NCBI GenBank assembly: GCA_003330885.1
Contig: CP030277.1
Coordinates: 3,212,001 to 3,276,000 of the forward strand
Origin: Rhodobiaceae bacterium
GTDB taxonomy: Bacteria; Pseudomonadota; Alphaproteobacteria; Parvibaculales; Parvibaculaceae
DNA: 64,000 bases
Direction of reading: 5' to 3'
The position numbers and the translations under genes are program-made. Every line of letters starts with the position of its first letter. Position 1 is the stretch's first letter. The notes below the pieces were generated by a model. The model was not told where the DNA came from. It ran no database searches and saw only the letters and a program-made list of their open reading frames with translations. Shown in pieces: positions 1-64,000 of this stretch.

Positions 1-2053
1 ATTGCGCGATCTCCACACGCTGTTTTGGATCGCCAAATATGTTTATCGAGTCAAAAAACCAAGCGACCTGGTGAAGGCCGGTGTCTTCAGCCGACAGGAA
101 TACAATCTCTTCCGCAAGGCGGAGGATTTCCTTTGGGCTGTGCGCTGCGAGCTGCACTTTGTCACGGGCCGGGCCGAAGAACGCATCTCCTTTGATGTGC
201 AGACAGAAATGGCCGAGCTTCTGGGCTACCAGGAACATCGTGGCCTGCGCGGCGTTGAACGTTTCATGAAGCACTATTTCCTGGTGGCGAAAGATGTAGG
301 CGACCTCACCCGCATTCTCTGTTCTATCCTCGAGGATCAGGAGCAGAAGAAAAAACCGGGTATTGGCCGCTTCATGGCCGCGCTCCGCCGCAAGAAAGAT
401 GTGCAGGGCTTTGAAGTGGCTGCTGGGCGCCTTTCTGTGAAAAGCGAAAGCTTCTTCGAAGAAGACCCGGTCAATATTTTGCGGCTCTTCCATGTGGTGG
501 ATGAGCATGGGCTCCAGATCCATCCAAAGGCGCTGCAGCTGCTCACCCGCTCGATGAAACTGATCGATGCGAAATTGCGCAAAAATGAAGAGGCGAACCG
601 TCTCTTCCGGGAAATCCTGACATCGCGGAAAAACCCGGAACGCACTTTGCGGAAAATGAATGAGGCAGGCGTGCTCGGCCGCTTTGTGCCGGACTTCGGG
701 CGCATCGTCGCACTGATGCAGTTCAACATGTATCACCACTACACCGCAGATGAGCATCTGATCCGCGCCATCGGCATCCTGTCAGAAATTGAGCGCGGCG
801 ACTTGGCGGAAGAATATCCGCTGGCAAATGAACTCATGTCGAAGACGGGCAAGCGCGACGTGCTCTTTGTCGCCATGTTCCTTCATGATATTGCCAAAGG
901 CCGTCCGGAAGATCATTCCGAAGCAGGCGCTGCCATTGCCCGCAAACTCTGTCCACGGCTTGGCATGAGCAAGGGCGACACGGAGACCGTTGCCTGGCTG
1001 GTGGAAAACCATCTGGTGATGAGCGACATCGCCCAGAAGCGCGATCTGTCCGATCCAAAAACCATCCAGGATTTTGCAAACATCGTGCAAAGCCCCGAGC
1101 GCCTGAAACTACTATTGGTGCTGACCGTAGCCGACATCAAGGCCGTGGGTCCCGGCACCTGGAACGGCTGGAAGGCGCAGCTTCTGCGCGAACTATATTT
1201 CGAAACCGAAGGCGTGCTGTCCGGTGAGACGAGCGTCAATCGCGAAGGTCGCATCGCTGTGGCCAAAGAAGCGCTCGCAGCAGCATTGGAAGGCGATTGG
1301 CCGAAAACGCGGATCGACACCCAATTGCGGCGTCACTCGCCGGGCTATTGGCTGGGTTTTGATACCGACGCTCATGTGCGCCATGCGACCCTCATGTGGG
1401 AAGGACGCGAAGAACCGTTGGTGGTGGAGGCACGCCCCGATACCGAGCGGGCTGTAACAGAGATTACGCTCTTCACTCAGGATCACCCGGGTCTCTTCTC
1501 GCGCTTTGCGGGCGCCTGCGCGGCAGGCGGCGTCACCATTGTGGATGCCAAAATTTTCACGACCCGCGATGGCATGGCGCTTGATACGCTCTGGGTGCAG
1601 GACGATCAGAAAACGGCCCTTCGCGAACCCCGTCGGCTGGATCGCCTCGAAGACACGATCCGCAAAGTGCTGGCGGGAGACATTTTGCCGCCCGATGCTA
1701 TTGAACAACGCAACAAGCGGCAAAGCATGCTCGATGCCTTCACCATTGCCCCCAATGTCTATATCGACAATGAGGCGTCAGAAGAGTTCACGGTGATTGA
1801 GGTAAACGGTCTCGACAGGCCGGGCCTCTTGCATGCGTTGACCCGCACCTTCTTCCACCTGGGTCTCACCATTGGCTCCGCCCATATTGCGACCTTCGGG
1901 GAGCGGGCGGTGGACGTATTTTACGTCAAGGACCTGATCGGTCAGAAAGTGACCAATACAAACAAGAAGAAGGCTGTGGAGCGTCAGCTGCTGGAAGCGC
2001 TGGAAAATCCGATCAAAAAATCTCGTCCCCAAAAACGGGAAGTGGCCGCCTAG
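1..2053 (+). CDS. glnD: [Protein-PII] uridylyltransferase/uridylyl-removing enzyme, 5' truncated
   Basis: Bifunctional nitrogen sensor that adds UMP to PII proteins at low glutamine and removes it at high glutamine. The window opens inside the gene. The first residues visible (LRDLHTLFWIAKY) match the region just after the nucleotidyltransferase core, so roughly 250 N-terminal residues are missing. The PII-type nucleotidyltransferase linker is followed by an HD domain (MFLHDIAKG near visible residue 295), which carries the uridylyl-removing activity, and by two C-terminal ACT domains (about residues 490-570 and 605-680, the second opening with VIEVNGLDRPGLLHALT). The gene ends 80 bp before murJ on the same strand, the usual glnD-murJ-trpS neighbourhood of alphaproteobacteria. 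The true start is outside the window; identity is secure. Confidence 0.95.
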   Translation, partial: LRDLHTLFWIAKYVYRVKKPSDLVKAGVFSRQEYNLFRKAEDFLWAVRCELHFVTGRAEERISFDVQTEMAELLGYQEHRGLRGVERFMKHYFLVAKDVGDLTRILCSILEDQEQKKKPGIGRFMAALRRKKDVQGFEVAAGRLSVKSESFFEEDPVNILRLFHVVDEHGLQIHPKALQLLTRSMKLIDAKLRKNEEANRLFREILTSRKNPERTLRKMNEAGVLGRFVPDFGRIVALMQFNMYHHYTADEHLIRAIGILSEIERGDLAEEYPLANELMSKTGKRDVLFVAMFLHDIAKGRPEDHSEAGAAIARKLCPRLGMSKGDTETVAWLVENHLVMSDIAQKRDLSDPKTIQDFANIVQSPERLKLLLVLTVADIKAVGPGTWNGWKAQLLRELYFETEGVLSGETSVNREGRIAVAKEALAAALEGDWPKTRIDTQLRRHSPGYWLGFDTDAHVRHATLMWEGREEPLVVEARPDTERAVTEITLFTQDHPGLFSRFAGACAAGGVTIVDAKIFTTRDGMALDTLWVQDDQKTALREPRRLDRLEDTIRKVLAGDILPPDAIEQRNKRQSMLDAFTIAPNVYIDNEASEEFTVIEVNGLDRPGLLHALTRTFFHLGLTIGSAHIATFGERAVDVFYVKDLIGQKVTNTNKKKAVERQLLEALENPIKKSRPQKREVAA

Positions 2054-2133
2054 GGGTCATCGCCCTTTCCTAATTGGGGTGAAGCGGTACTCTCACAGCA
2101 ATCGAATCGCCGCACCGGAGTTGAAGCGCCCTC

Positions 2134-3675
2134 ATGAACCTTGTCCGATCTGCCATGACTGTGGGCGGCATGACCATGATAAGCCGGGTGCTGGGCTTCA
2201 TCCGGGACATCTTCATTGCGGGCGTGTTGGGAACAGGCCCCATTGCGGACGCCTTTTTTGTCGCGTTCAAATTTCCGAACCTCTTTCGGCGCCTCTTTGC
2301 AGAAGGGGCGTTTAACTCCGCCTTTGTGCCGCTCTTTGCCAAACGCCTGGAAGGCGAAGGGGAGGCCTCTGCCAAACGTTTTGCGGAAGAAGCCCTGTCT
2401 GTCCTGCTGACGACACTCATTCTTCTCACGCTCGCCGCCCAGTTGGCCATGCCCTGGCTCATGTATGTGATCGCCCCGGGCTTTGCCGATACGCCGGACA
2501 AGTTTGAGATGGGCATTCTCTTTACCCGGGTTGCCTTCCCCTACCTCATGTTCATGTCACTGGTCGCACTCCTGTCTGCCGTACTGAACTCGGTGGGTCG
2601 GTTTACAGCCGCGGCCGCCGCGCCCATCTTGCTCAACATTGTGCTGATCGCGGCCATCTGGTTTGCAGCGCCTCATTTTGAGAACCCGGGCCTCGTTCTT
2701 TCTTGGGGTGTCGCCATAGCCGGTGCTGCGCAGTTCACCATGATGATGATTGCAGTGAGACGCGCGGGCTTTTCCATTCGTCTGCGCTTGCCCCGCATGA
2801 CGCCTGGTGTGAAGCGGCTAATCACCCTTGGCATTCCCGGTGTGATTGCAGGCGGCATCACACAGATCAATCTCCTAATCGGCTCCATTATTGCGAGCCT
2901 GCAGGATGGCGCTGTGTCGCTCCTCTATTATGCGGACCGCATTTACCAATTGCCTCTGGGCGTGGTGGGCATTGCCATTGGCATTGTGCTGCTGCCGGAT
3001 CTTTCAAGACGCCTTAGGGCAGACGATACGAGCGGCGCCAATAATGCGCAGAACCGGGCCTTTGAATTTGCCATGTTGCTGACGGTGCCTGCCTCCGTGG
3101 CGCTTGCGGTGATCCCCGCCCCGATCATTCAGGCTCTGTTTGAGCGCGGTGCCTTTACGGCAGCTGATACCGCTGGCACGGCGCTGGCACTCTCAGCCTT
3201 TGCCATTGGTCTGCCAGCCTTTGTGTTGACCAAAGTCTTTTCGCCCGGCTTCTTTGCCCGCGAGGACACGGTAACGCCCATGCGTTATGCGGCGATCGGT
3301 ATCGCGGTCAATATTACCGGCTCCCTCATCCTCTTCTATTGGATTGGATATGTGGGCATTGCGCTGGCAACCTCAGCAGCCGCCTGGGTCAATGCGGCAC
3401 TGCTTGGGGGCCGCCTCATGAGTGAAGGCCATTACCAGATGGATGTCAGATTGAAGTCTCGCCTCCCACGGCTTCTGGCCTCGTCTGCGGCCATGGGCAT
3501 CGGCCTTTGGTATGGAACGGAAATCGCTGCGCCCTATCTAGCGGCGAGCTTCTGGGAAAGCATCCTCGCGCTTGGCGCCTTGATCGCGGGAGGCGGGCTC
3601 TTGCTCGGGCTCGCCATTATCGCGACCGGCACAGCCCATATGAGCGAGCTGAAGGCCATGTTCCGCCGCAGCTGA
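2134..3675 (+). CDS. murJ: Lipid II flippase MurJ (MviN)
   Basis: Inner-membrane flippase of the MOP superfamily that moves lipid II to the periplasm for peptidoglycan synthesis. The 513-residue product is almost wholly hydrophobic, consistent with about 14 membrane segments. The N-terminal region has the family pattern: MTMISRVLGFIRDI, then FFVAFKFPNLFRRLFAEGAF, which holds the central-cavity arginines. ATG 2134 gives the standard N-terminus (MNLVRSAMTVGG). Length is typical. It lies between glnD and trpS; the 272-bp spacer to trpS holds two palindromic repeat copies, so trpS may have its own transcript. Confidence 0.95.
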   Translation: MNLVRSAMTVGGMTMISRVLGFIRDIFIAGVLGTGPIADAFFVAFKFPNLFRRLFAEGAFNSAFVPLFAKRLEGEGEASAKRFAEEALSVLLTTLILLTLAAQLAMPWLMYVIAPGFADTPDKFEMGILFTRVAFPYLMFMSLVALLSAVLNSVGRFTAAAAAPILLNIVLIAAIWFAAPHFENPGLVLSWGVAIAGAAQFTMMMIAVRRAGFSIRLRLPRMTPGVKRLITLGIPGVIAGGITQINLLIGSIIASLQDGAVSLLYYADRIYQLPLGVVGIAIGIVLLPDLSRRLRADDTSGANNAQNRAFEFAMLLTVPASVALAVIPAPIIQALFERGAFTAADTAGTALALSAFAIGLPAFVLTKVFSPGFFAREDTVTPMRYAAIGIAVNITGSLILFYWIGYVGIALATSAAAWVNAALLGGRLMSEGHYQMDVRLKSRLPRLLASSAAMGIGLWYGTEIAAPYLAASFWESILALGALIAGGGLLLGLAIIATGTAHMSELKAMFRRS

Positions 3676-3734
3676 TAGCCAAAAAAGTGCACTCAGGGGA
3701 TTGCACGGACTTTCAGAGCAGCGCATACCCTCCT

Positions 3735-3815
3735 GAAGCGTCTCCAGGGTGAGGGCGTCGCACCATTGGTGTGAGCGATGCCTGAACGTGAGCCCGGTTT
3801 TCAGTCCGGAAACGC
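3735..3815 (+). repeat. Palindromic intergenic element, class A, diverged copy
   Basis: The left end (GCGTCTCCAG) and right end (CAGTCCGGAAACGCG) match the element family found six more times in this window, but the interior is longer and has its own GTGAGGGCGTCGCACC-like pairing. Outer arms GCGTcTCC and GGAAACGC pair with one mismatch. It sits downstream of murJ in plus orientation. This is the least regular copy and may be a composite. Confidence 0.5.
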
Positions 3816-3855
3816 GACGAAATAAGAGCTTGTCGCGGTCCAAAGCGACAGCAGC

Positions 3856-3905
3856 AAAGCGCTTCCAGGCGAAGTGTGTGCGGTTCGCCGCCCAGGAAAC
3901 GCCAC
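3856..3905 (+). repeat. Palindromic intergenic element, class A
   Basis: Outer arms GCGCTTCC / GGAAACGC (one mismatch) enclose inner arms GCGAA / TTCGC. It has the same layout and spacing as the copies at 7754, 11768, 37752, 38430 and 52982. It ends about 40 bp before the trpS start, so it lies in the trpS leader if transcription starts upstream. Confidence 0.7.
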
Positions 3906-3947
3906 GAGAGAGAAAGCGCGATGAGAGAGCAAGGATGAGCAGAACAA

Positions 3948-4964
3948 ATGGAACAGCCAACTAATCGTGTGTTTTCTGGGGTTCAACCCACCGGAAATCT
4001 GCATCTCGGAAACTATCTGGGCGCGATCCGCAATTTCGTCGGTCTGCAGGAGACCCATGAATGCATCTATTGCGTTGTGGATATGCATGCGATCACGGTC
4101 TGGCAGGATCCAAAGGAATTGGCGCACAACACCCGTGAAGTGGCTGCCGCCTATATCGCTGCCGGTGTTGATGCAGAGAAACAGGTCATCTTCAACCAGT
4201 CCAAAGTGTCCGCCCATGGGGAACTCACCTGGGTGCTGAACTGCGTGGCGCGCATGGGTTGGCTGAACCGCATGACCCAGTTCAAAGAGAAGGCAGGCAA
4301 AAATCGCGAGAATGCGTCCGTCGGACTCTACGACTACCCTGTGCTGATGGCGGCGGACATTTTGGCCTATCGCGCTACCCATGTGCCGGTCGGCGATGAT
4401 CAGAAGCAGCATCTGGAACTCGCTCGCGACATTGCCCAGAAGTTCAACAATGATTTTGGAGCGTTCGGCGGCGAAGACTTTTTCCCCTTGCCAGAGCCGC
4501 TGATTATGGGCGCGGCCACGCGGGTCATGAGCCTGCGCGATGGCTCAAAGAAAATGTCCAAGTCAGATCCTTCAGACATGAGCCGGATCACCTTGACGGA
4601 TTCCGCCGATGACATTGCAAAAAAAATCCGCAAAGCGCGCACGGATCCTGAGCCTTTGCCGTCAGAGCTTGACGGCCTTAAAGAACGTCCGGAGGCGGAC
4701 AATCTTGTGGGCATCTATGCGGCGCTCGCAGACATGACAAAAGAAGCAGTGCTTCAGGAACATGGCGGGTCACAATTCTCAAGTTTCAAGCCAGCTCTCG
4801 CAGATCTTGCCAATGAGAAGCTCTCACCGATTACCGGTGAGATGGCCCGCCTGATGGACGACACGGCTTACATTGATACAGTCCTTAAGAATGGCGGTGA
4901 GCGTGCAGATGCAATCGCACAGCCGATCCTTTCGCGGGTTAAAGAGATTGTTGGGTTTATCTAA
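3948..4964 (+). CDS. trpS: Tryptophanyl-tRNA synthetase
   Basis: Class Ic aminoacyl-tRNA synthetase charging tRNA-Trp in the cytoplasm. The HIGH-type motif is visible at residues 14-25 ([12 protein letters not shown]), and the KMSKS motif near residue 202 ([10 protein letters not shown]). Conserved [15 protein letters not shown] lies between them. At 338 residues the length is normal. ATG 3948 begins [16 protein letters not shown], which places the first strand correctly. The gene is followed by a long nested inverted repeat and then kdsA. Confidence 0.97.
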
Positions 4965-5060
4965 GGCAGTTACGTTTCAGGCTAGACACATTTGTCGAAA
5001 AGCGCGTTCGAGCCACAAGCGAGAGATAGCGCTTTTCGATGCCGATTAAACGTAAGTGCC
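4965..5060. other. Long nested inverted repeat between trpS and kdsA
   Basis: Outer arms 4965-4977 (GGCAGTTACGTTT) and 5048-5060 (AAACGTAAGTGCC) pair with a single mismatch. Inside, 4994-5005 (GTCGAAAAGCGC) pairs with 5029-5040 (GCGCTTTTCGAT) apart from one end G-T. There is no clean T-run after it, so a simple intrinsic terminator is doubtful. It starts directly after the trpS stop codon. It could be a transcript-end structure or a further intergenic element type. Confidence 0.6.
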
Positions 5061-5080
5061 TCAAGGCGTGGTGCGCCTGA

Positions 5081-5938
<858 letters not shown>

Positions 5939-6061
5939 GCCAGTTCTTGGCCATTCCGGCTTTTTGACCATTTGGTGGCAAAGCTTGAACAAGCTGGTTA
6001 AAGCGCCCACATTTTATGGGAACCCAACCTTGTTTAGAAAATGGGTAACAAAGGAAGCCTC

Positions 6062-7093
6062 ATGACCCTCCGTGATACGCTCGGTGGTTACAAAGATCGT
6101 CTGAAACACCGCTGGATGTACCGCAAAGGCGGCTCCTTCCCCTCGTTCAAGATCGGCAATATCGGACGGTTCTTTAAAGGCGGTGCCGCACGTAAAACAG
6201 GCATCGGCGTCCTGGTATTTCTCTTTCTCTACTATGTGGCCGGTGGTCTTTGGATCAATGACATTGAAGACGATCCGAACTTCCGTCCGGCTGCAGAAGA
6301 TATCGTGCCCGGCGGGTCTCATGCTGTGGCGATGACAGCAGCGCTCATTCAGCGGGAAGTAAATGACAAGCGCTGGACCTCGAACGACCCATGGTTTGTG
6401 CCGTCGGCCTTCCTCGACAATATGCCGAACTATCAGCAGGGTGTGGTCTCAGCATTGGCGCGCTTCTCTTTTGAACTCACTGACCAATTGGGTCGCACGC
6501 GCGGCTCCAGCCAGGCGGATCCGGATCTGCAATCGGCCTCTGGCCTCCTGCAATATGCGGGCGACGTTTGGGTCTGGGACCCGTCCGTTTCACTGATGCC
6601 CCGCGCGTCATCGGAAGCGCAATACCGCGAAGCCCGCAGTGCACTGCTCAAATACAATGTGCGTCTGGCCGCAGGCGAAGCAGTGTTTGAACGCCGCGGC
6701 GATAACCTCATGGCAACCCTTGACCGCATCGCACTCGACATCGGGTCGTCATCTGCTGTGCTGGACCAAGCTGTCGTCGAGAACTCCGGCAGCTTCATCG
6801 ACACCTCTGCAGACGATCACTTCTATAATGTGAAGGGTCAGCTCTATGCCTACTACTTGTTGCTGGATGCACTGGGAAAAGATTTTGACACGCTCATCAC
6901 GGAGCGCGAGCTGAACACTGCCTGGGAGCAGATGCTCGACAGCATGCTGAAAGCCGCCATGCTCTCTCCCATGGTTGTGGTGAACGGTGCGCCCGACGCA
7001 CAAATTCAGCCAAGCCATCTGGCCTCGCAGGGCTTCTATCTGTTGCGCGCCCGCACCCAACTTCGCGAAATCACGAACATTCTTTTGAAGTAA
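6062..7093 (+). CDS. DUF2333 family membrane-anchored protein
   Basis: Function unknown. The product (343 residues from ATG 6062) has a basic N-terminal cytoplasmic stretch of about 45 residues, one membrane segment (GIGVLVFLFLYYVAGGLWI, roughly residues 47-65), then a long soluble, probably periplasmic domain with conserved WTSNDPWFVP, DNMPNYQQG and DDHFYNVKGQLYAYY blocks typical of DUF2333. ATG 6062 has AAGGAAG at good spacing; the in-frame ATG 6041 is weaker. It lies 123 bp after kdsA on the same strand, so an envelope role is a reasonable guess, but nothing in the sequence shows catalysis. Confidence 0.8.
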   Translation: MTLRDTLGGYKDRLKHRWMYRKGGSFPSFKIGNIGRFFKGGAARKTGIGVLVFLFLYYVAGGLWINDIEDDPNFRPAAEDIVPGGSHAVAMTAALIQREVNDKRWTSNDPWFVPSAFLDNMPNYQQGVVSALARFSFELTDQLGRTRGSSQADPDLQSASGLLQYAGDVWVWDPSVSLMPRASSEAQYREARSALLKYNVRLAAGEAVFERRGDNLMATLDRIALDIGSSSAVLDQAVVENSGSFIDTSADDHFYNVKGQLYAYYLLLDALGKDFDTLITERELNTAWEQMLDSMLKAAMLSPMVVVNGAPDAQIQPSHLASQGFYLLRARTQLREITNILLK

Positions 7094-7145
7094 CGCTGAT
7101 TTGGTGCGTTTTTGGCCGTAGACGTGCCGCCTGACCGATGGCAGC

Positions 7146-7667
7146 ATGTCTGACATGACAGCCAAAGAAACAGAAATGGCGAAAGACACGGACGCTGCCC
7201 CTATCAAGCGGCGGAAGTTTCTGGTCGTCGTCGATGAGACCTCGGAATGCGAAGTGGCGATCCACTTTGCCGCGCGCCGCGCGCGCCACACAAAGGGTGG
7301 CCTCGTTTTACTGGCAGCGCTTGAGCCCGGCGGCTTTGAGCATTGGCTGGGTGTCGAAAACCTCATGAAAGAAGAGGCGCGGGAAGAAGCGGAACGCATT
7401 CTTCATCGTCATGCAGCCCGAGTGAATGAGGTATCGGGTCTCATGCCGGAGCTTGAAATCCGCGAAGGCACAAAATCAGATATCGTGAAGGCCATGATCA
7501 AGGAAGATCCTGCCATTTCCATTCTGGTGCTTGCAGCAGGCACCGGGAAAGAAGGCCCTGGCCCGCTGGTGCAGATGGCAGCTGCAGGCGTTGGGGCAGG
7601 TTTCTCCATCCCTGTGACCGTGGTGCCAGGATCTCTGTCGGAAGACGAAATCCACGATCTGGCGTGA
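7146..7667 (+). CDS. Universal stress protein family (UspA-like)
   Basis: Small cytoplasmic protein of 173 residues with a single Usp fold. It starts with RKFLVVVDETSECEVAIHFA (first strand and nucleotide-binding loop) and ends with ILVLAAGTGKEGPGPLV, a G-rich loop resembling the ATP-binding G2xG9G(S/T) motif, before a last strand IPVTVVPG. In many alphaproteobacteria a Usp gene sits next to a NifU-like gene exactly as here. Three in-frame ATGs (7146, 7155, 7176) are possible starts; I give the first. Confidence 0.85.
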   Translation: MSDMTAKETEMAKDTDAAPIKRRKFLVVVDETSECEVAIHFAARRARHTKGGLVLLAALEPGGFEHWLGVENLMKEEAREEAERILHRHAARVNEVSGLMPELEIREGTKSDIVKAMIKEDPAISILVLAAGTGKEGPGPLVQMAAAGVGAGFSIPVTVVPGSLSEDEIHDLA

Positions 7668-7753
7668 GTTTTTGCCTGTTTTAAGTGGATTTAGGTGCTG
7701 AAATACCTGAGCACGCTACTTGGGCTTGAATACCGGCGCCATTTCCGCCATTT

Positions 7754-7803
7754 AAAGCACTTCCAGGTGAAGTGGACCCGGTTCACCGTCCGGAAGTGCG
7801 ATA
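7754..7803 (+). repeat. Palindromic intergenic element, class A
   Basis: A very regular copy. Outer arms GCACTTCC / GGAAGTGC are perfectly complementary, and inner arms GTGAA / TTCAC are perfectly complementary. Compared with the other copies both stems have changed on both sides, i.e. compensatory changes. It lies between the Usp and NifU-like genes. Confidence 0.8.
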
Positions 7804-7881
7804 GTATAAAGATTAGAAACGGTCCAAAATCCCATGTCATCCAAGGGGTTATCCGACCCATCCCCTTCAAGGAGCAGGCGC

Positions 7882-8436
7882 ATGTTTATTCAGACGGAAT
7901 CAACGCCAAATCCCGCAACTCTCAAATTCCTGCCGGGCCAGGATGTGCTGGGCGACGGCCACGCGGCCGACTTCCCAAATGCAACCGCCGCTGAGCGCTC
8001 GCCGCTCGCCAAAGCGCTCTTTGAGGTCGATGGGGTCGCTGGCGTCTTCTTTGGCGCGGACTTTGTCACCATCACCAAAGGTGAGGTGGAATGGCAGCAT
8101 ATTAAGCCAGCCCTTCTCGGCGCCATCATGCAGCACTTCACCTCCGGCGCGCCTCTCATGACCGACAGCGCGGAAGCGGCGGACCCCAATGCGGTCACCG
8201 AAGACGATTCCGAGATCGTCGGCCAGATCAAAGAGCTGCTCGACACCCGTGTCCGCCCGGTCGTGGCGCAGGACGGGGGCGACATCACCTTTCAGGGCTT
8301 TGACAAAGGCATTGTCTATCTCAACATGGTTGGCGCCTGCGCAGGCTGCCCTGCCTCAACACAGACACTCAAGCACGGCGTTGAAAACATGTTGAAGCAT
8401 TTCGTGCCGGAAATCGAAGAAGTTCGAGCGGTTTAA
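7882..8436 (+). CDS. NifU-like Fe-S cluster scaffold/carrier (NfuA type)
   Basis: Assembles or delivers [4Fe-4S] clusters. The N-terminal Scaffold/Nfu domain (residues 1-90, MFIQTESTPNPATLKFLPG) is followed by the C-terminal NifU domain with the cluster-binding CxxC at C153 and C156 (GACAGCPAST). The 184-residue length is standard for the alphaproteobacterial form. ATG 7882 has AAGGAG upstream; reading further 5' would run into the repeat-bearing spacer. It is followed 33 bp later by the nitroreductase gene. Confidence 0.93.
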   Translation: MFIQTESTPNPATLKFLPGQDVLGDGHAADFPNATAAERSPLAKALFEVDGVAGVFFGADFVTITKGEVEWQHIKPALLGAIMQHFTSGAPLMTDSAEAADPNAVTEDDSEIVGQIKELLDTRVRPVVAQDGGDITFQGFDKGIVYLNMVGACAGCPASTQTLKHGVENMLKHFVPEIEEVRAV

Positions 8437-8469
8437 GCCGTCACAAAAAGACCAAGACAAGGAAAGACT

Positions 8470-9063
8470 ATGGGGACGTTGGACGGCGCAGCACTGGATA
8501 CAATTTTCCGGGATGCCAGATCATTTAATGCGTGGACGGATAAACCCGTTTCTGATGACACGCTGAAAGAATTGTACGACCTCATGAAAATGGGGCCGAC
8601 CAGCGCAAACTGTTCCCCCGCGCGTATTGTCTTTGTGCGCTCTGATGAAGCGAAAGAAAAGCTGATGCCAGCGCTCCTGCCGCAGAACCAGGGCAAGACC
8701 AAAGAGGCGCCTGCCTGCGCGATCATTGGCTATGACCTTGAGTTCTATGAAAAGATTCCCGAACTCTTTCCGCACAATCCGGACGCGCGCAACTGGTTTG
8801 CAGGCAACGATCCACTCATTCAGGAAACAGCCTTTCGCAACTCCAGCCTGCAAGGCGCCTATTTCATGATTGCCGCCCGCTCGCTGGGGCTGGATTGCGG
8901 ACCCATGTCCGGCTTCGATCCAGAGGCGGTCAACAAAACATTTTTCCCCGACGGCAAGGTGAAGGCGAACTTCATCTGCAATATCGGCTATGGCGACGCG
9001 GGTAGAGAAATGTTTGAACGCTCACCGCGCCTCGCCTTCGACGATGCCTGTTCTATCGTCTGA
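8470..9063 (+). CDS. Nitroreductase family, RutE/malonic semialdehyde reductase-like
   Basis: FMN-dependent NAD(P)H oxidoreductase of the RutE/HadB subfamily. Of 197 residues, the N-terminus has the FMN-contact pattern RSFNAWTDKPVSDDTL and PTSANCSPARIVFV, and the C-terminal half has GLDCGPMSGFD and FICNIGYGD. In E. coli RutE reduces malonic semialdehyde in pyrimidine degradation, but no other rut gene is visible here, so the substrate is open. AAGGAAAG precedes ATG 8470. It ends 23 bp before tsaB and may be co-transcribed. Confidence 0.88.
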   Translation: MGTLDGAALDTIFRDARSFNAWTDKPVSDDTLKELYDLMKMGPTSANCSPARIVFVRSDEAKEKLMPALLPQNQGKTKEAPACAIIGYDLEFYEKIPELFPHNPDARNWFAGNDPLIQETAFRNSSLQGAYFMIAARSLGLDCGPMSGFDPEAVNKTFFPDGKVKANFICNIGYGDAGREMFERSPRLAFDDACSIV

Positions 9064-9086
9064 TAACAGTCGCTGAACAAGAAAAC

Positions 9087-9785
9087 ATGACCTCACTTCT
9101 CGCCATCGATACCGGACAGGCCGCCTGTTCCGTTGCTCTGTGGCGCGACGGCGCTGTGGTTGCGCATCGCCTGTCGCCTATGCCCAAAGGCCATGCCGAA
9201 GCTCTGGTGCCTATGATCGAAGAGGTTCAGGCAGAAGCAGGGTTCACCTTTGAGGATCTCGATGCGTTTGCGGTAACAGTGGGCCCCGGCACTTTCACCG
9301 GGCTGCGAGTCGGCCTTGCGACCGCACGAGGCCTCGCGGTGGCAGCGGGCAAACCCCTGATCGGGGTCACAACATTGGAAGCCATCGCCTGGCCTGTGAG
9401 GCAAGAGGCAAAGGATGGTGCGGCAATCATCGCAACTTTTGATGCGCGGCGGAACGAAGCCTATCTTCAATGCTTCGCGGCAAGTGGCGCGAGGATCACA
9501 GAACCCGCTTTGGTGTCTCTGGATGAGGTAGCAGCCCATGTTCCCGATCAGGCTCTCATATGCGTCGGGACGGGTTCGGCGCTTGTGCGCGATCGGTTGA
9601 CGGCCCACGCCCACAATATTGGACTTTCTTCTGCCTCCCCACTGCCAGACGCGCGGGTGGTTGCAGAGATCGCGGCGGACCGCCCGGTAGACCCAGATAG
9701 ATTGCCAGGCCCCCTTTATCTGCGTGCGCCAGACGCAAAGCTGCCTGCCAAACCCTTAGCGGCGTCCCCCAGTGGTTTGTCGTGA
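9087..9785 (+). CDS. tsaB: tRNA N6-threonylcarbamoyladenosine biosynthesis protein TsaB
   Basis: Non-catalytic partner of TsaD in making t6A37 on ANN-decoding tRNAs. It is a 232-residue ASKHA-fold protein. The N-terminus LLAIDTGQAACSVALW and VTVGPGTFTGLRVGLATARGLA are diagnostic. It lacks the metal-binding histidines of TsaD. The last codons overlap rimI by four bases (GTGA), so translational coupling is likely. The following genes rimI and fur are the usual alphaproteobacterial neighbours. Confidence 0.93.
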   Translation: MTSLLAIDTGQAACSVALWRDGAVVAHRLSPMPKGHAEALVPMIEEVQAEAGFTFEDLDAFAVTVGPGTFTGLRVGLATARGLAVAAGKPLIGVTTLEAIAWPVRQEAKDGAAIIATFDARRNEAYLQCFAASGARITEPALVSLDEVAAHVPDQALICVGTGSALVRDRLTAHAHNIGLSSASPLPDARVVAEIAADRPVDPDRLPGPLYLRAPDAKLPAKPLAASPSGLS

Positions 9786-10234
9786 GCGACGCTCTTCGCA
9801 CAGAGCAGGTGAGCGTCGCCCATGCTGAGATATTGTCAGCTTTACACGGGCGCTGTTTCAGCGACGCCTGGTCACCCGAAAGCATGGCCTCGCTCTTTGC
9901 AACACCTGGCATGCTCGGTGTCATCGCGACCGAGCACGCATCGGATCAGCCTGTTGGTTTTGTCTTGATGCGCGCGATTGACGGTGAGGCTGAGATCCTC
10001 ACCATTGGTGTGCTGCCGGAGGCGCGCGGGACGGGCATTGGCACATTTCTTCTGGGGATAATGCTTGAAGAGGGGATCTCAACCGTCTTTCTTGATGTGG
10101 CGGAGGACAATGAGGCAGCTCTCAGACTCTATCGAAGCTCAGAATTTGAGGTGGTCGGTCGACGCGCCGCCTATTACAAGCGGGAAGATGGGACGCGTGT
10201 CGATTCCCTGACAATGAAGCGCGTCGTTGGGTGA
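9782..10234 (+). CDS. rimI: Ribosomal protein S18 alanine N-acetyltransferase-like GNAT
   Basis: GNAT-fold acetyltransferase of 150 residues. Acetyl-CoA is bound by the motif at about residues 78-95 (TIGVLPEARGTGIGTFLL, an RGxGxG pattern); the following DVAEDNEAALRLYRS and the late tyrosines (AAYYKRE) match RimI. It starts at GTG 9782, overlapping the tsaB stop. The tsaB-rimI pair is widely conserved, which supports the name; acetylation of S18 specifically is inferred from family. Confidence 0.9.
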   Translation: MSDALRTEQVSVAHAEILSALHGRCFSDAWSPESMASLFATPGMLGVIATEHASDQPVGFVLMRAIDGEAEILTIGVLPEARGTGIGTFLLGIMLEEGISTVFLDVAEDNEAALRLYRSSEFEVVGRRAAYYKREDGTRVDSLTMKRVVG

Positions 10235-10297
10235 CAAGGAAGACCCAAAAGACTAAACTTGAGAGACTTTCAACAGTGGCGGCCGGAACGACAAGAG

Positions 10298-10768
10298 ATG
10301 CCTGAAACAGAACGCATCAAATCTGCAGACGATGATCCTCAGCGCATCGAGGATCTTTGTGTCAAAAAAGGCATGCGGATGACAGAACAGCGCCGTGTGA
10401 TCGCGCGCATTCTGTCCATGGCAAGTGACCATCCTGATGTGGAGGAGGTCTATCGCCGGTCTGCGGCCATCGACAACAAGATTTCGATTGCCACTGTCTA
10501 TCGGACCGTTCGCCTGTTTGAAGAGGCGGGCATTCTGGAGCGGCATGATTTCCGGGACGGCCGCTCTCGCTATGAGCAGGTCACTGAAGAACACCATGAT
10601 CATTTGATCAATTTGCAGACGGGGGAAGTCATCGAGTTTCACAATGATGAAATCGAACGACTTCAGCAGATTGTCGCGCGCGAGCTGGGCTTTAACTTGG
10701 TGGATCACCGGTTGGAGCTCTATGGCATTCCACTCGCCGATTCAAAAAAGGCTCCCAGCACTAAGTAG
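10298..10768 (+). CDS. fur: Fur-family metalloregulator (Fur/Mur)
   Basis: Winged-helix metal-dependent repressor of 156 residues. Its DNA-binding part is MRMTEQRRVIARILSMASD and ISIATVYRTVRLFEEAGI. The metal-site segment EEHHDHLINLQTGEVIEF is present, and the C-terminal CxxC zinc site of E. coli Fur is absent. In Hyphomicrobiales this orthologue often acts as a manganese sensor (Mur) while Irr handles iron; an irr gene is present at 35.3 kb, so a Mur role is plausible. ATG 10298 gives the normal N-terminus; the frame stays open 39 bases further 5'. Confidence 0.92.
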   Translation: MPETERIKSADDDPQRIEDLCVKKGMRMTEQRRVIARILSMASDHPDVEEVYRRSAAIDNKISIATVYRTVRLFEEAGILERHDFRDGRSRYEQVTEEHHDHLINLQTGEVIEFHNDEIERLQQIVARELGFNLVDHRLELYGIPLADSKKAPSTK

Positions 10769-10818
10769 CGGTGAAAATACCGCGCGGCGTGCTACCTAAT
10801 GGGTAGGGGAGCGGGAGG

Positions 10819-11706
10819 ATGGGTCTCGTGAAAAATGTTCGCGCTGGAAGCAAACTCTTCCTCTTTGTCATGACGGCCTTGATGATAACGCCGGTGCAAT
10901 GGCTGGGCGTCAAGCTCAACCGCCCCTACGCCAAAAATCTGCCTGTTCGGTTTCACCGCATTCTTTGTGGGATTATCGGCATTGAAGTGACCGTACGTGG
11001 AACACCCTTTAAGGACGGGCCGTGCCTCATTGCTTCCAACCATAATTCTTACCTAGACATTCCTGTTCTGGGGTCGGTGACGCCGATTTCCTTTGTGGCG
11101 AAGAAAGAAGTTGCAGCCTGGCCTTTCTTTGGCACCCTAGCCCGCTTGCAGGAAACGGTCTTTGTTGACCGGGAACGTCGGACGAAGGCTGCCGCCACGG
11201 CGAATGAGATCCATGACCGGATTGCCGGAGGCGATACGCTGGTTCTCTTTCCAGAAGGGACCTCAAGTGATGGCAACCGGGTTCTGCCGTTCAAGAGCGC
11301 GCTCATGGCCGTCGCCCAAATGGCCGTGGGGGAGGGGGAAGACGCCAAGCCCGTCCATGTTCAGCCGGTTTCCATCACCTATACAAAGCTCTGTGGCATG
11401 CCCATGGGGCGGCAGTTTCGTCCCTACTTCGCCTGGTATGGCGATATGGACTTAGGCCCGCACCTCTGGGAGGCCTTTGGCCTTGGACCGTTTGAAGTTG
11501 TTGTGGAGTTCCATGAACCGGTGACCGTCGATACTCACGGCAACCGGAAAAAACTTGCCGCCTATTGTGAGGCTCAGGCGGGCATGGGCATGAAGCGGGC
11601 CCTTGCGGGGGCGGCCCTGACCACCGAGACAGAGCCAGAGGATGAAAATCCGGCTCCATCCGGGAATTCTGACGAAAAAAGCCGGCCTACAATTGCAGCC
11701 GAATAG
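10819..11706 (+). CDS. plsC: 1-acyl-sn-glycerol-3-phosphate acyltransferase (PlsC family)
   Basis: Acylates lysophosphatidic acid in phospholipid synthesis at the inner membrane. The HX4D catalytic motif is NHNSYLD, followed by FVDRERR and FPEGTSSDGNRVLPFKS, the glycerol-phosphate-binding blocks of the PlsC family. An N-terminal hydrophobic segment (LFLFVMTALMITPVQWLGV) is the membrane anchor. The C-terminal 40 residues are acidic and probably disordered. Gene position between fur and miaB is conserved. Other PlsC paralogues (for example ornithine-lipid OlsA) share these motifs, so the exact acyl acceptor is not certain. Confidence 0.88.
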   Translation: MGLVKNVRAGSKLFLFVMTALMITPVQWLGVKLNRPYAKNLPVRFHRILCGIIGIEVTVRGTPFKDGPCLIASNHNSYLDIPVLGSVTPISFVAKKEVAAWPFFGTLARLQETVFVDRERRTKAAATANEIHDRIAGGDTLVLFPEGTSSDGNRVLPFKSALMAVAQMAVGEGEDAKPVHVQPVSITYTKLCGMPMGRQFRPYFAWYGDMDLGPHLWEAFGLGPFEVVVEFHEPVTVDTHGNRKKLAAYCEAQAGMGMKRALAGAALTTETEPEDENPAPSGNSDEKSRPTIAAE

Positions 11707-11767
11707 GCCTGCCGAAAACCCTTCCGTCATGGTAATATCGAGCGATTGGCTCTATATGATCCGGTTT

Positions 11768-11816
11768 AGAGCGTTTCCAGGTGATGTGGGCCCAGTTCAC
11801 CACTCGGACGTGCGAT
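11768..11816 (+). repeat. Palindromic intergenic element, class A
   Basis: Left arm GCGTTTCC with right arm CGGACGTGC (the pairing is partly decayed); inner arms GTGA / TCAC are intact. It lies 61 bp after plsC and is followed 14 bp later by a different element type at 11831. Confidence 0.65.
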
Positions 11817-11830
11817 AATGCCAACCAGCT

Positions 11831-11878
11831 AGAGCACATTCCCGAAAAGTGTGTACGGTTTTCGGATAAGAATATGCG
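11831..11878 (+). repeat. Palindromic intergenic element, class B, reaching into the miaB start
   Basis: Outer arms GCACATTC / GAATATGC (one mismatch) and inner arms CCGAAAA / TTTTCGG form a second, distinct two-stem element. Its ends (AGAGCA and ATATGCG) resemble rhizobial RIME-type repeats (established as a class; no copy comparison done here). Its right edge coincides with the GTG at 11878, a candidate miaB start. Confidence 0.65.
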
Positions 11879-13371
11879 TGAAAAATTTAGAGCAGCATCC
11901 GAGCGGAGTTCAAAGCGCCGAAGTGCCAAATCAATTGAGTGAGACCCCAGACCGGCTGGCTGACCAGGAGTCAGCGCAATCTGCCACGGGGACCGAGAAG
12001 AAATCGGTTTTCATTAAGACCTATGGCTGCCAGATGAATGTCTATGACAGCGACCGCATGGCGGACGTTCTGGCACCGGCTGGCTATGCCGAAACGCTGG
12101 ACCCGGCAACTGCCGACCTCGTCATTCTGAACACCTGCCACATCCGCGAAAAGGCCGCGGAGAAAGTTTACTCAGAGCTAGGCCGCCTACGCGCCCTGAA
12201 AGAGGAGCGTGAACGTCACGGAGGGTCGATGACCATCGGCGTGGCTGGCTGCGTTGCCCAGGCTGAAGGGGAAGAGATGGTCCGCCGCGCGCCGGTGGTT
12301 GACCTCGTCTTCGGTCCGCAGAGTTATCACCGCCTGCCTGACCTCCTGAAGCGCACGGACAATGGCTCACGCGGCATAGTCGAAACAGATTTTCCTGTCG
12401 AAGATAAATTCGACGCCTTGCCCGCGCCGGAGAAGAAAAAAACCATCGCACGTGGCCGAACTGCATTTCTTACCGTCCAGGAAGGCTGTGACAAATTCTG
12501 TGCCTTCTGTGTGGTGCCCTATACGCGTGGCGCCGAGTTTTCCAGACCCGCTGTCAAGGTCATCGATGAGGCGAAAGACCTGGTCGCCGGTGGTGTGCGA
12601 GAAATCACGCTTCTCGGCCAGAACGTCAACGCCTACCACGGTGAAGGATCGGATGGGAAAGACTGGTCTCTTGGGCGCTTAATCTACGCACTGGCGGATA
12701 TTGATGGCATTGATCGTCTGCGATACACGACCAGTCATCCGCGTGACATGGATGATGAACTGATCCGCGCGCACGGAGAGGTGGATGTGTTGATGCCTTA
12801 TCTGCATCTGCCGGTTCAATCGGGCTCGGACAATATTCTCACCGCGATGAACAGGCAGCATGATGCGGCCTCCTATCTTCGCCTGATTGAGCGTATTCGT
12901 GAGGCGCGTCCTGATATTGCTCTGTCATCTGACTTTATTGTGGGCTTCCCGGGAGAGACGGACCAGGATTTCGAGGACACTCTGTCTCTCGTCGGTGAAG
13001 TTGGATACGCCCAGGCCTATTCTTTCAAATATTCACCGCGGCCAGGAACACCGGCAGCAGGGGAAACGGTGCAGGTCGAAGAGGCAGTTAAAGCCGAGCG
13101 CTTGGCCCGCCTTCAGGAAAAGCTGAACATCGATCAGGCAGCGTTCAATCAATCCTGCGAAGGACGCACAATGAGCGTGCTCCTGGATCGTCGTGGAAAG
13201 AAAGATGGTCAGCTGGTCGGCCGATCACCCTATCTTCAGTCAGTGCATGTGGAAGCACCAGAAACTGCTTTTGGGCATTTTGCTGAAGTGACAATCGACA
13301 GTGGGTTTGCAAATTCTCTGTCTGCAACACTGGTTTCAACCCATCTCGATCAAGGAGCCAACCAGACTTGA
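11878..13371 (+). CDS. miaB: tRNA-2-methylthio-N6-dimethylallyladenosine synthase
   Basis: Radical-SAM methylthiotransferase that converts i6A37 to ms2i6A37 in tRNA. The UPF0004 domain has its three cluster cysteines in [16 protein letters not shown] and [11 protein letters not shown]. The radical SAM motif CxxxCxxC is [13 protein letters not shown] domain closes the protein. The start is uncertain: no ATG lies near, and GTG 11851 (inside a repeat), GTG 11878 and GTG 11923 are all in frame. About 40 poorly conserved residues precede the first conserved block. The stop overlaps the TTG start of phoH by four bases. Confidence 0.95.
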
Positions 13372-14393
13372 CCTTATCAACCGAAGGACGCCCCGAAGAA
13401 AAAAAGGGAAGTCTGGTTATCAATTTTGATGACAACGGGCTGTTGAGTGAATTGTTTGGGGAGCATGATAGGCATCTTGCGCGCCTGGAACAGGAGCTTG
13501 GTGTCTTGGCTACCTCGCGCGGCAATGAACTGGTCTTGACCGGTACGGTGCATGCGCGGGAACGGGCTGAGGCTGTCGTCAAAGATCTCTACGCACGGTT
13601 GAAATCGGGTCTTGAAGTGACACCCGGCGAAGTTGATGGGGCAATTCGAATGGCCAATGCGCCAAAGGCAGAACGCGAACGCGGATCTGGGGCAAACAAA
13701 AAATTGCAGATCACAACGCGCAAGCGCGTGATCTCACCACGGTCACCGACTCAAGGGACGTATCTGCAATCCCTTTTAGAAAATGAACTCGTTTTCGGCG
13801 TTGGCCCAGCGGGTACAGGTAAAACCTACCTTGCGGTTGTTGTGGCCGTTTCCATGTTGATTCAAAAGAAGGTCGACCGGATCATCCTGTCGCGCCCTGC
13901 CGTAGAAGCCGGCGAGCGCCTGGGCTTCCTGCCGGGCGATATGCGCGAGAAGATCGATCCTTACCTGCGCCCGCTCTATGACGCGCTCTATGACAGCCTG
14001 CCGGGCGAGCAAGTCATGGCGGGGCTTGAATCTGGAGAGATTGAAGTTGCACCGCTTGCTTTCATGCGCGGCCGGACCCTCGCCAATTCATTTGTTATTT
14101 TGGATGAAGCGCAAAACTGCACCCCTGTGCAGATGAAGATGTTTCTGACCCGTCTAGGTGAGAACAGCCGCATGGCGATTACCGGTGACCCAAGCCAGGT
14201 TGATTTACCCCTGGGGGCAAAGTCCGGCTTGGGCGATGCATTGCGCGTCCTTGAAGGCGTTAAGGGGGTTTCCACGGTGAAGTTCACAGCGCGGGACGTG
14301 GTGCGCCATCCATTGGTGACCCGCATTGTTCAAGCTTACGGGGCGGATGAAAAAGACCTGCTTTCCAACAGTGGCAAGAAGGCTAGTGATTGA
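13368..14393 (+). CDS. PhoH family ATPase (PhoL type)
   Basis: Cytosolic P-loop ATPase of 341 residues, proposed in other bacteria to act with YbeY in RNA metabolism. Walker A is [11 protein letters not shown] near residue 146 and Walker B is FVILDEAQN. Family blocks [16 protein letters not shown] and [11 protein letters not shown] are present. The first 110 residues hold a KH-like segment ([15 protein letters not shown]). It starts at TTG 13368, overlapping the miaB stop, and its own stop overlaps ybeY. The miaB-phoH-ybeY-corC-lnt order is conserved across proteobacteria. Confidence 0.94.
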
Positions 14394-14947
14394 CCGTGAG
14401 CGCGGAACCTACGAATGATGAAGAGGGCTTGAGCGTCGAGGCTCCCTACCTTTCGGTGGAAATCTCCCGGGCGGGTGGCGAATGGGATGCTGATGCTGAG
14501 GAGATTGTTCTCCGCCTGGCGCAGGCAGCCTTTGAACAAGATGGAGCCTCTCCAGCAGCGGAGCTCAGTGTGCTTCTGGCAGACGATACATTTGTACAAT
14601 CCTTAAACCGGAAGTTCCGCGGAAAAGACAAGCCAACAAATGTGCTCTCCTTTCCCAATACGCCCACGCCAGCAGGTGCTCTTTATGATGAACCCTCCTC
14701 GCTGGGAGATATTGCGCTCGCCTATGAGACCGTGAAGGCGGAAGCAAAAACGCAGCACAAGAGTTTTGATGACCACCTCGCCCACCTTGTTGTGCACGGC
14801 GTTCTGCATCTTTTGGGGTATGATCACGTTGACGACGAAGACGCAGAAAAAATGGAAGAGCGAGAACGAGAGCTGTTGAAGCTTTATGGGATCGCAGATC
14901 CCTATACGGTTGAACCGGATGAAAGGACCCGGGAAAAGAAACAATGA
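14390..14947 (+). CDS. ybeY: Endoribonuclease YbeY (16S rRNA 3' maturation factor)
   Basis: Zinc-dependent single-strand RNase needed for 16S rRNA 3' end maturation and ribosome quality control. The H3xH5xH zinc site is seen as HGVLHLLGYDH, followed by the acidic DEDAEKMEERE helix. Residues KFRGKDKPTNVLSFP form the conserved arginine-bearing loop. The 185-residue length includes an N-terminal extension of about 20 residues compared with E. coli. TTG 14390 overlaps the phoH stop; the ATGA overlap with corC indicates coupling. Confidence 0.95.
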   Translation: MTVSAEPTNDEEGLSVEAPYLSVEISRAGGEWDADAEEIVLRLAQAAFEQDGASPAAELSVLLADDTFVQSLNRKFRGKDKPTNVLSFPNTPTPAGALYDEPSSLGDIALAYETVKAEAKTQHKSFDDHLAHLVVHGVLHLLGYDHVDDEDAEKMEERERELLKLYGIADPYTVEPDERTREKKQ

Positions 14948-15969
14948 GCGACATGGGGGATGGGAAAGAACATCACGTGAGGACGAAGGATGGGGCGGCG
15001 GCGCGCCAACCAAGCACCTGGGCGCGCCTTGTGGGCTGGATTGTGAAAAAACTTCCCGGTCGGACAGAAGATCAGAGTCTGCGCGAAAGCATTGAAACAG
15101 TCATTGGCGGCCATGAGGCGACAGAGGAACTGGGCCCCCAGGCGCGCCATATGTTGATGAACATTTTGAGCTTCGCCGAACAGCGGGTCGATGACGTAAT
15201 GGTCCCCCGTGCCGACATTGTTGCAGTGGATGTTTCAGCGTCGTTGGATGACCTGCTCTCTCTCACCCGGGAAAAATCCCATTCTCGCTTGCCCGTCTAT
15301 CGCGAAACACTCGATGAGCCCATCGGCATGGTGCACATCAAAGACGTATTGGCTTGGATGGCGTCTCACCCGAACGACCGCGGCTCCTTTGATTTGAGAA
15401 CAATCCGCCGACAGGTGTTGTTTGTGCCTCCTTCAATGCCGGCACGTGATCTTCTGCTGAAGATGCAGTCATCGCGCATTCATATGGCGCTTGTGGTGGA
15501 TGAATATGGCGGTACGGACGGATTATTGTCCATTGAAGACCTGGTAGAGGAAATCGTTGGTGACATTGAGGACGAGCATGATGTTGCAGAACGTGCACCT
15601 CTTATTCGATTGAGCGATGGATCTATTGATGCGTTGGCCAGGGCGCCAATCGAAGATCTTGAAGATATGTTGCAACTAACGCTGGTCGATAGAACCGAGG
15701 ATGACGATTCCGACACGCTGGGCGGTCTGGTGTTTTCGCTGGTCGGACGTATCCCACAGCGGGGCGAGCTGATTTCCCACCCTGCGGGCATCGAGTTTGA
15801 GATCCGTGATGCAGACCCGCGCCGGATCAAGCGTCTCCATATCCACCAAGAAACCATCGCGCAGAAAGCAGCATCGGAAGAAAGTGACACGGACCTCGAT
15901 TCAGGCGCCAGCGTTTCGTCGTCCACTGATCCAATTGACGCCTCGCTCGATCTAAATGAAAAGTCCTGA
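14944..15969 (+). CDS. corC: HlyC/CorC family CBS-domain transporter-associated protein
   Basis: Soluble protein of 341 residues with a paired CBS domain (MVPRADIVAVDV to roughly residue 215, including SRIHMALVVDEYGGTDGLLSIED) and a C-terminal CorC/HlyC domain (TLGGLVFSLVGRIPQRGE). The DUF21 membrane domain of larger relatives is missing, as in E. coli CorC/YbeX. That protein has been linked to magnesium/cobalt efflux and ribosome metabolism; which applies here is not visible. It overlaps ybeY by four bases, and lnt starts inside its last codons. Confidence 0.92.
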   Translation: MSDMGDGKEHHVRTKDGAAARQPSTWARLVGWIVKKLPGRTEDQSLRESIETVIGGHEATEELGPQARHMLMNILSFAEQRVDDVMVPRADIVAVDVSASLDDLLSLTREKSHSRLPVYRETLDEPIGMVHIKDVLAWMASHPNDRGSFDLRTIRRQVLFVPPSMPARDLLLKMQSSRIHMALVVDEYGGTDGLLSIEDLVEEIVGDIEDEHDVAERAPLIRLSDGSIDALARAPIEDLEDMLQLTLVDRTEDDDSDTLGGLVFSLVGRIPQRGELISHPAGIEFEIRDADPRRIKRLHIHQETIAQKAASEESDTDLDSGASVSSSTDPIDASLDLNEKS

Positions 15970-17626
15970 AGCCAACAGAGTGACCGACGCTGTCGGTCGC
16001 GGATTTATCATGCTGGAACGGTTGGCGGTCCGGCTACAGGCGCTGACGGGGTGGCAACGTTTCGCCACGGCATTTGGGCTGGGCTTGCTGACAGTTGCGG
16101 CGCACGCGCCGATCCATCTCTTCGCCATATTGCTGATAACGCTGCCTTGCGTCATTTGGCTTCTTGATGGAACCGATACGCCGACCAGGGAGAACTGGAG
16201 GCCTGCGCGGGCTGCGGCTGCCATCGGTTGGTGGTTCGGGTTTGGTTATTTTCTAGGCAGTCTCTACTGGGTCGGGGAAGCCTTTCTCGTCGAGGCGGAA
16301 ATGTTTGGTTGGCTTTTGCCCTTTGCGGTCACCGGCCTCCCCGCTGGGCTGGCGCTTTTTACCGCCGCAGCGTTTGCAGCTGCGCGTTGCCATTGGGGGG
16401 CGGGATATCGGCGGACACTGACTCTGGCGGTGACATGGGCCGTCGCCGAATGGCTGCGCGGACATATTTTGACGGGACTCCCGTGGAACCTGCCTGGTCA
16501 TACTGTGTCCGTCTCAGACTCTCTGATGCAGAGCGTTGCTCTATTTGGCCCGTATGGCGCGACGCTGCTGATTCTGGCGACGTTCCTGACCATTGCCTCC
16601 TATGATCCGCGGCGCAGACAAGTGCGCGATGATAACGGCATGAGGGAGCTTGGTGTTTGGCGTCCGACAGCGGTTGCCTTTGCCGTTTTGGGTCTCGTCT
16701 GGTTTGGTGGGGCCGTTCGTCTGATTGCCTCTGACGAGGCGTGGGTCGAAGGGGTGACCCTCAGGCTTGTGCAGCCAAATGTTCCACAGAGGGAAAAGTG
16801 GAAGCCGGAAAACCGCCAGGAGATTGTCGGACAGTTTTTGCGTATGAGCGATGCGCCTGGTGATCAGGGGGCGATGCCAACACACATTGTGTGGCCGGAA
16901 TCTGCGTTGCCTTTCATCGTCAACCGGGAGCCCGTCCTGCGTTCTGCGATCTCGCGCGTTCTGGCGCCGGGTGGTGTGTTGCTCTTGGGGGCCGTCCGTG
17001 GCGAGCCAGACGAAACCCGACCAGACCGGGAGCTTGGAAAATTCTTCAACTCCTTACACATCGTCGGACCGGACGGCGAAATCCGAGAGACCTATGACAA
17101 AGCCCATCTGGTTCCTTTTGGGGAATATCTCCCCTTCCAATCTGTCCTTGAGGCGATCGGACTGCGGCAACTGACCCAGTTGCGCGGTGGTTATCAATCC
17201 GGACCTGGTCCGCGGACCCTGGCAGTTCCCGGAGCCCCGAGCGTGAGCCCACTGATTTGTTATGAGGTTATTTTCTCCAGTGGTGTCGTTGGGGCTGAGC
17301 GCCCTGGCTGGATGGTCAATGTGACCAACGATGCTTGGTTTGGGAGTTCGGCGGGGCCATATCAGCATTTGGCCCAAGCAAGGCTTCGTGCTGTTGAGCA
17401 GGGGCTTCCTGTCGCGCGGGCTGCCAACACCGGCATATCTGCGATGATTGACCCCTTTGGGCGGGTTTTGGACGCTGTTCCGCTCAACCGCGAAGGTGTG
17501 ATCGACAGCAAACTCCCTGAGGCATTGCCACCGACCCTCTATGCGCGCTTGGGGGATTGGGTCTTTCTCATGCTGCTGGCTGTTGTCGCTTCCCTGACTC
17601 TTATGAAGCCAGTCAGGGCGAGGTAG
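15956..17626 (+). CDS. lnt: Apolipoprotein N-acyltransferase
   Basis: Adds the third acyl chain to the N-terminal cysteine of lipoproteins in the inner membrane. The N-terminal half has multiple membrane segments; the C-terminal half is a nitrilase domain with the triad E315 (VWPESALPF), K382 (YDKAHLVPFGEYLPF) and C435 (SPLICYEVIF). Spacing between them matches E. coli Lnt (E267, K335, C387). The 14-base overlap with corC makes ATG 15956 the longest start; ATG 16010 is an alternative. In Sinorhizobium this gene (actA) is followed by phrR and metK, as here. Confidence 0.95.
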   Translation: MKSPEANRVTDAVGRGFIMLERLAVRLQALTGWQRFATAFGLGLLTVAAHAPIHLFAILLITLPCVIWLLDGTDTPTRENWRPARAAAAIGWWFGFGYFLGSLYWVGEAFLVEAEMFGWLLPFAVTGLPAGLALFTAAAFAAARCHWGAGYRRTLTLAVTWAVAEWLRGHILTGLPWNLPGHTVSVSDSLMQSVALFGPYGATLLILATFLTIASYDPRRRQVRDDNGMRELGVWRPTAVAFAVLGLVWFGGAVRLIASDEAWVEGVTLRLVQPNVPQREKWKPENRQEIVGQFLRMSDAPGDQGAMPTHIVWPESALPFIVNREPVLRSAISRVLAPGGVLLLGAVRGEPDETRPDRELGKFFNSLHIVGPDGEIRETYDKAHLVPFGEYLPFQSVLEAIGLRQLTQLRGGYQSGPGPRTLAVPGAPSVSPLICYEVIFSSGVVGAERPGWMVNVTNDAWFGSSAGPYQHLAQARLRAVEQGLPVARAANTGISAMIDPFGRVLDAVPLNREGVIDSKLPEALPPTLYARLGDWVFLMLLAVVASLTLMKPVRAR

Positions 17627-17836
17627 CCCTTTTCAAGAATAAGACTTTTAGGTCACCCAAAAAGCCTCTAACCTATGGTTGCATTTAGAGTGCAATGCGC
17701 TTTTTGCCAATGTACTGAGTAGGAGTGTGCCCGGCAGCAGCCATAGGTTCCTGACCCATGGGACGGGTCATATGAGTATGACGGATACGGGTTCAACGCC
17801 TTCTGTGGGCACCTGAACATCCGAAAAACAAGAACA

Positions 17837-18265
17837 ATGAGGTCGGAATTGCCGCAAAAGACACCCAATCCCATCGACATTCATGTCGGTTCCCGGGTCC
17901 GTATGCGGCGCATGCTGGTTGGTATGAGCCAGGAAGCGCTCGGTGAACAGTTGGGCCTGACGTTCCAGCAAGTGCAAAAATACGAAAAGGGCTCGAACCG
18001 CATTGGAGCAAGCAGGCTCTATCAGATTTCTCAGACGCTAAATGTGCCTGTCGACTATTTTTACGATGGCCTGGCGACAAATGCCGAGCGCTCAGCATCA
18101 GGTTTCTCAGATACACCCGCCGCCGATTTCAACCTGGATTTTCTTTCGACTGCCGAGGGGGTGGCGCTAACGGCCGCATTTTCCTCAATAGAAGACGCAG
18201 ATGTAAGGAAACGTGTCCTAGATTTGGTCAAAGTGTTGGCACGAAACCCATCCAGCCAACAGTGA
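17837..18265 (+). CDS. XRE-family regulator, PhrR/PraR-like
   Basis: Transcriptional regulator of 142 residues with an N-terminal helix-turn-helix (about residues 18-72: VRMRRMLVGMSQEALGEQLG, then the VQKYEKG recognition region and ISQTLNVPVDYFYDGL) and a short helical tail. Position between lnt and metK is the same as PhrR of Sinorhizobium (acid-induced) and PraR of Rhizobium and Azorhizobium (quorum-sensing and biofilm control), known relatives. The target genes here are not known. The 210-bp upstream spacer contains GCATT-N8-AATGC followed by a short T-run, a weak lnt terminator candidate. Confidence 0.88.
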   Translation: MRSELPQKTPNPIDIHVGSRVRMRRMLVGMSQEALGEQLGLTFQQVQKYEKGSNRIGASRLYQISQTLNVPVDYFYDGLATNAERSASGFSDTPAADFNLDFLSTAEGVALTAAFSSIEDADVRKRVLDLVKVLARNPSSQQ

Positions 18266-18275
18266 GGCGTCTTAC

Positions 18276-18298
18276 GGGTCAATGTCTCAACTTGACCC
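18276..18298. promoter_or_regulatory. Perfect inverted repeat upstream of metK
   Basis: GGGTCAA (18276-18282) and TTGACCC (18292-18298) are perfect arms around a 9-base centre. No T-run follows. The right arm contains TTGACC, which could be a -35 element with a poor -10 (CAGAAC) 17 bases on. It could be an operator for metK or an autoregulatory or transcript-end structure of the regulator gene that ends 10 bp before it. Confidence 0.45.
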
Positions 18299-18391
18299 CA
18301 TCCTAAAACCTTGCCAGAACAGCCACCGCACTAGAGCGCGCCTGCAGCAAGCTTCTTACATAGAGCTTCTGTAGGTTTATATGGGAGACGT

Positions 18392-19567
18392 ATGAGCGTG
18401 CCACGATCAGATTATCTATTTACCAGTGAATCAGTTTCCGAAGGCCATCCAGACAAAGTTTGCGACCGAATTTCTGATGCGGTCTTGGACCTCTTCTTAG
18501 AAGCAGACCCGCTCTCACGTGTTGCTTGTGAGACGCTGACAACGACCAATCGGATTGTGCTGGCTGGAGAGGTTCGTGGACCTGATAGCATCACACCTCA
18601 AAAGATTGAGGAAGTTGCCCGCGCTGCAGTCAAAGACATTGGCTATGAGCAGGATGGTTTCCACTGGAAAAACGCTGACGTGGCAGTTCACCTTCATGCT
18701 CAGTCCGCTCATATCGCTCAGGGCGTTGACGCTGCTGGCAACAAGGACGAAGGCGCGGGCGACCAGGGCATTATGTTTGGGTATGCTTGCAAAGAAACGC
18801 CTGTGCTGATGCCAGCGCCGATCTATTACTCGCACCTGATCCTGAAACGCATGGCCGAGTTGCGTCACAGCGGTGAAGTCAAAGGCTTTGGACCAGACTC
18901 CAAGAGCCAGGTGACACTGAAATATGTAAATGGTCAGCCGGTAGGTGCCACATCTGTTGTGGTCTCGACGCAGCATGACGAAGGCCTGGATCAAGCAGGT
19001 ATTCGCGAGCTTGTCCGCCCCGTTGTGGAGGAAGTGCTTCCAGAGGGTTGGATGTGTCCCGAAGACGAATTTTATGTGAACCCAACCGGCCTGTTTGTGA
19101 TCGGTGGACCTGATGGCGATGCAGGCCTTACGGGTCGTAAGATCATTGTTGATACCTATGGTGGTGCGGCCCCTCACGGTGGCGGTGCCTTCTCCGGGAA
19201 AGACCCGACCAAGGTGGACCGTTCAGCAGCCTATGCAGCTCGTTATGTAGCCAAAAACGTTGTGGCGGCAGGTCTTGCGGATAAGTGCACCTTGCAGCTT
19301 GCCTATGCGATCGGTGTTTCCAAGCCGCTGTCCATCTACGTGGACACCCATGGCACAGGGAATGTTGACGAAGCGGCGCTGGAAACAGCCATCTCCAAAG
19401 CAATGGACTTAAGCCCCCGCGGCATTCGTGAGCACCTCAATCTGTCGCGTCCGATCTATGCACGCACGGCAGCTTATGGCCACTTTGGCCGCGAGCCGGA
19501 TGCTGATGGTGGATTCTCGTGGGAGAAAACAGATCTGGTTGATGCCATCAAGGCAGAATTGTCTTAA
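18392..19567 (+). CDS. metK: S-adenosylmethionine synthetase
   Basis: Makes S-adenosylmethionine from methionine and ATP. All three MAT domains are present in 391 residues: [20 protein letters not shown] at the N-terminus, the [12 protein letters not shown] loop, and the phosphate-binding [19 protein letters not shown] near residue 265. ATG 18392 lies after GGGAGACGT. Length and motifs are standard. Transcript termination seems to occur within the 5' end of trmB (see the terminator at 19603). Confidence 0.97.
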
Positions 19568-19587
19568 GGCTTTTGGGCTTAAAACCA

Positions 19588-20319
19588 ATGTCAGAAAAAC
19601 AAACGCCGCCTGCCGATAGTCCCGGCCGGCGGCGTCTTCTTTACGGGCGCCGACAAGGCCACAAACTGCGCAGCCATCAGGAAAGCCTGATGGAGAACCT
19701 GCTACCAAAGCTTGCTGTGCCGCTTGATAGGCACAATCTGGCACCATCCTCTTTGTTTGACAGTTCAAAAGAGCAAATCTGGCTGGAAATAGGGTTTGGC
19801 GGTGGAGAGCATCTGGTGGCCCAGGCGATGGCAAACCCGAATGTAGGATTGATCGGTTGCGAACCGTTCATCAATGGTGTTGCGAAGCTTTTGGCCGAGG
19901 TAGAGGCAAAAGAGCTCACAAACGTGCGGATCCACCACAATGACGCCCGCGATGTGCTGGAGCGGTTGGAAGACGCCTCATTGGATCGTGCATTCCTGCT
20001 TTTCCCTGACCCTTGGCACAAAAAAAGGCACCATAAGCGCCGCTTTGTGTCCTCTGAAACCTTGGATCAGCTGGCCCGCATCATGAAAGATGGAGCGGAA
20101 TTTCGGGTTGCGACGGACATTAAGAATTATAGCCGCTGGACACTTCGCGAAGTGAGAGCCCATGGGGTCTTTGAGTGGCAGGCAGAATGTGCCGACGACT
20201 GGCGTGTTCGCCCCGATGACTGGCCGGGCACCCGCTATGAGGCGAAAGCAGGTCGGGAAGGCCGGGTCCCGGTCTATTTGACCTTCCGTCGCAAAAACCG
20301 CGGACCGTCGCCCCAATAG
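19588..20319 (+). CDS. trmB: tRNA (guanine-N7-)-methyltransferase
   Basis: Methylates G46 of tRNAs using SAM. The Rossmann-fold core has LEIGFGGGEHLV (SAM loop), GCEPFINGVAKLL and the family signature FPDPWHKKRHHKRR. Product is 243 residues. ATG 19588 is 18 bp after metK. The conserved LLYGRRQGHKLR block near residue 17 shows that translation must begin before it, so the strong hairpin at 19603-19635 lies inside coding sequence. Co-location with metK, which supplies SAM, is common in this class. Confidence 0.94.
   Translation: MSEKQTPPADSPGRRRLLYGRRQGHKLRSHQESLMENLLPKLAVPLDRHNLAPSSLFDSSKEQIWLEIGFGGGEHLVAQAMANPNVGLIGCEPFINGVAKLLAEVEAKELTNVRIHHNDARDVLERLEDASLDRAFLLFPDPWHKKRHHKRRFVSSETLDQLARIMKDGAEFRVATDIKNYSRWTLREVRAHGVFEWQAECADDWRVRPDDWPGTRYEAKAGREGRVPVYLTFRRKNRGPSPQ
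19603..19642 (+). terminator. Intrinsic terminator of metK embedded in the trmB 5' coding region
   Basis: ACGCCGCCTGCCG (19603-19615) pairs with CGGCCGGCGGCGT (19623-19635): 12 of 13 pairs, nearly all G-C, 7-nt loop, then CTTCTTTA. The metK stop is 36 bp upstream and no terminator-like site lies between. The hairpin encodes part of the variable N-terminal tail of TrmB (TPPADSPGRRR). Confidence 0.7.
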
Positions 20320-20427
20320 AGACAAAACCCATTTCAATAAACCGCTTGAAAAGCTCCCCTTTCTGGGAGTAATGTGCAGACGAATTTTCACATAGCAGGC
20401 CTAGCCTGATTGTTGAAAGTGGGAACT

Positions 20428-20468
20428 CCAGATCGGGGCCCCGCTTTTTTTGTTATCTGGGCTCCGAT
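20428..20468 (+). other. Possible rimP leader with alternative pairings
   Basis: CCAGAT (20428-20433) can pair with ATCTGG (20455-20460), or ATCGGGGCCC (20432-20441) can pair with GGGCTCCGAT (20459-20468). The two foldings exclude each other and flank a T7 run (20444-20451). The short GC dyad just before the T-run could also stop transcription. This looks like an attenuator-type leader for the rimP-nusA operon, but it could be a plain transcript end for trmB. The 178-bp gap also contains TTGAAA-N18-TAATGT (about 20343-20372), a moderate promoter candidate. Confidence 0.4.
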
Positions 20469-20497
20469 TTACGGACCTTTTTGGACGACTTGAATTC

Positions 20498-21070
20498 GTG
20501 CAGAGCGAGAGCAACACAGAAAAAACGAGCGACCGCAGCCATTTGGTTGCGCCGGGCGCTGTTGCGACCAGAATAGCTGATCTTGTCGAGCCCGCCATTA
20601 TTGATCTGGGCTTTGAGCTTGTACGCGTGCGTCTTACCGGTGAAGGCGGGTCCGTCCTGCAACTCATGGCGGAGAAGCCAGACGGCACGATGCAGGTTGA
20701 GGGATGCGAGAGTGTCAGCCGCGCAGCATCGGCGATCCTCGACGTGGAAGATCCGATTAAGAACAATTACACGCTGGAAGTTTCGTCTCCTGGCATTGGC
20801 CGCCCGCTCACACGGGAAAAAGACTTCGATGTCTGGTCAGGCTTTGAGGCCAAAGTGGAGCTTTCGGAAATGCTTGCGGGCCGGAAACGGTTTCGTGGTG
20901 TTTTGCAGGGTATGGAAGATGACGAAGTGCTGCTGCGCATGGAGATTGACGGCCATGATGAACCGCAGATCGTGGGCCTTCCTTTCCGGCTTGTGAATGA
21001 TGCGCGGTTGGTGATGACCGACACCTTGATTGATGAAAGCGGAAAACGGCTCTCTGGAGCTGACACCTGA
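20498..21070 (+). CDS. rimP: Ribosome maturation factor RimP
   Basis: Assists 30S subunit assembly. The 190-residue protein has the N-terminal RimP domain (EPAIIDLGFELVRVRLTGEG, ILDVEDPIKNNYTLEVSSPG, IGRPLTREKDF) and the SH3-like C-terminal domain (FRGVLQGMEDDEVLL). GTG 20498 was chosen because it follows the structured leader and leaves about 20 residues before conserved sequence; the frame remains open further upstream. First gene of the rimP-nusA-ylxR-infB operon. Confidence 0.93.
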   Translation: MQSESNTEKTSDRSHLVAPGAVATRIADLVEPAIIDLGFELVRVRLTGEGGSVLQLMAEKPDGTMQVEGCESVSRAASAILDVEDPIKNNYTLEVSSPGIGRPLTREKDFDVWSGFEAKVELSEMLAGRKRFRGVLQGMEDDEVLLRMEIDGHDEPQIVGLPFRLVNDARLVMTDTLIDESGKRLSGADT

Positions 21071-21095
21071 TTGACCAGGTGCAACAGAAATTCTA

Positions 21096-21176
21096 AGCGC
21101 CAATGGCGCAAGGTTTGACATTAGCGCCCTAGGCGCGAGGCTTAACATTAGCGCCCTGGGCGCGAGGCTAAAACGG
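21096..21176 (+). repeat. Three tandem 27-nt units, each with a hairpin, upstream of nusA
   Basis: Units start at 21096, 21123 and 21150. Each opens with AGCGCC-NNN-GGCGC (5-bp stem, 3-nt loop; loops AAT, CTA, CTG) followed by an (a/g)AGG-T-rich tail; the last tail diverges as it runs into the nusA ribosome-binding region. Unit period is exactly 27. Array fills nearly the whole rimP-nusA gap. Stems are conserved while loops vary, suggesting selection on structure or recent duplication. Confidence 0.85.
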
Positions 21177-21186
21177 AGACGAGACA

Positions 21187-22848
21187 ATGGCTCAGGCTGT
21201 GAGCGCAAATAGATTGGAACTTCTGCAGATTGCTGATGCAGTCGCGCGGGAAAAATCGATCGAACGCGAACTGGTTCTCGAAGCAATGGCGGAAGCGATC
21301 CAGAAAGCGGCCAAGTCTCGCTACGGAGCGGAAAATGAAATCCGCGCGCGCATCGATCCAAACACAGGAGAAATTCGTCTCGTGCGGTTGCTCGATGTTG
21401 TGGATGTTATTGACAATGACGCGACAGAAATCACAGTCATTGATGCGCAGCGCCGGAACCCGGCAGCGCGCGTCGGTGACCTGATCGAAGACGAGTTGCC
21501 ACCGGTTGATTTTGGACGGATTGCCGCACAGACCGCGAAACAGGTCATCGTGCAAAAGGTACGTGACGCAGAGCGTGAGCGTCAGTTCGAAGAATACAAA
21601 GACCGCATTGGCGAGATTGTCCACGGCATTGTGAAGCGCGCCGAATATGGCAACGTGATTGTTGATCTCGGCCGTGGCGAAGGCATCGTCCGTCGCGACG
21701 AAGGCCTGCCACGAGAAGCTTTCCGCGCAGGAGATCGCATCCGCGCCTACATTTACGACGTGCGCCGCGAACAGCGTGGGCCACAGATCTTCCTGTCCAG
21801 AACTCATCCACAGTTCATGGCGCAGCTCTTTGCTCAGGAAGTGCCGGAAATTTATGACGGCATTATTGATGTGCGCGCAGTCGCTCGTGATCCTGGATCA
21901 CGCGCAAAGATCGCCGTGACCTCAAACGATCATTCCATTGATCCTGTCGGCGCCTGCGTAGGGATGCGCGGCAGCCGTGTTCAGGCTGTAGTGAACGAAC
22001 TGCAGGGCGAGAAGATCGACATCATCCAATGGACGGATGATTTTGCAGGTTTCATCGTCAATGCGCTTGCACCTGCGGAAGTTGTAAAAGTGGTGCTCGA
22101 CGAAGACGCGCAGCGTATTGAAGTGGTGGTGCCTGATGAACAATTGTCACTGGCAATTGGGCGTCGTGGTCAAAATGTTCGCCTTGCCTCGCAACTTACC
22201 GGTTGGGACATCGACATCCTGACGGAGGCGGAAGAATCTGAACGACGTCAGGCTGAATTCCTTCAGCGCTCTGAAACCTTTGTCCAGGCGTTCGACGTGG
22301 ATGAAGTGATTGCGCAATTGCTGGCATCAGAGGGCTTCTCGTCAGTTGAAGAAGTGGCCTACGTGCCGGTTGAGGAAATTGCAGAGATCGAAGGCTTTGA
22401 TGAAGAAACCGCACAGGAAATTCAGAACCGCGCGCTCGACTTTATCGACCGTCAGAATGCCGAATTTGACACCAAGCGCCGTGAGTTGGGTGTGCAGGAT
22501 GAAGTAACAGAAGTTCCTGGTGTGACCACAGCGATGCTTGTGGCCTTCGGCGAAAACGAAATTAAGACGGTTGAAGATGTTGCCGGCTGTGTCACCGATG
22601 ATCTGATCGGGTGGTATGAACATGTCGACGGAGAGCGCACCCGGATGGATGGTATTCTGGACGGCTTTGACCTCGGTGCTGAAGAAGCTCAAGCCATGAT
22701 CATGGCAGCCCGCGTGAAAGCGGGATGGGTAACCGAAGAAGAACTGGCTGCAGCAGCGGCCGCAGAAGCGGCTGAAGCAGAAGCTGAGGAGCAGGAAGAA
22801 GACGGCGAAGCTGCCGAAGGCGAAGCAACGCCGGAGGCTGAGGCATAG
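21187..22848 (+). CDS. nusA: Transcription termination/antitermination factor NusA
   Basis: RNA polymerase-associated factor controlling pausing, termination and antitermination. Domains in order over 553 residues: N-terminal RNAP-binding domain (1-125), S1 (about 135-200, VHGIVKRAEYGNVIVDLG), KH1 and KH2 (ACVGMRGSRVQAVVNEL; SLAIGRRGQNVRLASQLTGW), then two helix-hairpin-helix repeats (ASEGFSSVEEVAYVPVEEIA, FGENEIKTVEDVAGC) and an acidic alanine/glutamate-rich tail. ATG 21187 follows ACGGAGACGAGACA. Preceded by the tandem hairpin array. Confidence 0.97.
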   Translation: MAQAVSANRLELLQIADAVAREKSIERELVLEAMAEAIQKAAKSRYGAENEIRARIDPNTGEIRLVRLLDVVDVIDNDATEITVIDAQRRNPAARVGDLIEDELPPVDFGRIAAQTAKQVIVQKVRDAERERQFEEYKDRIGEIVHGIVKRAEYGNVIVDLGRGEGIVRRDEGLPREAFRAGDRIRAYIYDVRREQRGPQIFLSRTHPQFMAQLFAQEVPEIYDGIIDVRAVARDPGSRAKIAVTSNDHSIDPVGACVGMRGSRVQAVVNELQGEKIDIIQWTDDFAGFIVNALAPAEVVKVVLDEDAQRIEVVVPDEQLSLAIGRRGQNVRLASQLTGWDIDILTEAEESERRQAEFLQRSETFVQAFDVDEVIAQLLASEGFSSVEEVAYVPVEEIAEIEGFDEETAQEIQNRALDFIDRQNAEFDTKRRELGVQDEVTEVPGVTTAMLVAFGENEIKTVEDVAGCVTDDLIGWYEHVDGERTRMDGILDGFDLGAEEAQAMIMAARVKAGWVTEEELAAAAAAEAAEAEAEEQEEDGEAAEGEATPEAEA

Positions 22849-22872
22849 GTCGAAGGTTGAGGGGCGCTGCTC

Positions 22873-23568
22873 ATGACTGCAGCCCCGGCAAACGACCCGC
22901 CCTCAGACGAGCCTTCTTCAGACGAACTCGGCGATGACGCACCGAGTCGGGGAAAGCCCGGCAAGGAAAAGTCAGAGCGCCGGTGTATTGCGACAGGCGA
23001 GAGCCAACCGAAAGCAGGGCTAATTCGCTTTGTTGTGGGGCCCGACGGCACCATTGGGCCGGATTTGGCAGAAAAGCTGCCCGGGCGCGGCATTTGGGTC
23101 ACAGGGACCCAAGCGGCCCTTGATCAGGCAATTGCCAAGAAGGCATTTGCCCGGGCGGCGAAACAGCAGGTCACAGTCCCTGATGGACTGGTGGATCTCG
23201 TGAAACGGCTGCTGGAGGCGCGTGCAGCAGAAACCTTAGGGTTAGCGCGGCGCTCAGGAGAACTGATTATGGGCCTTGAACGGGCGTTCGAGACCCTCGA
23301 CCGGGAGCCGGTCGCATTGATGATTGAGGCGGTGGATGCAGGCCGAGATGGGGTCCGTAGGCTCCGCGCAAAGCTAAAAGCGGCAGATTTGAACGATCTG
23401 CCGGTGATACGAGGTCTCAGTGCAGCCCAAATGGGCTTGGCATTGGGGCGGTCAAATGTGGTACATGCAGCCCTGAAAACGGGACGTATGCAGGAAAAGG
23501 TGCTGGCGGACTTTGCCAGACTTGCTGCCTGGAACGATCAGACAGATCCAGGCGACGTAAAGGAATAG
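22873..23568 (+). CDS. YlxR-family RNA-binding protein with L7Ae-like C-terminal domain
   Basis: Of 231 residues, about 36-110 form the DUF448/YlxR domain ([29 protein letters not shown]), a predicted RNA-binding fold. The remainder resembles the L7Ae/L30e fold ([20 protein letters not shown]). This fused form sits between nusA and infB in most alphaproteobacteria. The N-terminal 35 residues are acidic and low complexity. It starts 24 bp after nusA, and infB begins one base past its stop. Exact function is unknown; a role in rRNA or transcription-translation coupling is inferred from context. Confidence 0.9.
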
Positions 23569-23569
23569 A

Positions 23570-26167
23570 ATGAGCGATCAGACGGACGACGGCGAACGGA
23601 AGCCAGCAGGCGGGAAAACTCTCAGCCTGAAGCGGACGGTGGACTCTGGACATGTGCGCCAGAACATTTCGCATGGCCGCTCCAAATCGGTTGTCGTTGA
23701 GACAAAGCGGAAGCGCACGATTAAGCCCGCAGGAGCGCCTGGGGGCGCAGCAGCTGGCGCAACCGAAGAAAAGAAAGTCGCGACGCCAGCGCCAAAGACG
23801 GTGGTGAAAAAACCGGCTGCGCCAAAACCTGCAGCTCCAAAGGCGCCGGCACCGAAAAAAGATCGCAGCGGCATGGTTCTGCGTACGCTGACGGAAGAAG
23901 AAAAGAAAGCGCGTGGTCGCGCGCTCGACATGGCACGTGTGCGTGAAGAAGAAGATCGCAAGCGCGCAGAAATCGAAGCTGTGCGCCGTGCAGAAGAAGA
24001 CAAAGTCCGGGCAAAAGAAGAGGCAGAAGCAGCCAAACGTGAAGCTGAAGAAGCTAAGCGCTTGAAGGCAGAAGAAGAAGCCAAGCGCCAGGCGGAAATT
24101 GAAGCACAAAAACGCCTTGATGCGACGCCACCACCACCGCCAGGTGAAGAGGTAAAGCCCGCAGCGAAGACGGCGCCGAAAGCAGCTAAGGCGGACGATA
24201 AGAAGCCTCGCGGCCGACCGGGCGATGCGCGACCAGCGCCAACGCCAACACGTCGCAACGAGCCTCGCCGCCGCACCGGCAAGCTCACCATCGACAGCGC
24301 CCTTCGTGGGTCTGATGGGGATCGTCAGAAATCTCTTGCGGCCATGCGCCGTCGCGCTGAGCGTGAGAAAAAGAAAGCCATGGGCCAGGCAGGTCCTGCT
24401 GCCAAGGTTGTCCGTGAAGTTGTGATCCCCGAAGCGATCACGGTTCAGGAATTGGCCAACCGGATGGCGGAGCGAGCTGTCGACGTGATCAAGATCCTGA
24501 TGAAACAGGGTGAGATGGTCACCATCAATGATGTGATTGACAGTGACTCTGCACAGCTTATCGCTGAAGAGTTAGGGCACACCGTGAAACGTGTTTCCGA
24601 GGCAGACGTTGAAGAAGGTCTGGTGACCGACGATGACACTGATGAAGTGAAACAGCCACGTGCGCCGGTTGTCACCGTGATGGGTCACGTCGACCACGGT
24701 AAGACATCCCTGCTTGATGCACTGCGCCAGACAGATGTCGTCGCTGGCGAAGCTGGCGGTATCACCCAGCACATTGGTGCCTATCAAGTGAACATCGCTT
24801 CTGGTGACAAGATCACTTTCCTTGATACGCCGGGTCATGAAGCCTTTACCTCCATGCGTGCCCGTGGTGCGCAAGCAACGGACATCGTGATCCTTGTGGT
24901 TGCAGCTGACGATGGTGTGATGCCTCAGACGATTGAGGCCATCAATCACGCCAAGGCGGCGGAAGTGCCGATCATTGTTGCAATCAACAAGTGTGATAAG
25001 CCAGCGGCTGAACCGCAGCGTGTGAAAAACGAACTTCTCCAGCACGAAATTTTCGTGGAAGACATGGGTGGGGACATCCAGGCAGTCGAAGTGTCGGCAC
25101 ACACCAAAGAAGGTCTCGACAAGCTGGAAGAAGCCATCGTGCTTCAGGCGGAAATTCTTGAGCTGAAAGCAAACGCGGCGCGTCCGGGTGAGGGCGTGAT
25201 TGTTGAAGCCAAACTCGACAAGGGCCGGGGCCCTGTTGGAACATTGCTTGTTCAACGCGGTACGCTTGCAGTTGGCGATATTCTCGTCGCTGGTGCTGAG
25301 TGGGGCAAGGTTCGCGCACTCATCAATGATCGCGGCGAAAGTGTTGAAAGCGCAGGACCATCGCAGCCTGTAGAGGTGCTTGGTCTGAACGGAACACCTG
25401 AGGCGGGTGATGTCTTCGTTGTCGTTGAGAACGAAGCCCGTGCTCGTGAAGTCGCCGACTATCGTCAGCGCCTGCAGCGCGACAAGCGTGTGGGCGGCTC
25501 TGGACGGACGTCGCTTGATCAGATGCTGACACAGCTTAAGGAAGCAGATCGTCAGGAACTGCCGATCGTTGTGAAGTCTGATGTGCAGGGCTCTTCCGAG
25601 GCCATCGTTCAAGCGATGGAAAAACTTGGAACCGACGAAGTCTCTGCCAAAATCATTCATTCCGGTGTAGGCGGGATCACAGAAGCAGACGTCACCTTGG
25701 CCGATGCCTCAGGAGCGCCGGTTATCGGCTTCAACGTGCGTGCAAATGCACAGGCCAGAAGTGCTGCGCGCGCAACGGGCATTGAGATCCGCTACTACTC
25801 GGTTATCTACGATCTGGTTGATGACGTGAAAGCGGCTATGTCTGGCCTCTTGTCACCAGAGATTCGCGAAACCTTCAATGGCAATGCCGAAATTCTCGAA
25901 GTGTTCAACATCTCGAAGGTGGGCCGTATTGCAGGGTGTAAAATCACAGAAGGCACTGTGAAGCGCGGATCCAAAGTGCGCCTCATTCGCGACGATGTTG
26001 TGATCCACGAAGGCACGCTCTCCACACTGAAGCGCTTCAAAGACGAAGTGAAAGAAGTTGGTGGCGGCCAGGAATGTGGCATGAGCTTCGAGAACTATCA
26101 GGACATGCGTGTTGGTGATGTCATCGAGTGCTTCGATGTGGAATCGATTGCGCGCTCCCTCGAATAG
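23570..26167 (+). CDS. infB: Translation initiation factor IF-2
   Basis: GTPase that places initiator tRNA on the 30S subunit. The 865-residue protein has a long charged Ala/Lys/Glu N-terminal region with a predicted coiled coil (about residues 100-185), an IF2_N subdomain ([22 protein letters not shown]), then the GTPase domain with G1 GHVDHGKT near residue 371, G3 DTPGHE and G4 NKCD, and C-terminal domains ending in [18 protein letters not shown]. Long N-terminal extensions are normal in this class. Last gene before the terminator-like hairpin at 26229. Confidence 0.97.
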
Positions 26168-26191
26168 CGGCTCTCGCCTAGAGGGCTCAAG

Positions 26192-26220
26192 CTGACCAAG
26201 TTTGCACTTGAGAGTACAAT
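26192..26220 (+). promoter_or_regulatory. Candidate sigma-70-type promoter before rbfA
   Basis: CTGACC (26192-26197), a 17-base spacer, then TACAAT (26215-26220). The -10 is close to consensus, the -35 moderate. Transcription would begin around 26227, exactly at the foot of the hairpin that follows, so the hairpin could protect the rbfA mRNA 5' end. Confidence 0.4.
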
Positions 26221-26228
26221 TGCATGAG

Positions 26229-26265
26229 GACTGCCTGGCTGGAGCTGGGCAGTCTTCTCCTTTTT
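26229..26265 (+). terminator. Hairpin with T-rich tail after infB
   Basis: GACTGCC (26229-26235) pairs with GGCAGTC (26248-26254), with an extra GCT/AGC pairing inside, followed by TTCTCCTTTTT. It fits an intrinsic terminator ending the rimP-infB transcript, perhaps partial, as rbfA starts 13 bp later. Confidence 0.65.
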
Positions 26266-26278
26266 GAGATGAAGAGAT

Positions 26279-26752
26279 ATGAGCCAACGTCGTAAAGGCA
26301 CCATCAAAGCCCCATCAGGCAGAGCGCCAAGCCAGCGACAGCTGCGCATTGGAGAATTGTTGCGGGCAGCCCTGTCGGAAATCTTCACCCGGCGTGATGT
26401 GCTGGACCCTGTGCTGCGAGAAGCCATCATCACGGTGTCGGAAGTCCGGGCGAGCCCGGATTTGAAAAATGCGGTGGCGTATATTGTGCCGCTCGGTCAT
26501 TCAGATCCCGCATCGGTTGTAGACGCACTCAATCACGCAAAAAAATTCTATCGCGGTGAAGTATCCCGTGCGGTGACGCTAAAGCACATGCCCGACCTCA
26601 CATTTGCCCCCGACACGACCTTCGATTATGCCGAAAGCGTCGATGCCATGCTCAGCTCACCGAAAGTGGCCCAGGACTTGGACAAGGACCTGGACAAGGA
26701 TCTGAAAGACCCAGAATCTGACCCAGAATCAGATATTGGCGGAGAGGGCTGA
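26279..26752 (+). CDS. rbfA: 30S ribosome-binding factor A
   Basis: Cold-adaptation factor that binds the 30S subunit during 16S 5' helix maturation. A single KH-like domain spans residues 15-125 (RQLRIGELLRAALSEIFTR, VSEVRASPDLKNAVAYIVPL, KHMPDLTFAPD). The last 30 residues are an unusual acidic repeat of Asp-Leu-Asp-Lys and Pro-Glu-Ser-Asp units, encoded by short direct repeats. The gene overlaps a possible upstream truB start; downstream truB and rpsO complete the standard order. Confidence 0.94.
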   Translation: MSQRRKGTIKAPSGRAPSQRQLRIGELLRAALSEIFTRRDVLDPVLREAIITVSEVRASPDLKNAVAYIVPLGHSDPASVVDALNHAKKFYRGEVSRAVTLKHMPDLTFAPDTTFDYAESVDAMLSSPKVAQDLDKDLDKDLKDPESDPESDIGGEG

Positions 26753-26756
26753 ATTT

Positions 26757-27728
26757 ATGGGCCGCCGCAAAAAGGGTGATCCGGTCTCCGGCTGGGTGAT
26801 TGTCGATAAGCCCGTGGGCCCGACATCTACGCAAGTAGTGGGCGCAGTCCGCCGCGCCTTCAATGCGCAAAAAGCCGGTCATGCGGGCACGCTTGACCCG
26901 CTCGCTGAAGGTATTTTGCCAATTGCCTTGGGCGAGGCGACCAAAACCATTCCCTTTGTGGTGGATAGTGAGAAGGTCTACCGCTTTACCGTGAAATGGG
27001 GGGCGGCCACGACCACCGACGACGCTGAGGGGGAGATTGTCCAATCCAGCGATGAGAGGCCTGCCAGAGCCGCCATAGAGGCTGCTTTAGAAGGGTTTCT
27101 GGGCGAGATTGAACAAGTGCCACCCCAATTCTCCGCCATCAAGGTAGACGGCGAGCGGGCGTACGACATTGCCCGTGACGGAGAGAGGGTGGAGTTGAAA
27201 TCACGGCCCGTGACCATCTATGAAGCTGAGCTGCTCGATGTGCCCGATCCCGACCATGCTGCCTTCGAGATTACCTGCTCAAAGGGCACCTATGTCCGCT
27301 CTCTGGCGCGTGATTTAGGCGAGGTTTTGGGCTGTTTTGGGCATGTTGTGGCCTTAAGACGCCTCTCAACCGGACCTTTTGGCGAAGAGGCGTCGATTTC
27401 GCTGGATAAACTCAAGGAGTTCGGCAATAGTGCCGCCGCTCGCCCGACCTTGTGGGCCCATCTTCATCCGCTTGAGACCGCGCTGGACGACATCCCGGCG
27501 GTGGCCGTAAGTGATCAAGATGCAGCTCGATTGAAGCAAGGACAGGCGATTTTGTTACGCGGTCGTGATGCACCGGTATTGGAGGGTATTGCCCTCACCG
27601 TTGCAGGCGGCACGCCGGTTGCCCTGGCAGAGTATGACCGGGGCGAATTAAAGCCGGTCCGCGTTTTTAACCTGACCGATCAGGGCCTCACTCGGACGCC
27701 GCATGCGGCATCCGGCGAAGGGCCCTGA
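26757..27728 (+). CDS. truB: tRNA pseudouridine(55) synthase
   Basis: Converts U55 to pseudouridine in the T-loop of tRNAs. The catalytic aspartate lies in HAGTLDPLAEGILPIALG. Further family blocks are GWVIVDKPVGPTSTQVV, QVPPQFSAIKVDGERAYDIAR and CSKGTYVRSLARDLG. ATG 26757 directly follows the rbfA stop; an in-frame TTG at 26736 would overlap rbfA. 323 residues, normal length with a C-terminal PUA-like part. Confidence 0.95.
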   Translation: MGRRKKGDPVSGWVIVDKPVGPTSTQVVGAVRRAFNAQKAGHAGTLDPLAEGILPIALGEATKTIPFVVDSEKVYRFTVKWGAATTTDDAEGEIVQSSDERPARAAIEAALEGFLGEIEQVPPQFSAIKVDGERAYDIARDGERVELKSRPVTIYEAELLDVPDPDHAAFEITCSKGTYVRSLARDLGEVLGCFGHVVALRRLSTGPFGEEASISLDKLKEFGNSAAARPTLWAHLHPLETALDDIPAVAVSDQDAARLKQGQAILLRGRDAPVLEGIALTVAGGTPVALAEYDRGELKPVRVFNLTDQGLTRTPHAASGEGP

Positions 27729-27769
27729 AATGTCCCGGGAATTTCCCGGCAAATTTTTAGGAGTTGCCG

Positions 27770-28039
27770 ATGTCGATCTCAGCTGATCGCAAGCAAGAAC
27801 TGATTAAAGAATTCGCCCAAGGTGAGGGTGATACCGGTTCGCCGGAAGTACAGGTTGCTATCCTGACAGAACGGATCACCAATCTGACCGACCATTTCAA
27901 AACCCACGGCAAGGATAATCACTCCCGCCGCGGTTTGTTGAAAATGGTAAGCCAGCGCCGTCGTTTGCTCGACTATGTAAAGGGCAAAGAACAGGCGCGT
28001 TACGAAGCGTTGATCAAACGCCTCGGTATCCGGAGATAA
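27770..28039 (+). CDS. rpsO: 30S ribosomal protein S15
   Basis: Primary 16S-binding protein of the small-subunit platform. 89 residues starting [16 protein letters not shown]; the helical segments and the conserved [26 protein letters not shown] are unmistakable. TTAGGAG precedes ATG 27770. A strong terminator follows, and pnp lies downstream, the classical rpsO-pnp pair. Confidence 0.97.
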
Positions 28040-28072
28040 GAGAGCGGCCTTGGCTTCTCGAACCATGAAACA

Positions 28073-28110
28073 GCGTTCGCTCCTAATAGGACCGAGCGCT
28101 TTTCGTGTTT
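28073..28110 (+). terminator. Intrinsic terminator after rpsO
   Basis: GCGTTCGCTCCT (28073-28084) pairs with AGGACCGAGCGC (28088-28099), one mismatch and one G-T pair, with a 3-base centre (AAT), then TTTTCGTGTTT. Good stability and a T-rich tail. It lies 33 bp after the rpsO stop. Confidence 0.75.
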
Positions 28111-28169
28111 CTCCAATAAGTAATGAATACGAGTAAAAGAGAGACTCTGTCCGTTTGACGCGGGTCCCC

Positions 28170-28310
28170 CCGAAACTGCCCTTGACGCTTCTGTCTCTTG
28201 AGTTTGGGCAAGCAAAATTTCGGAACGACCCCGTCCACAATCCGGCCGCTGATATGACAGCGGCATAACCGACGCGCCACACATCCGGCCAAACAAACCG
28301 ATCTGGATGT
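28170..28310 (+). other. Structured pnp leader (310-bp gene-free gap 28040-28349)
   Basis: After the rpsO terminator the gap holds three more inverted repeats: CCGAAA...TTTCGG (28170-28175 with 28218-28223) enclosing GCCC/GGGC; GCCGCTG/CAGCGGC (28245-28251 with 28258-28264, perfect, 6-nt loop); and ACATCC/GGATGT (28281-28286 with 28305-28310). No reading frame of note. Leaders of pnp in enterobacteria form an RNase III-processed stem used for autoregulation; an equivalent role here is inference. Confidence 0.55.
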
Positions 28311-28349
28311 GATGATACGAGAACTGAAGGCGCAAATTAGGAAACTGAA

Positions 28350-30554
28350 ATGTTTGATATTGTCCGAGAGGAAATTGAATGGGGCGGACGGCCCCTCATC
28401 ATCGAAACGGGTAAGGTAGCCCGTCAGGCGGATGGCGCCGTGATGGTGACATATGGCGAGACAACAGTGCTCGCAACAGCGGTGGCTGAACGTCAGCCAA
28501 AGCCGGGACTGGATTTTTTCCCGCTCACCGTGAACTACCAGGAAAAAACATATGCTGCCGGTAAGATCCCTGGTGGCTTCTTTAAGCGTGAAGGTCGCCC
28601 GAGCGAAAAAGAAACGCTCGTCTGTCGTCTGATTGACCGGCCGATCCGCCCGCTTTTCCACAAAAGCTTCAAAAACGAAACGCAGATCATTGCAACCGTG
28701 ATCTCTCACGATATGGAAAACGATCCAGACATCGTGGCCATGGTCGCAACTTCTGCAGCGCTCACAATCTCTGGCATTCCATTCATGGGCCCGATTGGCG
28801 CGGCGCGCGTTGGCTACACAGACGGTGAATATGTCCTCAACCCAATGATCGACGATCTGGGCGACAGCGACCTCGATCTGGTTGTTGCGGGTACGGAAGA
28901 CGCGGTTCTGATGGTTGAATCAGAAGCCAAAGAACTTCCAGAAGACGTCATGCTTGGTGCTGTGATGTTCGGTCATGAAGGCTTCCAGCCTGTCATCGAC
29001 GCGATCATCCGTCTTGCAGAAAAAGCGGCTAAAGAGCCGCGCGCGATTGCCGAAGAAGACACAAGCGAACTTGACGGCAAGGTTGCTGCCCTCGTTGAAG
29101 CTGATCTTGAAGCGGCCTACTCCATCGCAGACAAGATGGAGCGTCAGGCTAAAGTGTCTGAAGCCCGCGACAAAGCTCTGGCTGCACTTGCAAACGAAGA
29201 AGATGAAAACGCCTATCCCGCCAACAAGGTGGGCGGATCATTCAAGGGCGTTGAGAAGAAAATCGTTCGTGGCTCGATCATCAAAACATCCAAGCGTATC
29301 GATGGCCGCGACCTCGACACAGTGCGCCCGATCGTTTCAGAAGTGGGCATTCTGCCGCGCACACATGGTTCAGCACTCTTCACACGTGGCGAAACGCAGG
29401 GTCTTGTGGTTGCTACGCTGGGTACCGGCGATGACGAACAGTTCATCGACGCCCTTGAAGGCACCTACAAAGAAAACTTCCTGCTGCATTACAACTTCCC
29501 ACCTTATTCAGTTGGGGAAACAGGCCGTGTAGGTTTCACAGGCCGTCGTGAAGTGGGTCACGGGAAACTTGCTTGGCGGGCACTGCGTGCTGTTCTGCCA
29601 ACACGGGAAGATTTCCCTTACACAATCCGCCTCGTTTCTGAGATCACGGAATCAAACGGTTCGTCTTCCATGGCGACCGTCTGTGGTTCATCGCTTGCGA
29701 TGATGGATGCGGGTGTGCCGCTGGTTCGCCCAGTGGCTGGTATTGCGATGGGTCTCATCAAGGAAGATGAGGGCATTGCAGTTCTCTCTGACATCCTTGG
29801 CGACGAAGATCATCTCGGCGATATGGACTTCAAGGTAGCTGGGTCTGAAGACGGCATTACGTCCCTTCAGATGGACATCAAGATCACCGGCATCACCAAA
29901 GACATCATGCAGAAGGCGCTTGATCAGGCGAAGGGCGGTCGTTTGCACATTCTCGGCGAGATGGCGAAAGCGATCTCCGAAGGCCGTGAAGAACTTGGCG
30001 AATATGCACCGCGCATTGAAACCATGACGGTTCCAACGGACAAAATCCGGGATGTGATCGGCGCAGGCGGTAAAGTCATCCGTCAGATCGTTGAAGAAAC
30101 CGGTGCCAAGGTCGATATCAACGACGAAGGTATCGTGAAAGTGTCTTCCTCTGATGGCGCAAGCATCAAGGCAGCGATCGACTGGATCACTGGCATTACT
30201 GCTGAGCCAGAAGTCGGCGTCATCTACAAAGGTACGGTCGTTAAGACAGTGGACTTTGGGGCGTTCGTAAACTTCTTCGGACCAAAAGACGGTCTGGTTC
30301 ACATTTCGCAGCTTGAGCCCCGCAAAGTGGCACAGGTGACCGACGTGGTGAAGGAAGGCGACGAAGTGTTCGTGAAGCTCCTCGGCTTTGACGATCGCGG
30401 CAAGGTTCGCCTGTCCATGAAGGTCGTTAATCAGGAAACCGGTGAGGAAATTCCTCGCGAAGAAGGCGACAAAGCTGAGGGGGGCGAAAAGTCCGATGGC
30501 GATAAGCCACGCCGCCCACGTCGTCGTAAGCCTGCGGAAGAAAAATCCGAATAA
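28350..30554 (+). CDS. pnp: Polyribonucleotide nucleotidyltransferase (PNPase)
   Basis: Phosphorolytic 3'-5' exoribonuclease of the degradosome. Its 734 residues contain two RNase PH cores ([40 protein letters not shown] and [21 protein letters not shown]), a KH domain ([21 protein letters not shown]) and an S1 domain ([20 protein letters not shown]). The C-terminal tail is basic (PRRPRRRKP). ATG 28350 follows AGGAAACTGAA. Two palindromes including a terminator follow. Confidence 0.97.
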
Positions 30555-30557
30555 GTC

Positions 30558-30575
30558 TTGGCGGCATGCCGCCAA
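30558..30575. other. Perfect 18-bp palindrome after pnp
   Basis: TTGGCGGCATGCCGCCAA is fully self-complementary and lies 3 bp after the pnp stop codon, upstream of the terminator at 30587. It could slow 3' exonucleases or be a protein site; nothing decides between these. Confidence 0.6.
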
Positions 30576-30586
30576 CGCGACAAGAT

Positions 30587-30616
30587 AAAGGGCTCCCTTA
30601 TGGGGGCCCTTTTTTT
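30587..30616 (+). terminator. Intrinsic terminator after pnp
   Basis: AAAGGGC (30587-30593) pairs with GCCCTTT (30606-30612), extended by CCC/GGG inside, loop TTAT, followed by an unbroken T7 run. A textbook terminator closing the rpsO-pnp unit. Confidence 0.9.
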
Positions 30617-30719
30617 GTTGGAATGAGGCGTTTCTAGATGGTTTGGAAACGGTTCATGGAGAACAATGCCAGCGACACAAAAGCCTGAGAAAGGCTCGGG
30701 GTTTGAAAAGGATGTGGGG

Positions 30720-31418
30720 ATGAGATCCGGTTTTGTGGCCACATTGGCCATCACAATGGCTCTGTCGACAGGCGTATTGGCCGAAACACCTCAGGGAGCG
30801 GCTGCGCAACCATCGGAAAACGCTGCGCCGGCTGCGGAGGCCAATGACAATACCCAGGGCATACCGCCTGAATATGTGTGGACCAACGTCGTCACCGACT
30901 TTGACCGGGACAGGTTGACCCGCCTTGATGAGGCGGTGGCATTGGGCACCGAAGAATCCTACGGCGCATCGGCGACCATTCGCGAGCGTGCTGCTTTTCA
31001 CAAGGTGATGGATGCGGGGACCAAGTCCGTGAATGACGCGGATCTGCTCGGCTGGTGGGCGTGCCGAACAATCAAAGTGGGTGGCACGTTCTCCGGCCTC
31101 GTCGTCTACAGCTGGTTTGACTGCAAGGTAAGTGTCCGGGACGGGTTCCTATTCTTCGAAAAGCGCTCGGGCTCTCAACGATTGTCTGGCCGTCTTTATC
31201 AGGATGGGCCTGACCGGCGCGTGCTACTGGCTGCCCCCACCTACAATGATGAACCGCAACGGACTTACTCCGGCCCGGAAGGCGGTATCACCGACCCCCA
31301 GCGCCAGGACAAGGCCGGCATTTTGAGCCAGCTTGAAGATGGCAGGCTGCGTGTGGTGTTCCCCTGGTCAGTTCTGGAAAGCACCTATGACGTGCTGGAA
31401 TTGAAACGGCCGGAATAG
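30720..31418 (+). CDS. DUF4893-like exported protein
   Basis: Protein of unknown function. From ATG 30720 (AAGGA upstream) the product is 232 residues with a signal peptide (MRSGFVATLAITMALSTG, cleavage after VLA). The mature part has the DUF4893 pattern: DFDRDRLTRLDEAVALG, WWACRTIKVGG, LVVYSWFDCKV, FFEKRSGSQRLSGRLY. Two cysteines in the core might form a disulfide. An in-frame ATG at 30666 would give an 18-residue longer start that hides the signal peptide. Probably periplasmic; no enzymatic motif seen. Confidence 0.75.
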   Translation: MRSGFVATLAITMALSTGVLAETPQGAAAQPSENAAPAAEANDNTQGIPPEYVWTNVVTDFDRDRLTRLDEAVALGTEESYGASATIRERAAFHKVMDAGTKSVNDADLLGWWACRTIKVGGTFSGLVVYSWFDCKVSVRDGFLFFEKRSGSQRLSGRLYQDGPDRRVLLAAPTYNDEPQRTYSGPEGGITDPQRQDKAGILSQLEDGRLRVVFPWSVLESTYDVLELKRPE

Positions 31419-31430
31419 AGATCGTTTGGC

Positions 31431-32168
31431 ATGGCGACATTCATACTGGTTCACGGCGCCTGGCATGATGCGGGATGTTGGGACGGTCTCGCGTCGCTTC
31501 TGCGCTCTCGAGGTCATGAAGTTCTGGCACCGACGCTGCCGGGACACGAAGCCGGCCCGGAGAAAGACAGGCTCAGCCCTTGGGCTGTCACCATGGAGAT
31601 TTATGCAGCTGCGCTTTTGGATGTTGCGGCTCAGACAGATCAAAAACCAATTTGTGTCGGCCATTCAATGGCTGGTTTTGTCCTTGCCATGGCGGCTGAG
31701 CAACGCCCCGACCTCTTTCAAAAACTCATCTTTCTGACAGCCTTCGTGCCCGATAAGAAGAGCCGGTTGCTGCCCATGATCATCGCTGACCCTTCATTGC
31801 GAAAAAGAATTCTGCACAGCGATTTCAATTTTCTGGGCGGGACAAATTCCGTCCGTCCGGACACCGCAGCTGAGTTTCTTTACACAGACTGCGCAGCGGA
31901 AATACAACGTGATGCGACGGCAGCACTCATTCCTCAGCCTGTACGCCCGCTTCTCTCGAGCGTGGCAATCACACCGGAGCGTTTTGGGTCCGTGCCGAAA
32001 GCCTTTGTCGAATGCACGAACGACCAGGCGTTGCCGATTGCCCTGCAACGCAGGATGCAGAACTTCTCAAGTTTTGATCAGGTGAAATCGCTTGAAGCCG
32101 CGCATTCCCCGTTTCTCTCAATACCTGAGGAAACGGCAGATGTTCTGGAAGAGCTGATAAACGCGTGA
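31431..32168 (+). CDS. Alpha/beta hydrolase (plant esterase/hydroxynitrile lyase-like)
   Basis: Soluble alpha/beta hydrolase of 245 residues. The oxyanion region is FILVHGAWHDAGCW, the nucleophile elbow GHSMAG (serine near residue 80), the acid probably ECTNDQALP, and the histidine AAHSPFLS near the C-terminus. It resembles the MES/salicylate-esterase-like family by the HGAWHDAGCW start. Substrate unknown. It starts 13 bp after the DUF4893 gene and converges on fabI with a 3-bp gap between stop codons. Confidence 0.82.
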   Translation: MATFILVHGAWHDAGCWDGLASLLRSRGHEVLAPTLPGHEAGPEKDRLSPWAVTMEIYAAALLDVAAQTDQKPICVGHSMAGFVLAMAAEQRPDLFQKLIFLTAFVPDKKSRLLPMIIADPSLRKRILHSDFNFLGGTNSVRPDTAAEFLYTDCAAEIQRDATAALIPQPVRPLLSSVAITPERFGSVPKAFVECTNDQALPIALQRRMQNFSSFDQVKSLEAAHSPFLSIPEETADVLEELINA

Positions 32169-32171
32169 GCG

Positions 32172-33038
32172 TTACTCAGCGGCCTTTTTTGTCGGCGCGG
32201 GGACGGCGTCTTCTTGCATGTCTTCCCATTGCGGCATGCCGACAATATTAAAGCCTGAATCTACATGATGGACTTCGCCAGTTACCCGTTTGGACAGGTC
32301 TGACAGCAGATAGAGGGCTGAGCCGCCCACATCATCCAGCTCAACGGTTTCTTTGAGCGGAGAGTGAGATTTATTCCACTTGAACACATAACGGGCAGAG
32401 CCGATGGCAGATCCAGCAAGTGTCCGCATGGGACCGGCAGAAAGCGCGTTGACGCGAATGCCTTTACGGCCAAGGTCGACAGAGAGATAGCGAACACTGG
32501 CTTCCAAGGCTGCTTTCGCCACACCCATCACATTGTAGTTCGGCATCACGCGTTCTGCGCCGGCATAGGTGAGCGTGATCATCGATCCGCCGTCCGGCAT
32601 CATTTCAGAGGCGCGGCGGGCAATGTCGGTGAAGGAATAGCAGGAGATTTCCATGGTCTGACGGAAATTGTCCCGCGTTGTATCCACATACTGGCCTTTA
32701 AGTTCGCTCTTGTCGGAATAGGCGACAGCGTGGACGATGAAATCAATCTTGCCCCATTTCTCTTTGAGCGCATCAAACAGCGTATCAAGGCTTGCTTCAT
32801 CCATGACATCACAGGGCAGCAGCAGGTCTGAGCCAAGAGATTCCGCCAATGGTTTCACTCGGCGTCCAAAGGCTTCGCCCTGATAGGTGAAGGCGAGTTC
32901 GGCGCCATGGGCGGCGGCCGCTTTAGCGATGCCCCAGGCAATGGAATGGTCGTTTGCGACACCCATAATGAGGCCTTTTCGGCCCGCAAGCAGGTCACCC
33001 GACTGAAATGCACTTCCGCGTGTCATCTCTGATGCCAC
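32172..33038 (-). CDS. fabI: Enoyl-[acyl-carrier-protein] reductase (NADH)
   Basis: Last reductive step of type II fatty acid elongation. The SDR-type fold has GLIMGVANDHSIAWGIAKAAA at the nucleotide site (FabI-type rather than GxxxGxG) and the Tyr-x6-Lys catalytic pair in YNVMGVAKAALEASVRYL. 288 residues. It lies 141 bp downstream of fabB on the same strand, and with fabA makes the leftward fabA-fabB-fabI set found beside irr in many rhizobia. FabI is the triclosan/diazaborine target in other bacteria. Confidence 0.95.
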   Translation of the reverse strand: MASEMTRGSAFQSGDLLAGRKGLIMGVANDHSIAWGIAKAAAAHGAELAFTYQGEAFGRRVKPLAESLGSDLLLPCDVMDEASLDTLFDALKEKWGKIDFIVHAVAYSDKSELKGQYVDTTRDNFRQTMEISCYSFTDIARRASEMMPDGGSMITLTYAGAERVMPNYNVMGVAKAALEASVRYLSVDLGRKGIRVNALSAGPMRTLAGSAIGSARYVFKWNKSHSPLKETVELDDVGGSALYLLSDLSKRVTGEVHHVDSGFNIVGMPQWEDMQEDAVPAPTKKAAE

Positions 33039-33179
33039 TCCTCAAATATTCTGTTGCGGCCGCCCCGTGAAGACAGAGTGTGCCGATATGAGACGTTCTG
33101 GTCACTCAACTATTAGGGGGAGCAAGCTCTGTGCCTCATTAACGGGTTGGGCCTCAGAGGATTTCCCCACCAATGCTGG

Positions 33180-34397
33180 TTAGCCGTTATACCGTTGGAA
33201 AACCAGGGATCCGTTTGTTCCGCCAAATCCAAAACTGTTAGACAGCACGGTGTTGAGTTCCGCATTGTCGATCCGTTCCCGGACAATGTTTGCGTGAGCA
33301 ACTTCCGGGTCGATTTCCTTAATGTTGGCAGACTCAGCAATAAAGCCGCTTTCCATCATCAGGAGAGAATAGATCGCTTCATGCACGCCAGCCGCACCCT
33401 GCGCGTGACCGCTGAGCGACTTGGTCGCGCTGATGGGCGGCATGTCGTCGCCAAACACTTCAGTGATCGCCGTGATCTCCGGAATGTCACCGACAGGCGT
33501 CGAGGTTGCGTGCGGGTTGATATAGTCAATCTTTTCACCAACGCCTTCGAGCGCGAGCTTCATGGCACGAACCGCACCTTCGCCGGACGGTGCCACCATA
33601 TCGGCGCCATCCGAGGTGGCGCCATAGCCCACAACTTCCGCGTAGATTTTCGCGCCGCGGGCTTTTGCATGTTCCAGTTCTTCAAGCACCAATGTGCCGC
33701 CACCCCCTGTGATGACAAAGCCGTCCCGGTTTACGTCATAGGCACGGCTCGCAACGGCAGGGGTATCGTTATACTTGGACGACATGGCACCCATGGCATC
33801 AAAGAGCGACGAAAGAGTCCAATCCAGTTCCTCACCGCCACCGGCAAACATCATGTCTTGCTTGCCCCATTGGATCTGCTCAACAGCGTTCCCAATACAG
33901 TGGGTCGATGTCGTGCACGCAGAGCTGATCGAATAGCTCGGTCCCTTAATCTTGAAGAGCGTCGAAAGGTTCGCAGAAACCGTGCTCGACATGGCCTTTG
34001 GTACGCTCGTTGGCCCAATCCGCTTGGGGCCCTTTTCGCGGGTAATGTCCGCTGCAGCGACAATCGCTTTTGTCGATGGTCCGCCCGATCCCAGAATGGC
34101 GCCCGTACGGTCATTGCTGACCTCGTTTGCTTCAAGGCCCGCGTCTCGGATTGCCTGATCCATCGCGATATAAGTGTAGGCCGCACCATCACCCATAAAC
34201 CGGCGTGTCTTGCGGTCGAGCACTTCTTCTAGATCAAGTTTCAGAGATCCGTGAACCTGACTGCGAAAGCCGAGCTCTGTGTACTTCTCAGCTGCCACAA
34301 TGCCTGACTTGGCTTCGCGAAGGCTGGAAACAACTTCCTGCACATTATTACCAAGGCTGGAAACAATGCCCATTCCGGTAACGACAACACGCCTCAT
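33180..34397 (-). CDS. fabB: 3-oxoacyl-[acyl-carrier-protein] synthase I
   Basis: Condensing enzyme that elongates acyl-ACP, including cis-unsaturated intermediates from FabA. The Cys-His-His triad is visible: C161 in [12 protein letters not shown], and histidines in [11 protein letters not shown] and [10 protein letters not shown]. 405 residues from the ATG at 34397 ([16 protein letters not shown]), which has GGAG upstream; the frame is open 39 bases further 5' but that part is not conserved. Partner gene fabA is 118 bp upstream on the same strand. Confidence 0.96.
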
Positions 34398-34515
34398 GGC
34401 TCTACTCCATGGCTGGGCGGGAAAACCCGCAATCAATTTCGGTTACCTCTTTTGTAACCCGAAAGTGGCTTTTCTGAGAAATCGCAATCCGACTGAATTT
34501 GTTCAGCCAGATTTC

Positions 34516-35028
34516 CTATTCTGACGGACCTTCGACCACAACGCGCAAGTCTTCTGCTTTGTAGATGGGTTCGCCATCGGCTTTCAGAATGCCGTCAGCG
34601 GTCAACATCACGATTTTGCGGTTGATGACCCGCTTAAGGTCGATCTCATATTCGATCTTCTTGACCTCAGGCGTCACCATGCCGGAAAAACGCACTGATC
34701 CAACACCAATGGCGCGTCCCTTGCCCTGGGCGCCCATCCAGCCGAGATAAAAGCCAACCAGCTGCCACATGCCATCAAGGCCAAGACAGCCTGGCATAAT
34801 CGGGTCGCCTTCGAAGTGGCATGGGAAGAACCAGCGGTCCTCAGTGATGTCATATTCCGCGCGAATAAGGCCCTTATCGTGGGCGCCGCCGGTATCCACA
34901 ATTTGGGTAATGCGGTCCATCATCAGCATGGGGGGGAGTGGCAACTGTGCATTGCCGGGGCCAAACAGGTCCCCATGCGCACATGCCAACAGGTCTTCAT
35001 ATGAATAGCTCGACTTTTGCTCAGCCAT
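34516..35028 (-). CDS. fabA: 3-hydroxydecanoyl-[acyl-carrier-protein] dehydratase/isomerase
   Basis: Dehydrates 3-hydroxydecanoyl-ACP and isomerises trans-2- to cis-3-decenoyl-ACP, starting anaerobic-type unsaturated fatty acid synthesis. Catalytic H71 ([11 protein letters not shown]) and D85 ([11 protein letters not shown]) correspond to H70 and D84 of E. coli. 170 residues, standard. It heads the leftward fabA-fabB operon and diverges from irr across 298 bp (35029-35326), which hold the irr-proximal palindrome at 35248 and no other gene I can see. Confidence 0.97.
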
Positions 35029-35247
35029 GTCCGTTCAATCACCCCGCCCGTTTGTTTGCCGACATATTAAGTGTTTTCCGGCTCTTACCGGGTCAGCATC
35101 TGTTGAGCGCTTGGTAACATACGCGGCAAGCCCCGCAAACCCTTGATTTTTATGGCAAGAATGCCATTTTGTCGGACTCGGGCGGTCAAGCGCTCTGTAG
35201 GCCGCCCACTTGACAAGACGTCCGCAATTCCCACATGGTAGAGTATT

Positions 35248-35266
35248 GTTTGTAATCGTTACAAAC
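35248..35266. promoter_or_regulatory. Perfect 8-bp-arm palindrome before irr (candidate operator)
   Basis: GTTTGTAATCGTTACAAAC: arms GTTTGTAA and TTACAAAC, 3-base centre. It lies 60 bp upstream of the irr start codon in a Fur-superfamily neighbourhood. Size and symmetry resemble Fur/Irr-type boxes, but the half-sites differ from the ICE consensus. TTGACA at 35210-35215 could be a -35, though no good -10 follows. Confidence 0.55.
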
Positions 35267-35326
35267 TGGAACGCGGTATCTGGTGGCGTCATTCTGCCCC
35301 AGTCGTGCAGAACAGACAGGTTGGAC

Positions 35327-35743
35327 ATGACGGATCGTCCTTATAGTCAGACTTTGGCCCGCCTCCGTGAGGCAGGACTTCGACCCACCCGCCAGCGCCT
35401 CGCGCTTGGACGGCTGCTCTTTGACGAAGGTGATTGTCATGTGACCGCTGAACGCTTGCACGAGCAGGCGCAGGAGGTGGGCGTCTCTGTGTCGCTGGCC
35501 ACTGTCTACAATACGCTGCACCAATTCACCGAAGTGGGACTTCTGCGTGAGGTTGTCGTCGACAGTTCACGAACCTATTTCGATACCAACATCTCCGATC
35601 ATCACCATATCTTCCACGAAGATGAGGGCAGCCTGACCGATATTTCAGGCCAGATGATCGACGTGGCGGGCCTGCCGGATGTGCCCGAAGGAACTGAACT
35701 CTCTCGCGTTGATGTTGTTGTTCGGGTGCGCAACAGCTCTTGA
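35327..35743 (+). CDS. irr: Iron response regulator Irr (Fur superfamily)
   Basis: Haem-responsive regulator that represses or activates iron genes under iron limitation in alphaproteobacteria. 138 residues with the winged helix (LREAGLRPTRQRLALGRLLF, VSLATVYNTLHQFTEVGLL) and the HHH motif at residues 92-94 (SDHHHIFHEDEG) implicated in haem/metal sensing. It lacks the N-terminal GCPWC haem regulatory motif of Bradyrhizobium Irr, as many family members do. ATG 35327 was chosen; reading further 5' would enter the operator-bearing spacer. Divergent fabA and downstream rubrerythrin are typical neighbours. Confidence 0.93.
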   Translation: MTDRPYSQTLARLREAGLRPTRQRLALGRLLFDEGDCHVTAERLHEQAQEVGVSVSLATVYNTLHQFTEVGLLREVVVDSSRTYFDTNISDHHHIFHEDEGSLTDISGQMIDVAGLPDVPEGTELSRVDVVVRVRNSS

Positions 35744-35774
35744 TTTTGAACAGTTGTTTTTGCAACTCATTCTC

Positions 35775-35791
35775 TTTAGAAGAATTGTAAA
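35775..35791. promoter_or_regulatory. Iron control element (ICE)-like Irr site before rubrerythrin
   Basis: TTTAGAAGAATTGTAAA matches the TTTAGAA-N3-TTCTAAA pattern of Irr targets with one changed base. It abuts the putative -35 of the next promoter. Site plus adjacent irr gene make Irr control of rubrerythrin likely (inference). Confidence 0.65.
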
Positions 35792-35794
35792 GAG

Positions 35795-35823
35795 TTGACG
35801 AACCTGTTGGCGCGTCTTAACTT
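35795..35823 (+). promoter_or_regulatory. Candidate rubrerythrin promoter
   Basis: TTGACG (35795-35800), 17-base spacer, TAACTT (35818-35823). The -35 is near consensus, the -10 weak. The ICE-like box ends 3 bases upstream, a position where a bound regulator could block or assist polymerase. Confidence 0.45.
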
Positions 35824-35890
35824 CTCTGCGACGACGCCCCCCGGGGCCCCGAGAGGCGTGTGGAAAAGCGCAAAGGCGAGGAGAACGCAA

Positions 35891-36310
35891 ATGTCGCTAG
35901 CAGGGTCTAAGACCGAAGGTAATCTCAAAGATGCGTTTGCAGGCGAAAGCCAGGCAAACCGCCGCTATCTCTACTTCGCCCAAAAGGCCGATGTAGAAGG
36001 CTACAACGACGTGGCAACTGTTTTCCGCTCGACTGCGGAAGGCGAAACCGGCCACGCGCACGGCCATCTGGAATTTCTGGAAGCTGTGGGTGACCCGGCA
36101 ACGGGCGAGCCAATCGGCAGCACAGACCTGAACCTCAAAGCGGCGATTGCGGGCGAAACCCATGAATATACGGATATGTATCCGGGCATGGCACGCACAG
36201 CACGCGAAGAAGGTTTTGACGAAATCGCAGACTGGTTCGAAACGCTTGCAAAAGCTGAAAAGAGCCACGCGGGTCGTTTCCAAAAAGCCCTCGACAATCT
36301 CGACGACTAA
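35891..36310 (+). CDS. Rubrerythrin (erythrin-type, no rubredoxin domain)
   Basis: Di-iron four-helix-bundle protein of 139 residues. Ligand motifs: E19 ([11 protein letters not shown]), E52-x-x-H55 ([10 protein letters not shown]), an [17 protein letters not shown] helix, and a last ExxH in AEKSHAGRF. The C-terminal rubredoxin domain of classical rubrerythrins is absent, so an external electron donor is needed if it reduces peroxide. ATG 35891 follows GGCGAGGAGAACGCA. It lies downstream of irr with an Irr-type box, and upstream of an Fe-S oxidoreductase and DUF3501 genes likely to be partners. Confidence 0.93.
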
Positions 36311-36320
36311 AGTAAGCGCA

Positions 36321-36356
36321 GGGCGGTCTAAACAAATAGACCGCCCTCATTCTTTC
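36321..36356 (+). terminator. Hairpin terminator after rubrerythrin
   Basis: GGGCGGTCTA (36321-36330) and TAGACCGCCC (36337-36346) are perfectly complementary over 10 bp, loop AACAAA, followed by TCATTCTTTC. The next gene starts 40 bp later, so this may be a partial terminator or mRNA stabiliser within the cluster. Confidence 0.75.
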
Positions 36357-36385
36357 ATGCGCAAGAGAAACAGAGAAAGTCTGGC

Positions 36386-37753
36386 ATGAGCAGAGAAGGC
36401 AGCTTGGATGCCCCAACGCGGCATCCGATAGATTGGCAGAATCCTGACTTTTACAATCGCGATCAGCTGGACGAAGAGCTTCGTCGAGTGTTCGACATCT
36501 GCCATGGCTGCAGGCGCTGCTTCAATCTTTGTGATAGCTTCCCGCAGCTCTTTGATCTGATCGATGACAGCGACAGCGGTGAGCTGGACAGCGTGTCGAG
36601 CGATGATTTTGGTCCTGTAGTCGATGCATGCACGCTCTGCGACATGTGCTTTATGACCAAATGTCCTTACGTGCCACCTCATGAATTCAATCTTGATTTC
36701 CCCCATCTCATGCTGCGCTATCGCGCCATCGAAACCAAGGCAGCGGGTGGCCCTCCTTTTGTGCCGGGACAGCTCGCGAAGATGGATCGCAACGGCAAGC
36801 TGGCGGCACCCGTTGCTGGGATCGCGAACTGGGGATCAAAACGATCCAACAAATTGACGCGCCCGGTGATGGAAAAAGTCGCAGGCATTGATGCCCGCGC
36901 AGAGTTGCCGAAATTTGCTGGCAAGACCTTCATGATGCGCGCCAAGGCGGAAGATGCCGCGGGCACGCTGACCGTGAATGCAAAGGCACCCGGCAAAGGC
37001 CGCAAAGCCGCGCTCTTCGCCACCTGTTTTGTGAATTACAACAATCCGACTGTCGGTGAGGCAGCGCGCAAACTGCTCGCGCACATCGGTGTCGACACGC
37101 AGCCCGCCTATCCCGGCTGTTGCGGCATGCCGCACCTTGAAAGCGGCAATATCGAGAAGGTGGCGGACCAGGCGCGAAAGGTTTCAACTGAACTGAAGCC
37201 GCTCATCGATGAGGGCTATGACATTATCGCGCTCACCGCGTCCTGCGGTTTGATGCTGAAATTTGAGTGGCCGCTTATCCTGCCCGATGACGAGAATGTA
37301 AAAGCTCTGTCAGAGGCAACCTTCGATGTGGATGAATATGTTGTCGACATTGCGAAGAAGGAAGGCCTGCCCGACGGCATGATCCCTGTTGAGGGCGGCG
37401 TCACAGCGCACCTTGCCTGCCATGCCCGGGCTCAGAATATGGGGCCAAAGTCAGCTGAGATGATGCGGCTGATCCCGGATACAAAAATTGATGTGGTTGA
37501 GCGCTGTTCGGGCCATGGCGGTACCTTTGGCGTCATGAAGGATACGTTCGACCTTGCGATGAAGGTCGGCAAGACGGCGGCACGCAATGTCGCCAAAACC
37601 GAAAACAAATATGTAACGTCTGATTGTCCACTTGCTGCCAAACATCTCGTACACGAAGTCGAGACGCTCAACGGAGACGCAGATCCTAAACCTCTGCCGC
37701 AAGCCCAACACCCGATTGAAATAATGGCCCGTGCTTATGGCCTGATTAACTAA
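36386..37753 (+). CDS. Fe-S oxidoreductase, GlpC/HdrD-like with CCG domains
   Basis: 455-residue cytoplasmic protein. Two [4Fe-4S] ferredoxin-type sites lie at C39-C42-C45-C49 (CHGCRRCFNLC) and C82-C85-C88-C93 (CTLCDMCFMTKC). Two CCG-type domains follow: PGCCGMPHLESG in the first, and in the second ERCSGHGGTFG, where the usual CCG is CSG. This architecture resembles GlpC and HdrD electron-transfer subunits, but there is no partner dehydrogenase beside it. Between rubrerythrin and DUF3501, it is a good candidate electron donor to rubrerythrin (inference). The stop codon overlaps a class A repeat. Confidence 0.88.
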   Translation: MSREGSLDAPTRHPIDWQNPDFYNRDQLDEELRRVFDICHGCRRCFNLCDSFPQLFDLIDDSDSGELDSVSSDDFGPVVDACTLCDMCFMTKCPYVPPHEFNLDFPHLMLRYRAIETKAAGGPPFVPGQLAKMDRNGKLAAPVAGIANWGSKRSNKLTRPVMEKVAGIDARAELPKFAGKTFMMRAKAEDAAGTLTVNAKAPGKGRKAALFATCFVNYNNPTVGEAARKLLAHIGVDTQPAYPGCCGMPHLESGNIEKVADQARKVSTELKPLIDEGYDIIALTASCGLMLKFEWPLILPDDENVKALSEATFDVDEYVVDIAKKEGLPDGMIPVEGGVTAHLACHARAQNMGPKSAEMMRLIPDTKIDVVERCSGHGGTFGVMKDTFDLAMKVGKTAARNVAKTENKYVTSDCPLAAKHLVHEVETLNGDADPKPLPQAQHPIEIMARAYGLIN

Positions 37754-37812
37754 AGCGTTTCCAGGAAAAGTGGCCAGGTCCAACTTGGCGGTTTTCCGTC
37801 CGGAAACGCGTC
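37752..37812 (+). repeat. Palindromic intergenic element, class A, overlapping a stop codon
   Basis: Outer arms GCGTTTCC / GGAAACGC are perfect. Inner GGAAAA / TTTTCC pairing, with a further CCAGGT...ACTTGG-like loop pairing, makes this the longest regular copy. Its first bases are the last two of the TAA stop of the Fe-S oxidoreductase gene. Confidence 0.8.
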
Positions 37813-37837
37813 AACAGATTTGACAGAGAGACGTAGA

Positions 37838-38431
37838 ATGAGTGCTGCCCGCAAATCCATTTCGCCCGACGACATTCTCGACATGCAAACCTATGAGGGC
37901 GAGCGGAATGATCGTCGCGCGCGCCTGCGCGATATCAAACGCGACCGCCGCGTGGAAGTAGGGCCCAGTGTGACCTTTTATTTTGAGAGCTACGACACCA
38001 TGCTGCACCAGATCCACGAGATGCTGCGCATTGAGGGCGGCGGCGACGAACAGTTGAAAGATGAGTTGGAGGCTTACAACCCGCTGATCCCGCAGGGCCG
38101 TGATCTGGTCGCGACGCTTATGTTTGAGATTGATGATGAAGTCCGGCGCGATCGCATGTTGCGTCAACTCTCCCATGTGGAAGAGACCTGCTATCTGCAG
38201 GTGGGCGATCAGAAGATCATGGCGCGGGCGGAAGATGATGTAGAGCGTACAAAGGATGACGGCAAAACATCGTCTATTCATTTCCTGCATTTTGATCTGA
38301 GCGATGCCCAGGCCGAGGCCTTCAAGAATGGAGACGTTATTGTCTCCGTTGGCATTGGACATGAGAACTACGCCCATGCAGCAGGTCTGAGTAAGTCTGT
38401 ACGGTCTGCACTGGGTGGCGATCTCGACTAG
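37838..38431 (+). CDS. DUF3501 family protein
   Basis: Protein of unknown function, 197 residues, no signal peptide or membrane segment. Conserved-looking parts include RRARLRDIKRDRRVEVGP, TFYFESYDTMLHQIHEMLRIE, ELEAYNPLIPQGRDLVATLMFEID and the C-terminal IGHENYAHAA. A histidine- and glutamate-rich central helix (LHQIHEMLRIEGG) could bind metal, but this is a guess. DUF3501 genes are usually found beside CCG-type Fe-S oxidoreductases and rubrerythrins, as here, which supports a shared function. ATG 37838; the stop overlaps another class A repeat. Confidence 0.85.
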   Translation: MSAARKSISPDDILDMQTYEGERNDRRARLRDIKRDRRVEVGPSVTFYFESYDTMLHQIHEMLRIEGGGDEQLKDELEAYNPLIPQGRDLVATLMFEIDDEVRRDRMLRQLSHVEETCYLQVGDQKIMARAEDDVERTKDDGKTSSIHFLHFDLSDAQAEAFKNGDVIVSVGIGHENYAHAAGLSKSVRSALGGDLD

Positions 38432-38478
38432 AGCATTTCCAACAAAAGTTGCAGACTTTTGTGGTTCGAAAATGCGAC
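38430..38478 (+). repeat. Palindromic intergenic element, class A, overlapping a stop codon
   Basis: Inner arms ACAAAAGT / ACTTTTGT are perfect over 8 bp, and outer arms GCATTT / AAATGC (38433-38438 with 38470-38475) are perfect. It begins on the TAG stop of the DUF3501 gene. Both stems differ from the copy at 37752 with matched changes. Confidence 0.8.
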
Positions 38479-38543
38479 AGACAAAAAGAGTCAGACAGGT
38501 GTTTGTTAGTCAGTAAAGAAGCGAAACGCTTTAGGGTGCCGCT

Positions 38544-39140
38544 TTACTCAAAGCGTTCTTCTGAATAGACACCCCAAAGATCCCGTTTCGCGATCCAGCC
38601 TGTATAGCCGCCAGCTTGGGCCTGGCACCAATCGGCCCCGCATGCTTCAAGGGCGACGACCACACCCGGCTCGGCTGCCGCGATTGTCTCGCCGGTGCCG
38701 CCCGGTCCGTCAAGCAGGTTGGCGGTTTCTTCGCCATTCGAGGGTTTGACGAGCCCATGACGTCGCCCGTCCAAGAGCGTGTGATAGATCCAACCCACAT
38801 CGCCATCCATGTCGCGAACGCGGCGCCAGTTTTCAAACTCTGCCAATACTTCGATCGGCAAGCCTTTGCGCTGATAGACCCAGCGAACCGGATGGGACCG
38901 GCTGGGGCCGACGCGCACATTCACCTTATTGGCTTTGAGGCTCACAAATCGAGGCAGAGGCAGGCCTGTTTCTATCCCCACAGGCTCATTTTCCGCACGA
39001 ACAGGTATCTCCAGCTCGCCAAAACCCGTCAAGACCAGGGCAACCGCAAGGCCACAAGCCCAGAAGGTGCGTTTGAGGGAAGGAATAGGCTGCGCCAGGC
39101 GCACGGGAAATCCTCGCAATTTAGCCATGGAATGAATCAC
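38544..39140 (-). CDS. SH3-domain exported protein
   Basis: 198-residue protein with an N-terminal signal or anchor segment (FWACGLAVALVLTGFGELEI) and two bacterial SH3-like domains: about residues 65-125 (ANKVNVRVGPSRSHPVRWVY, WRRVRDMDGDVGWIYH) and 135-192 (ANLLDGPGGTGETIAAAEPG, GYTGWIAKRDLWGVY). Such proteins bind cell wall or act in envelope processes; exact role unknown. GTG 39140 has AAGGG upstream; ATG 39128 is an alternative. The stop lies inside an AACGCTTT...AAAGCGTT inverted repeat (38525-38557) shared with the convergent DUF3501 gene, possibly a transcript end. Confidence 0.85.
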   Translation of the reverse strand: MIHSMAKLRGFPVRLAQPIPSLKRTFWACGLAVALVLTGFGELEIPVRAENEPVGIETGLPLPRFVSLKANKVNVRVGPSRSHPVRWVYQRKGLPIEVLAEFENWRRVRDMDGDVGWIYHTLLDGRRHGLVKPSNGEETANLLDGPGGTGETIAAAEPGVVVALEACGADWCQAQAGGYTGWIAKRDLWGVYSEERFE

Positions 39141-39270
39141 ATTTACCCTTATGCAAGCGGGGGCTCACAGGGTCAAGGAGTGGGGTGACCGGAACCGCAA
39201 GACTTTGCGACCGCATGCGGGCTCTGCTAGACAAGGGGTCTCGTTATAATAAGAAAGGCGTCCTCTGTTC

Positions 39271-40269
39271 ATGGCTACAACGCCCGAAAAGCCTCTTGTC
39301 ATTGTCACCCGCAAATTGCCGGATGCCATCGAAACGCGTTTGGGCGAACTCTTTGAGACCCGGCTCAACGAGAGCGATGAACCTATGAGCCAATCAGCAC
39401 TGGCGAACGCCATGCGCGAGGCTGACGTGCTGGTGCCGACCGTGACCGACCGTATTGACGGGCGGCTTATGGCGCAGGCGGGCGATAAGCTTCGCCTGAT
39501 TGCCCAGTTTGGAACCGGCGTCGACAATATTGATGTGGAAAGCGCAATCGCCAGAGGCATCACCGTCACCAACACACCCAGCGTTTTGACAGAAGACACA
39601 GCGGATATGACCATGGCGCTGATCCTCTCTGTGCCACGGCGTCTGGTGGAAGGGGTCGACTATCTTCAGGCACGCGCGGCCACCTGGACCGGTTGGTCAC
39701 CCACCTGGATGTTGGGTCGGCGTATTGGCGGCAAGAAGCTCGGCATTCTGGGCATGGGGCGCATAGGCCAGGCAGTGGCGCGCCGCGCCAAGGCATTTGG
39801 CTTGGACATTCACTATCACAATCGCCATCAACTGAGCGCAGGAGTGGAAGAAGAGCTTCGCGCGACTTACTGGGAGAGCCTTGATGCCATGTTGGCTGAG
39901 GTTGATATCCTCTCGGTCAATTGCCCGCATACGCCCGCGACCTATCATCTGCTCAATACGAAGCGTCTGAAGCTCATGAAGCCCGAAGCCTATATCGTGA
40001 ATACGGCACGTGGCGAAGTGATTGACGAAAATGCCCTGGTGCACGCCTTGGAGAATGAAGAGATCGCCGGCGCGGGGCTTGATGTGTTTGAGCAGGAACC
40101 AGCGGTGAACCAGTCGCTCGTCAATCACTCCAAGGTTGTGTTGCTGCCGCATATGGCGTCAGCGACATTTGAGGGACGGATGGAAATGGGTGAGAAGGTG
40201 CTGATCAATATCCGCACCTGGGTCGACGGGCACAAGCCACCAGACCGGGTGATCCCTGCGATACTCTAA
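39271..40269 (+). CDS. D-2-hydroxyacid dehydrogenase (glyoxylate/hydroxypyruvate reductase-like)
   Basis: NAD(P)H-dependent reductase of 332 residues. The Rossmann motif is LGILGMGRIGQAVARRAKAFG. The catalytic set appears as arginine in VNTARGEVIDENAL, glutamate in DVFEQEP and histidine in LLPHMASAT. Resembles GyaR/GhrB-type reductases; phosphoglycerate dehydrogenase is less likely, given the length and lack of ACT domain. It converges on the MoeB-like gene with stop codons directly adjacent and no spacer. Confidence 0.88.
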   Translation: MATTPEKPLVIVTRKLPDAIETRLGELFETRLNESDEPMSQSALANAMREADVLVPTVTDRIDGRLMAQAGDKLRLIAQFGTGVDNIDVESAIARGITVTNTPSVLTEDTADMTMALILSVPRRLVEGVDYLQARAATWTGWSPTWMLGRRIGGKKLGILGMGRIGQAVARRAKAFGLDIHYHNRHQLSAGVEEELRATYWESLDAMLAEVDILSVNCPHTPATYHLLNTKRLKLMKPEAYIVNTARGEVIDENALVHALENEEIAGAGLDVFEQEPAVNQSLVNHSKVVLLPHMASATFEGRMEMGEKVLINIRTWVDGHKPPDRVIPAIL

Positions 40270-41073
40270 TTATCTGTGAGCTGAGAGGTCGGTGATCGTG
40301 GGACTATCGCCGGTCAGCGGATTGGCTGGATCGTGACGCAGGGTGATCGTACGCACGCGCGCATCAAGGGCGTCATAGATCAGCAGCTTGCCGACAAGGC
40401 CGGTGCCAGTCCCGGTCAGTTCCTTAATCACCTCAAGCGCCTGCATGGACCCCATAACGCCGGTAAGCGCGCCTAGAACACCTGCTTCCTCGCAGGTCGG
40501 CACCAAGCCATCCGCCGGCGCCGTGGGAACAAAATCGCGATAGGTGGGAAGCGGCACACCGTCCGCATCGGTCTCATATCCCTTATAGGTGCTGATCTGC
40601 CCGTCAAATCGACCAACGGCTGCTGACACCAAGGGTACCCGCGCAAAGTAGCAGGCATCGTTTACCAGAAACCGTGTCTGGAAATTATCGCAGCCATCCG
40701 CGACTAGATCATATTGACCAATGAGCGTCGCTGCATTGGTGGCATTAAGACGCGCTTCATGAGTGATGACCGAAACATCTGGATTAATGCGCGCAATGGC
40801 GTCCGCCGCACTTTCAACCTTGGCACGACCCACATCTTCCGTGCCATGAACGACCTGTCGCTGCAGGTTGGAGAGTGACACATGATCATCGTCAATAATA
40901 CCGATCGTGCCCACACCGGCAGCGGCAAGGTAAAGCAAAAGAGGTGATCCAAGCCCGCCGGCGCCCACAACCAGCACTTTTGATTGCATCAGCTTCTGTT
41001 GGCCGGGTCCGCCAATTTCCTTCAGCACAATGTGCCGCGCGTAACGCTCCAGCTGATCGTCATTGAGGGCCAT
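40270..41073 (-). CDS. moeB: MoeB/ThiF family adenylyltransferase
   Basis: E1-like enzyme that adenylates the C-terminus of a ubiquitin-like sulfur carrier (MoaD or ThiS). 267 residues. ATP-binding loop VGAGGLGSPLLLYLAAAGVG, DDDHVSLSNLQRQVVH (the acidic and arginine residues contacting ATP), and CDNFQTRFLVNDAC. No C-terminal rhodanese domain. No moa or thi gene is adjacent, so the choice between MoeB and ThiF remains open; MoeB is favoured by similarity of the early segment. Confidence 0.85.
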   Translation of the reverse strand: MALNDDQLERYARHIVLKEIGGPGQQKLMQSKVLVVGAGGLGSPLLLYLAAAGVGTIGIIDDDHVSLSNLQRQVVHGTEDVGRAKVESAADAIARINPDVSVITHEARLNATNAATLIGQYDLVADGCDNFQTRFLVNDACYFARVPLVSAAVGRFDGQISTYKGYETDADGVPLPTYRDFVPTAPADGLVPTCEEAGVLGALTGVMGSMQALEVIKELTGTGTGLVGKLLIYDALDARVRTITLRHDPANPLTGDSPTITDLSAHR

Positions 41074-41141
41074 GGGTTTCTCCGGTGAACAGGCTTGTCT
41101 CTATCGGCCACGAACGGCTGGAAATGTCAATCGCAGAGCCA

Positions 41142-41945
41142 CTATGCAGAAGGTACTGGCGCCAGGACAACCGCCTGTGTTGAGCGGCCAATGCGACCAT
41201 GTACATCATGGATCTCTGACTCAGTCAGGCCACGGCCGTCGGAAAACCAGTCAGATCGTGTCTTAATACCGACCCACGGACCGACAGGGAGTCGTGAGAG
41301 GTGCATCGAGAGATCCGCGTTGGGCCAGCCGCCAGCATTGGGTCGCCCACCGGTCGCAACAACGGAAAAGAGTGTCGAGAAATCGGCAAAGCTAATGGTG
41401 GAGGCGAAGGGCGTTGCTTCTTCAAACAAAGGGCGTGTCGCGCGTATCCAGATGGTACCGTCATTGTCTTCGCGAATGTCGACTGCATTTAGAAACGATG
41501 CGGCCATCGGCTCACGGGGGAATTGCCACTTGGGCACATCTGCAGGATCAAGCAGAGGTGTGCCTGGAACACTTCCCTGGATCGCCTCTGAAATCCCGGT
41601 GATTTCAGATCCGTCGGGAACGCCCCTGAGGAAACACATGGACGCTTTGGCCTGGAGCTTGTCATTCGCCCAAAGCTCGTTTTCATAGACGGCGACGCGG
41701 CCGCCTTCGCGCACTGCTATGGGCCGCGTTTCAACAAGCGTCGCAGGAGCGGGGCGCAGAAGGTAAACAGCTGCCGAGATCGCAGAGCCATGTCCTGCTT
41801 TTCCAGAAAGTGTTTCAAGCTCGCCGGTAAGGAGACCAGAAACCGCTCCTCCATGCATGCCACCAAACGGTCCCATACTTTGGGGCGCTGGTTGCCACTT
41901 GCCCGACTCAGGTGTGAAGACGGCGGTGCTTGAGGGAGCATTCAT
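41142..41945 (-). CDS. Acyl-CoA thioesterase-like double hotdog protein
   Basis: 267 residues from the ATG at 41945 (AAGGAATGACCCC upstream). Two hotdog-type halves: FGGMHGGAVSGLLTGELETL (a TesB/Acot-like N-terminal helix) with AVYLLRPAPATLVETRP, and the C-terminal ADFSTLFSVV with ADLSMHLSRLPVGPWVGIKT, the acyl-CoA thioesterase pattern. Longer upstream reading is open but starts inside weak sequence. It lies 155 bp after the isomerase gene on the same strand and may be a separate unit. Hydrolysis of an acyl-CoA is inferred from fold only. Confidence 0.8.
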   Translation of the reverse strand: MNAPSSTAVFTPESGKWQPAPQSMGPFGGMHGGAVSGLLTGELETLSGKAGHGSAISAAVYLLRPAPATLVETRPIAVREGGRVAVYENELWANDKLQAKASMCFLRGVPDGSEITGISEAIQGSVPGTPLLDPADVPKWQFPREPMAASFLNAVDIREDNDGTIWIRATRPLFEEATPFASTISFADFSTLFSVVATGGRPNAGGWPNADLSMHLSRLPVGPWVGIKTRSDWFSDGRGLTESEIHDVHGRIGRSTQAVVLAPVPSA

Positions 41946-42100
41946 GGGGTCATTCCTTTTTACGCGAGCGAGTGTGTACATAGGACAGGGAAGAGACTGA
42001 AACCAGTCCAGCCGGCCACTTCAGTAGGGGCCAAAACGAGAAACGGGCAGTTCCATTGAACCGCCCGCGCCTATTCGTGCCGTCTAATAGCGGAGGGGAA

Positions 42101-42706
42101 TCAACCTTCCATCAGCAATTCTTCAACCTGGCCCAGCCTGTCTTTGCCAAAAAAGCCTTCATCGCCAACAAAGAAGAAAGGGATTCCAAAGACGCCACGG
42201 TTTGCCGCTGCTTCCGTATTTTCAATGAGTTTTTGCTTCACGTCCTGTTCCTGCGTTCGGGCAAGGAGCCGTTCTGCATCAAGACCATTGGCCGCAAGCG
42301 CTTTGGCGACCACTTCCGGGTCATCCATTTTCTGCTCGTCTTCCCACATGGCGGTTGCGACCACGTCAATATATTTCATTTTATCACCATCCATCTCAGC
42401 GGCGATCAGTCCACGCATGATCAGCAGTGTGATGACGGGGAAATGGGGGTTGAATTTGAACTTATCGAGCTTGTGCTTCTTGATGAAGCGCTGTGTCTCA
42501 AGCTGTTCATATTCGAGTTTTCCTTTCACGCCCCCAAACGCAATCATCGGTGGTTGATTGTTCGTTATCTTGTGAATGCCGCCGAGCAATGCCGGCATGT
42601 AGTTGAATGTGGCACCGGTGCGTGCTTCGATTTCCGGCACAAGCTTGTGGCTCAAATATCCGTTTGGACTTCCGAAATCGAAAATAAAGTCGACTGTTTT
42701 TCCCAT
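42101..42706 (-). CDS. 2-hydroxychromene-2-carboxylate isomerase family (DsbA/kappa-GST fold)
   Basis: 201-residue thioredoxin-fold protein that uses glutathione in known members to isomerise 2-hydroxychromene-2-carboxylate in naphthalene degradation. Start VDFIFDFGSPNGYLSHKLVPEIE matches the family's active-site serine region (FGSP). VFGIPFFFVGDEGFFGKDRL is the cis-proline region. Ends with the typical RLGQVEELL. Enoyl-CoA hydratase and SDR genes lie immediately upstream (16- and 18-bp gaps), forming an operon with the HxlR gene opposite. The true substrate here is unknown. Confidence 0.87.
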   Translation of the reverse strand: MGKTVDFIFDFGSPNGYLSHKLVPEIEARTGATFNYMPALLGGIHKITNNQPPMIAFGGVKGKLEYEQLETQRFIKKHKLDKFKFNPHFPVITLLIMRGLIAAEMDGDKMKYIDVVATAMWEDEQKMDDPEVVAKALAANGLDAERLLARTQEQDVKQKLIENTEAAANRGVFGIPFFFVGDEGFFGKDRLGQVEELLMEG

Positions 42707-42722
42707 TGTCTTCCCCTCTGTA

Positions 42723-43523
42723 TTAGCGTCCCTGAAAATTGGGTTCCCGCCGCTCCATCATGGCGGCAACGCCTTCTTGCACGTCCTCACTTGCAAATGC
42801 CTTCACTCTTTTTGGAGCGACATCCGCATAAGCCGCAGCCTCGCCTTCAGTAGCGGCTTTACGCGCATGAGCGAGTGTGGTGCGAACACCAAGTGGTGCC
42901 ATGGCGGCAATGCGTGTCGCGATCTCCACAGCTCGATCAAGCACATGGTCTGGTGCGGTGATTTCCTGCGCCAATCCGATCCGGAGAGCTTCTGCAGCAT
43001 CAAACTGATCCGCCGTTAGAACATAGCGCATCGCGTTGCCCCAGCCGCATTGTTCTGCAAACCGCCAGCTGGCACCGGCGAACGGGAATATTCCGCGTGC
43101 GACTTCGAGCTGTGCGAAAACTGTCCCCTCAGCGGCAACACAAATGTCTGAGGAGAGAGCAAGTTCAATCCCGAGTGTGTAACAACGACCATGTGCGGCC
43201 ATTACGACAGGTTTGGAGCATGGCTCGGTTTCAAGACCGTAGGGGTCAAGCTGGTCTTTCGGCCGTGGCCCGCCCTCTTCGGAAAGAGAACCAGCGAGTG
43301 ACATGAGGTCGAGCCCGGCGGTAAATGCCTTGCCGTGTCCATGAAGGACCCCGGAGCGCAGATCGTCATTCGTGTGAAGATGCATATAGGCGCGGCCAAT
43401 ACCGGCAAGCATGTCGGCATCAAATGCATTCATCTTATCTGGCCGATTGATCCCGATGAGGGCCACATGTCCGCGCACTTCAAAGCTGATCTTCTCAGTG
43501 CCGGTAATCACTGTTCCTGTCAT
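42723..43523 (-). CDS. Enoyl-CoA hydratase/isomerase family protein (crotonase)
   Basis: 266 residues, crotonase fold. The CoA-binding and oxyanion regions appear as GKAFTAGLDLMSLAGSL and HGRCYTLGIELALSSDICVAAEG, with LEVARGIFPFAGASWRF. The usual first catalytic glutamate (ALGGGCE) is here in TLGIELAL, so hydratase chemistry is not assured and isomerase or other crotonase reactions are possible. Middle gene of the SDR-crotonase-isomerase set. Confidence 0.88.
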   Translation of the reverse strand: MTGTVITGTEKISFEVRGHVALIGINRPDKMNAFDADMLAGIGRAYMHLHTNDDLRSGVLHGHGKAFTAGLDLMSLAGSLSEEGGPRPKDQLDPYGLETEPCSKPVVMAAHGRCYTLGIELALSSDICVAAEGTVFAQLEVARGIFPFAGASWRFAEQCGWGNAMRYVLTADQFDAAEALRIGLAQEITAPDHVLDRAVEIATRIAAMAPLGVRTTLAHARKAATEGEAAAYADVAPKRVKAFASEDVQEGVAAMMERREPNFQGR

Positions 43524-43541
43524 TATGTCCGTCCTGACCTA

Positions 43542-44270
43542 TCAAAAATTTTCCATCCAGGGGCGCAGGTCCATTTCGTGGGTCCATACATCTCTGGGCT
43601 GGCAATGAATGTTCCAGTAGGCGTCCGCAATATGATCGGGTTGCAGAATGCCGTCTTGGTCTTTCAGCGCATAGCGTTCTGGAAAATTCTCTGCGATCCA
43701 TTGGGTGTCGATGGCGCCATCAAGGATTGGATGGGCAACATGGATGCCCTTGGGGCCGAGCTCGCGAGCGAGACTTTGTGCCAGCGCACGAAGCGCATGT
43801 TTTGCACCGGCAAAGGCAGAGAAACCCGACCCACCCCGGACACTGGCCGTGGCGCCCGTAAAGAGCATGGTGCCGCGCTCTCGGGGCAGCATTTTCTTGG
43901 CGACCTCGCGGCCCATCAGGAAGCCGGAGAAACAGGCCATTTCCCAAACCTTGAAATAGACCCGCGATGTTGTCTCTGTGATTGGAAAGTTCACATTGGC
44001 GCCGATATTGAAAACGGCAACTTCAATGGGCGCGATCTCAGACTCGATTTTTTCAACAAGATCGATCATCTGGTCTTCCTTGCGCGCATCCACGCCAAAA
44101 GCATGGGCCTTACCCCCAGCGGCGGTGATTTCATCGACGAGAGGCGCCAACTGGTCACCATTCCGGCGGACGACACAGGCTTCAAACCCTTCTCTGGCGA
44201 AGCGTTTAGCAATCGCACCGCCGGTGGCATCACCTGCTCCAATGACCAGAATTGCTTTCTTTTCAGCCAT
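43542..44270 (-). CDS. SDR-family protein lacking the catalytic tyrosine
   Basis: 242-residue short-chain dehydrogenase-like protein. The nucleotide-binding GxxxGxG region is present in altered form (VIGAGDATGGAIAKRFA), and NIGAN replaces NNAG. At the active site, where YxxxK is expected, the sequence is FAGAK (F153, K157). Lack of the tyrosine means it may not be a classical dehydrogenase. A subfamily with this change exists among proteobacterial SDRs. First gene of the leftward operon, divergent from the HxlR regulator across a 122-bp spacer with two operators. Confidence 0.88.
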   Translation of the reverse strand: MAEKKAILVIGAGDATGGAIAKRFAREGFEACVVRRNGDQLAPLVDEITAAGGKAHAFGVDARKEDQMIDLVEKIESEIAPIEVAVFNIGANVNFPITETTSRVYFKVWEMACFSGFLMGREVAKKMLPRERGTMLFTGATASVRGGSGFSAFAGAKHALRALAQSLARELGPKGIHVAHPILDGAIDTQWIAENFPERYALKDQDGILQPDHIADAYWNIHCQPRDVWTHEMDLRPWMENF

Positions 44271-44302
44271 TTACCGTCTCCCAATCTCGCCAAATTAGAT
44301 AA

Positions 44303-44317
44303 GTTCCTTTTTAGAAC
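44303..44317. promoter_or_regulatory. Operator half-site pair GTTC-N7-GAAC (site 1)
   Basis: GTTC at 44303-44306 and GAAC at 44314-44317; the dyad extends to AAGTTC-N7-GAACTT. It lies in the SDR/HxlR divergent spacer, 31 bp centre to centre from site 2, three helical turns. Likely bound by the adjacent HxlR protein. Confidence 0.65.
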
Positions 44318-44333
44318 TTGAATGGTAAAGTGG

Positions 44334-44348
44334 GTTCCAATTGGGAAC
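44334..44348. promoter_or_regulatory. Operator half-site pair GTTC-N7-GAAC (site 2)
   Basis: GTTC at 44334-44337 and GAAC at 44345-44348, with GGTTCC and GGAACT flanks. Same spacing as site 1 and nearer the regulator gene (start 44393). Two in-phase copies argue against chance. Confidence 0.65.
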
Positions 44349-44392
44349 TTGTCAAGCTAGTTTCTGACTTAAGAGAGAAAAGGACGAAACAC

Positions 44393-44869
44393 ATGCGCTG
44401 GCGCGACCTGAAAGATGAACCCTGTTCCGTCGCTCGGACCTTATCCGTGATCGGCGACCGCTGGACCCTTATGATCCTGCGCGATTGTTTTGTGGGCCTT
44501 CGCCGGTTCGAACATTTTGAGGCAAGCCTCGGCATCACCCGCCACGTATTGGCGGATCGGTTGAAGAAGCTTGTTGATGAAGGTGTCTTGAAAAAGGTGC
44601 CCTATGGCGAGGCGCCGGTGCGCGAGGAGTACCGCCTCACCGAGCGGGGCTTTGAGCTCTACCCGGTTGTGCTATCGATTGTGCAGTGGGGCGACAAACA
44701 CATGGCAGATGAGCGGGGTGCGCCCATCGTCCGCCGTCATGAGAAATGCGGAAACATCGTTCAGGGAAAGATGGTCTGTTCAGACTGTGGCGAAGAGCTG
44801 GACGCCAGAGAGTTGACCGTCGAAAAAGGTCCTGGGTTCATTAACGCAAAAGAAAACCAGGCCGGTTAA
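44393..44869 (+). CDS. HxlR-family winged-helix regulator
   Basis: 158-residue regulator. The HxlR signature is SVIGDRWTLMILRDCFVGLRRFEHFE and LGITRHVLADRLKKLVDEGVL. An unusual extra C-terminal part contains EKCGNIVQGKMVCSDCGEEL, two cysteine pairs that look like a small zinc ribbon. AAAGGAC precedes ATG 44393. It most likely controls itself and the divergent SDR-crotonase-isomerase operon through the two operators in the spacer; the inducer is unknown. Confidence 0.92.
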   Translation: MRWRDLKDEPCSVARTLSVIGDRWTLMILRDCFVGLRRFEHFEASLGITRHVLADRLKKLVDEGVLKKVPYGEAPVREEYRLTERGFELYPVVLSIVQWGDKHMADERGAPIVRRHEKCGNIVQGKMVCSDCGEELDARELTVEKGPGFINAKENQAG

Positions 44870-44884
44870 CACCAGACCTGGTTT
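44854..44884 (-). terminator. Convergent hairpin between the HxlR gene and cysK
   Basis: AAACCAGG (44854-44861) and CCTGGTTT (44877-44884) are perfect arms. On the minus strand the stem is followed by TCTTTTG, so it best serves cysK, although its far arm lies inside the last codons of the HxlR gene. Confidence 0.7.
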
Positions 44885-44908
44885 CCAAATCAGATTCTTT
44901 GAAAAGAC

Positions 44909-45871
44909 TTAAAGCCCGTCAAAGAGCGCTGTTGAAAGATAGCGTTCTGCGAATGACGGAATAATCACGACAATAGTTTTGCCTTCCATATCGACGCGAC
45001 TGCCAATTTCGAGTGCCGCGGCAATGGCGGCACCTGACGAGATGCCGACGGGCACCCCTTCTTCCTTCGCCACACGGCGCGCCATCTCAAAGGCAGTTTC
45101 ATTGCCGATGGTAACCACATCATCAATGAGCGAGCTGTCGAGATTGCCTGGGACAAATCCTGCACCAATCCCCTGAATTTTATGAGCGCCTGGTGCGCCA
45201 CCAGAAAGAACAGGGCTGTCCTCTGGCTCAACCGCGATCATCTTGAATGATGGTTTCTTCTCTTTAAGCGTCGCCCCAACACCGGTAAAGGTACCGCCGG
45301 TCCCCACGCCGGAGATGACGACGTCAACGGCGCCGTCTGTATCATTCCAGATTTCTTCAGCCGTGGTGCGCTGATGAATGGCCGGGTTTGCCGGGTTGTC
45401 AAACTGCTGCGGCATGACCGAATTGGGATATTCATTGAGCAGCTCTTCAGCGCGGGCAAGCGCTCCCTTCATGCCTTTGTCAGCTGGTGTCAGCTCAAGC
45501 TCAGCGCCGAGGAGGGCCAGCATTTTCCGACGTTCAATCGACATGCTTTCTGGCATGCAGAGGATCAGGCGATAGCCTTTGGCCGCGCAAACAAAAGCAA
45601 GTGCGATACCCGTATTCCCTGATGTCGGCTCAACAATAATTGTCTCAGGTGTAAGGAGGCCGCGGCTTTCTAAGTCTTCAATCATCGCAACACCAATGCG
45701 GTCTTTGACGCTCGACAATGGATTGAAGAATTCAAGCTTCAGAAGAATGTCTGCTTTGACGTTTCGTTCTTTGGCGAGTTTGTTCAGCCGCACCAAAGGT
45801 GTATTGCCGATAGTATCTGTGATGTCGTTGTAGATACGGCCGCGTCCCGGCTTATTGTCTGCCTGGCTCAT
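44909..45871 (-). CDS. cysK: Cysteine synthase A (O-acetylserine sulfhydrylase)
   Basis: PLP enzyme making cysteine from O-acetylserine and sulfide. 320 residues. The PLP lysine lies in [16 protein letters not shown], the substrate loop is [12 protein letters not shown], and [18 protein letters not shown] binds the cofactor phosphate. The C-terminal [10 protein letters not shown] is present. An Rrf2-type regulator gene lies 47 bp upstream on the same strand, a pairing known to control cysK in other bacteria. Confidence 0.96.
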
Positions 45872-45918
45872 AGTCTTACTCCCTGTGTGAGAAGATCACT
45901 CATCTTCCGTGAGTTGTT

Positions 45919-46365
45919 CTAAATCGTAAAGTCTGCATCGCTTTTGATTTCGCCGTCGGCGCCTACCTCGGCAGCATTTCGGCAAAGATCCTCAATGGTC
46001 ACGGCATCAAGTTTTTCCATCATGTCTGATTGAATTGTATCCCATATGGGGCCAATGACCTTTTCGCTCAAGACAGAAGGTGTATCACGCGGTTCATCCG
46101 CCAGTTCCATGGCACCCACAATCCGCACAATGTCACCCATGGAGATCCGCCGCCGTTCCCGCGCAAGCCGGTATCCACCCTTGGGGCCTCGCACACCTTT
46201 GAGAATATTGGCATGCACTAGCTGCTGCATGACCTGTTCCAGGTATCGCTGCGGGATGCCTTGGCGCCGGGTAATGTCTTTCGATTGAACCGGGTCGGGC
46301 CGCGCATTCACGGCAACATCCAGAACCGCTTCAAGAGCCAAGAGTGTTTTTTTCGATAGTCGCAC
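45919..46365 (-). CDS. Rrf2-family regulator without cluster cysteines (CymR-like)
   Basis: 148-residue winged-helix protein: ALEAVLDVAVNARPDPVQSKDI, RQGIPQRYLEQVMQQLVHANIL and the wing VRGPKGGYRLARE. IscR, NsrR and RirA carry three cysteines for an Fe-S cluster; here only C128 is present, so cluster sensing is not expected. CymR of Firmicutes, an Rrf2 protein lacking the cluster, acts with CysK, and this gene is next to cysK. Sensing of O-acetylserine or CysK is an inference. Confidence 0.88.
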   Translation of the reverse strand: MRLSKKTLLALEAVLDVAVNARPDPVQSKDITRRQGIPQRYLEQVMQQLVHANILKGVRGPKGGYRLARERRRISMGDIVRIVGAMELADEPRDTPSVLSEKVIGPIWDTIQSDMMEKLDAVTIEDLCRNAAEVGADGEIKSDADFTI

Positions 46366-46392
46366 TGTTTGCTGCCCTTCCTTTTCCGGTGC

Positions 46393-46869
46393 TCAAGAGC
46401 CGCCGGTGCCCGTAGAACCAAATCCACCGGCACCCCGGTCGGTCTCTGGCAGGCTGTCATGTTCCTCAAAAATGCCGCGTGTCACAGGCGCGATGATCAT
46501 TTGCGCAATGCGCATGCCTCTCGTGATCACCAGCGGGTCGGCCCCATGATTGATCAAGATGACCTTCACCTCTCCGCGATAATCGCAATCGATCGTGCCC
46601 GGCGAATTGAGCGCGGTCACACCATTCTTCGCAGCCAAACCCGAACGCGGGCGGATCTGCGCTTCATAACCGTGGGGCAGAGCCATAGCGAGACCGGTCG
46701 GAACCATATCGCGCGCGCCGGGCGCCAGCACCAGCTCTTCACCCTCGGGGATTGCGGCCTGCAGATCGAGACCCGCCGCACCGTCCGTCTCATATTGCGG
46801 GAGAGGCAGGTCGCGCCCGTGGGGCAAACGCTGAACGGGTACGGAAACTTCCGAAAAACTCATGGTCAT
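46393..46869 (-). CDS. dut: Deoxyuridine 5'-triphosphate nucleotidohydrolase
   Basis: Hydrolyses dUTP to dUMP, keeping uracil out of DNA. 158 residues with all five motifs: [50 protein letters not shown] and the C-terminal [10 protein letters not shown]. Trimeric family. Starts 3 bp after the coaBC stop; the coaBC-dut pair is conserved in bacteria. Confidence 0.96.
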
Positions 46870-46872
46870 TCC

Positions 46873-48093
46873 TTAAAAGTGATCTGCAACGCGGAGCGCC
46901 AGGCGCTGCGCAACATCCGCCTTCGACATTGAAGGCCAGTCTTCGTGGGCATTGGCAGTGATGAGATGAACGCTGTTCATGTCACCGCCCATAATGCCGG
47001 TGCCGGGAGACACGTCATTGGCGACAATCCAGTCACACCCTTTGCGTGCCCGTTTGGCTTGTGCGTAGTCGACAACATTTTCTGTCTCTGCGGCAAAGCC
47101 GATCACCAGACCAGGGCGCAAGCTTGCATGTTGGGACAGGGTTTTCAGAATGTCGGGGTTTTCAACCAGGGCGAGCGCGGGCGGTGTGCCGCTGCCATCC
47201 TTCTTCATTTTCTGGTTGGCACTTTGATCAACACGCCAATCTGCGACAGCGGCAGTACAGACCGCAATGTCTGCTGGCAGTGCTGCTTCGCAAGCGGCTA
47301 GCATTTCGCGAGCAGTCTCTACATGTTTCACGTGAACACCAACAGGATCAGCTTGGACCGTCGGACCGGCAACAAGCGTTGTGTCGGCGCCCAGGCGTGC
47401 AAGCGCGGCAGCGATCGCGTGGCCTTGTTTGCCAGAGGAGCGGTTTGCAATGTAGCGCACGGGATCAATCGGCTCATGGGTAGGCCCGGATGTGACAAGT
47501 GCAGCCTTTCCTGAAAGCGGACGGCCAGCAGGGTTTGCAAGCTGCTCTTCAACGGCCTGTATAATTTCCATCGGTTCTGCCATGCGGCCCGGGCCAAATT
47601 CGCCGCATGCCATGTCCCCGTCATTGGGACCTACAAAGTGAATGCCATCACCCTGGAGCGTCGAAACATTGCGCTGGGTGGCCGCATGCTCCCACATACG
47701 TACATTCATGGCAGGCGCGACGAGCACGGGCTTGTCTGTTGCAAGGAGCGCTGTCGTGGCGAGGTCGCTCGCAAGACCGCCGGCCATCTTGGCCATAAGG
47801 TCAGCTGTGGCAGGCACAACGACAAGCAGGTCTGCATCCCGCGAGAGTTGAATATGGCCCATCTCACTTTCCTGAGTGAGATCGAAAAGAGATTGGTAGA
47901 CCACATCTTCCGTCAGGCTTGAGACGGAGAGAGGCGTCACGAACTCACCTGCGGCCTGGGTCATGATCGCGCGGACACTGGCGCCACGTTCACGCAACCG
48001 CCGGATAAGCTCCAGACTCTTATAAGCTGCAATACCGCCGCCAATGATCAGCAAGATACGGCGACCATTCAGGCTCAGGCCAGATGAGGACAT
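46873..48093 (-). CDS. coaBC: Phosphopantothenoylcysteine decarboxylase/synthetase
   Basis: Bifunctional coenzyme A enzyme: CTP-dependent ligation of cysteine to phosphopantothenate, then decarboxylation. The N-terminal CoaC flavoprotein has IGGGIAAYKSLELIRRLRE, the substrate histidine region and PAMNVRMWEHAATQRN; the C-terminal CoaB domain has VTSGPTHEPIDPVRYIANRSSGKQG and FAAETENVVDYA. 406 residues from the ATG at 48093; the open frame continues 54 bases upstream without conserved sequence. Confidence 0.95.
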   Translation of the reverse strand: MSSSGLSLNGRRILLIIGGGIAAYKSLELIRRLRERGASVRAIMTQAAGEFVTPLSVSSLTEDVVYQSLFDLTQESEMGHIQLSRDADLLVVVPATADLMAKMAGGLASDLATTALLATDKPVLVAPAMNVRMWEHAATQRNVSTLQGDGIHFVGPNDGDMACGEFGPGRMAEPMEIIQAVEEQLANPAGRPLSGKAALVTSGPTHEPIDPVRYIANRSSGKQGHAIAAALARLGADTTLVAGPTVQADPVGVHVKHVETAREMLAACEAALPADIAVCTAAVADWRVDQSANQKMKKDGSGTPPALALVENPDILKTLSQHASLRPGLVIGFAAETENVVDYAQAKRARKGCDWIVANDVSPGTGIMGGDMNSVHLITANAHEDWPSMSKADVAQRLALRVADHF

Positions 48094-48228
48094 ATGTGAA
48101 ACTCCTGGAAAGCACGGGGTTAGCTGGACATCAGCTGACCAATGCAATCTGTTGGTGGAGAATATAGGGTTTCACGGTGACTTTGTGTAGATCAATTTCC
48201 CGTTAGATGGAAAGACAGCCTGATTTGC

Positions 48229-49419
48229 TCAGCTCACGGTAAATGAGACCAGTTTCTCCCGCGAAACCGGGCTTGGAGACACGCAAAAAGGGTGAAAGGT
48301 ACCGAAAAAGAGGTCCGGATCGATCACGGCCTCTGGCGCCTTAACGCCGGTGCCCGCGATTTTCCCTTCGATATAGAGTTTCAACGCCACAGCAAGAGGC
48401 ACGCTGGTGATGCCCGCCATGCCGTCTTTCGGAAGAGAGGTGATGGCCGCGGCGGCAATAGCCGGGCGCCCGTCGAGGCGGCCCTCTGCCAGCGCAAAGA
48501 GGGACGGGAATTTTGGACCGGAAAGTCTGGACGCGATCCAGGCGATAAAGGATTGAAAGGCAGACCCGCCCCCGTCGGAGAAAGAACCAGAAATTTCTGC
48601 AGCCGCCTCATCGATTGTGATGCGGCCCGCATCAATGCGACGGGCAAGATCTTTCAATCCCATCGCATCCAGCCGGTTGAGCACCATGGCGTTCGACGCT
48701 TTGGTGACATGATTAAAGGTCAGGGGGAGTGTGACTGGTTCCGGATGGCCCACCGTCCATAATGTTCGTTGCCCGATGCCAGGATAGGTCACCTTCAAAG
48801 GCTGCAAGGGTTTGACCGAGGTGAGCTTGCCGTCGACCCAGCTCGTGACATTGCCGGAACATTGTTCCATCCAATGGACGAAGGCGGCATTCCCGCCCTC
48901 TTCATTGAGATCAAGATCGCCCATCGGTCCATCCGGATCATCGTCAAGGCTCCAGCCGGTGATCAAGTGATCAATCTCGTCCAGCGCTGTGCATGTTTTG
49001 GCTGCAAGCAGATTTGAAATCCCAGGGCTCGCTCCTATGCCGACAATGGCGAGCACATTGTTGGCTTGTGCTTTGTCGTTCAATGCGAGCATTTCAAGCG
49101 TTGGCTCAGGGTCGTCACAAATGTCGAAATAGGGGGTCCCTGTCTCTATAGCGGCCGTGAGAATGGGGACGCCGAAACGAAAGAAAGGCCCGACACAATT
49201 GAGCACCGCCTCCGCCTCACTAAGAGCTCTGTGAAGTGCTGTTGGGTCTGTTACATCAAGTTTTAGCGCACGTGCTTTGGAACCGCATTTTTTGGCGATG
49301 CGATCTGCGCATTCAAAATCCAGGTCAGCGAGTGTAAGCCCGGAAATCTCATCATATTGAGCCACGGTTTCGGCAGCCTTCGCTCCCATCCCGCCTGCGC
49401 CGAGAACCAGAACCTTCAT
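48229..49419 (-). CDS. Saccharopine dehydrogenase-like protein
   Basis: 396-residue Rossmann protein. KVLVLGAGGMGAKAAETVAQYDEI opens the nucleotide-binding domain; LNCVGPFFRFGVPILTAAIETG and a following GASPGISNLLAAKT match the saccharopine dehydrogenase/homospermidine-synthase-like group. Substrate unknown. It is inserted between ubiB (upstream) and coaBC (downstream), which are neighbours in many alphaproteobacteria. Its 5' end is 106 bp after the ubiB stop. Confidence 0.85.
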   Translation of the reverse strand: MKVLVLGAGGMGAKAAETVAQYDEISGLTLADLDFECADRIAKKCGSKARALKLDVTDPTALHRALSEAEAVLNCVGPFFRFGVPILTAAIETGTPYFDICDDPEPTLEMLALNDKAQANNVLAIVGIGASPGISNLLAAKTCTALDEIDHLITGWSLDDDPDGPMGDLDLNEEGGNAAFVHWMEQCSGNVTSWVDGKLTSVKPLQPLKVTYPGIGQRTLWTVGHPEPVTLPLTFNHVTKASNAMVLNRLDAMGLKDLARRIDAGRITIDEAAAEISGSFSDGGGSAFQSFIAWIASRLSGPKFPSLFALAEGRLDGRPAIAAAAITSLPKDGMAGITSVPLAVALKLYIEGKIAGTGVKAPEAVIDPDLFFGTFHPFCVSPSPVSREKLVSFTVS

Positions 49420-49525
49420 GTCGTCTCCATAGCCGATGGCAGAATAGGGGCAGAATAGGGAATGTGACCTTAGGCGAAGACTTAGATATTGTCTTGTAAG
49501 GCAGCACTGGTTGATCGGGATAGAT

Positions 49526-51148
49526 CTAAAGGATCTGTGTTACCGCCAAAGCGACAAGGGCTAGTGCTGCAACCCACATGGCCGCGCGGCTCCCACGTTC
49601 CTCGGTCCGCTGTGCCTTGCCGATGGCATCAGCAGTGCTGGGATGAAGTTTGATGCCGGCACCATCAATGCTCTCGCTCACCAACCGGCTGGTCTTGTCG
49701 ACCCGATCAATAAAGTCAGGCAGATGAGTGACAACACGGCCGAGCGCAGCGGCACTGTCCGTGGCATCCTGGATCATGCCTTCTGGTCCCAGGCGTTCTG
49801 CCATCCAAGAAGCGAGGATCGGTTCGGCGCTGTCCCAGATATTATGTTCGGGATCGAAATGACGCGCGACGCCTTCAACCACGACCATGGTTTTTTGCAG
49901 CAGGATCAGCTCAGGCCGCGTTTCCATATCAAACTGATCGGTGACCAGGAAGAGCTGCGCCAACAAACGGCCCATGGAGACGTCTTTGGCATCTTTCCCG
50001 AAGATGGGCTCTCCAATTGAGCGAAGCGCTTGAGCAAATGTATCGACATTCTTGTCTTCCGGAACATATCCGGCTTCGAAATGAATTTCCGCAACCCGGC
50101 GATAGTCCCGCCTGACAAAACCGAAGAGAATTTCTGCAAGGAACCGTCGCGACCGTTGATCAAGGCGTCCCATAATCCCGAAATCAACTGCAACCAGCGA
50201 TCCATCCTTGTCGACGAAGAGGTTCCCCTGGTGCATGTCCGCATGAAAAAAACCGTCTCTAAGCGCGTGGGTCAGGAAGGTCTGGATCACCCGCGTGCCT
50301 AGCTCCGCCATATTATGCCCGGCAGCTGCAACCGCTTCCGCATCGCTCGCCGGGATGCCATCGATCCATTCCATGGTCATGACGCGCCGCGCCGTGCGTT
50401 CCCAGTCGATTTCGGGAACTCTGAAATGTTTGTCGCCCGCGATGTTCTGCGCCATTTCAGACATGGCGGCGGCCTCAAGGCGCAAGTCCATCTCAAGGGC
50501 CACACTGTCTGCCAGAGTTTGCACAATTTCGACGGGGCGCAGCCGTCGGGCGGATGGCTGAACCCGTTCAATCAGGCGCGCAACCCAGAAAAAGCTCTCA
50601 AGGTCAGCAGCAAATCGTTTTTCAACATCAGGACGCAGCACTTTGACGGCAACATTGCGATAGGCAAGACCATCAGGTCGGTCCCCGTCGGAACGTTCCG
50701 TGTCTGCAATGGTTGCTTTGTGTACCTGAGCGATGGATGCCGCCGCGACTGGATCCCCAAGATCGACAAAAAGATCCCCCACCTTTTGGCCGAGATCGCT
50801 TTCAATGGTTGCTATGGCGATGGACTGATCGAACGGTGGCAGCTTGTCGCGAAGAAGCGCCAGGTCGCCGGCAAGGTCGGCGCCGATAATGTCGGCACGT
50901 GTCGCCAAAAACTGACCGAGCTTGATGTAGGAGGGTCCCAAGACCTGCAAGGCGGTGGACAGCCGTTCTGCCTCATCGTCGCTTGCATCGGGTTTGGGTT
51001 CCCAGGGCAGACGGATGGAGGCAAGGGACCTGCCAACTTTTACTACCGCTGGAACATCGTCTTCAAACTCCGGCGGAAACAAAGCGTCATAGCGGGCCAT
51101 GACGCGGCCCGCGCGCACAAGTCGGATCATGTTGCGAAGGGCGCCCAT
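49526..51148 (-). CDS. ubiB: Ubiquinone biosynthesis protein UbiB (atypical kinase/ATPase)
   Basis: ABC1/ADCK/UbiB family ATPase needed for ubiquinone synthesis. The KxGQ motif is IKLGQFLATRADIIGADL, with AxAS-type AAASIAQVHKATI, and the catalytic ADMHQGNLFV and VDFGIMG blocks. A single C-terminal hydrophobic segment (AAMWVAALALVALAVTQIL) anchors it in the membrane. The ATG at 51148 lies just after the ubiE stop; a longer start at 51184 would overlap ubiE. ubiE-ubiB is conserved in order. Confidence 0.95.
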   Translation of the reverse strand: MGALRNMIRLVRAGRVMARYDALFPPEFEDDVPAVVKVGRSLASIRLPWEPKPDASDDEAERLSTALQVLGPSYIKLGQFLATRADIIGADLAGDLALLRDKLPPFDQSIAIATIESDLGQKVGDLFVDLGDPVAAASIAQVHKATIADTERSDGDRPDGLAYRNVAVKVLRPDVEKRFAADLESFFWVARLIERVQPSARRLRPVEIVQTLADSVALEMDLRLEAAAMSEMAQNIAGDKHFRVPEIDWERTARRVMTMEWIDGIPASDAEAVAAAGHNMAELGTRVIQTFLTHALRDGFFHADMHQGNLFVDKDGSLVAVDFGIMGRLDQRSRRFLAEILFGFVRRDYRRVAEIHFEAGYVPEDKNVDTFAQALRSIGEPIFGKDAKDVSMGRLLAQLFLVTDQFDMETRPELILLQKTMVVVEGVARHFDPEHNIWDSAEPILASWMAERLGPEGMIQDATDSAAALGRVVTHLPDFIDRVDKTSRLVSESIDGAGIKLHPSTADAIGKAQRTEERGSRAAMWVAALALVALAVTQIL

Positions 51149-51152
51149 GAGG

Positions 51153-51938
51153 TTAAATCCGCCAGCCCCAATGAAGGGCGACAATGCCGCCGCTCAAGCT
51201 TTGATACTGAACATTCTCAAAACCAGCATCTTCAATCATCGCCTTAAAGACATCCGGTTTCGGAAACTGACGCGTGCTTTCAATGAGATATTGATAGGGG
51301 CCTGCGTCACCGGTCACCGCTTTGCCGATAGGCGGGATCGCATTGAAGGAGAGGAAATCATAAACCTGCTGCAGTTCGGGTGTGACCATGTGAGACATTT
51401 CCAGAACCACAAACCGCCCACCGGGTTTCAAAACCCGATAGGCGTCGCGCAGAGCGTTCTGCATGCGGGTGACATTGCGAATGCCAAGTGCAATGGAATA
51501 AGCATCAAAATGCCGGTCAGGGAATGGGAGTGTCTCTGCGTCGCCGCAGATAAATTCCGTGCGCTCCTTATAGCCCTGCTCTTCGGCGCGGGTCCGTCCC
51601 ACGTCCAGCATGTGATCATTAATGTCACAAACCGTGACCTGGGCGTTTGCTCCCGCGCGATCGAGCGCGCGAAAAGCAATATCGCCTGTACCGCCTGCAA
51701 CGTCAATCAGGTGCCAGGGACGATCATTCCGAGGAGGTCCCAGCTTGTCGACCATGGCCTGTTTCCAGGCACGATGAAGACCCACCGTCATCAAGTCGTT
51801 CATCAGGTCATAGCGATCGGCGACCTTTTCGAAGACGGAATAAACCAGACGTGTTTTTTCCTCTTCGGAAACAGGCTTGAATCCGAAATGCTTGGCTCTG
51901 CTGTCATCAGCATATTTGTCTGGGTCGGCGGACGTCAT
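51153..51938 (-). CDS. ubiE: Ubiquinone/menaquinone methyltransferase UbiE
   Basis: SAM-dependent C-methyltransferase in ubiquinone synthesis. 261 residues, with KVADRYDLMNDLMTVGLHRAWK, the SAM loop IDVAGGTGDIAFRALDRAG, and the C-terminal YQYLIESTRQFP and YQSLSGGIVALHWGWR. Heads the leftward ubiE-ubiB run and diverges from mutM across 145 bp, the standard alphaproteobacterial layout. Confidence 0.96.
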   Translation of the reverse strand: MTSADPDKYADDSRAKHFGFKPVSEEEKTRLVYSVFEKVADRYDLMNDLMTVGLHRAWKQAMVDKLGPPRNDRPWHLIDVAGGTGDIAFRALDRAGANAQVTVCDINDHMLDVGRTRAEEQGYKERTEFICGDAETLPFPDRHFDAYSIALGIRNVTRMQNALRDAYRVLKPGGRFVVLEMSHMVTPELQQVYDFLSFNAIPPIGKAVTGDAGPYQYLIESTRQFPKPDVFKAMIEDAGFENVQYQSLSGGIVALHWGWRI

Positions 51939-52083
51939 AAAAGCGGTACCTCTTGGCGGCGGACCATAGCGGAAGCGGCAGAACCGCGCTACTTTGCGCC
52001 GTTCTTTCTTAATGTGCCCTTTCGACGCGTCCTATGACACCGCGAAACGGCGCTATTCCTGACCCGAGTGAGCCTTAACGTCC

Positions 52084-52983
52084 ATGCCGGAACTCCCAGA
52101 AGTCGAAACCGTCCGAAGAGGACTTGAGCCTTCGATGGAGGGACAGGTAATCGACAGCCTGGAAGTCCGTCGTCCAAACCTGCGGTTTCCCTTCCCCAAA
52201 GGCTTTTCGCGCAAAGTTTCCGGCCAAAAGGTGACGGGCCTAAGCCGCCGGGCGAAATATCTGCTTATTCATTTGGATAGCGGCCAGGTCCTTCTATCTC
52301 ACCTCGGCATGTCCGGGCGTTTCACCATCTGCCCGCCTGAGGGTGTGGAGAATGTGCCGGGTGTCTTCGCTCATGAGGGCAGCAAAGCGGCACCGGATGG
52401 CACCGGCAAGCATGATCATGTGGTGTTCCACATGGAAGGCGGGACACGCATCGTCTATTCAGACCATCGCCGTTTTGGATATATGGACCTGATCGCAGAG
52501 GCGGCGCTGAGTGGGTCGAAGCACTTGGCGAGCCTAGGGCCTGAGCCGAATGGCAACGCATTCTCGGCCACCAGTCTTGCCGACGCATTGCGGGGAAAGA
52601 AGACACCCATCAAGTCCGCGCTGCTCGATCAGCGCGTTGTGGCAGGTTTAGGCAACATCTATGTATGCGAGGCGCTTTACCGTGCGCGCATTTCGCCCAA
52701 ACGAACCGCCGCCACCATTGCCGGCAAAGGGCCAAAGCCAGCGCTGCGGGCAGAGCGGCTGGCTCCAATTATCCGCGACGTCATCAATGAAGCCATTGAG
52801 GCTGGAGGCTCCACACTGCGCGATTATGCGCAGGCGGATGGCGAACTCGGATATTTCCAGCACCGCTTTCAGATCTATGGGCGGGAAGGGGAGGCTTGTC
52901 TCACAAAGGGCTGCACCGCTAGTGTGGCGCGCATTGTTCAGAGCGGCAGGTCGAGCTTCTATTGTCCGTCCTGTCAGCGCTAG
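52084..52983 (+). CDS. mutM: Formamidopyrimidine-DNA glycosylase
   Basis: Base-excision glycosylase/AP lyase for 8-oxoguanine. The N-terminus [14 protein letters not shown] gives the catalytic P2 and E3 after methionine removal. The helix-two-turn-helix has [30 protein letters not shown], and the C-terminal zinc finger has four cysteines (CLTKGC and CPSC). 299 residues. The stop codon shares bases with a class A repeat. Confidence 0.96.
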
Positions 52984-53028
52984 AGCATTTCCAGCTGAAG
53001 TTGCAGACTTCAGCGTCCGGAAATGCGA
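52982..53028 (+). repeat. Palindromic intergenic element, class A, overlapping a stop codon
   Basis: Outer arms GCATTTCC / GGAAATGC and inner arms CTGAAGT / ACTTCAG are both perfect. It begins inside the TAG stop of mutM. This is the cleanest copy and useful as a family reference. Confidence 0.85.
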
Positions 53029-53041
53029 AATACTAAGAACC

Positions 53042-53079
53042 AGAGCACTTCCTATTATTCAAAGAAAATGAGAAGTGTC
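53042..53079 (+). repeat. Degenerate class A-like element
   Basis: AGAGCACTTCC begins like class A, and GAAGTG (53072-53077) pairs with CACTTC (53046-53051), but the interior is AT-rich and lacks the inner stem. Probably a decayed copy next to the intact one. Confidence 0.4.
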
Positions 53080-53113
53080 CCGACAAAGACCACAATGAAA
53101 AAGGCGAGCCACC

Positions 53114-53887
53114 ATGGCCTATGAGACGATCAAGACAGAAACCCGCGGCAAAATCGGTCTCATTACATTGGATCGCCCCGAGGCCCTTAACGCTCTCAAT
53201 AATCAGCTGGTTGAGGAGCTGGTGGAAGCAGTTGCTGCCTATGACGCCGACGAGGCGATTGGCTGCATAGTCATTACCGGGTCAGAAAAGGCGTTCGCAG
53301 CCGGCGCAGACATTAAAGAGATGCAGCCCAAATCCTATATGGATGTCTATAAAGAGGACCTCTTTGCAAAAGCCGGTCAGATCGCAGACTGCCGCACACC
53401 GACCATTGCGGCGGTTTCCGGCTATGCGCTCGGTGGTGGGTGTGAGCTTGCGATGATGTGTGACTTCATTCTTGCCGGAGATAATGCCCGCTTCGGTCAG
53501 CCGGAAATCAACTTAGGTGTTATTCCGGGGATTGGCGGCACCCAGCGCCTCACCCGTTTTGTCGGCAAGTCGAAAGCCATGGAGATGTGTCTCACCGGTC
53601 GCATGATGGAGGCCGATGAAGCCGAGCGCGCAGGTCTCGTGAGCCGCGTAGTGCCCAAAGAGTCTCTTTTGGAAGAGGCGCTGAAAGCGGCGGAAACAAT
53701 TGCGTCCAAGTCATTGCCGGTGGCAATGATGGCAAAAGAGGCGGTGAACCGCGCTTACGAAGTGACGTTGAACGAAGGCATTCAGTTTGAGCGGCGTGTG
53801 TTCCACTCACTCTTTGCGACAGAAGACCAATCTGAAGGCATGGCGGCGTTCGTCGACAAGCGCACGCCTCAATTTAAAAACCGATAG
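53114..53887 (+). CDS. Enoyl-CoA hydratase
   Basis: Crotonase of 257 residues. Oxyanion and catalytic regions: [34 protein letters not shown] (first catalytic glutamate in the CELAM segment) and [22 protein letters not shown] (second glutamate, conserved proline-glycine). Both catalytic glutamates are present, unlike the paralogue at 42.7 kb, so hydratase activity is expected. Lies between mutM and rpsT, as in many rhizobia. Confidence 0.94.
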
Positions 53888-53954
53888 AGGTCAAAAACCG
53901 GTACACACCTTTTAAGTGGCAAAAAACCGGCGGATTTTGGCGGCAAATGGGCTG

Positions 53955-53983
53955 TTGACGGACCTTTGAGGCCCTTGTATAAC
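53955..53983 (+). promoter_or_regulatory. Strong sigma-70-type promoter for rpsT
   Basis: TTGACG (53955-53960), 17-base spacer, TATAAC (53978-53983), each one base from consensus. It predicts transcription start near 53990 and a leader of about 115 nt for rpsT. Confidence 0.75.
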
Positions 53984-54104
53984 GCCCGCTCTCTTGCGAC
54001 CTGGCATCTTATTGAGCTGCCGGGCCGCATGACATGAATTCACCGCCAGAACCTAGCTCTGATCTACTGACAGATAGAGCGTTTGCGAGAAACGGACACG
54101 ACCG

Positions 54105-54371
54105 ATGGCCAATACCAAATCGGCAAAAAAAGCGATCCGCCAGATTGAGCGCCGCACCGCTGTAAACAAGAACCGCCGCACACAGATGCGTTCGCAGGTT
54201 CGTAAAGTCGAAGAAGCCATTGCGGCGGGCGACCAGTCAGCAGCAAACAGCGCTCTCAAGGCAGCTCAGCCAGAAATTATGCGCTGCGCGCAAAAAGGGA
54301 TCCTGCACAAAAACACAGCGTCCCGGAAAGTGTCTCGTCTGGCACAGCGCGTCAAAGCAATCGGAGCTTGA
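54105..54371 (+). CDS. rpsT: 30S ribosomal protein S20
   Basis: Primary 16S rRNA-binding protein, 88 residues, highly basic: [20 protein letters not shown], the [16 protein letters not shown] helix, and [19 protein letters not shown]. Preceded by a strong promoter and followed by a GC hairpin terminator. The rpsT-dnaA proximity is conserved in alphaproteobacteria. Confidence 0.96.
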
Positions 54372-54421
54372 GGGATCTCCCCCAAGTATCTGTTAAATAA
54401 AGGATAGAGCGCTCAGCGCGA

Positions 54422-54467
54422 TCCGAAACGACCCCGGCGCCGTCTACGGTTTCGGGGTTTTGTTTTG
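54422..54467 (+). terminator. Intrinsic terminator after rpsT
   Basis: ACCCCG (54431-54436) pairs with CGGGGT (54453-54458) just before TTTGTTTTG; a second, overlapping pairing joins CCGAAAC with GTTTCGG. Either gives a stable stem with a T-rich tail 60 bp after the gene. Confidence 0.75.
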
Positions 54468-54556
54468 CGCAAACGCGTACGTGAAGACGGCGAACACAAC
54501 GTGGCGATGCGTCTAGTAGGTGCGCGCAGATGAATCGCTACATTTTGTGATCAACA

Positions 54557-54582
54557 TAAATCGGCTTGTGCAAGCCGATTTA
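54557..54582. promoter_or_regulatory. Perfect 12-bp-arm dyad upstream of dnaA
   Basis: TAAATCGGCTTG (54557-54568) and CAAGCCGATTTA (54571-54582) flank a TG centre. No T-run follows on either strand. It is likely a protein-binding site or cruciform rather than a terminator. Confidence 0.6.
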
Positions 54583-54766
54583 GCGCAACTAATTTTCTGT
54601 CTTCTAAGTGACACTGCGTGTGCGTTTTGCAACAGCTTGTTCTTTAAACGTCGCACATGTGGAATCTTTCAAACTTTTTTTGACGGATTCGTCCACAGGC
54701 TACTTGCCACTCCCGCCGTCTCCCAGTATGGTTATCAGCCTCGGTAGACGGCAATGATTACTTGGT

Positions 54767-54794
54767 TTGTAAGTAGTGATTACCTTTTTATAAG
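54767..54794 (+). promoter_or_regulatory. Candidate promoter for rhodanese-dnaA
   Basis: TTGTAA (54767-54772), 16-base spacer, TATAAG (54789-54794). Predicted start near 54801, giving a leader of roughly 140 nt before the rhodanese gene. It falls in the AT-rich part of the gap. Confidence 0.45.
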
Positions 54795-54942
54795 TATTCA
54801 TTTTCCAAAAATCGAGACGTCCAAAGTATTTACTTTAGAGGCGACAGTCCGACCCAAGATCGGACTCAGTCGAAGAGCGCCGTTGTGCTGTAGCGGTGAC
54901 AGGTTTGGTCGGCCTGGACTTAAGGGGAGAGATGCGGAGCAC

Positions 54943-55425
54943 ATGGGCGTCAACGGAACATCATCACAACCTGCACTGATTCAAGGAGAACGTCCTTCGG
55001 ACTATGCGGGTGATGTCACTGTCGATGAAGCATGGCGTGTTCTCCTTGAAGACAAGGACTCTGTTCTGATTGATGTGCGCACCAACGCGGAATGGTCATT
55101 CGTCGGCGTGCCCGACACATCGGCCTTGGGGAAGGAACTGTTCTGCGTTGAGTGGCAGAGCTTTCCCACGATGAATGTGAACGAAGAATTTGCGGCCACG
55201 GTTGCACAAGCGGTGAAGGAAGTGGGTGCGTCAGAGGAAACCAATTTGTTTTTCCTTTGTCGCTCAGGCGTGCGGTCACGATCAGCTGCGGTTGCAATGA
55301 CCGCTGCCGGGTTTAAGGCAGCCCATAATGTAGCTGGTGGGTTTGAAGGTGATTTAGACGAAGAGCGTCACCGAGGGCGCTCAAACGGATGGAAAGCGGC
55401 AGGTTTGCCGTGGCGGCAGAACTAA
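54943..55425 (+). CDS. Rhodanese-like sulfurtransferase
   Basis: Single rhodanese domain of 160 residues: VTVDEAWRVLLEDKDSVLID, then VRTNAEWSFVGVPD, and the active-site loop CRSGVRSRSAA with C106 as the persulfide carrier. C-terminal VAGGFEGDLDEERHRGRSNG and WKAAGLPWRQ is typical of a family found near dnaA in alphaproteobacteria. ATG 54943 with GGAG upstream was chosen; the longer frame from 54754 runs through the AT-rich regulatory gap and is not conserved-looking. Acceptor unknown. Confidence 0.87.
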   Translation: MGVNGTSSQPALIQGERPSDYAGDVTVDEAWRVLLEDKDSVLIDVRTNAEWSFVGVPDTSALGKELFCVEWQSFPTMNVNEEFAATVAQAVKEVGASEETNLFFLCRSGVRSRSAAVAMTAAGFKAAHNVAGGFEGDLDEERHRGRSNGWKAAGLPWRQN

Positions 55426-55655
55426 CAATTGATCGATGAGGCGAGAGCTTAATCGGTGACGACAAAAAGAGAGGCGGAATGCCGCAGCGCGGATAGGGGC
55501 GCACTGCAGTAGGAAGCCAAGTGGGGCAGGCAGAAAGAATGTCGAACAGCGAAAACGCGGCACGAGGGATCAATGGGGGCGATCAAATACAATATGGCTT
55601 GCAAGTGGGATCGAGCGACCTCTCAAAAGACCAGCATCCTCAAGAGGATGCACTA

Positions 55656-57107
55656 ATGGCCGGTGAAGATCTCTCAAGCCAGTGGGCACGTGTGAAGGCG
55701 CGCATGTCAGTTGAGCTGGGAGAGGCTACCTACAATAGTTGGGTTAAACCCTTGGAGCTGATTGGCATTGGTGACGGTCAGGTAATGGTTGCCGCACCAA
55801 CGAGGTTCATCAGGTCCTGGGTGGTTGCGCATCAATCAGACCGCCTGCTTCTTCTTTGGCAGGATGAAGATCCGAGCGTTGAACGTGTCGAAGTGCTCGT
55901 GAGTGCTGATACACGCGCGACAGGCATGGAAGCGCCGCTGCCCGGCGATGAGACCGCCAGCATTTTAAGTCAGAAGCCGAAGGCGCCCGCTGCAACCATA
56001 CCGTCCACGCCAACCCAACGCACCACCTATGATGATGCGACGCCAGACGCCATGGGCGCGCCGCTTGATGAACGCTTCACCTTTGAGAATTTCGTCGTCG
56101 GCAAATCAAACGAACTTGCCCATGCCGCGGCACGGCGTGTGGCAGAAGCAACAGATGTTACCTTCAATCCACTCTTCCTCTATGGCGGTGTGGGCCTTGG
56201 CAAAACCCATCTGATGCACGCGATTGCCTGGGAGATCCGTCGCAGGCATCCAGATCGGAAGGTGCTCTACCTTTCCGCTGAAAAATTTATGTATCAGTTT
56301 GTGCGTGCGCTTCGCTTTAAAGACACAATGGCGTTCAAGCAGCAGTTCCGCACGGTCGACGTGTTGATGATTGATGATGTGCAATTCATCTCCGGCAAGG
56401 ATTCCACTCAGGAAGAATTCTTCCACACGTTCAATGCACTGATTGACCACAATCATCAGGTCATCATATCGGCGGACCGGTCACCATCTGATCTCGAAGG
56501 CATTGAAGAGCGCATCAAATCACGTTTGGGCTGGGGCCTCGTCGCCGACATTCACGCGACAGACTACGAATTGCGTCTGGGCATCTTGCAGGCCAAGGCT
56601 GATTCGCTGGCTCTGCGCGCTGGCGCTGTTGAGCTGCCGCCGGGCGTGCTCGAGCTTTTGGCGCAGCGGATCACGAACAATATTCGCGAGCTAGAAGGGG
56701 CGCTGACCCGGGTTGTGGCTTATGCCTCTCTAGTTGGGCGACCCATCTCCGTTGAGATGGCACAAGAAGTCCTCCGTGACCTGCTGCGCTCAAATGAGCC
56801 GAAAATCACCATCGAAGAGATCCAGCGGCGCGTGGCGCAATACTACAATATCCGCCTCGCCGACATGCTCTCGCCGCGCCGGGCGCGAACCGTGGCCAGG
56901 CCGCGTCAGATTGCCATGTATCTCTCAAAGCAGCTGACAACGCGCTCCTTGCCAGAAATTGGCCGGAAGTTTGGCGGGCGTGACCACACGACTGTGATCC
57001 ACGCGGTGCGTCGGATCGACGAGCTCTGCCGGGAAGACAGCGGTATGGAAGAGGATGTGGATCTTCTAAAGCGGATGCTGGAAGGAACGAGCCCCGATCT
57101 GGGGTAG
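55656..57107 (+). CDS. dnaA: Chromosomal replication initiator protein DnaA
   Basis: AAA+ initiator that binds DnaA boxes and opens the origin. Domain I begins [21 protein letters not shown]; domain III has Walker [13 protein letters not shown] and Walker [13 protein letters not shown]; domain IV carries the box-recognition helix [16 protein letters not shown] chose ATG 55656 because AAGAGGA lies 8-9 bases upstream and domain I starts within 10 residues. In-frame starts at ATG 55539 and GTG 55521 would add a 39-45-residue low-complexity extension and cannot be excluded. Confidence 0.96.
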
Positions 57108-57164
57108 CAGTCCTGTCTGGATCTTGTGAGGTCATGGAGGCCGAACGGAAGCCGCACACAATTT

Positions 57165-57207
57165 GAGGATAATCTGCCCTTAGAAAGGGCGGAAAACATT
57201 ATCCCTC
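57165..57207. other. Nested dyad after dnaA
   Basis: GAGGATAAT (57165-57173) and ATTATCCCTC (57198-57207) pair apart from one extra C, enclosing the perfect hairpin GCCCTT-AGA-AAGGGC (57176-57190). No T-run. It lies 58 bp after the dnaA stop and may be a transcript end, a cruciform or a regulator site. Confidence 0.5.
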
Positions 57208-57454
57208 GGGCTCACCTCTGGTATAGTTAGCGTCTCTTATCGGGCGATTTGTCCCTCCAATCTTGGGGCAGCGGGCCGATTGCGAGGCTGCAGGGACGCG
57301 AGATGTGCGCCCTGCCGGGTCCCGCCATCGTAAAGACCCATCGTCCAGCAAATAAGTGAGCCTGCTGGAGGAGCAGAATGCAGACCTTGTTGACTGCGTG
57401 ATGCGCTCCAATCTGGTTGTGAGGCCGAAAAAAGAAAGAAGAGTTTGGGGACCT
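57208..57454. other. Remainder of the 347-bp dnaA-dnaN spacer
   Basis: No gene seen. TATAGT (57222-57227) could be a -10, with a poor -35 (TTATCC) 17 bases upstream inside the dyad. GCAGGG (57290-57295) pairs with CCCTGC (57310-57315). The remainder shows only scattered short repeats. It probably holds the dnaN leader. Confidence 0.35.
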
Positions 57455-58567
57455 ATGAAGATCACAATTGAACGCGGTGCGCTCTTAAAGTCGCTCAATC
57501 ATGTGCAAAGTGTCGTCGAACGCCGCAACACAATCCCGATCCTATCGAATGTGCTGATGCGCGCAGGTCAGGGCCAGTTGAGCCTCACCGCGACGGACCT
57601 GGATATTGAAGTTGTCGAAGCAACCACAGCTGACATTGGTCAGGAAGGTGGCACCACGGCGTCCGCTCATACGCTCTATGACATCGTCCGCAAACTACCC
57701 GACGGCGCCCAGGTTGAAATCACAGACGGCGAAGATGGGAAGCTCACTCTTCAGGCGGGGCGTTCACGCTTTGCGCTCCAGGCATTGCCGCAGGAAGATT
57801 TCCCGGCCATGTCAGCAGGCGATTTACCGCATCGTTTTGAAATGCCGGCGGAAGCCTTGGGGCGTTTGATCGACAAGACACGCTTTGCCATCTCCACAGA
57901 AGAGACACGCTATTATCTAAACGGCATCTACCTGCACATGGTGGAAGATGGGGCGCCCATGCTCCGCGCCGTGGCGACAGACGGTCACCGTCTGGCGCAG
58001 GCAGACTTTCCCTTGCCAGACGGCGCCGCAGGCATGCCTGGTGTCATCGTTCCCCGCAAGACCGTCCTCGAGCTTCAAAAGCTGGTGGAAGAGGAAGAAG
58101 GCATTGTTCGCATCGGCGTATCGGACACGAAAATCCGCTTCGAATTTGGCGGCGTGGTCCTGACGTCAAAGCTGATCGATGGCACCTTCCCTGACTACAC
58201 GCGGGTCATTCCGGAAGGCAATGACAAGGACATGGAAGTAGACGGCAAAAAATTTGCCGAGGCTGTTGACCGTGTCTCAACCATTTCGACCGAGCGCTCT
58301 CGCGCGGTGAAGCTCAATATGGAAGAAGGGCGGCTCATTCTGACCGTCACCAATCCAGACAGCGGCAGCGCCACGGAAGAGCTGGGAGTTGCCTATAGCT
58401 CTGATGCCCTGGAGATCGGCTTCAACGCCCGCTACCTGCTCGACATTGCCGGTCAGCTCGATGGGGACAAAGCAATCTTCTCTTTGGCCGATAGCGGCTC
58501 TCCAACAGTTATTCGTGATGTCGACGATGAATCAGCGCTCTACGTGCTGATGCCGATGCGTGTCTAG
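57455..58567 (+). CDS. dnaN: DNA polymerase III beta subunit (sliding clamp)
   Basis: Ring clamp that tethers polymerase III to DNA. 370 residues in three similar domains: MKITIERGALLKSLNHVQSV, then FAISTEETRYYLNGIYLHM, then DGKKFAEAVDRVSTISTERS. It ends SALYVLMPMRV, the standard clamp C-terminus. ATG 57455 gives the normal N-terminus. recF follows 36 bp downstream. Confidence 0.97.
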   Translation: MKITIERGALLKSLNHVQSVVERRNTIPILSNVLMRAGQGQLSLTATDLDIEVVEATTADIGQEGGTTASAHTLYDIVRKLPDGAQVEITDGEDGKLTLQAGRSRFALQALPQEDFPAMSAGDLPHRFEMPAEALGRLIDKTRFAISTEETRYYLNGIYLHMVEDGAPMLRAVATDGHRLAQADFPLPDGAAGMPGVIVPRKTVLELQKLVEEEEGIVRIGVSDTKIRFEFGGVVLTSKLIDGTFPDYTRVIPEGNDKDMEVDGKKFAEAVDRVSTISTERSRAVKLNMEEGRLILTVTNPDSGSATEELGVAYSSDALEIGFNARYLLDIAGQLDGDKAIFSLADSGSPTVIRDVDDESALYVLMPMRV

Positions 58568-58603
58568 CTGCCTTTGACCGGCACGCCATCAGAGGATCAG
58601 AGT

Positions 58604-59794
58604 ATGTCGGGTCTGCCAGGCGGGGGCGAGCTTAGCCCTGCGCCTGCGGTTTTTCTGTCGCGTCTGGTTGTCACACACTTTCGCTCCTACGAACGCGCAG
58701 CTCTCGCCTTAGATGGACGCCCGGTCGTTCTGACGGGCCCCAATGGGGCCGGCAAGACCAATCTCTTAGAAGCAATCTCGCTCCTGTCGCCAGGCCGTGG
58801 TTTGCGCGGGGCGCCATTTACCGAGCTCGGCTTTAGAGCGTCCGGTGAAACAGACGCGCGCCATGGGTGGGCCGTGGCAGCAACGCTTACCCGCGATGGC
58901 GATGAAACCGTTGTCGGGACCGGTCAGGAACCGAGTATTGGCGATGCCCCGAGATCCAGAATGGTGCGCATTGACGGAGAAACCCAATCAAGTGCGGGCG
59001 TTCTGGGAGACTATCTCCGTGTGCTCTGGCTGACGCCGGCCCAGGATCGTCTCTTTATGGATGGCGCCACAGGCCGGCGTCGCTTTCTGGACCGGCTGGT
59101 GATGGGCTTTGATCCAAGTCACGGCACCCGCGCGAATGCATTTGAGAAAGCGCTGAGAGAACGCAATCGGTTGCTGAGCGAAGATGTGCGCGATGCCATG
59201 TGGTACGCCGCCATCGAAGAGCAGATGGCAGAATATGGTGTCGCTATGGCTGCTGCCCGTGTGGAGACCATTGCGCGGCTCAAAGGCGCGATCGAGGCGA
59301 CAGCTGAAAGTGCGTTTCCAAAAGCCGTTCTGGCTCTCGAGGGAGAGCTCGAAAGCGCCGTCGCAAACGGGACCCCCGCAACCGATGCAGAAGACAGCTA
59401 TCGCGCTGTTCTTGAAGAAATGCGGCCAAGGGACCGTGGCGCAGGGCGCACCCTTGATGGTCCTCATCGCAGCGACCTTCTGGTCCGGCATGCGCCAAAG
59501 GACATGGAGGCCAAGGCCTGCTCCACGGGCGAACAAAAAGCGCTTTTGCTAGGTCTTATGCTGGCAAATACTCGGCTCTTGGCCCATACGACCGGTACGT
59601 CGCCCCTGCTTTTGTTGGACGAAGTGGCTGCCCATCTGGACAGTGATCGTCGCGCCGCTCTCTTTGATGAGCTCTGCGATATGGGCATTCAGGCCTGGAT
59701 GACGGGCACCGATGCGAGCCTTTTTTCATCTCTGGGCGCCCGCGCCCAGGGGTTTGTGGTTCGAGAAAATCGGGCCGAAATGACGCCTCTTTAA
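58604..59794 (+). CDS. recF: DNA replication/repair protein RecF
   Basis: SMC-like ATPase that loads RecA at single-strand gaps with RecO and RecR. Walker A LTGPNGAGKTNLLEAISLLSPG near residue 48, signature CSTGEQKALLLGLMLA, and Walker B PLLLLDEVAAHLDSDRR. 396 residues from ATG 58604, which has AGAGGA upstream; a TTG at 58574 is the only longer choice. dnaN-recF linkage is conserved. Confidence 0.95.
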   Translation: MSGLPGGGELSPAPAVFLSRLVVTHFRSYERAALALDGRPVVLTGPNGAGKTNLLEAISLLSPGRGLRGAPFTELGFRASGETDARHGWAVAATLTRDGDETVVGTGQEPSIGDAPRSRMVRIDGETQSSAGVLGDYLRVLWLTPAQDRLFMDGATGRRRFLDRLVMGFDPSHGTRANAFEKALRERNRLLSEDVRDAMWYAAIEEQMAEYGVAMAAARVETIARLKGAIEATAESAFPKAVLALEGELESAVANGTPATDAEDSYRAVLEEMRPRDRGAGRTLDGPHRSDLLVRHAPKDMEAKACSTGEQKALLLGLMLANTRLLAHTTGTSPLLLLDEVAAHLDSDRRAALFDELCDMGIQAWMTGTDASLFSSLGARAQGFVVRENRAEMTPL

Positions 59795-59855
59795 GGCCTT
59801 GAAAACGCTTAGCTATTTAAGCTCTGAAACGGCCCCAGAAATATAAGCGGTTGCG

Positions 59856-59884
59856 TTGTAACCTCTTGATTTTCAACCTATATT
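59856..59884 (+). promoter_or_regulatory. Promoter of the ClpP-like gene
   Basis: TTGTAA (59856-59861), 17-base spacer, TATATT (59879-59884). It lies in the 136-bp recF-clp spacer. A CCCCAGAAATATA / TATATTTGGGG pairing with a 2-base bulge overlaps the -10, so the site may also be structured. Confidence 0.6.
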
Positions 59885-59930
59885 TGGGGCTGAAAAGAAT
59901 CATCTTCAAAACGCAAAGAAGCCCCGATAC

Positions 59931-60527
59931 ATGTCTCATTCGATGAACGACGCCGATCCGACGGATCTCCTGAAGAACATGGCGAACCCGCTGCTGGAAA
60001 GTGGCCTTTTCAAATCCCGCACGATTCTCATTACCGGTGAAATTAATGACCGTGTCGCCCGTGCGACAAGTGAGCGTCTGTTGGCGATGGCTGGCGAGTC
60101 CGACGATCCCATCACTGTTGTTGTTTCGTCGCCCGGCGGCCACGTGGAATCCGGCGACATGATCCACGACATGATCAAATTCATTAAGCCAACCGTCCGT
60201 GTGCTTGGCACCGGTTGGGTGGCAAGCGCAGGCGCATTGATTTTCGTGTCGGCCGATAAGGAACATCGTTTCTGTCTGCCCAACACACGCTTCCTGCTGC
60301 ATGAACCGCGTGGCGGCGTTGGTGGGTCTGCATCCGAGATCGACATTCAGGCACGCGAAGTGTTGAAAATGCGCGAGCGGCTCAACCATATCTTTGCAAA
60401 GGCAACAGGTCAGTCCTTCGAAAAAATCGTCGAAGACACGAACCGCGACTTCTGGATGAGTGCAGAGGAAGCCGTTGAGTACGGTGTCGTCAGCAAGATT
60501 GTTACATCGGTTGATGAGCTCAGCTAA
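59931..60527 (+). CDS. ClpP-like serine protease subunit, second-type
   Basis: 198-residue crotonase-fold protease resembling ClpP. The catalytic triad appears intact: S99 ([11 protein letters not shown]), H124 (LLHEPRGG) and D169 ([19 protein letters not shown]). [18 protein letters not shown] is the handle/oxyanion region. The serine motif differs from the usual ASMGA/AASMG, and the propeptide is short, so this is a ClpP paralogue rather than the housekeeping copy. Its place between recF and gyrB is not a usual one. It has its own promoter, so it need not be co-regulated with replication genes. Confidence 0.88.
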
Positions 60528-60543
60528 GACCTGGCACCGGTGA

Positions 60544-63048
<2,505 letters not shown>

Positions 63049-63056
63049 AGGATAAG

Positions 63057-63089
63057 ACAGGCCAGCGACCGATAGGGGCGCTGACCTGT
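63057..63089. terminator. Hairpin between convergent gyrB and leuA
   Basis: ACAGGCCAGCG (63057-63067) pairs with CGCTGACCTGT (63079-63089), with one C-A mismatch. A T-rich stretch (GGCTTTATTA) follows on the plus strand. It probably ends gyrB transcription and may serve leuA from the other side. Confidence 0.65.
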
Positions 63090-63101
63090 AGCCTGGCTTT
63101 A

Positions 63102-64000
63102 TTACTGAAGCGATCGGTTGACCGCGTTGGTGACGGCTTTCAAGGATGCCGTGACAGTATTCGCATCAATGCAGGCGCCGTGCCCTACACCGTTTGCGCC
63201 GTCAACTTCCACATAAGCAGCAGCTTCTGCCCCTGAGCCGGTGGCAACAGCATGCTCGTGAAAGCCTTGAACGGAACCTGAGATCCCGGCGTCTGCCTCA
63301 AGGCCTGCGAGATAGGCGTCGATGGGCCCGGTGCCAGAGCCTTTGATGAGTTTTTTGTCGCCATTCACCGTGACGTCCGCTTCAATGCGACAGGTGGTGG
63401 CGCCGGATATCACCTTGCACCCGTGAAAGGTCACAGGGCCAGGTGTATTCACATAAGTATCCTGAAACACCTGCCAGATTGTTGTCGCATCAACTTCCTT
63501 GCCCGTCTCATCGCCAAGGGCCTGAATGACATTGGAGAAGTCCACCTGCATGGGTCGCGGGAGATCAAGCCCGTGACGGTCGGCCAGAATATGGGCCACA
63601 CCGCCCTTGCCGGACTGGGAGTTGATCCGCACCACCGCTTCATAGGAGCGCCCCACATCTTTCGGGTCGATGGGCAGATAAGGCACTTCCCACATGTCAT
63701 CGTTCCGCTGCTTGAGAGCGGAAAACCCCTTTTTGATGGCGTCCTGGTGCGAGCCGGAAAACGCTGTGTAGACCAGCTCGCCCACATAAGGGTGACGGGC
63801 AGGGATGGGCAGTTTGGTGCAGTCCTCAGCAACTTTTGCCACAGCATCAATGTCGGAGAAATCGAGTTCCGGGTCGACACCCTGGCTCATAATGTTGAGT
63901 GCAAGGGTCACCACGCAAACATTGCCCGTGCGTTCGCCATTGCCGAAGAGGGTGCCTTCCACCCGATCAGCCCCGGCCATCACGCCGAGCTCACTCGCTG
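63102..64000 (-). CDS. leuA: 2-isopropylmalate synthase (LeuA type 2), N-terminus outside window
   Basis: First committed step of leucine synthesis: acetyl-CoA plus 2-oxoisovalerate. The visible ~300 residues are the C-terminal half: MAGADRVEGTLFGNGERTGN (end of the TIM barrel with metal-binding residues), then VARHPYVGELVYTAFSGSHQ-like linker (PARHPYVGELVYTAFSGSHQ) and the C-terminal regulatory dimerisation domain (ITC-like IEADVTVNGDKKLIKGSGTG). The reading frame stays open through the right edge, so the start lies beyond base 64000. The length pattern fits the long LeuA form of alphaproteobacteria rather than the short E. coli-like one. Confidence 0.92.
   Translation of the reverse strand, partial: ASELGVMAGADRVEGTLFGNGERTGNVCVVTLALNIMSQGVDPELDFSDIDAVAKVAEDCTKLPIPARHPYVGELVYTAFSGSHQDAIKKGFSALKQRNDDMWEVPYLPIDPKDVGRSYEAVVRINSQSGKGGVAHILADRHGLDLPRPMQVDFSNVIQALGDETGKEVDATTIWQVFQDTYVNTPGPVTFHGCKVISGATTCRIEADVTVNGDKKLIKGSGTGPIDAYLAGLEADAGISGSVQGFHEHAVATGSGAEAAAYVEVDGANGVGHGACIDANTVTASLKAVTNAVNRSLQ

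Follow-up and report, generated by a model that had tools for sequence, protein, structure and literature searches.

A rubrerythrin, Fe-S oxidoreductase and DUF3501 module adjoining irr in a Rhodobiaceae bacterium, with a conserved candidate Irr operator

Results and Discussion

An aerobic-type rubrerythrin module next to irr

We found that three genes beside irr in a Rhodobiaceae bacterium (contig CP030277.1) are a member of the already published aerobic-type module of a rubrerythrin (RBR), an Fe-S oxidoreductase (RFO, so named by Cardenas, Quatrini and Holmes in 2016) and a DUF3501 protein (PMC5114695, excerpts). The module here is probably under the control of Irr, as judged from a conserved ICE upstream of rbr. 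Coordinates in Table 1 refer to the window, i.e. the whole stretch of 64,000 nucleotides that was analyzed. Our preferred explanation, to which we give about an even chance, is an Irr-controlled peroxide reductase, in which an abundant RBR would draw electrons from a scarcer RFO with DUF3501 as a partner. The gene order, the co-occurrence of the families, the conservation of ICE and hairpin, and the ligand residues can be read directly from the sequences.

Table 1. Features of the irr-rbr-rfo-DUF3501 locus in the window.
Feature	Position	Strand	Remarks
irr, Fur-family heme/iron regulator	35327..35743	+	NCBIfam NF045678 IrrA, 213 bits (cut-off 150)
ICE/Irr-box match TTTAGAAGAATTGTAAA	35775..35791		13/14 positions; 99 nt 5' of the rbr start codon
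rbr, aerobic-type rubrerythrin without rubredoxin domain, 139 aa	35891..36310	+	PF02915, 108 bits
GC-rich hairpin in the rbr-rfo gap	36320..36347	+	11 pairs; z -5.1
rfo, GlpC-like Fe-S oxidoreductase, 455 aa	36386..37753	+	PF02754 CCG, two stretches
DUF3501 protein, 197 aa	37838..38431	+	PF12007, 199 bits; 37838 is the best start

The trio lies on one strand and adjoins irr, as the first-pass annotation had described. It shares with the module of Cardenas and coworkers (PMC5114695) the three families, their order, and the absence of a rubredoxin domain; ICE, hairpin and CSG signature are added here. A search of the text of that paper for Irr, Fur, promoter and transcriptional regulator returned none of these terms. 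Its excerpts report all three families in 185 of 4461 genomes, RBR-DUF3501 without RFO in 25 organisms, and an RFO-DUF3501 fusion in Nitrosomonas, and propose RFO as a stand-in for the lost rubredoxin (PMC5114695). Excerpts of further papers describe the module from a hot-spring operon, note OxyR next to it in Sideroxydans (PMC7852563), and report it from protists, where mitochondrial targeting is predicted (PMC7050145).

The co-occurrence check proposed in the first-pass annotation had in effect already been carried out, because the trio was published in 2016. We extended it to 240 alphaproteobacterial genomes, which include the window's own genome and two of its genus. DUF3501 was found in 120 genomes, RFO (counted at E <= 1e-40) in 116 and aerobic-type RBR in 120; all three families were present in 114 genomes and none in 115. 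For RBR, a score of at least 181 bits was required, a threshold set post hoc at the gap between 181.5 and 143.1 bits; of 141 genomes that gave an RBR hit, 21 fall below it. DUF3501 and RFO occurred together in 116 genomes, DUF3501 alone in 4, RFO alone in 0 and neither in 120 (Fisher P 2e-64, with genomes that are not phylogenetically independent). Of 200 Pseudomonadota genomes sampled, 11 carried DUF3501. Among the four DUF3501 carriers without RFO (G007, G112, G127, G181), the hit is partial in G007 and G127 and lies at a contig start in G127 and G181. G112 (81% complete) is a true exception at the locus: rbr adjoins an intact DUF3501 frame, with RFO neither between them nor found elsewhere in that genome, irr is not beside the pair, and no ICE is present (10/14).

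For locus comparisons, we used 81 loci, namely the window and 80 neighbourhoods picked by contig position from the 120 RBR genomes. All three genes are co-located in 79 of them, and the order irr-rbr-rfo-DUF3501 on one strand is found in 73/81. A count over 80 named loci, several of which are truncated by contig ends, gave 61 with this order; Parvibaculum sedimenti and Sneathiella chungangensis are examples of carriers.

The rubrerythrin keeps its di-iron ligand residues

RBR matches PF02915 only, apart from a weak ferritin hit, and contains no cysteine, in agreement with its initial description as a rubrerythrin lacking rubredoxin. Its nearest solved relatives are rubrerythrins (9onm, 4di0, 8fuh and others, including B. 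pseudomallei Rbr) and sulerythrin, which matches at 8e-52. The di-iron ligand residues, whose positions we take to correspond to those of D. vulgaris rubrerythrin, are E19, E52, H55, E89, E92, E123 and H126, and all seven are kept in 81/81 loci. Ferriperoxin (Fpx) of Hydrogenobacter, a single-domain rubrerythrin, is a proven peroxidase that receives electrons from FNR/NADPH without RFO (PMC3317640, excerpts). By published accounts, Fpx (PMC3317640), sulerythrin and the window RBR are all single-domain rubrerythrins of the same lineage. FNR/NADPH was the donor in the Fpx assay, and RFO as a donor was not found in the excerpts of that account (PMC3317640). A Magnetospirillum rubrerythrin, of this lineage or another, was 2.1-fold lower under anoxic growth (PMC9549626, excerpts).

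RFO carries a family-specific second CCG domain

RFO consists of two N-terminal 4Fe-4S motifs and two CCG domains, an architecture shared with the CCG proteins GlpC, EtfD, LutA and HdrB. Its earlier characterization as an eight-cysteine, two-cluster oxidoreductase is an undercount: 15 cysteines are conserved in 81/81 RFO relatives, of which eight belong to the N-terminal motifs (C39-C49, C82-C93), four to the first CCG domain (C214, C245, C246, C287) and three to the second (C345, C374, C414). In an alignment with E. coli GlpC, C330 and C372 correspond to S375 and A417 of RFO, and the remaining cluster cysteines of RFO are all paired with cysteines. The CSG motif had therefore been rightly pointed out as a changed ligand relative to GlpC. 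As an anomaly it was ruled out, since position 375 is fixed as non-cysteine across the RFO family (Ser 76, Ala 5, Cys 0 among 81 relatives). Six additional RFOs, five of which are just 38-45% identical, also have CSG, and the residue that follows it, H377, is a histidine in all 81 relatives as well as in these six. C-[SA]-G-H is a signature of the RFO family, and the second CCG domain keeps three cysteines and perhaps a histidine.

The ligand set of noncubane-cluster CCG domains of the HdrB type is C..CC..CXXC. RFO departs from it in both domains, the first being without the last cysteine and the second without two. It differs from GlpC, EtfD, LutA and HdrB in having C-[SA]-G-H in the second CCG domain, where CXXC is absent, and it does not reach the GlpC equivalog cut-offs (NF008369, 182.6 vs 278 bits; TIGR03379, 111.7 vs 279.9 bits). 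A structure model built from the window protein and 34 of 78 relatives (pLDDT 89.6) matched mycobacterial EtfD across 371 residues (Z 22.8), LutA, itself an integrative model (Z 24.3), HdrB over the CCG half (Z ~20) and the H. pylori protein 3kwl (Z 16.5). A PDB sequence search with RFO returned a single row at chance level.

DUF3501 is unlikely to be a redox carrier

The DUF3501 protein covers positions 2-187 of the 187 of PF12007, far above the cut-off of 25 bits. Its sequence matches 3fjv (2.5e-31), a B. pseudomallei protein with function listed as unknown, and a model made from the window protein and 57 of 80 relatives (pLDDT 93.9) had 3fjv as its sole clear structural match (Z 25.4). Beyond 3fjv, the fold comparison gave Z values of 7.1 or less, mostly to Ig-like sandwiches; as these matches are at the level of a common arrangement, we inferred nothing on function from the fold. 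One low match was to 2hvb (Z 4.3). There is no conserved cysteine, and 38 of 79 proteins have none at all, whereby a thiol or Fe-S carrier was ruled out and electron carriage by DUF3501 itself appears unlikely. Invariant in 79/79 are the acidic residues E50, E61, E66 and E76, and these are joined by near-invariant His. The structure 3fjv was released in 2009 and the gene context published in 2016, and we noticed no assigned function in the literature examined.

A conserved ICE places the module under probable Irr control

Counted at E 1e-30 or better, Irr was found in 145 genomes, 128 of them over the family cut-off, and H92 and H94 (HxH) are kept in 73 of 74 aligned Irr proteins. In 104 of the 120 RBR genomes, the distance between irr and rbr is no more than 2 kb; 10 RBR genomes gave no irr hit. 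The ICE consensus is TTTAGAA-N3-TTCTAAA. Scanning 250 nt upstream of each gene at a threshold of at least 11/14 positions, we found ICE upstream of rbr in 67/81 loci, compared to 1/81 for rfo, 1/79 for DUF3501 and 16/74 for irr; the 14 other rbr loci score below 11. With spacers of 0-7 other than 3, at most 13 loci were found, 139 permuted half-sites gave a median of 1 and a maximum of 25, and 6 of 405 dinucleotide shuffles reached 11 matches. A second, partly overlapping locus set had ICE in 56/72 loci (the sets L032-L111 and L122-L201 share organisms and are not independent). All seven Pelagibacteraceae loci carry the site. Among 11 loci without adjacent irr, ICE is present in four of Methylocystaceae type and absent in seven, including four of Phenylobacterium/Caulobacteraceae. 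Autoregulation through ICE upstream of irr was also considered and is weak at 16/74.

Sites with at most one mismatch in the window's own genome lie upstream of a PF00141 peroxidase, a Dps-like ferritin, an outer-membrane protein gene and rbr. Judged by its N-terminus, the peroxidase is presumably KatG. A second ICE site with two mismatches is located beside the peroxidase site. We observed no genome-wide excess of ICE (8 sites vs 10 for a reversed-pattern control), and the case for ICE rests on position and conservation, because the raw count does not exceed this control.

In Bradyrhizobium, Irr represses bfr and the rubrerythrin-like mbfA, and the Irr/ICE regulon of Rhizobiales and Rhodobacter (bfr, mbfA, ccpA) has the same operator consensus and likewise comprises iron-rich peroxide-defence proteins (PMC3413700, excerpts). 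MbfA is a membrane-linked rubrerythrin-like iron exporter, unlike the window RBR, and RFO and DUF3501 are not named among the targets in these excerpts (PMC3413700). ICE may act positively or negatively depending on its position, according to excerpts of a review (PMC7762939). In Pelagibacter, an rbr, of this lineage or another, was up 1.57-fold under iron shortage (PMC2864753, excerpts).

A hairpin lies between rbr and rfo

In 59/79 loci, the rbr-rfo gap contains a GC-rich hairpin with 8 or more pairs, compared to a mean of 11.45 and a maximum of 18 in shuffles. The second locus set gave 60/72 (shuffle mean 8.85). The frequency was 3/72 in the rfo-DUF3501 gap, with a median length of 29.5 nt, and 24/72 in the irr-rbr gap (shuffle mean 8). 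The rbr-rfo hairpins displayed differ in sequence between loci. Only 18/59 carry a T-rich tail after the hairpin, for which reason the element may serve to terminate transcription, to slow it, or to shield the rbr message. In the window, the rfo-DUF3501 gap exceeds the median given above, at 84 nt, and likewise shows strong folding. For a 59-nt palindromic element 3' of rfo, no other close copy was found in the window.

A putative Irr-controlled peroxide reductase and its alternatives

In our preferred explanation, RBR would reduce H2O2 at its di-iron site, and RFO, as an EtfD/GlpC-like chain of Fe-S clusters, would supply the electrons as rubredoxin does in classical rubrerythrins. DUF3501 would serve as a partner protein, in docking or maturation, and not as a redox carrier. 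At low heme or iron, Irr bound to ICE would hold this iron-costly module off, and at high iron, hence Fenton risk, Irr would let it on. The hairpin 3' of rbr would leave RBR abundant and RFO and DUF3501 scarce, a ratio that fits an enzyme plus its reductase. Electron flow, DUF3501 role, sign of regulation and stoichiometry are the parts that we infer. The peroxide or iron electron chain proposed in the first-pass annotation is supported in the co-occurrence of the families and in its link to peroxide and iron, in view of the irr adjacency, the conserved ICE, the peroxidase and Dps-like ferritin next to other ICE sites and the seven ligand residues, and is weakened for DUF3501 as a redox link. 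Several observations run against our explanation. Fpx works without RFO (PMC3317640, excerpts), and RBR-DUF3501 exists without RFO, both in the 25 organisms mentioned above (PMC5114695, excerpts) and in G112. The rise of Pelagibacter rbr at low iron opposes simple repression (PMC2864753, excerpts), while ICE is present in all Pelagibacteraceae loci. Further points are the genome-wide ICE count, the loci scoring below 11 and the rarity of T-rich tails.

The same cases of RBR without RFO would suit another division of labor, in which DUF3501 loads metal into RBR or helps to assemble it, RFO is the reductant of DUF3501, keeping iron ferrous, and a general ferredoxin/FNR system is the donor of RBR. 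The invariant acids and near-invariant histidine of DUF3501, together with its lack of a conserved cysteine, would be in line with such a role, as would the function of Fpx with FNR (PMC3317640, excerpts). However, none of the 116 genomes with RFO lacks DUF3501, and Nitrosomonas has a fusion of the two (PMC5114695, excerpts); DUF3501 is therefore coupled to RFO too. Moreover, five genomes keep rbr with neither of them, and we regard this alternative as unlikely.

Concerning regulation, Irr could activate the module at low iron rather than repress it, since ICE sites act either way depending on position (PMC7762939, excerpts) and Pelagibacter rbr is up under iron shortage (PMC2864753, excerpts). 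The module products demand much iron, however, the other ICE neighbours in the genome include a peroxidase and a Dps-like ferritin, and in Bradyrhizobium Irr acts as a repressor of bfr and mbfA (PMC3413700, excerpts), which makes activation decidedly unlikely. Quite improbable is that the irr linkage and the palindrome reflect neighbourhood inheritance only, the module being constitutive or peroxide-responsive through another regulator. The OxyR gene in Sideroxydans (PMC7852563, excerpts), the RBR genomes without an irr hit and a genome-wide ICE count at control level are compatible with this possibility. It accounts poorly for an ICE with an exact spacer at one place only (rbr 67/81, rfo 1/81), kept in the four Methylocystaceae-type loci where irr is not adjacent and absent from four of Caulobacteraceae type.

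Natural losses of rfo and DUF3501

In the literature examined, from which the main 2006 computational study of the Irr regulon was absent, we noticed no mention of the link to irr and ICE, of the hairpin, of CSGH as a signature or of the linked losses described below, nor any coupling of Irr with RFO/DUF3501; the ICE site may already have been predicted in the 2006 study. The placement of irr and ICE, the hairpin that sets RBR apart from its presumed reductase, and the natural losses of the pair open direct tests of the role of RFO and DUF3501. They also bear on how aerobic bacteria and some protist mitochondria power rubrerythrin without rubredoxin. A wider proposal, tentative and on balance doubtful, is that RFO and DUF3501 might form a dedicated low-abundance reductase unit feeding an abundant iron-sensed RBR, wired to heme status via Irr/ICE across much of the Alphaproteobacteria and perhaps predating the mitochondrial ancestor. 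Upon loss of this unit, RBR would lose its Irr operator and movable Glu and change function, and the CSGH-type second CCG domain would be a specialised electron-transfer cluster site instead of a place of disulfide chemistry.

Both rfo and DUF3501 are absent from five genomes (G016, G033, G162, G164, G169) in which rbr lies within 2 kb of irr. In G016, G033 and G162, rbr is followed by an open frame that on visual inspection looks similar to the dehydrogenase encoded at 39271-40269 of the window, and for this reason the pair seems to have been cut out of an otherwise similar place. ICE is present in one of the five genomes, and the upstream stretches of the other four are GC-rich (0.59-0.70). 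Residue E92 of RBR, which we take to be the counterpart of the movable Glu in D. vulgaris rubrerythrin, is Glu in 81/81 loci of the main set, while it is replaced by Asp in three of the five genomes. A connection of this exchange to the loss of rfo and DUF3501 is suggestive only, because two of the three genomes share a genus.

Variation in rbr-rfo-DUF3501 linkage

The DUF3501 gene is separated from rbr-rfo in five genomes, G065 and G185 (loci L216 and L217), G141, G152 and G196, where it lies on a different contig or about 50 kb away; linkage is therefore not obligatory. At the rbr locus of G112 (L218, 4741-5955), rbr is immediately followed by the DUF3501 gene, and RFO, irr and the ICE (Irr-box) are all absent there. 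This locus is a naturally occurring two-gene version.

Palindromes and ICE-like sites

Upstream of irr, by about 62 nt, we found the perfect palindrome TTTGTAATCGTTACAAA, which is conserved in both same-genus genomes; it is possibly an operator for a Fur-family protein other than Irr. The fabI-, fabB- and fabA-like genes, recognized by eye, are divergent from irr.

Elsewhere in the window's own genome, two ICE-like sites 31 nt apart (G000:C1:1000284-1000331; L203, L207) precede a PF00141 peroxidase gene, whose product we take to be KatG from its N-terminus. Another such site (G000:C1:2002280-2002296; L204) is flanked on one side by the gene for a Dps-like ferritin, 58 nt downstream, and on the other by a divergently oriented M48 peptidase gene.

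The two intergenic palindromic elements, which may be dispersed repeats of the window's own genome, have related left ends, and the one after rfo folds strongly (z -4.1).

Positions of features in the window
Feature	Window position	Strand	Location
fabI-, fabB-, fabA-like genes	32172-35028	-	
Palindrome TTTGTAATCGTTACAAA	35249-35265		upstream of irr
Intergenic palindromic element	37752-37810		after rfo
Intergenic palindromic element	38430-38480		after DUF3501 gene
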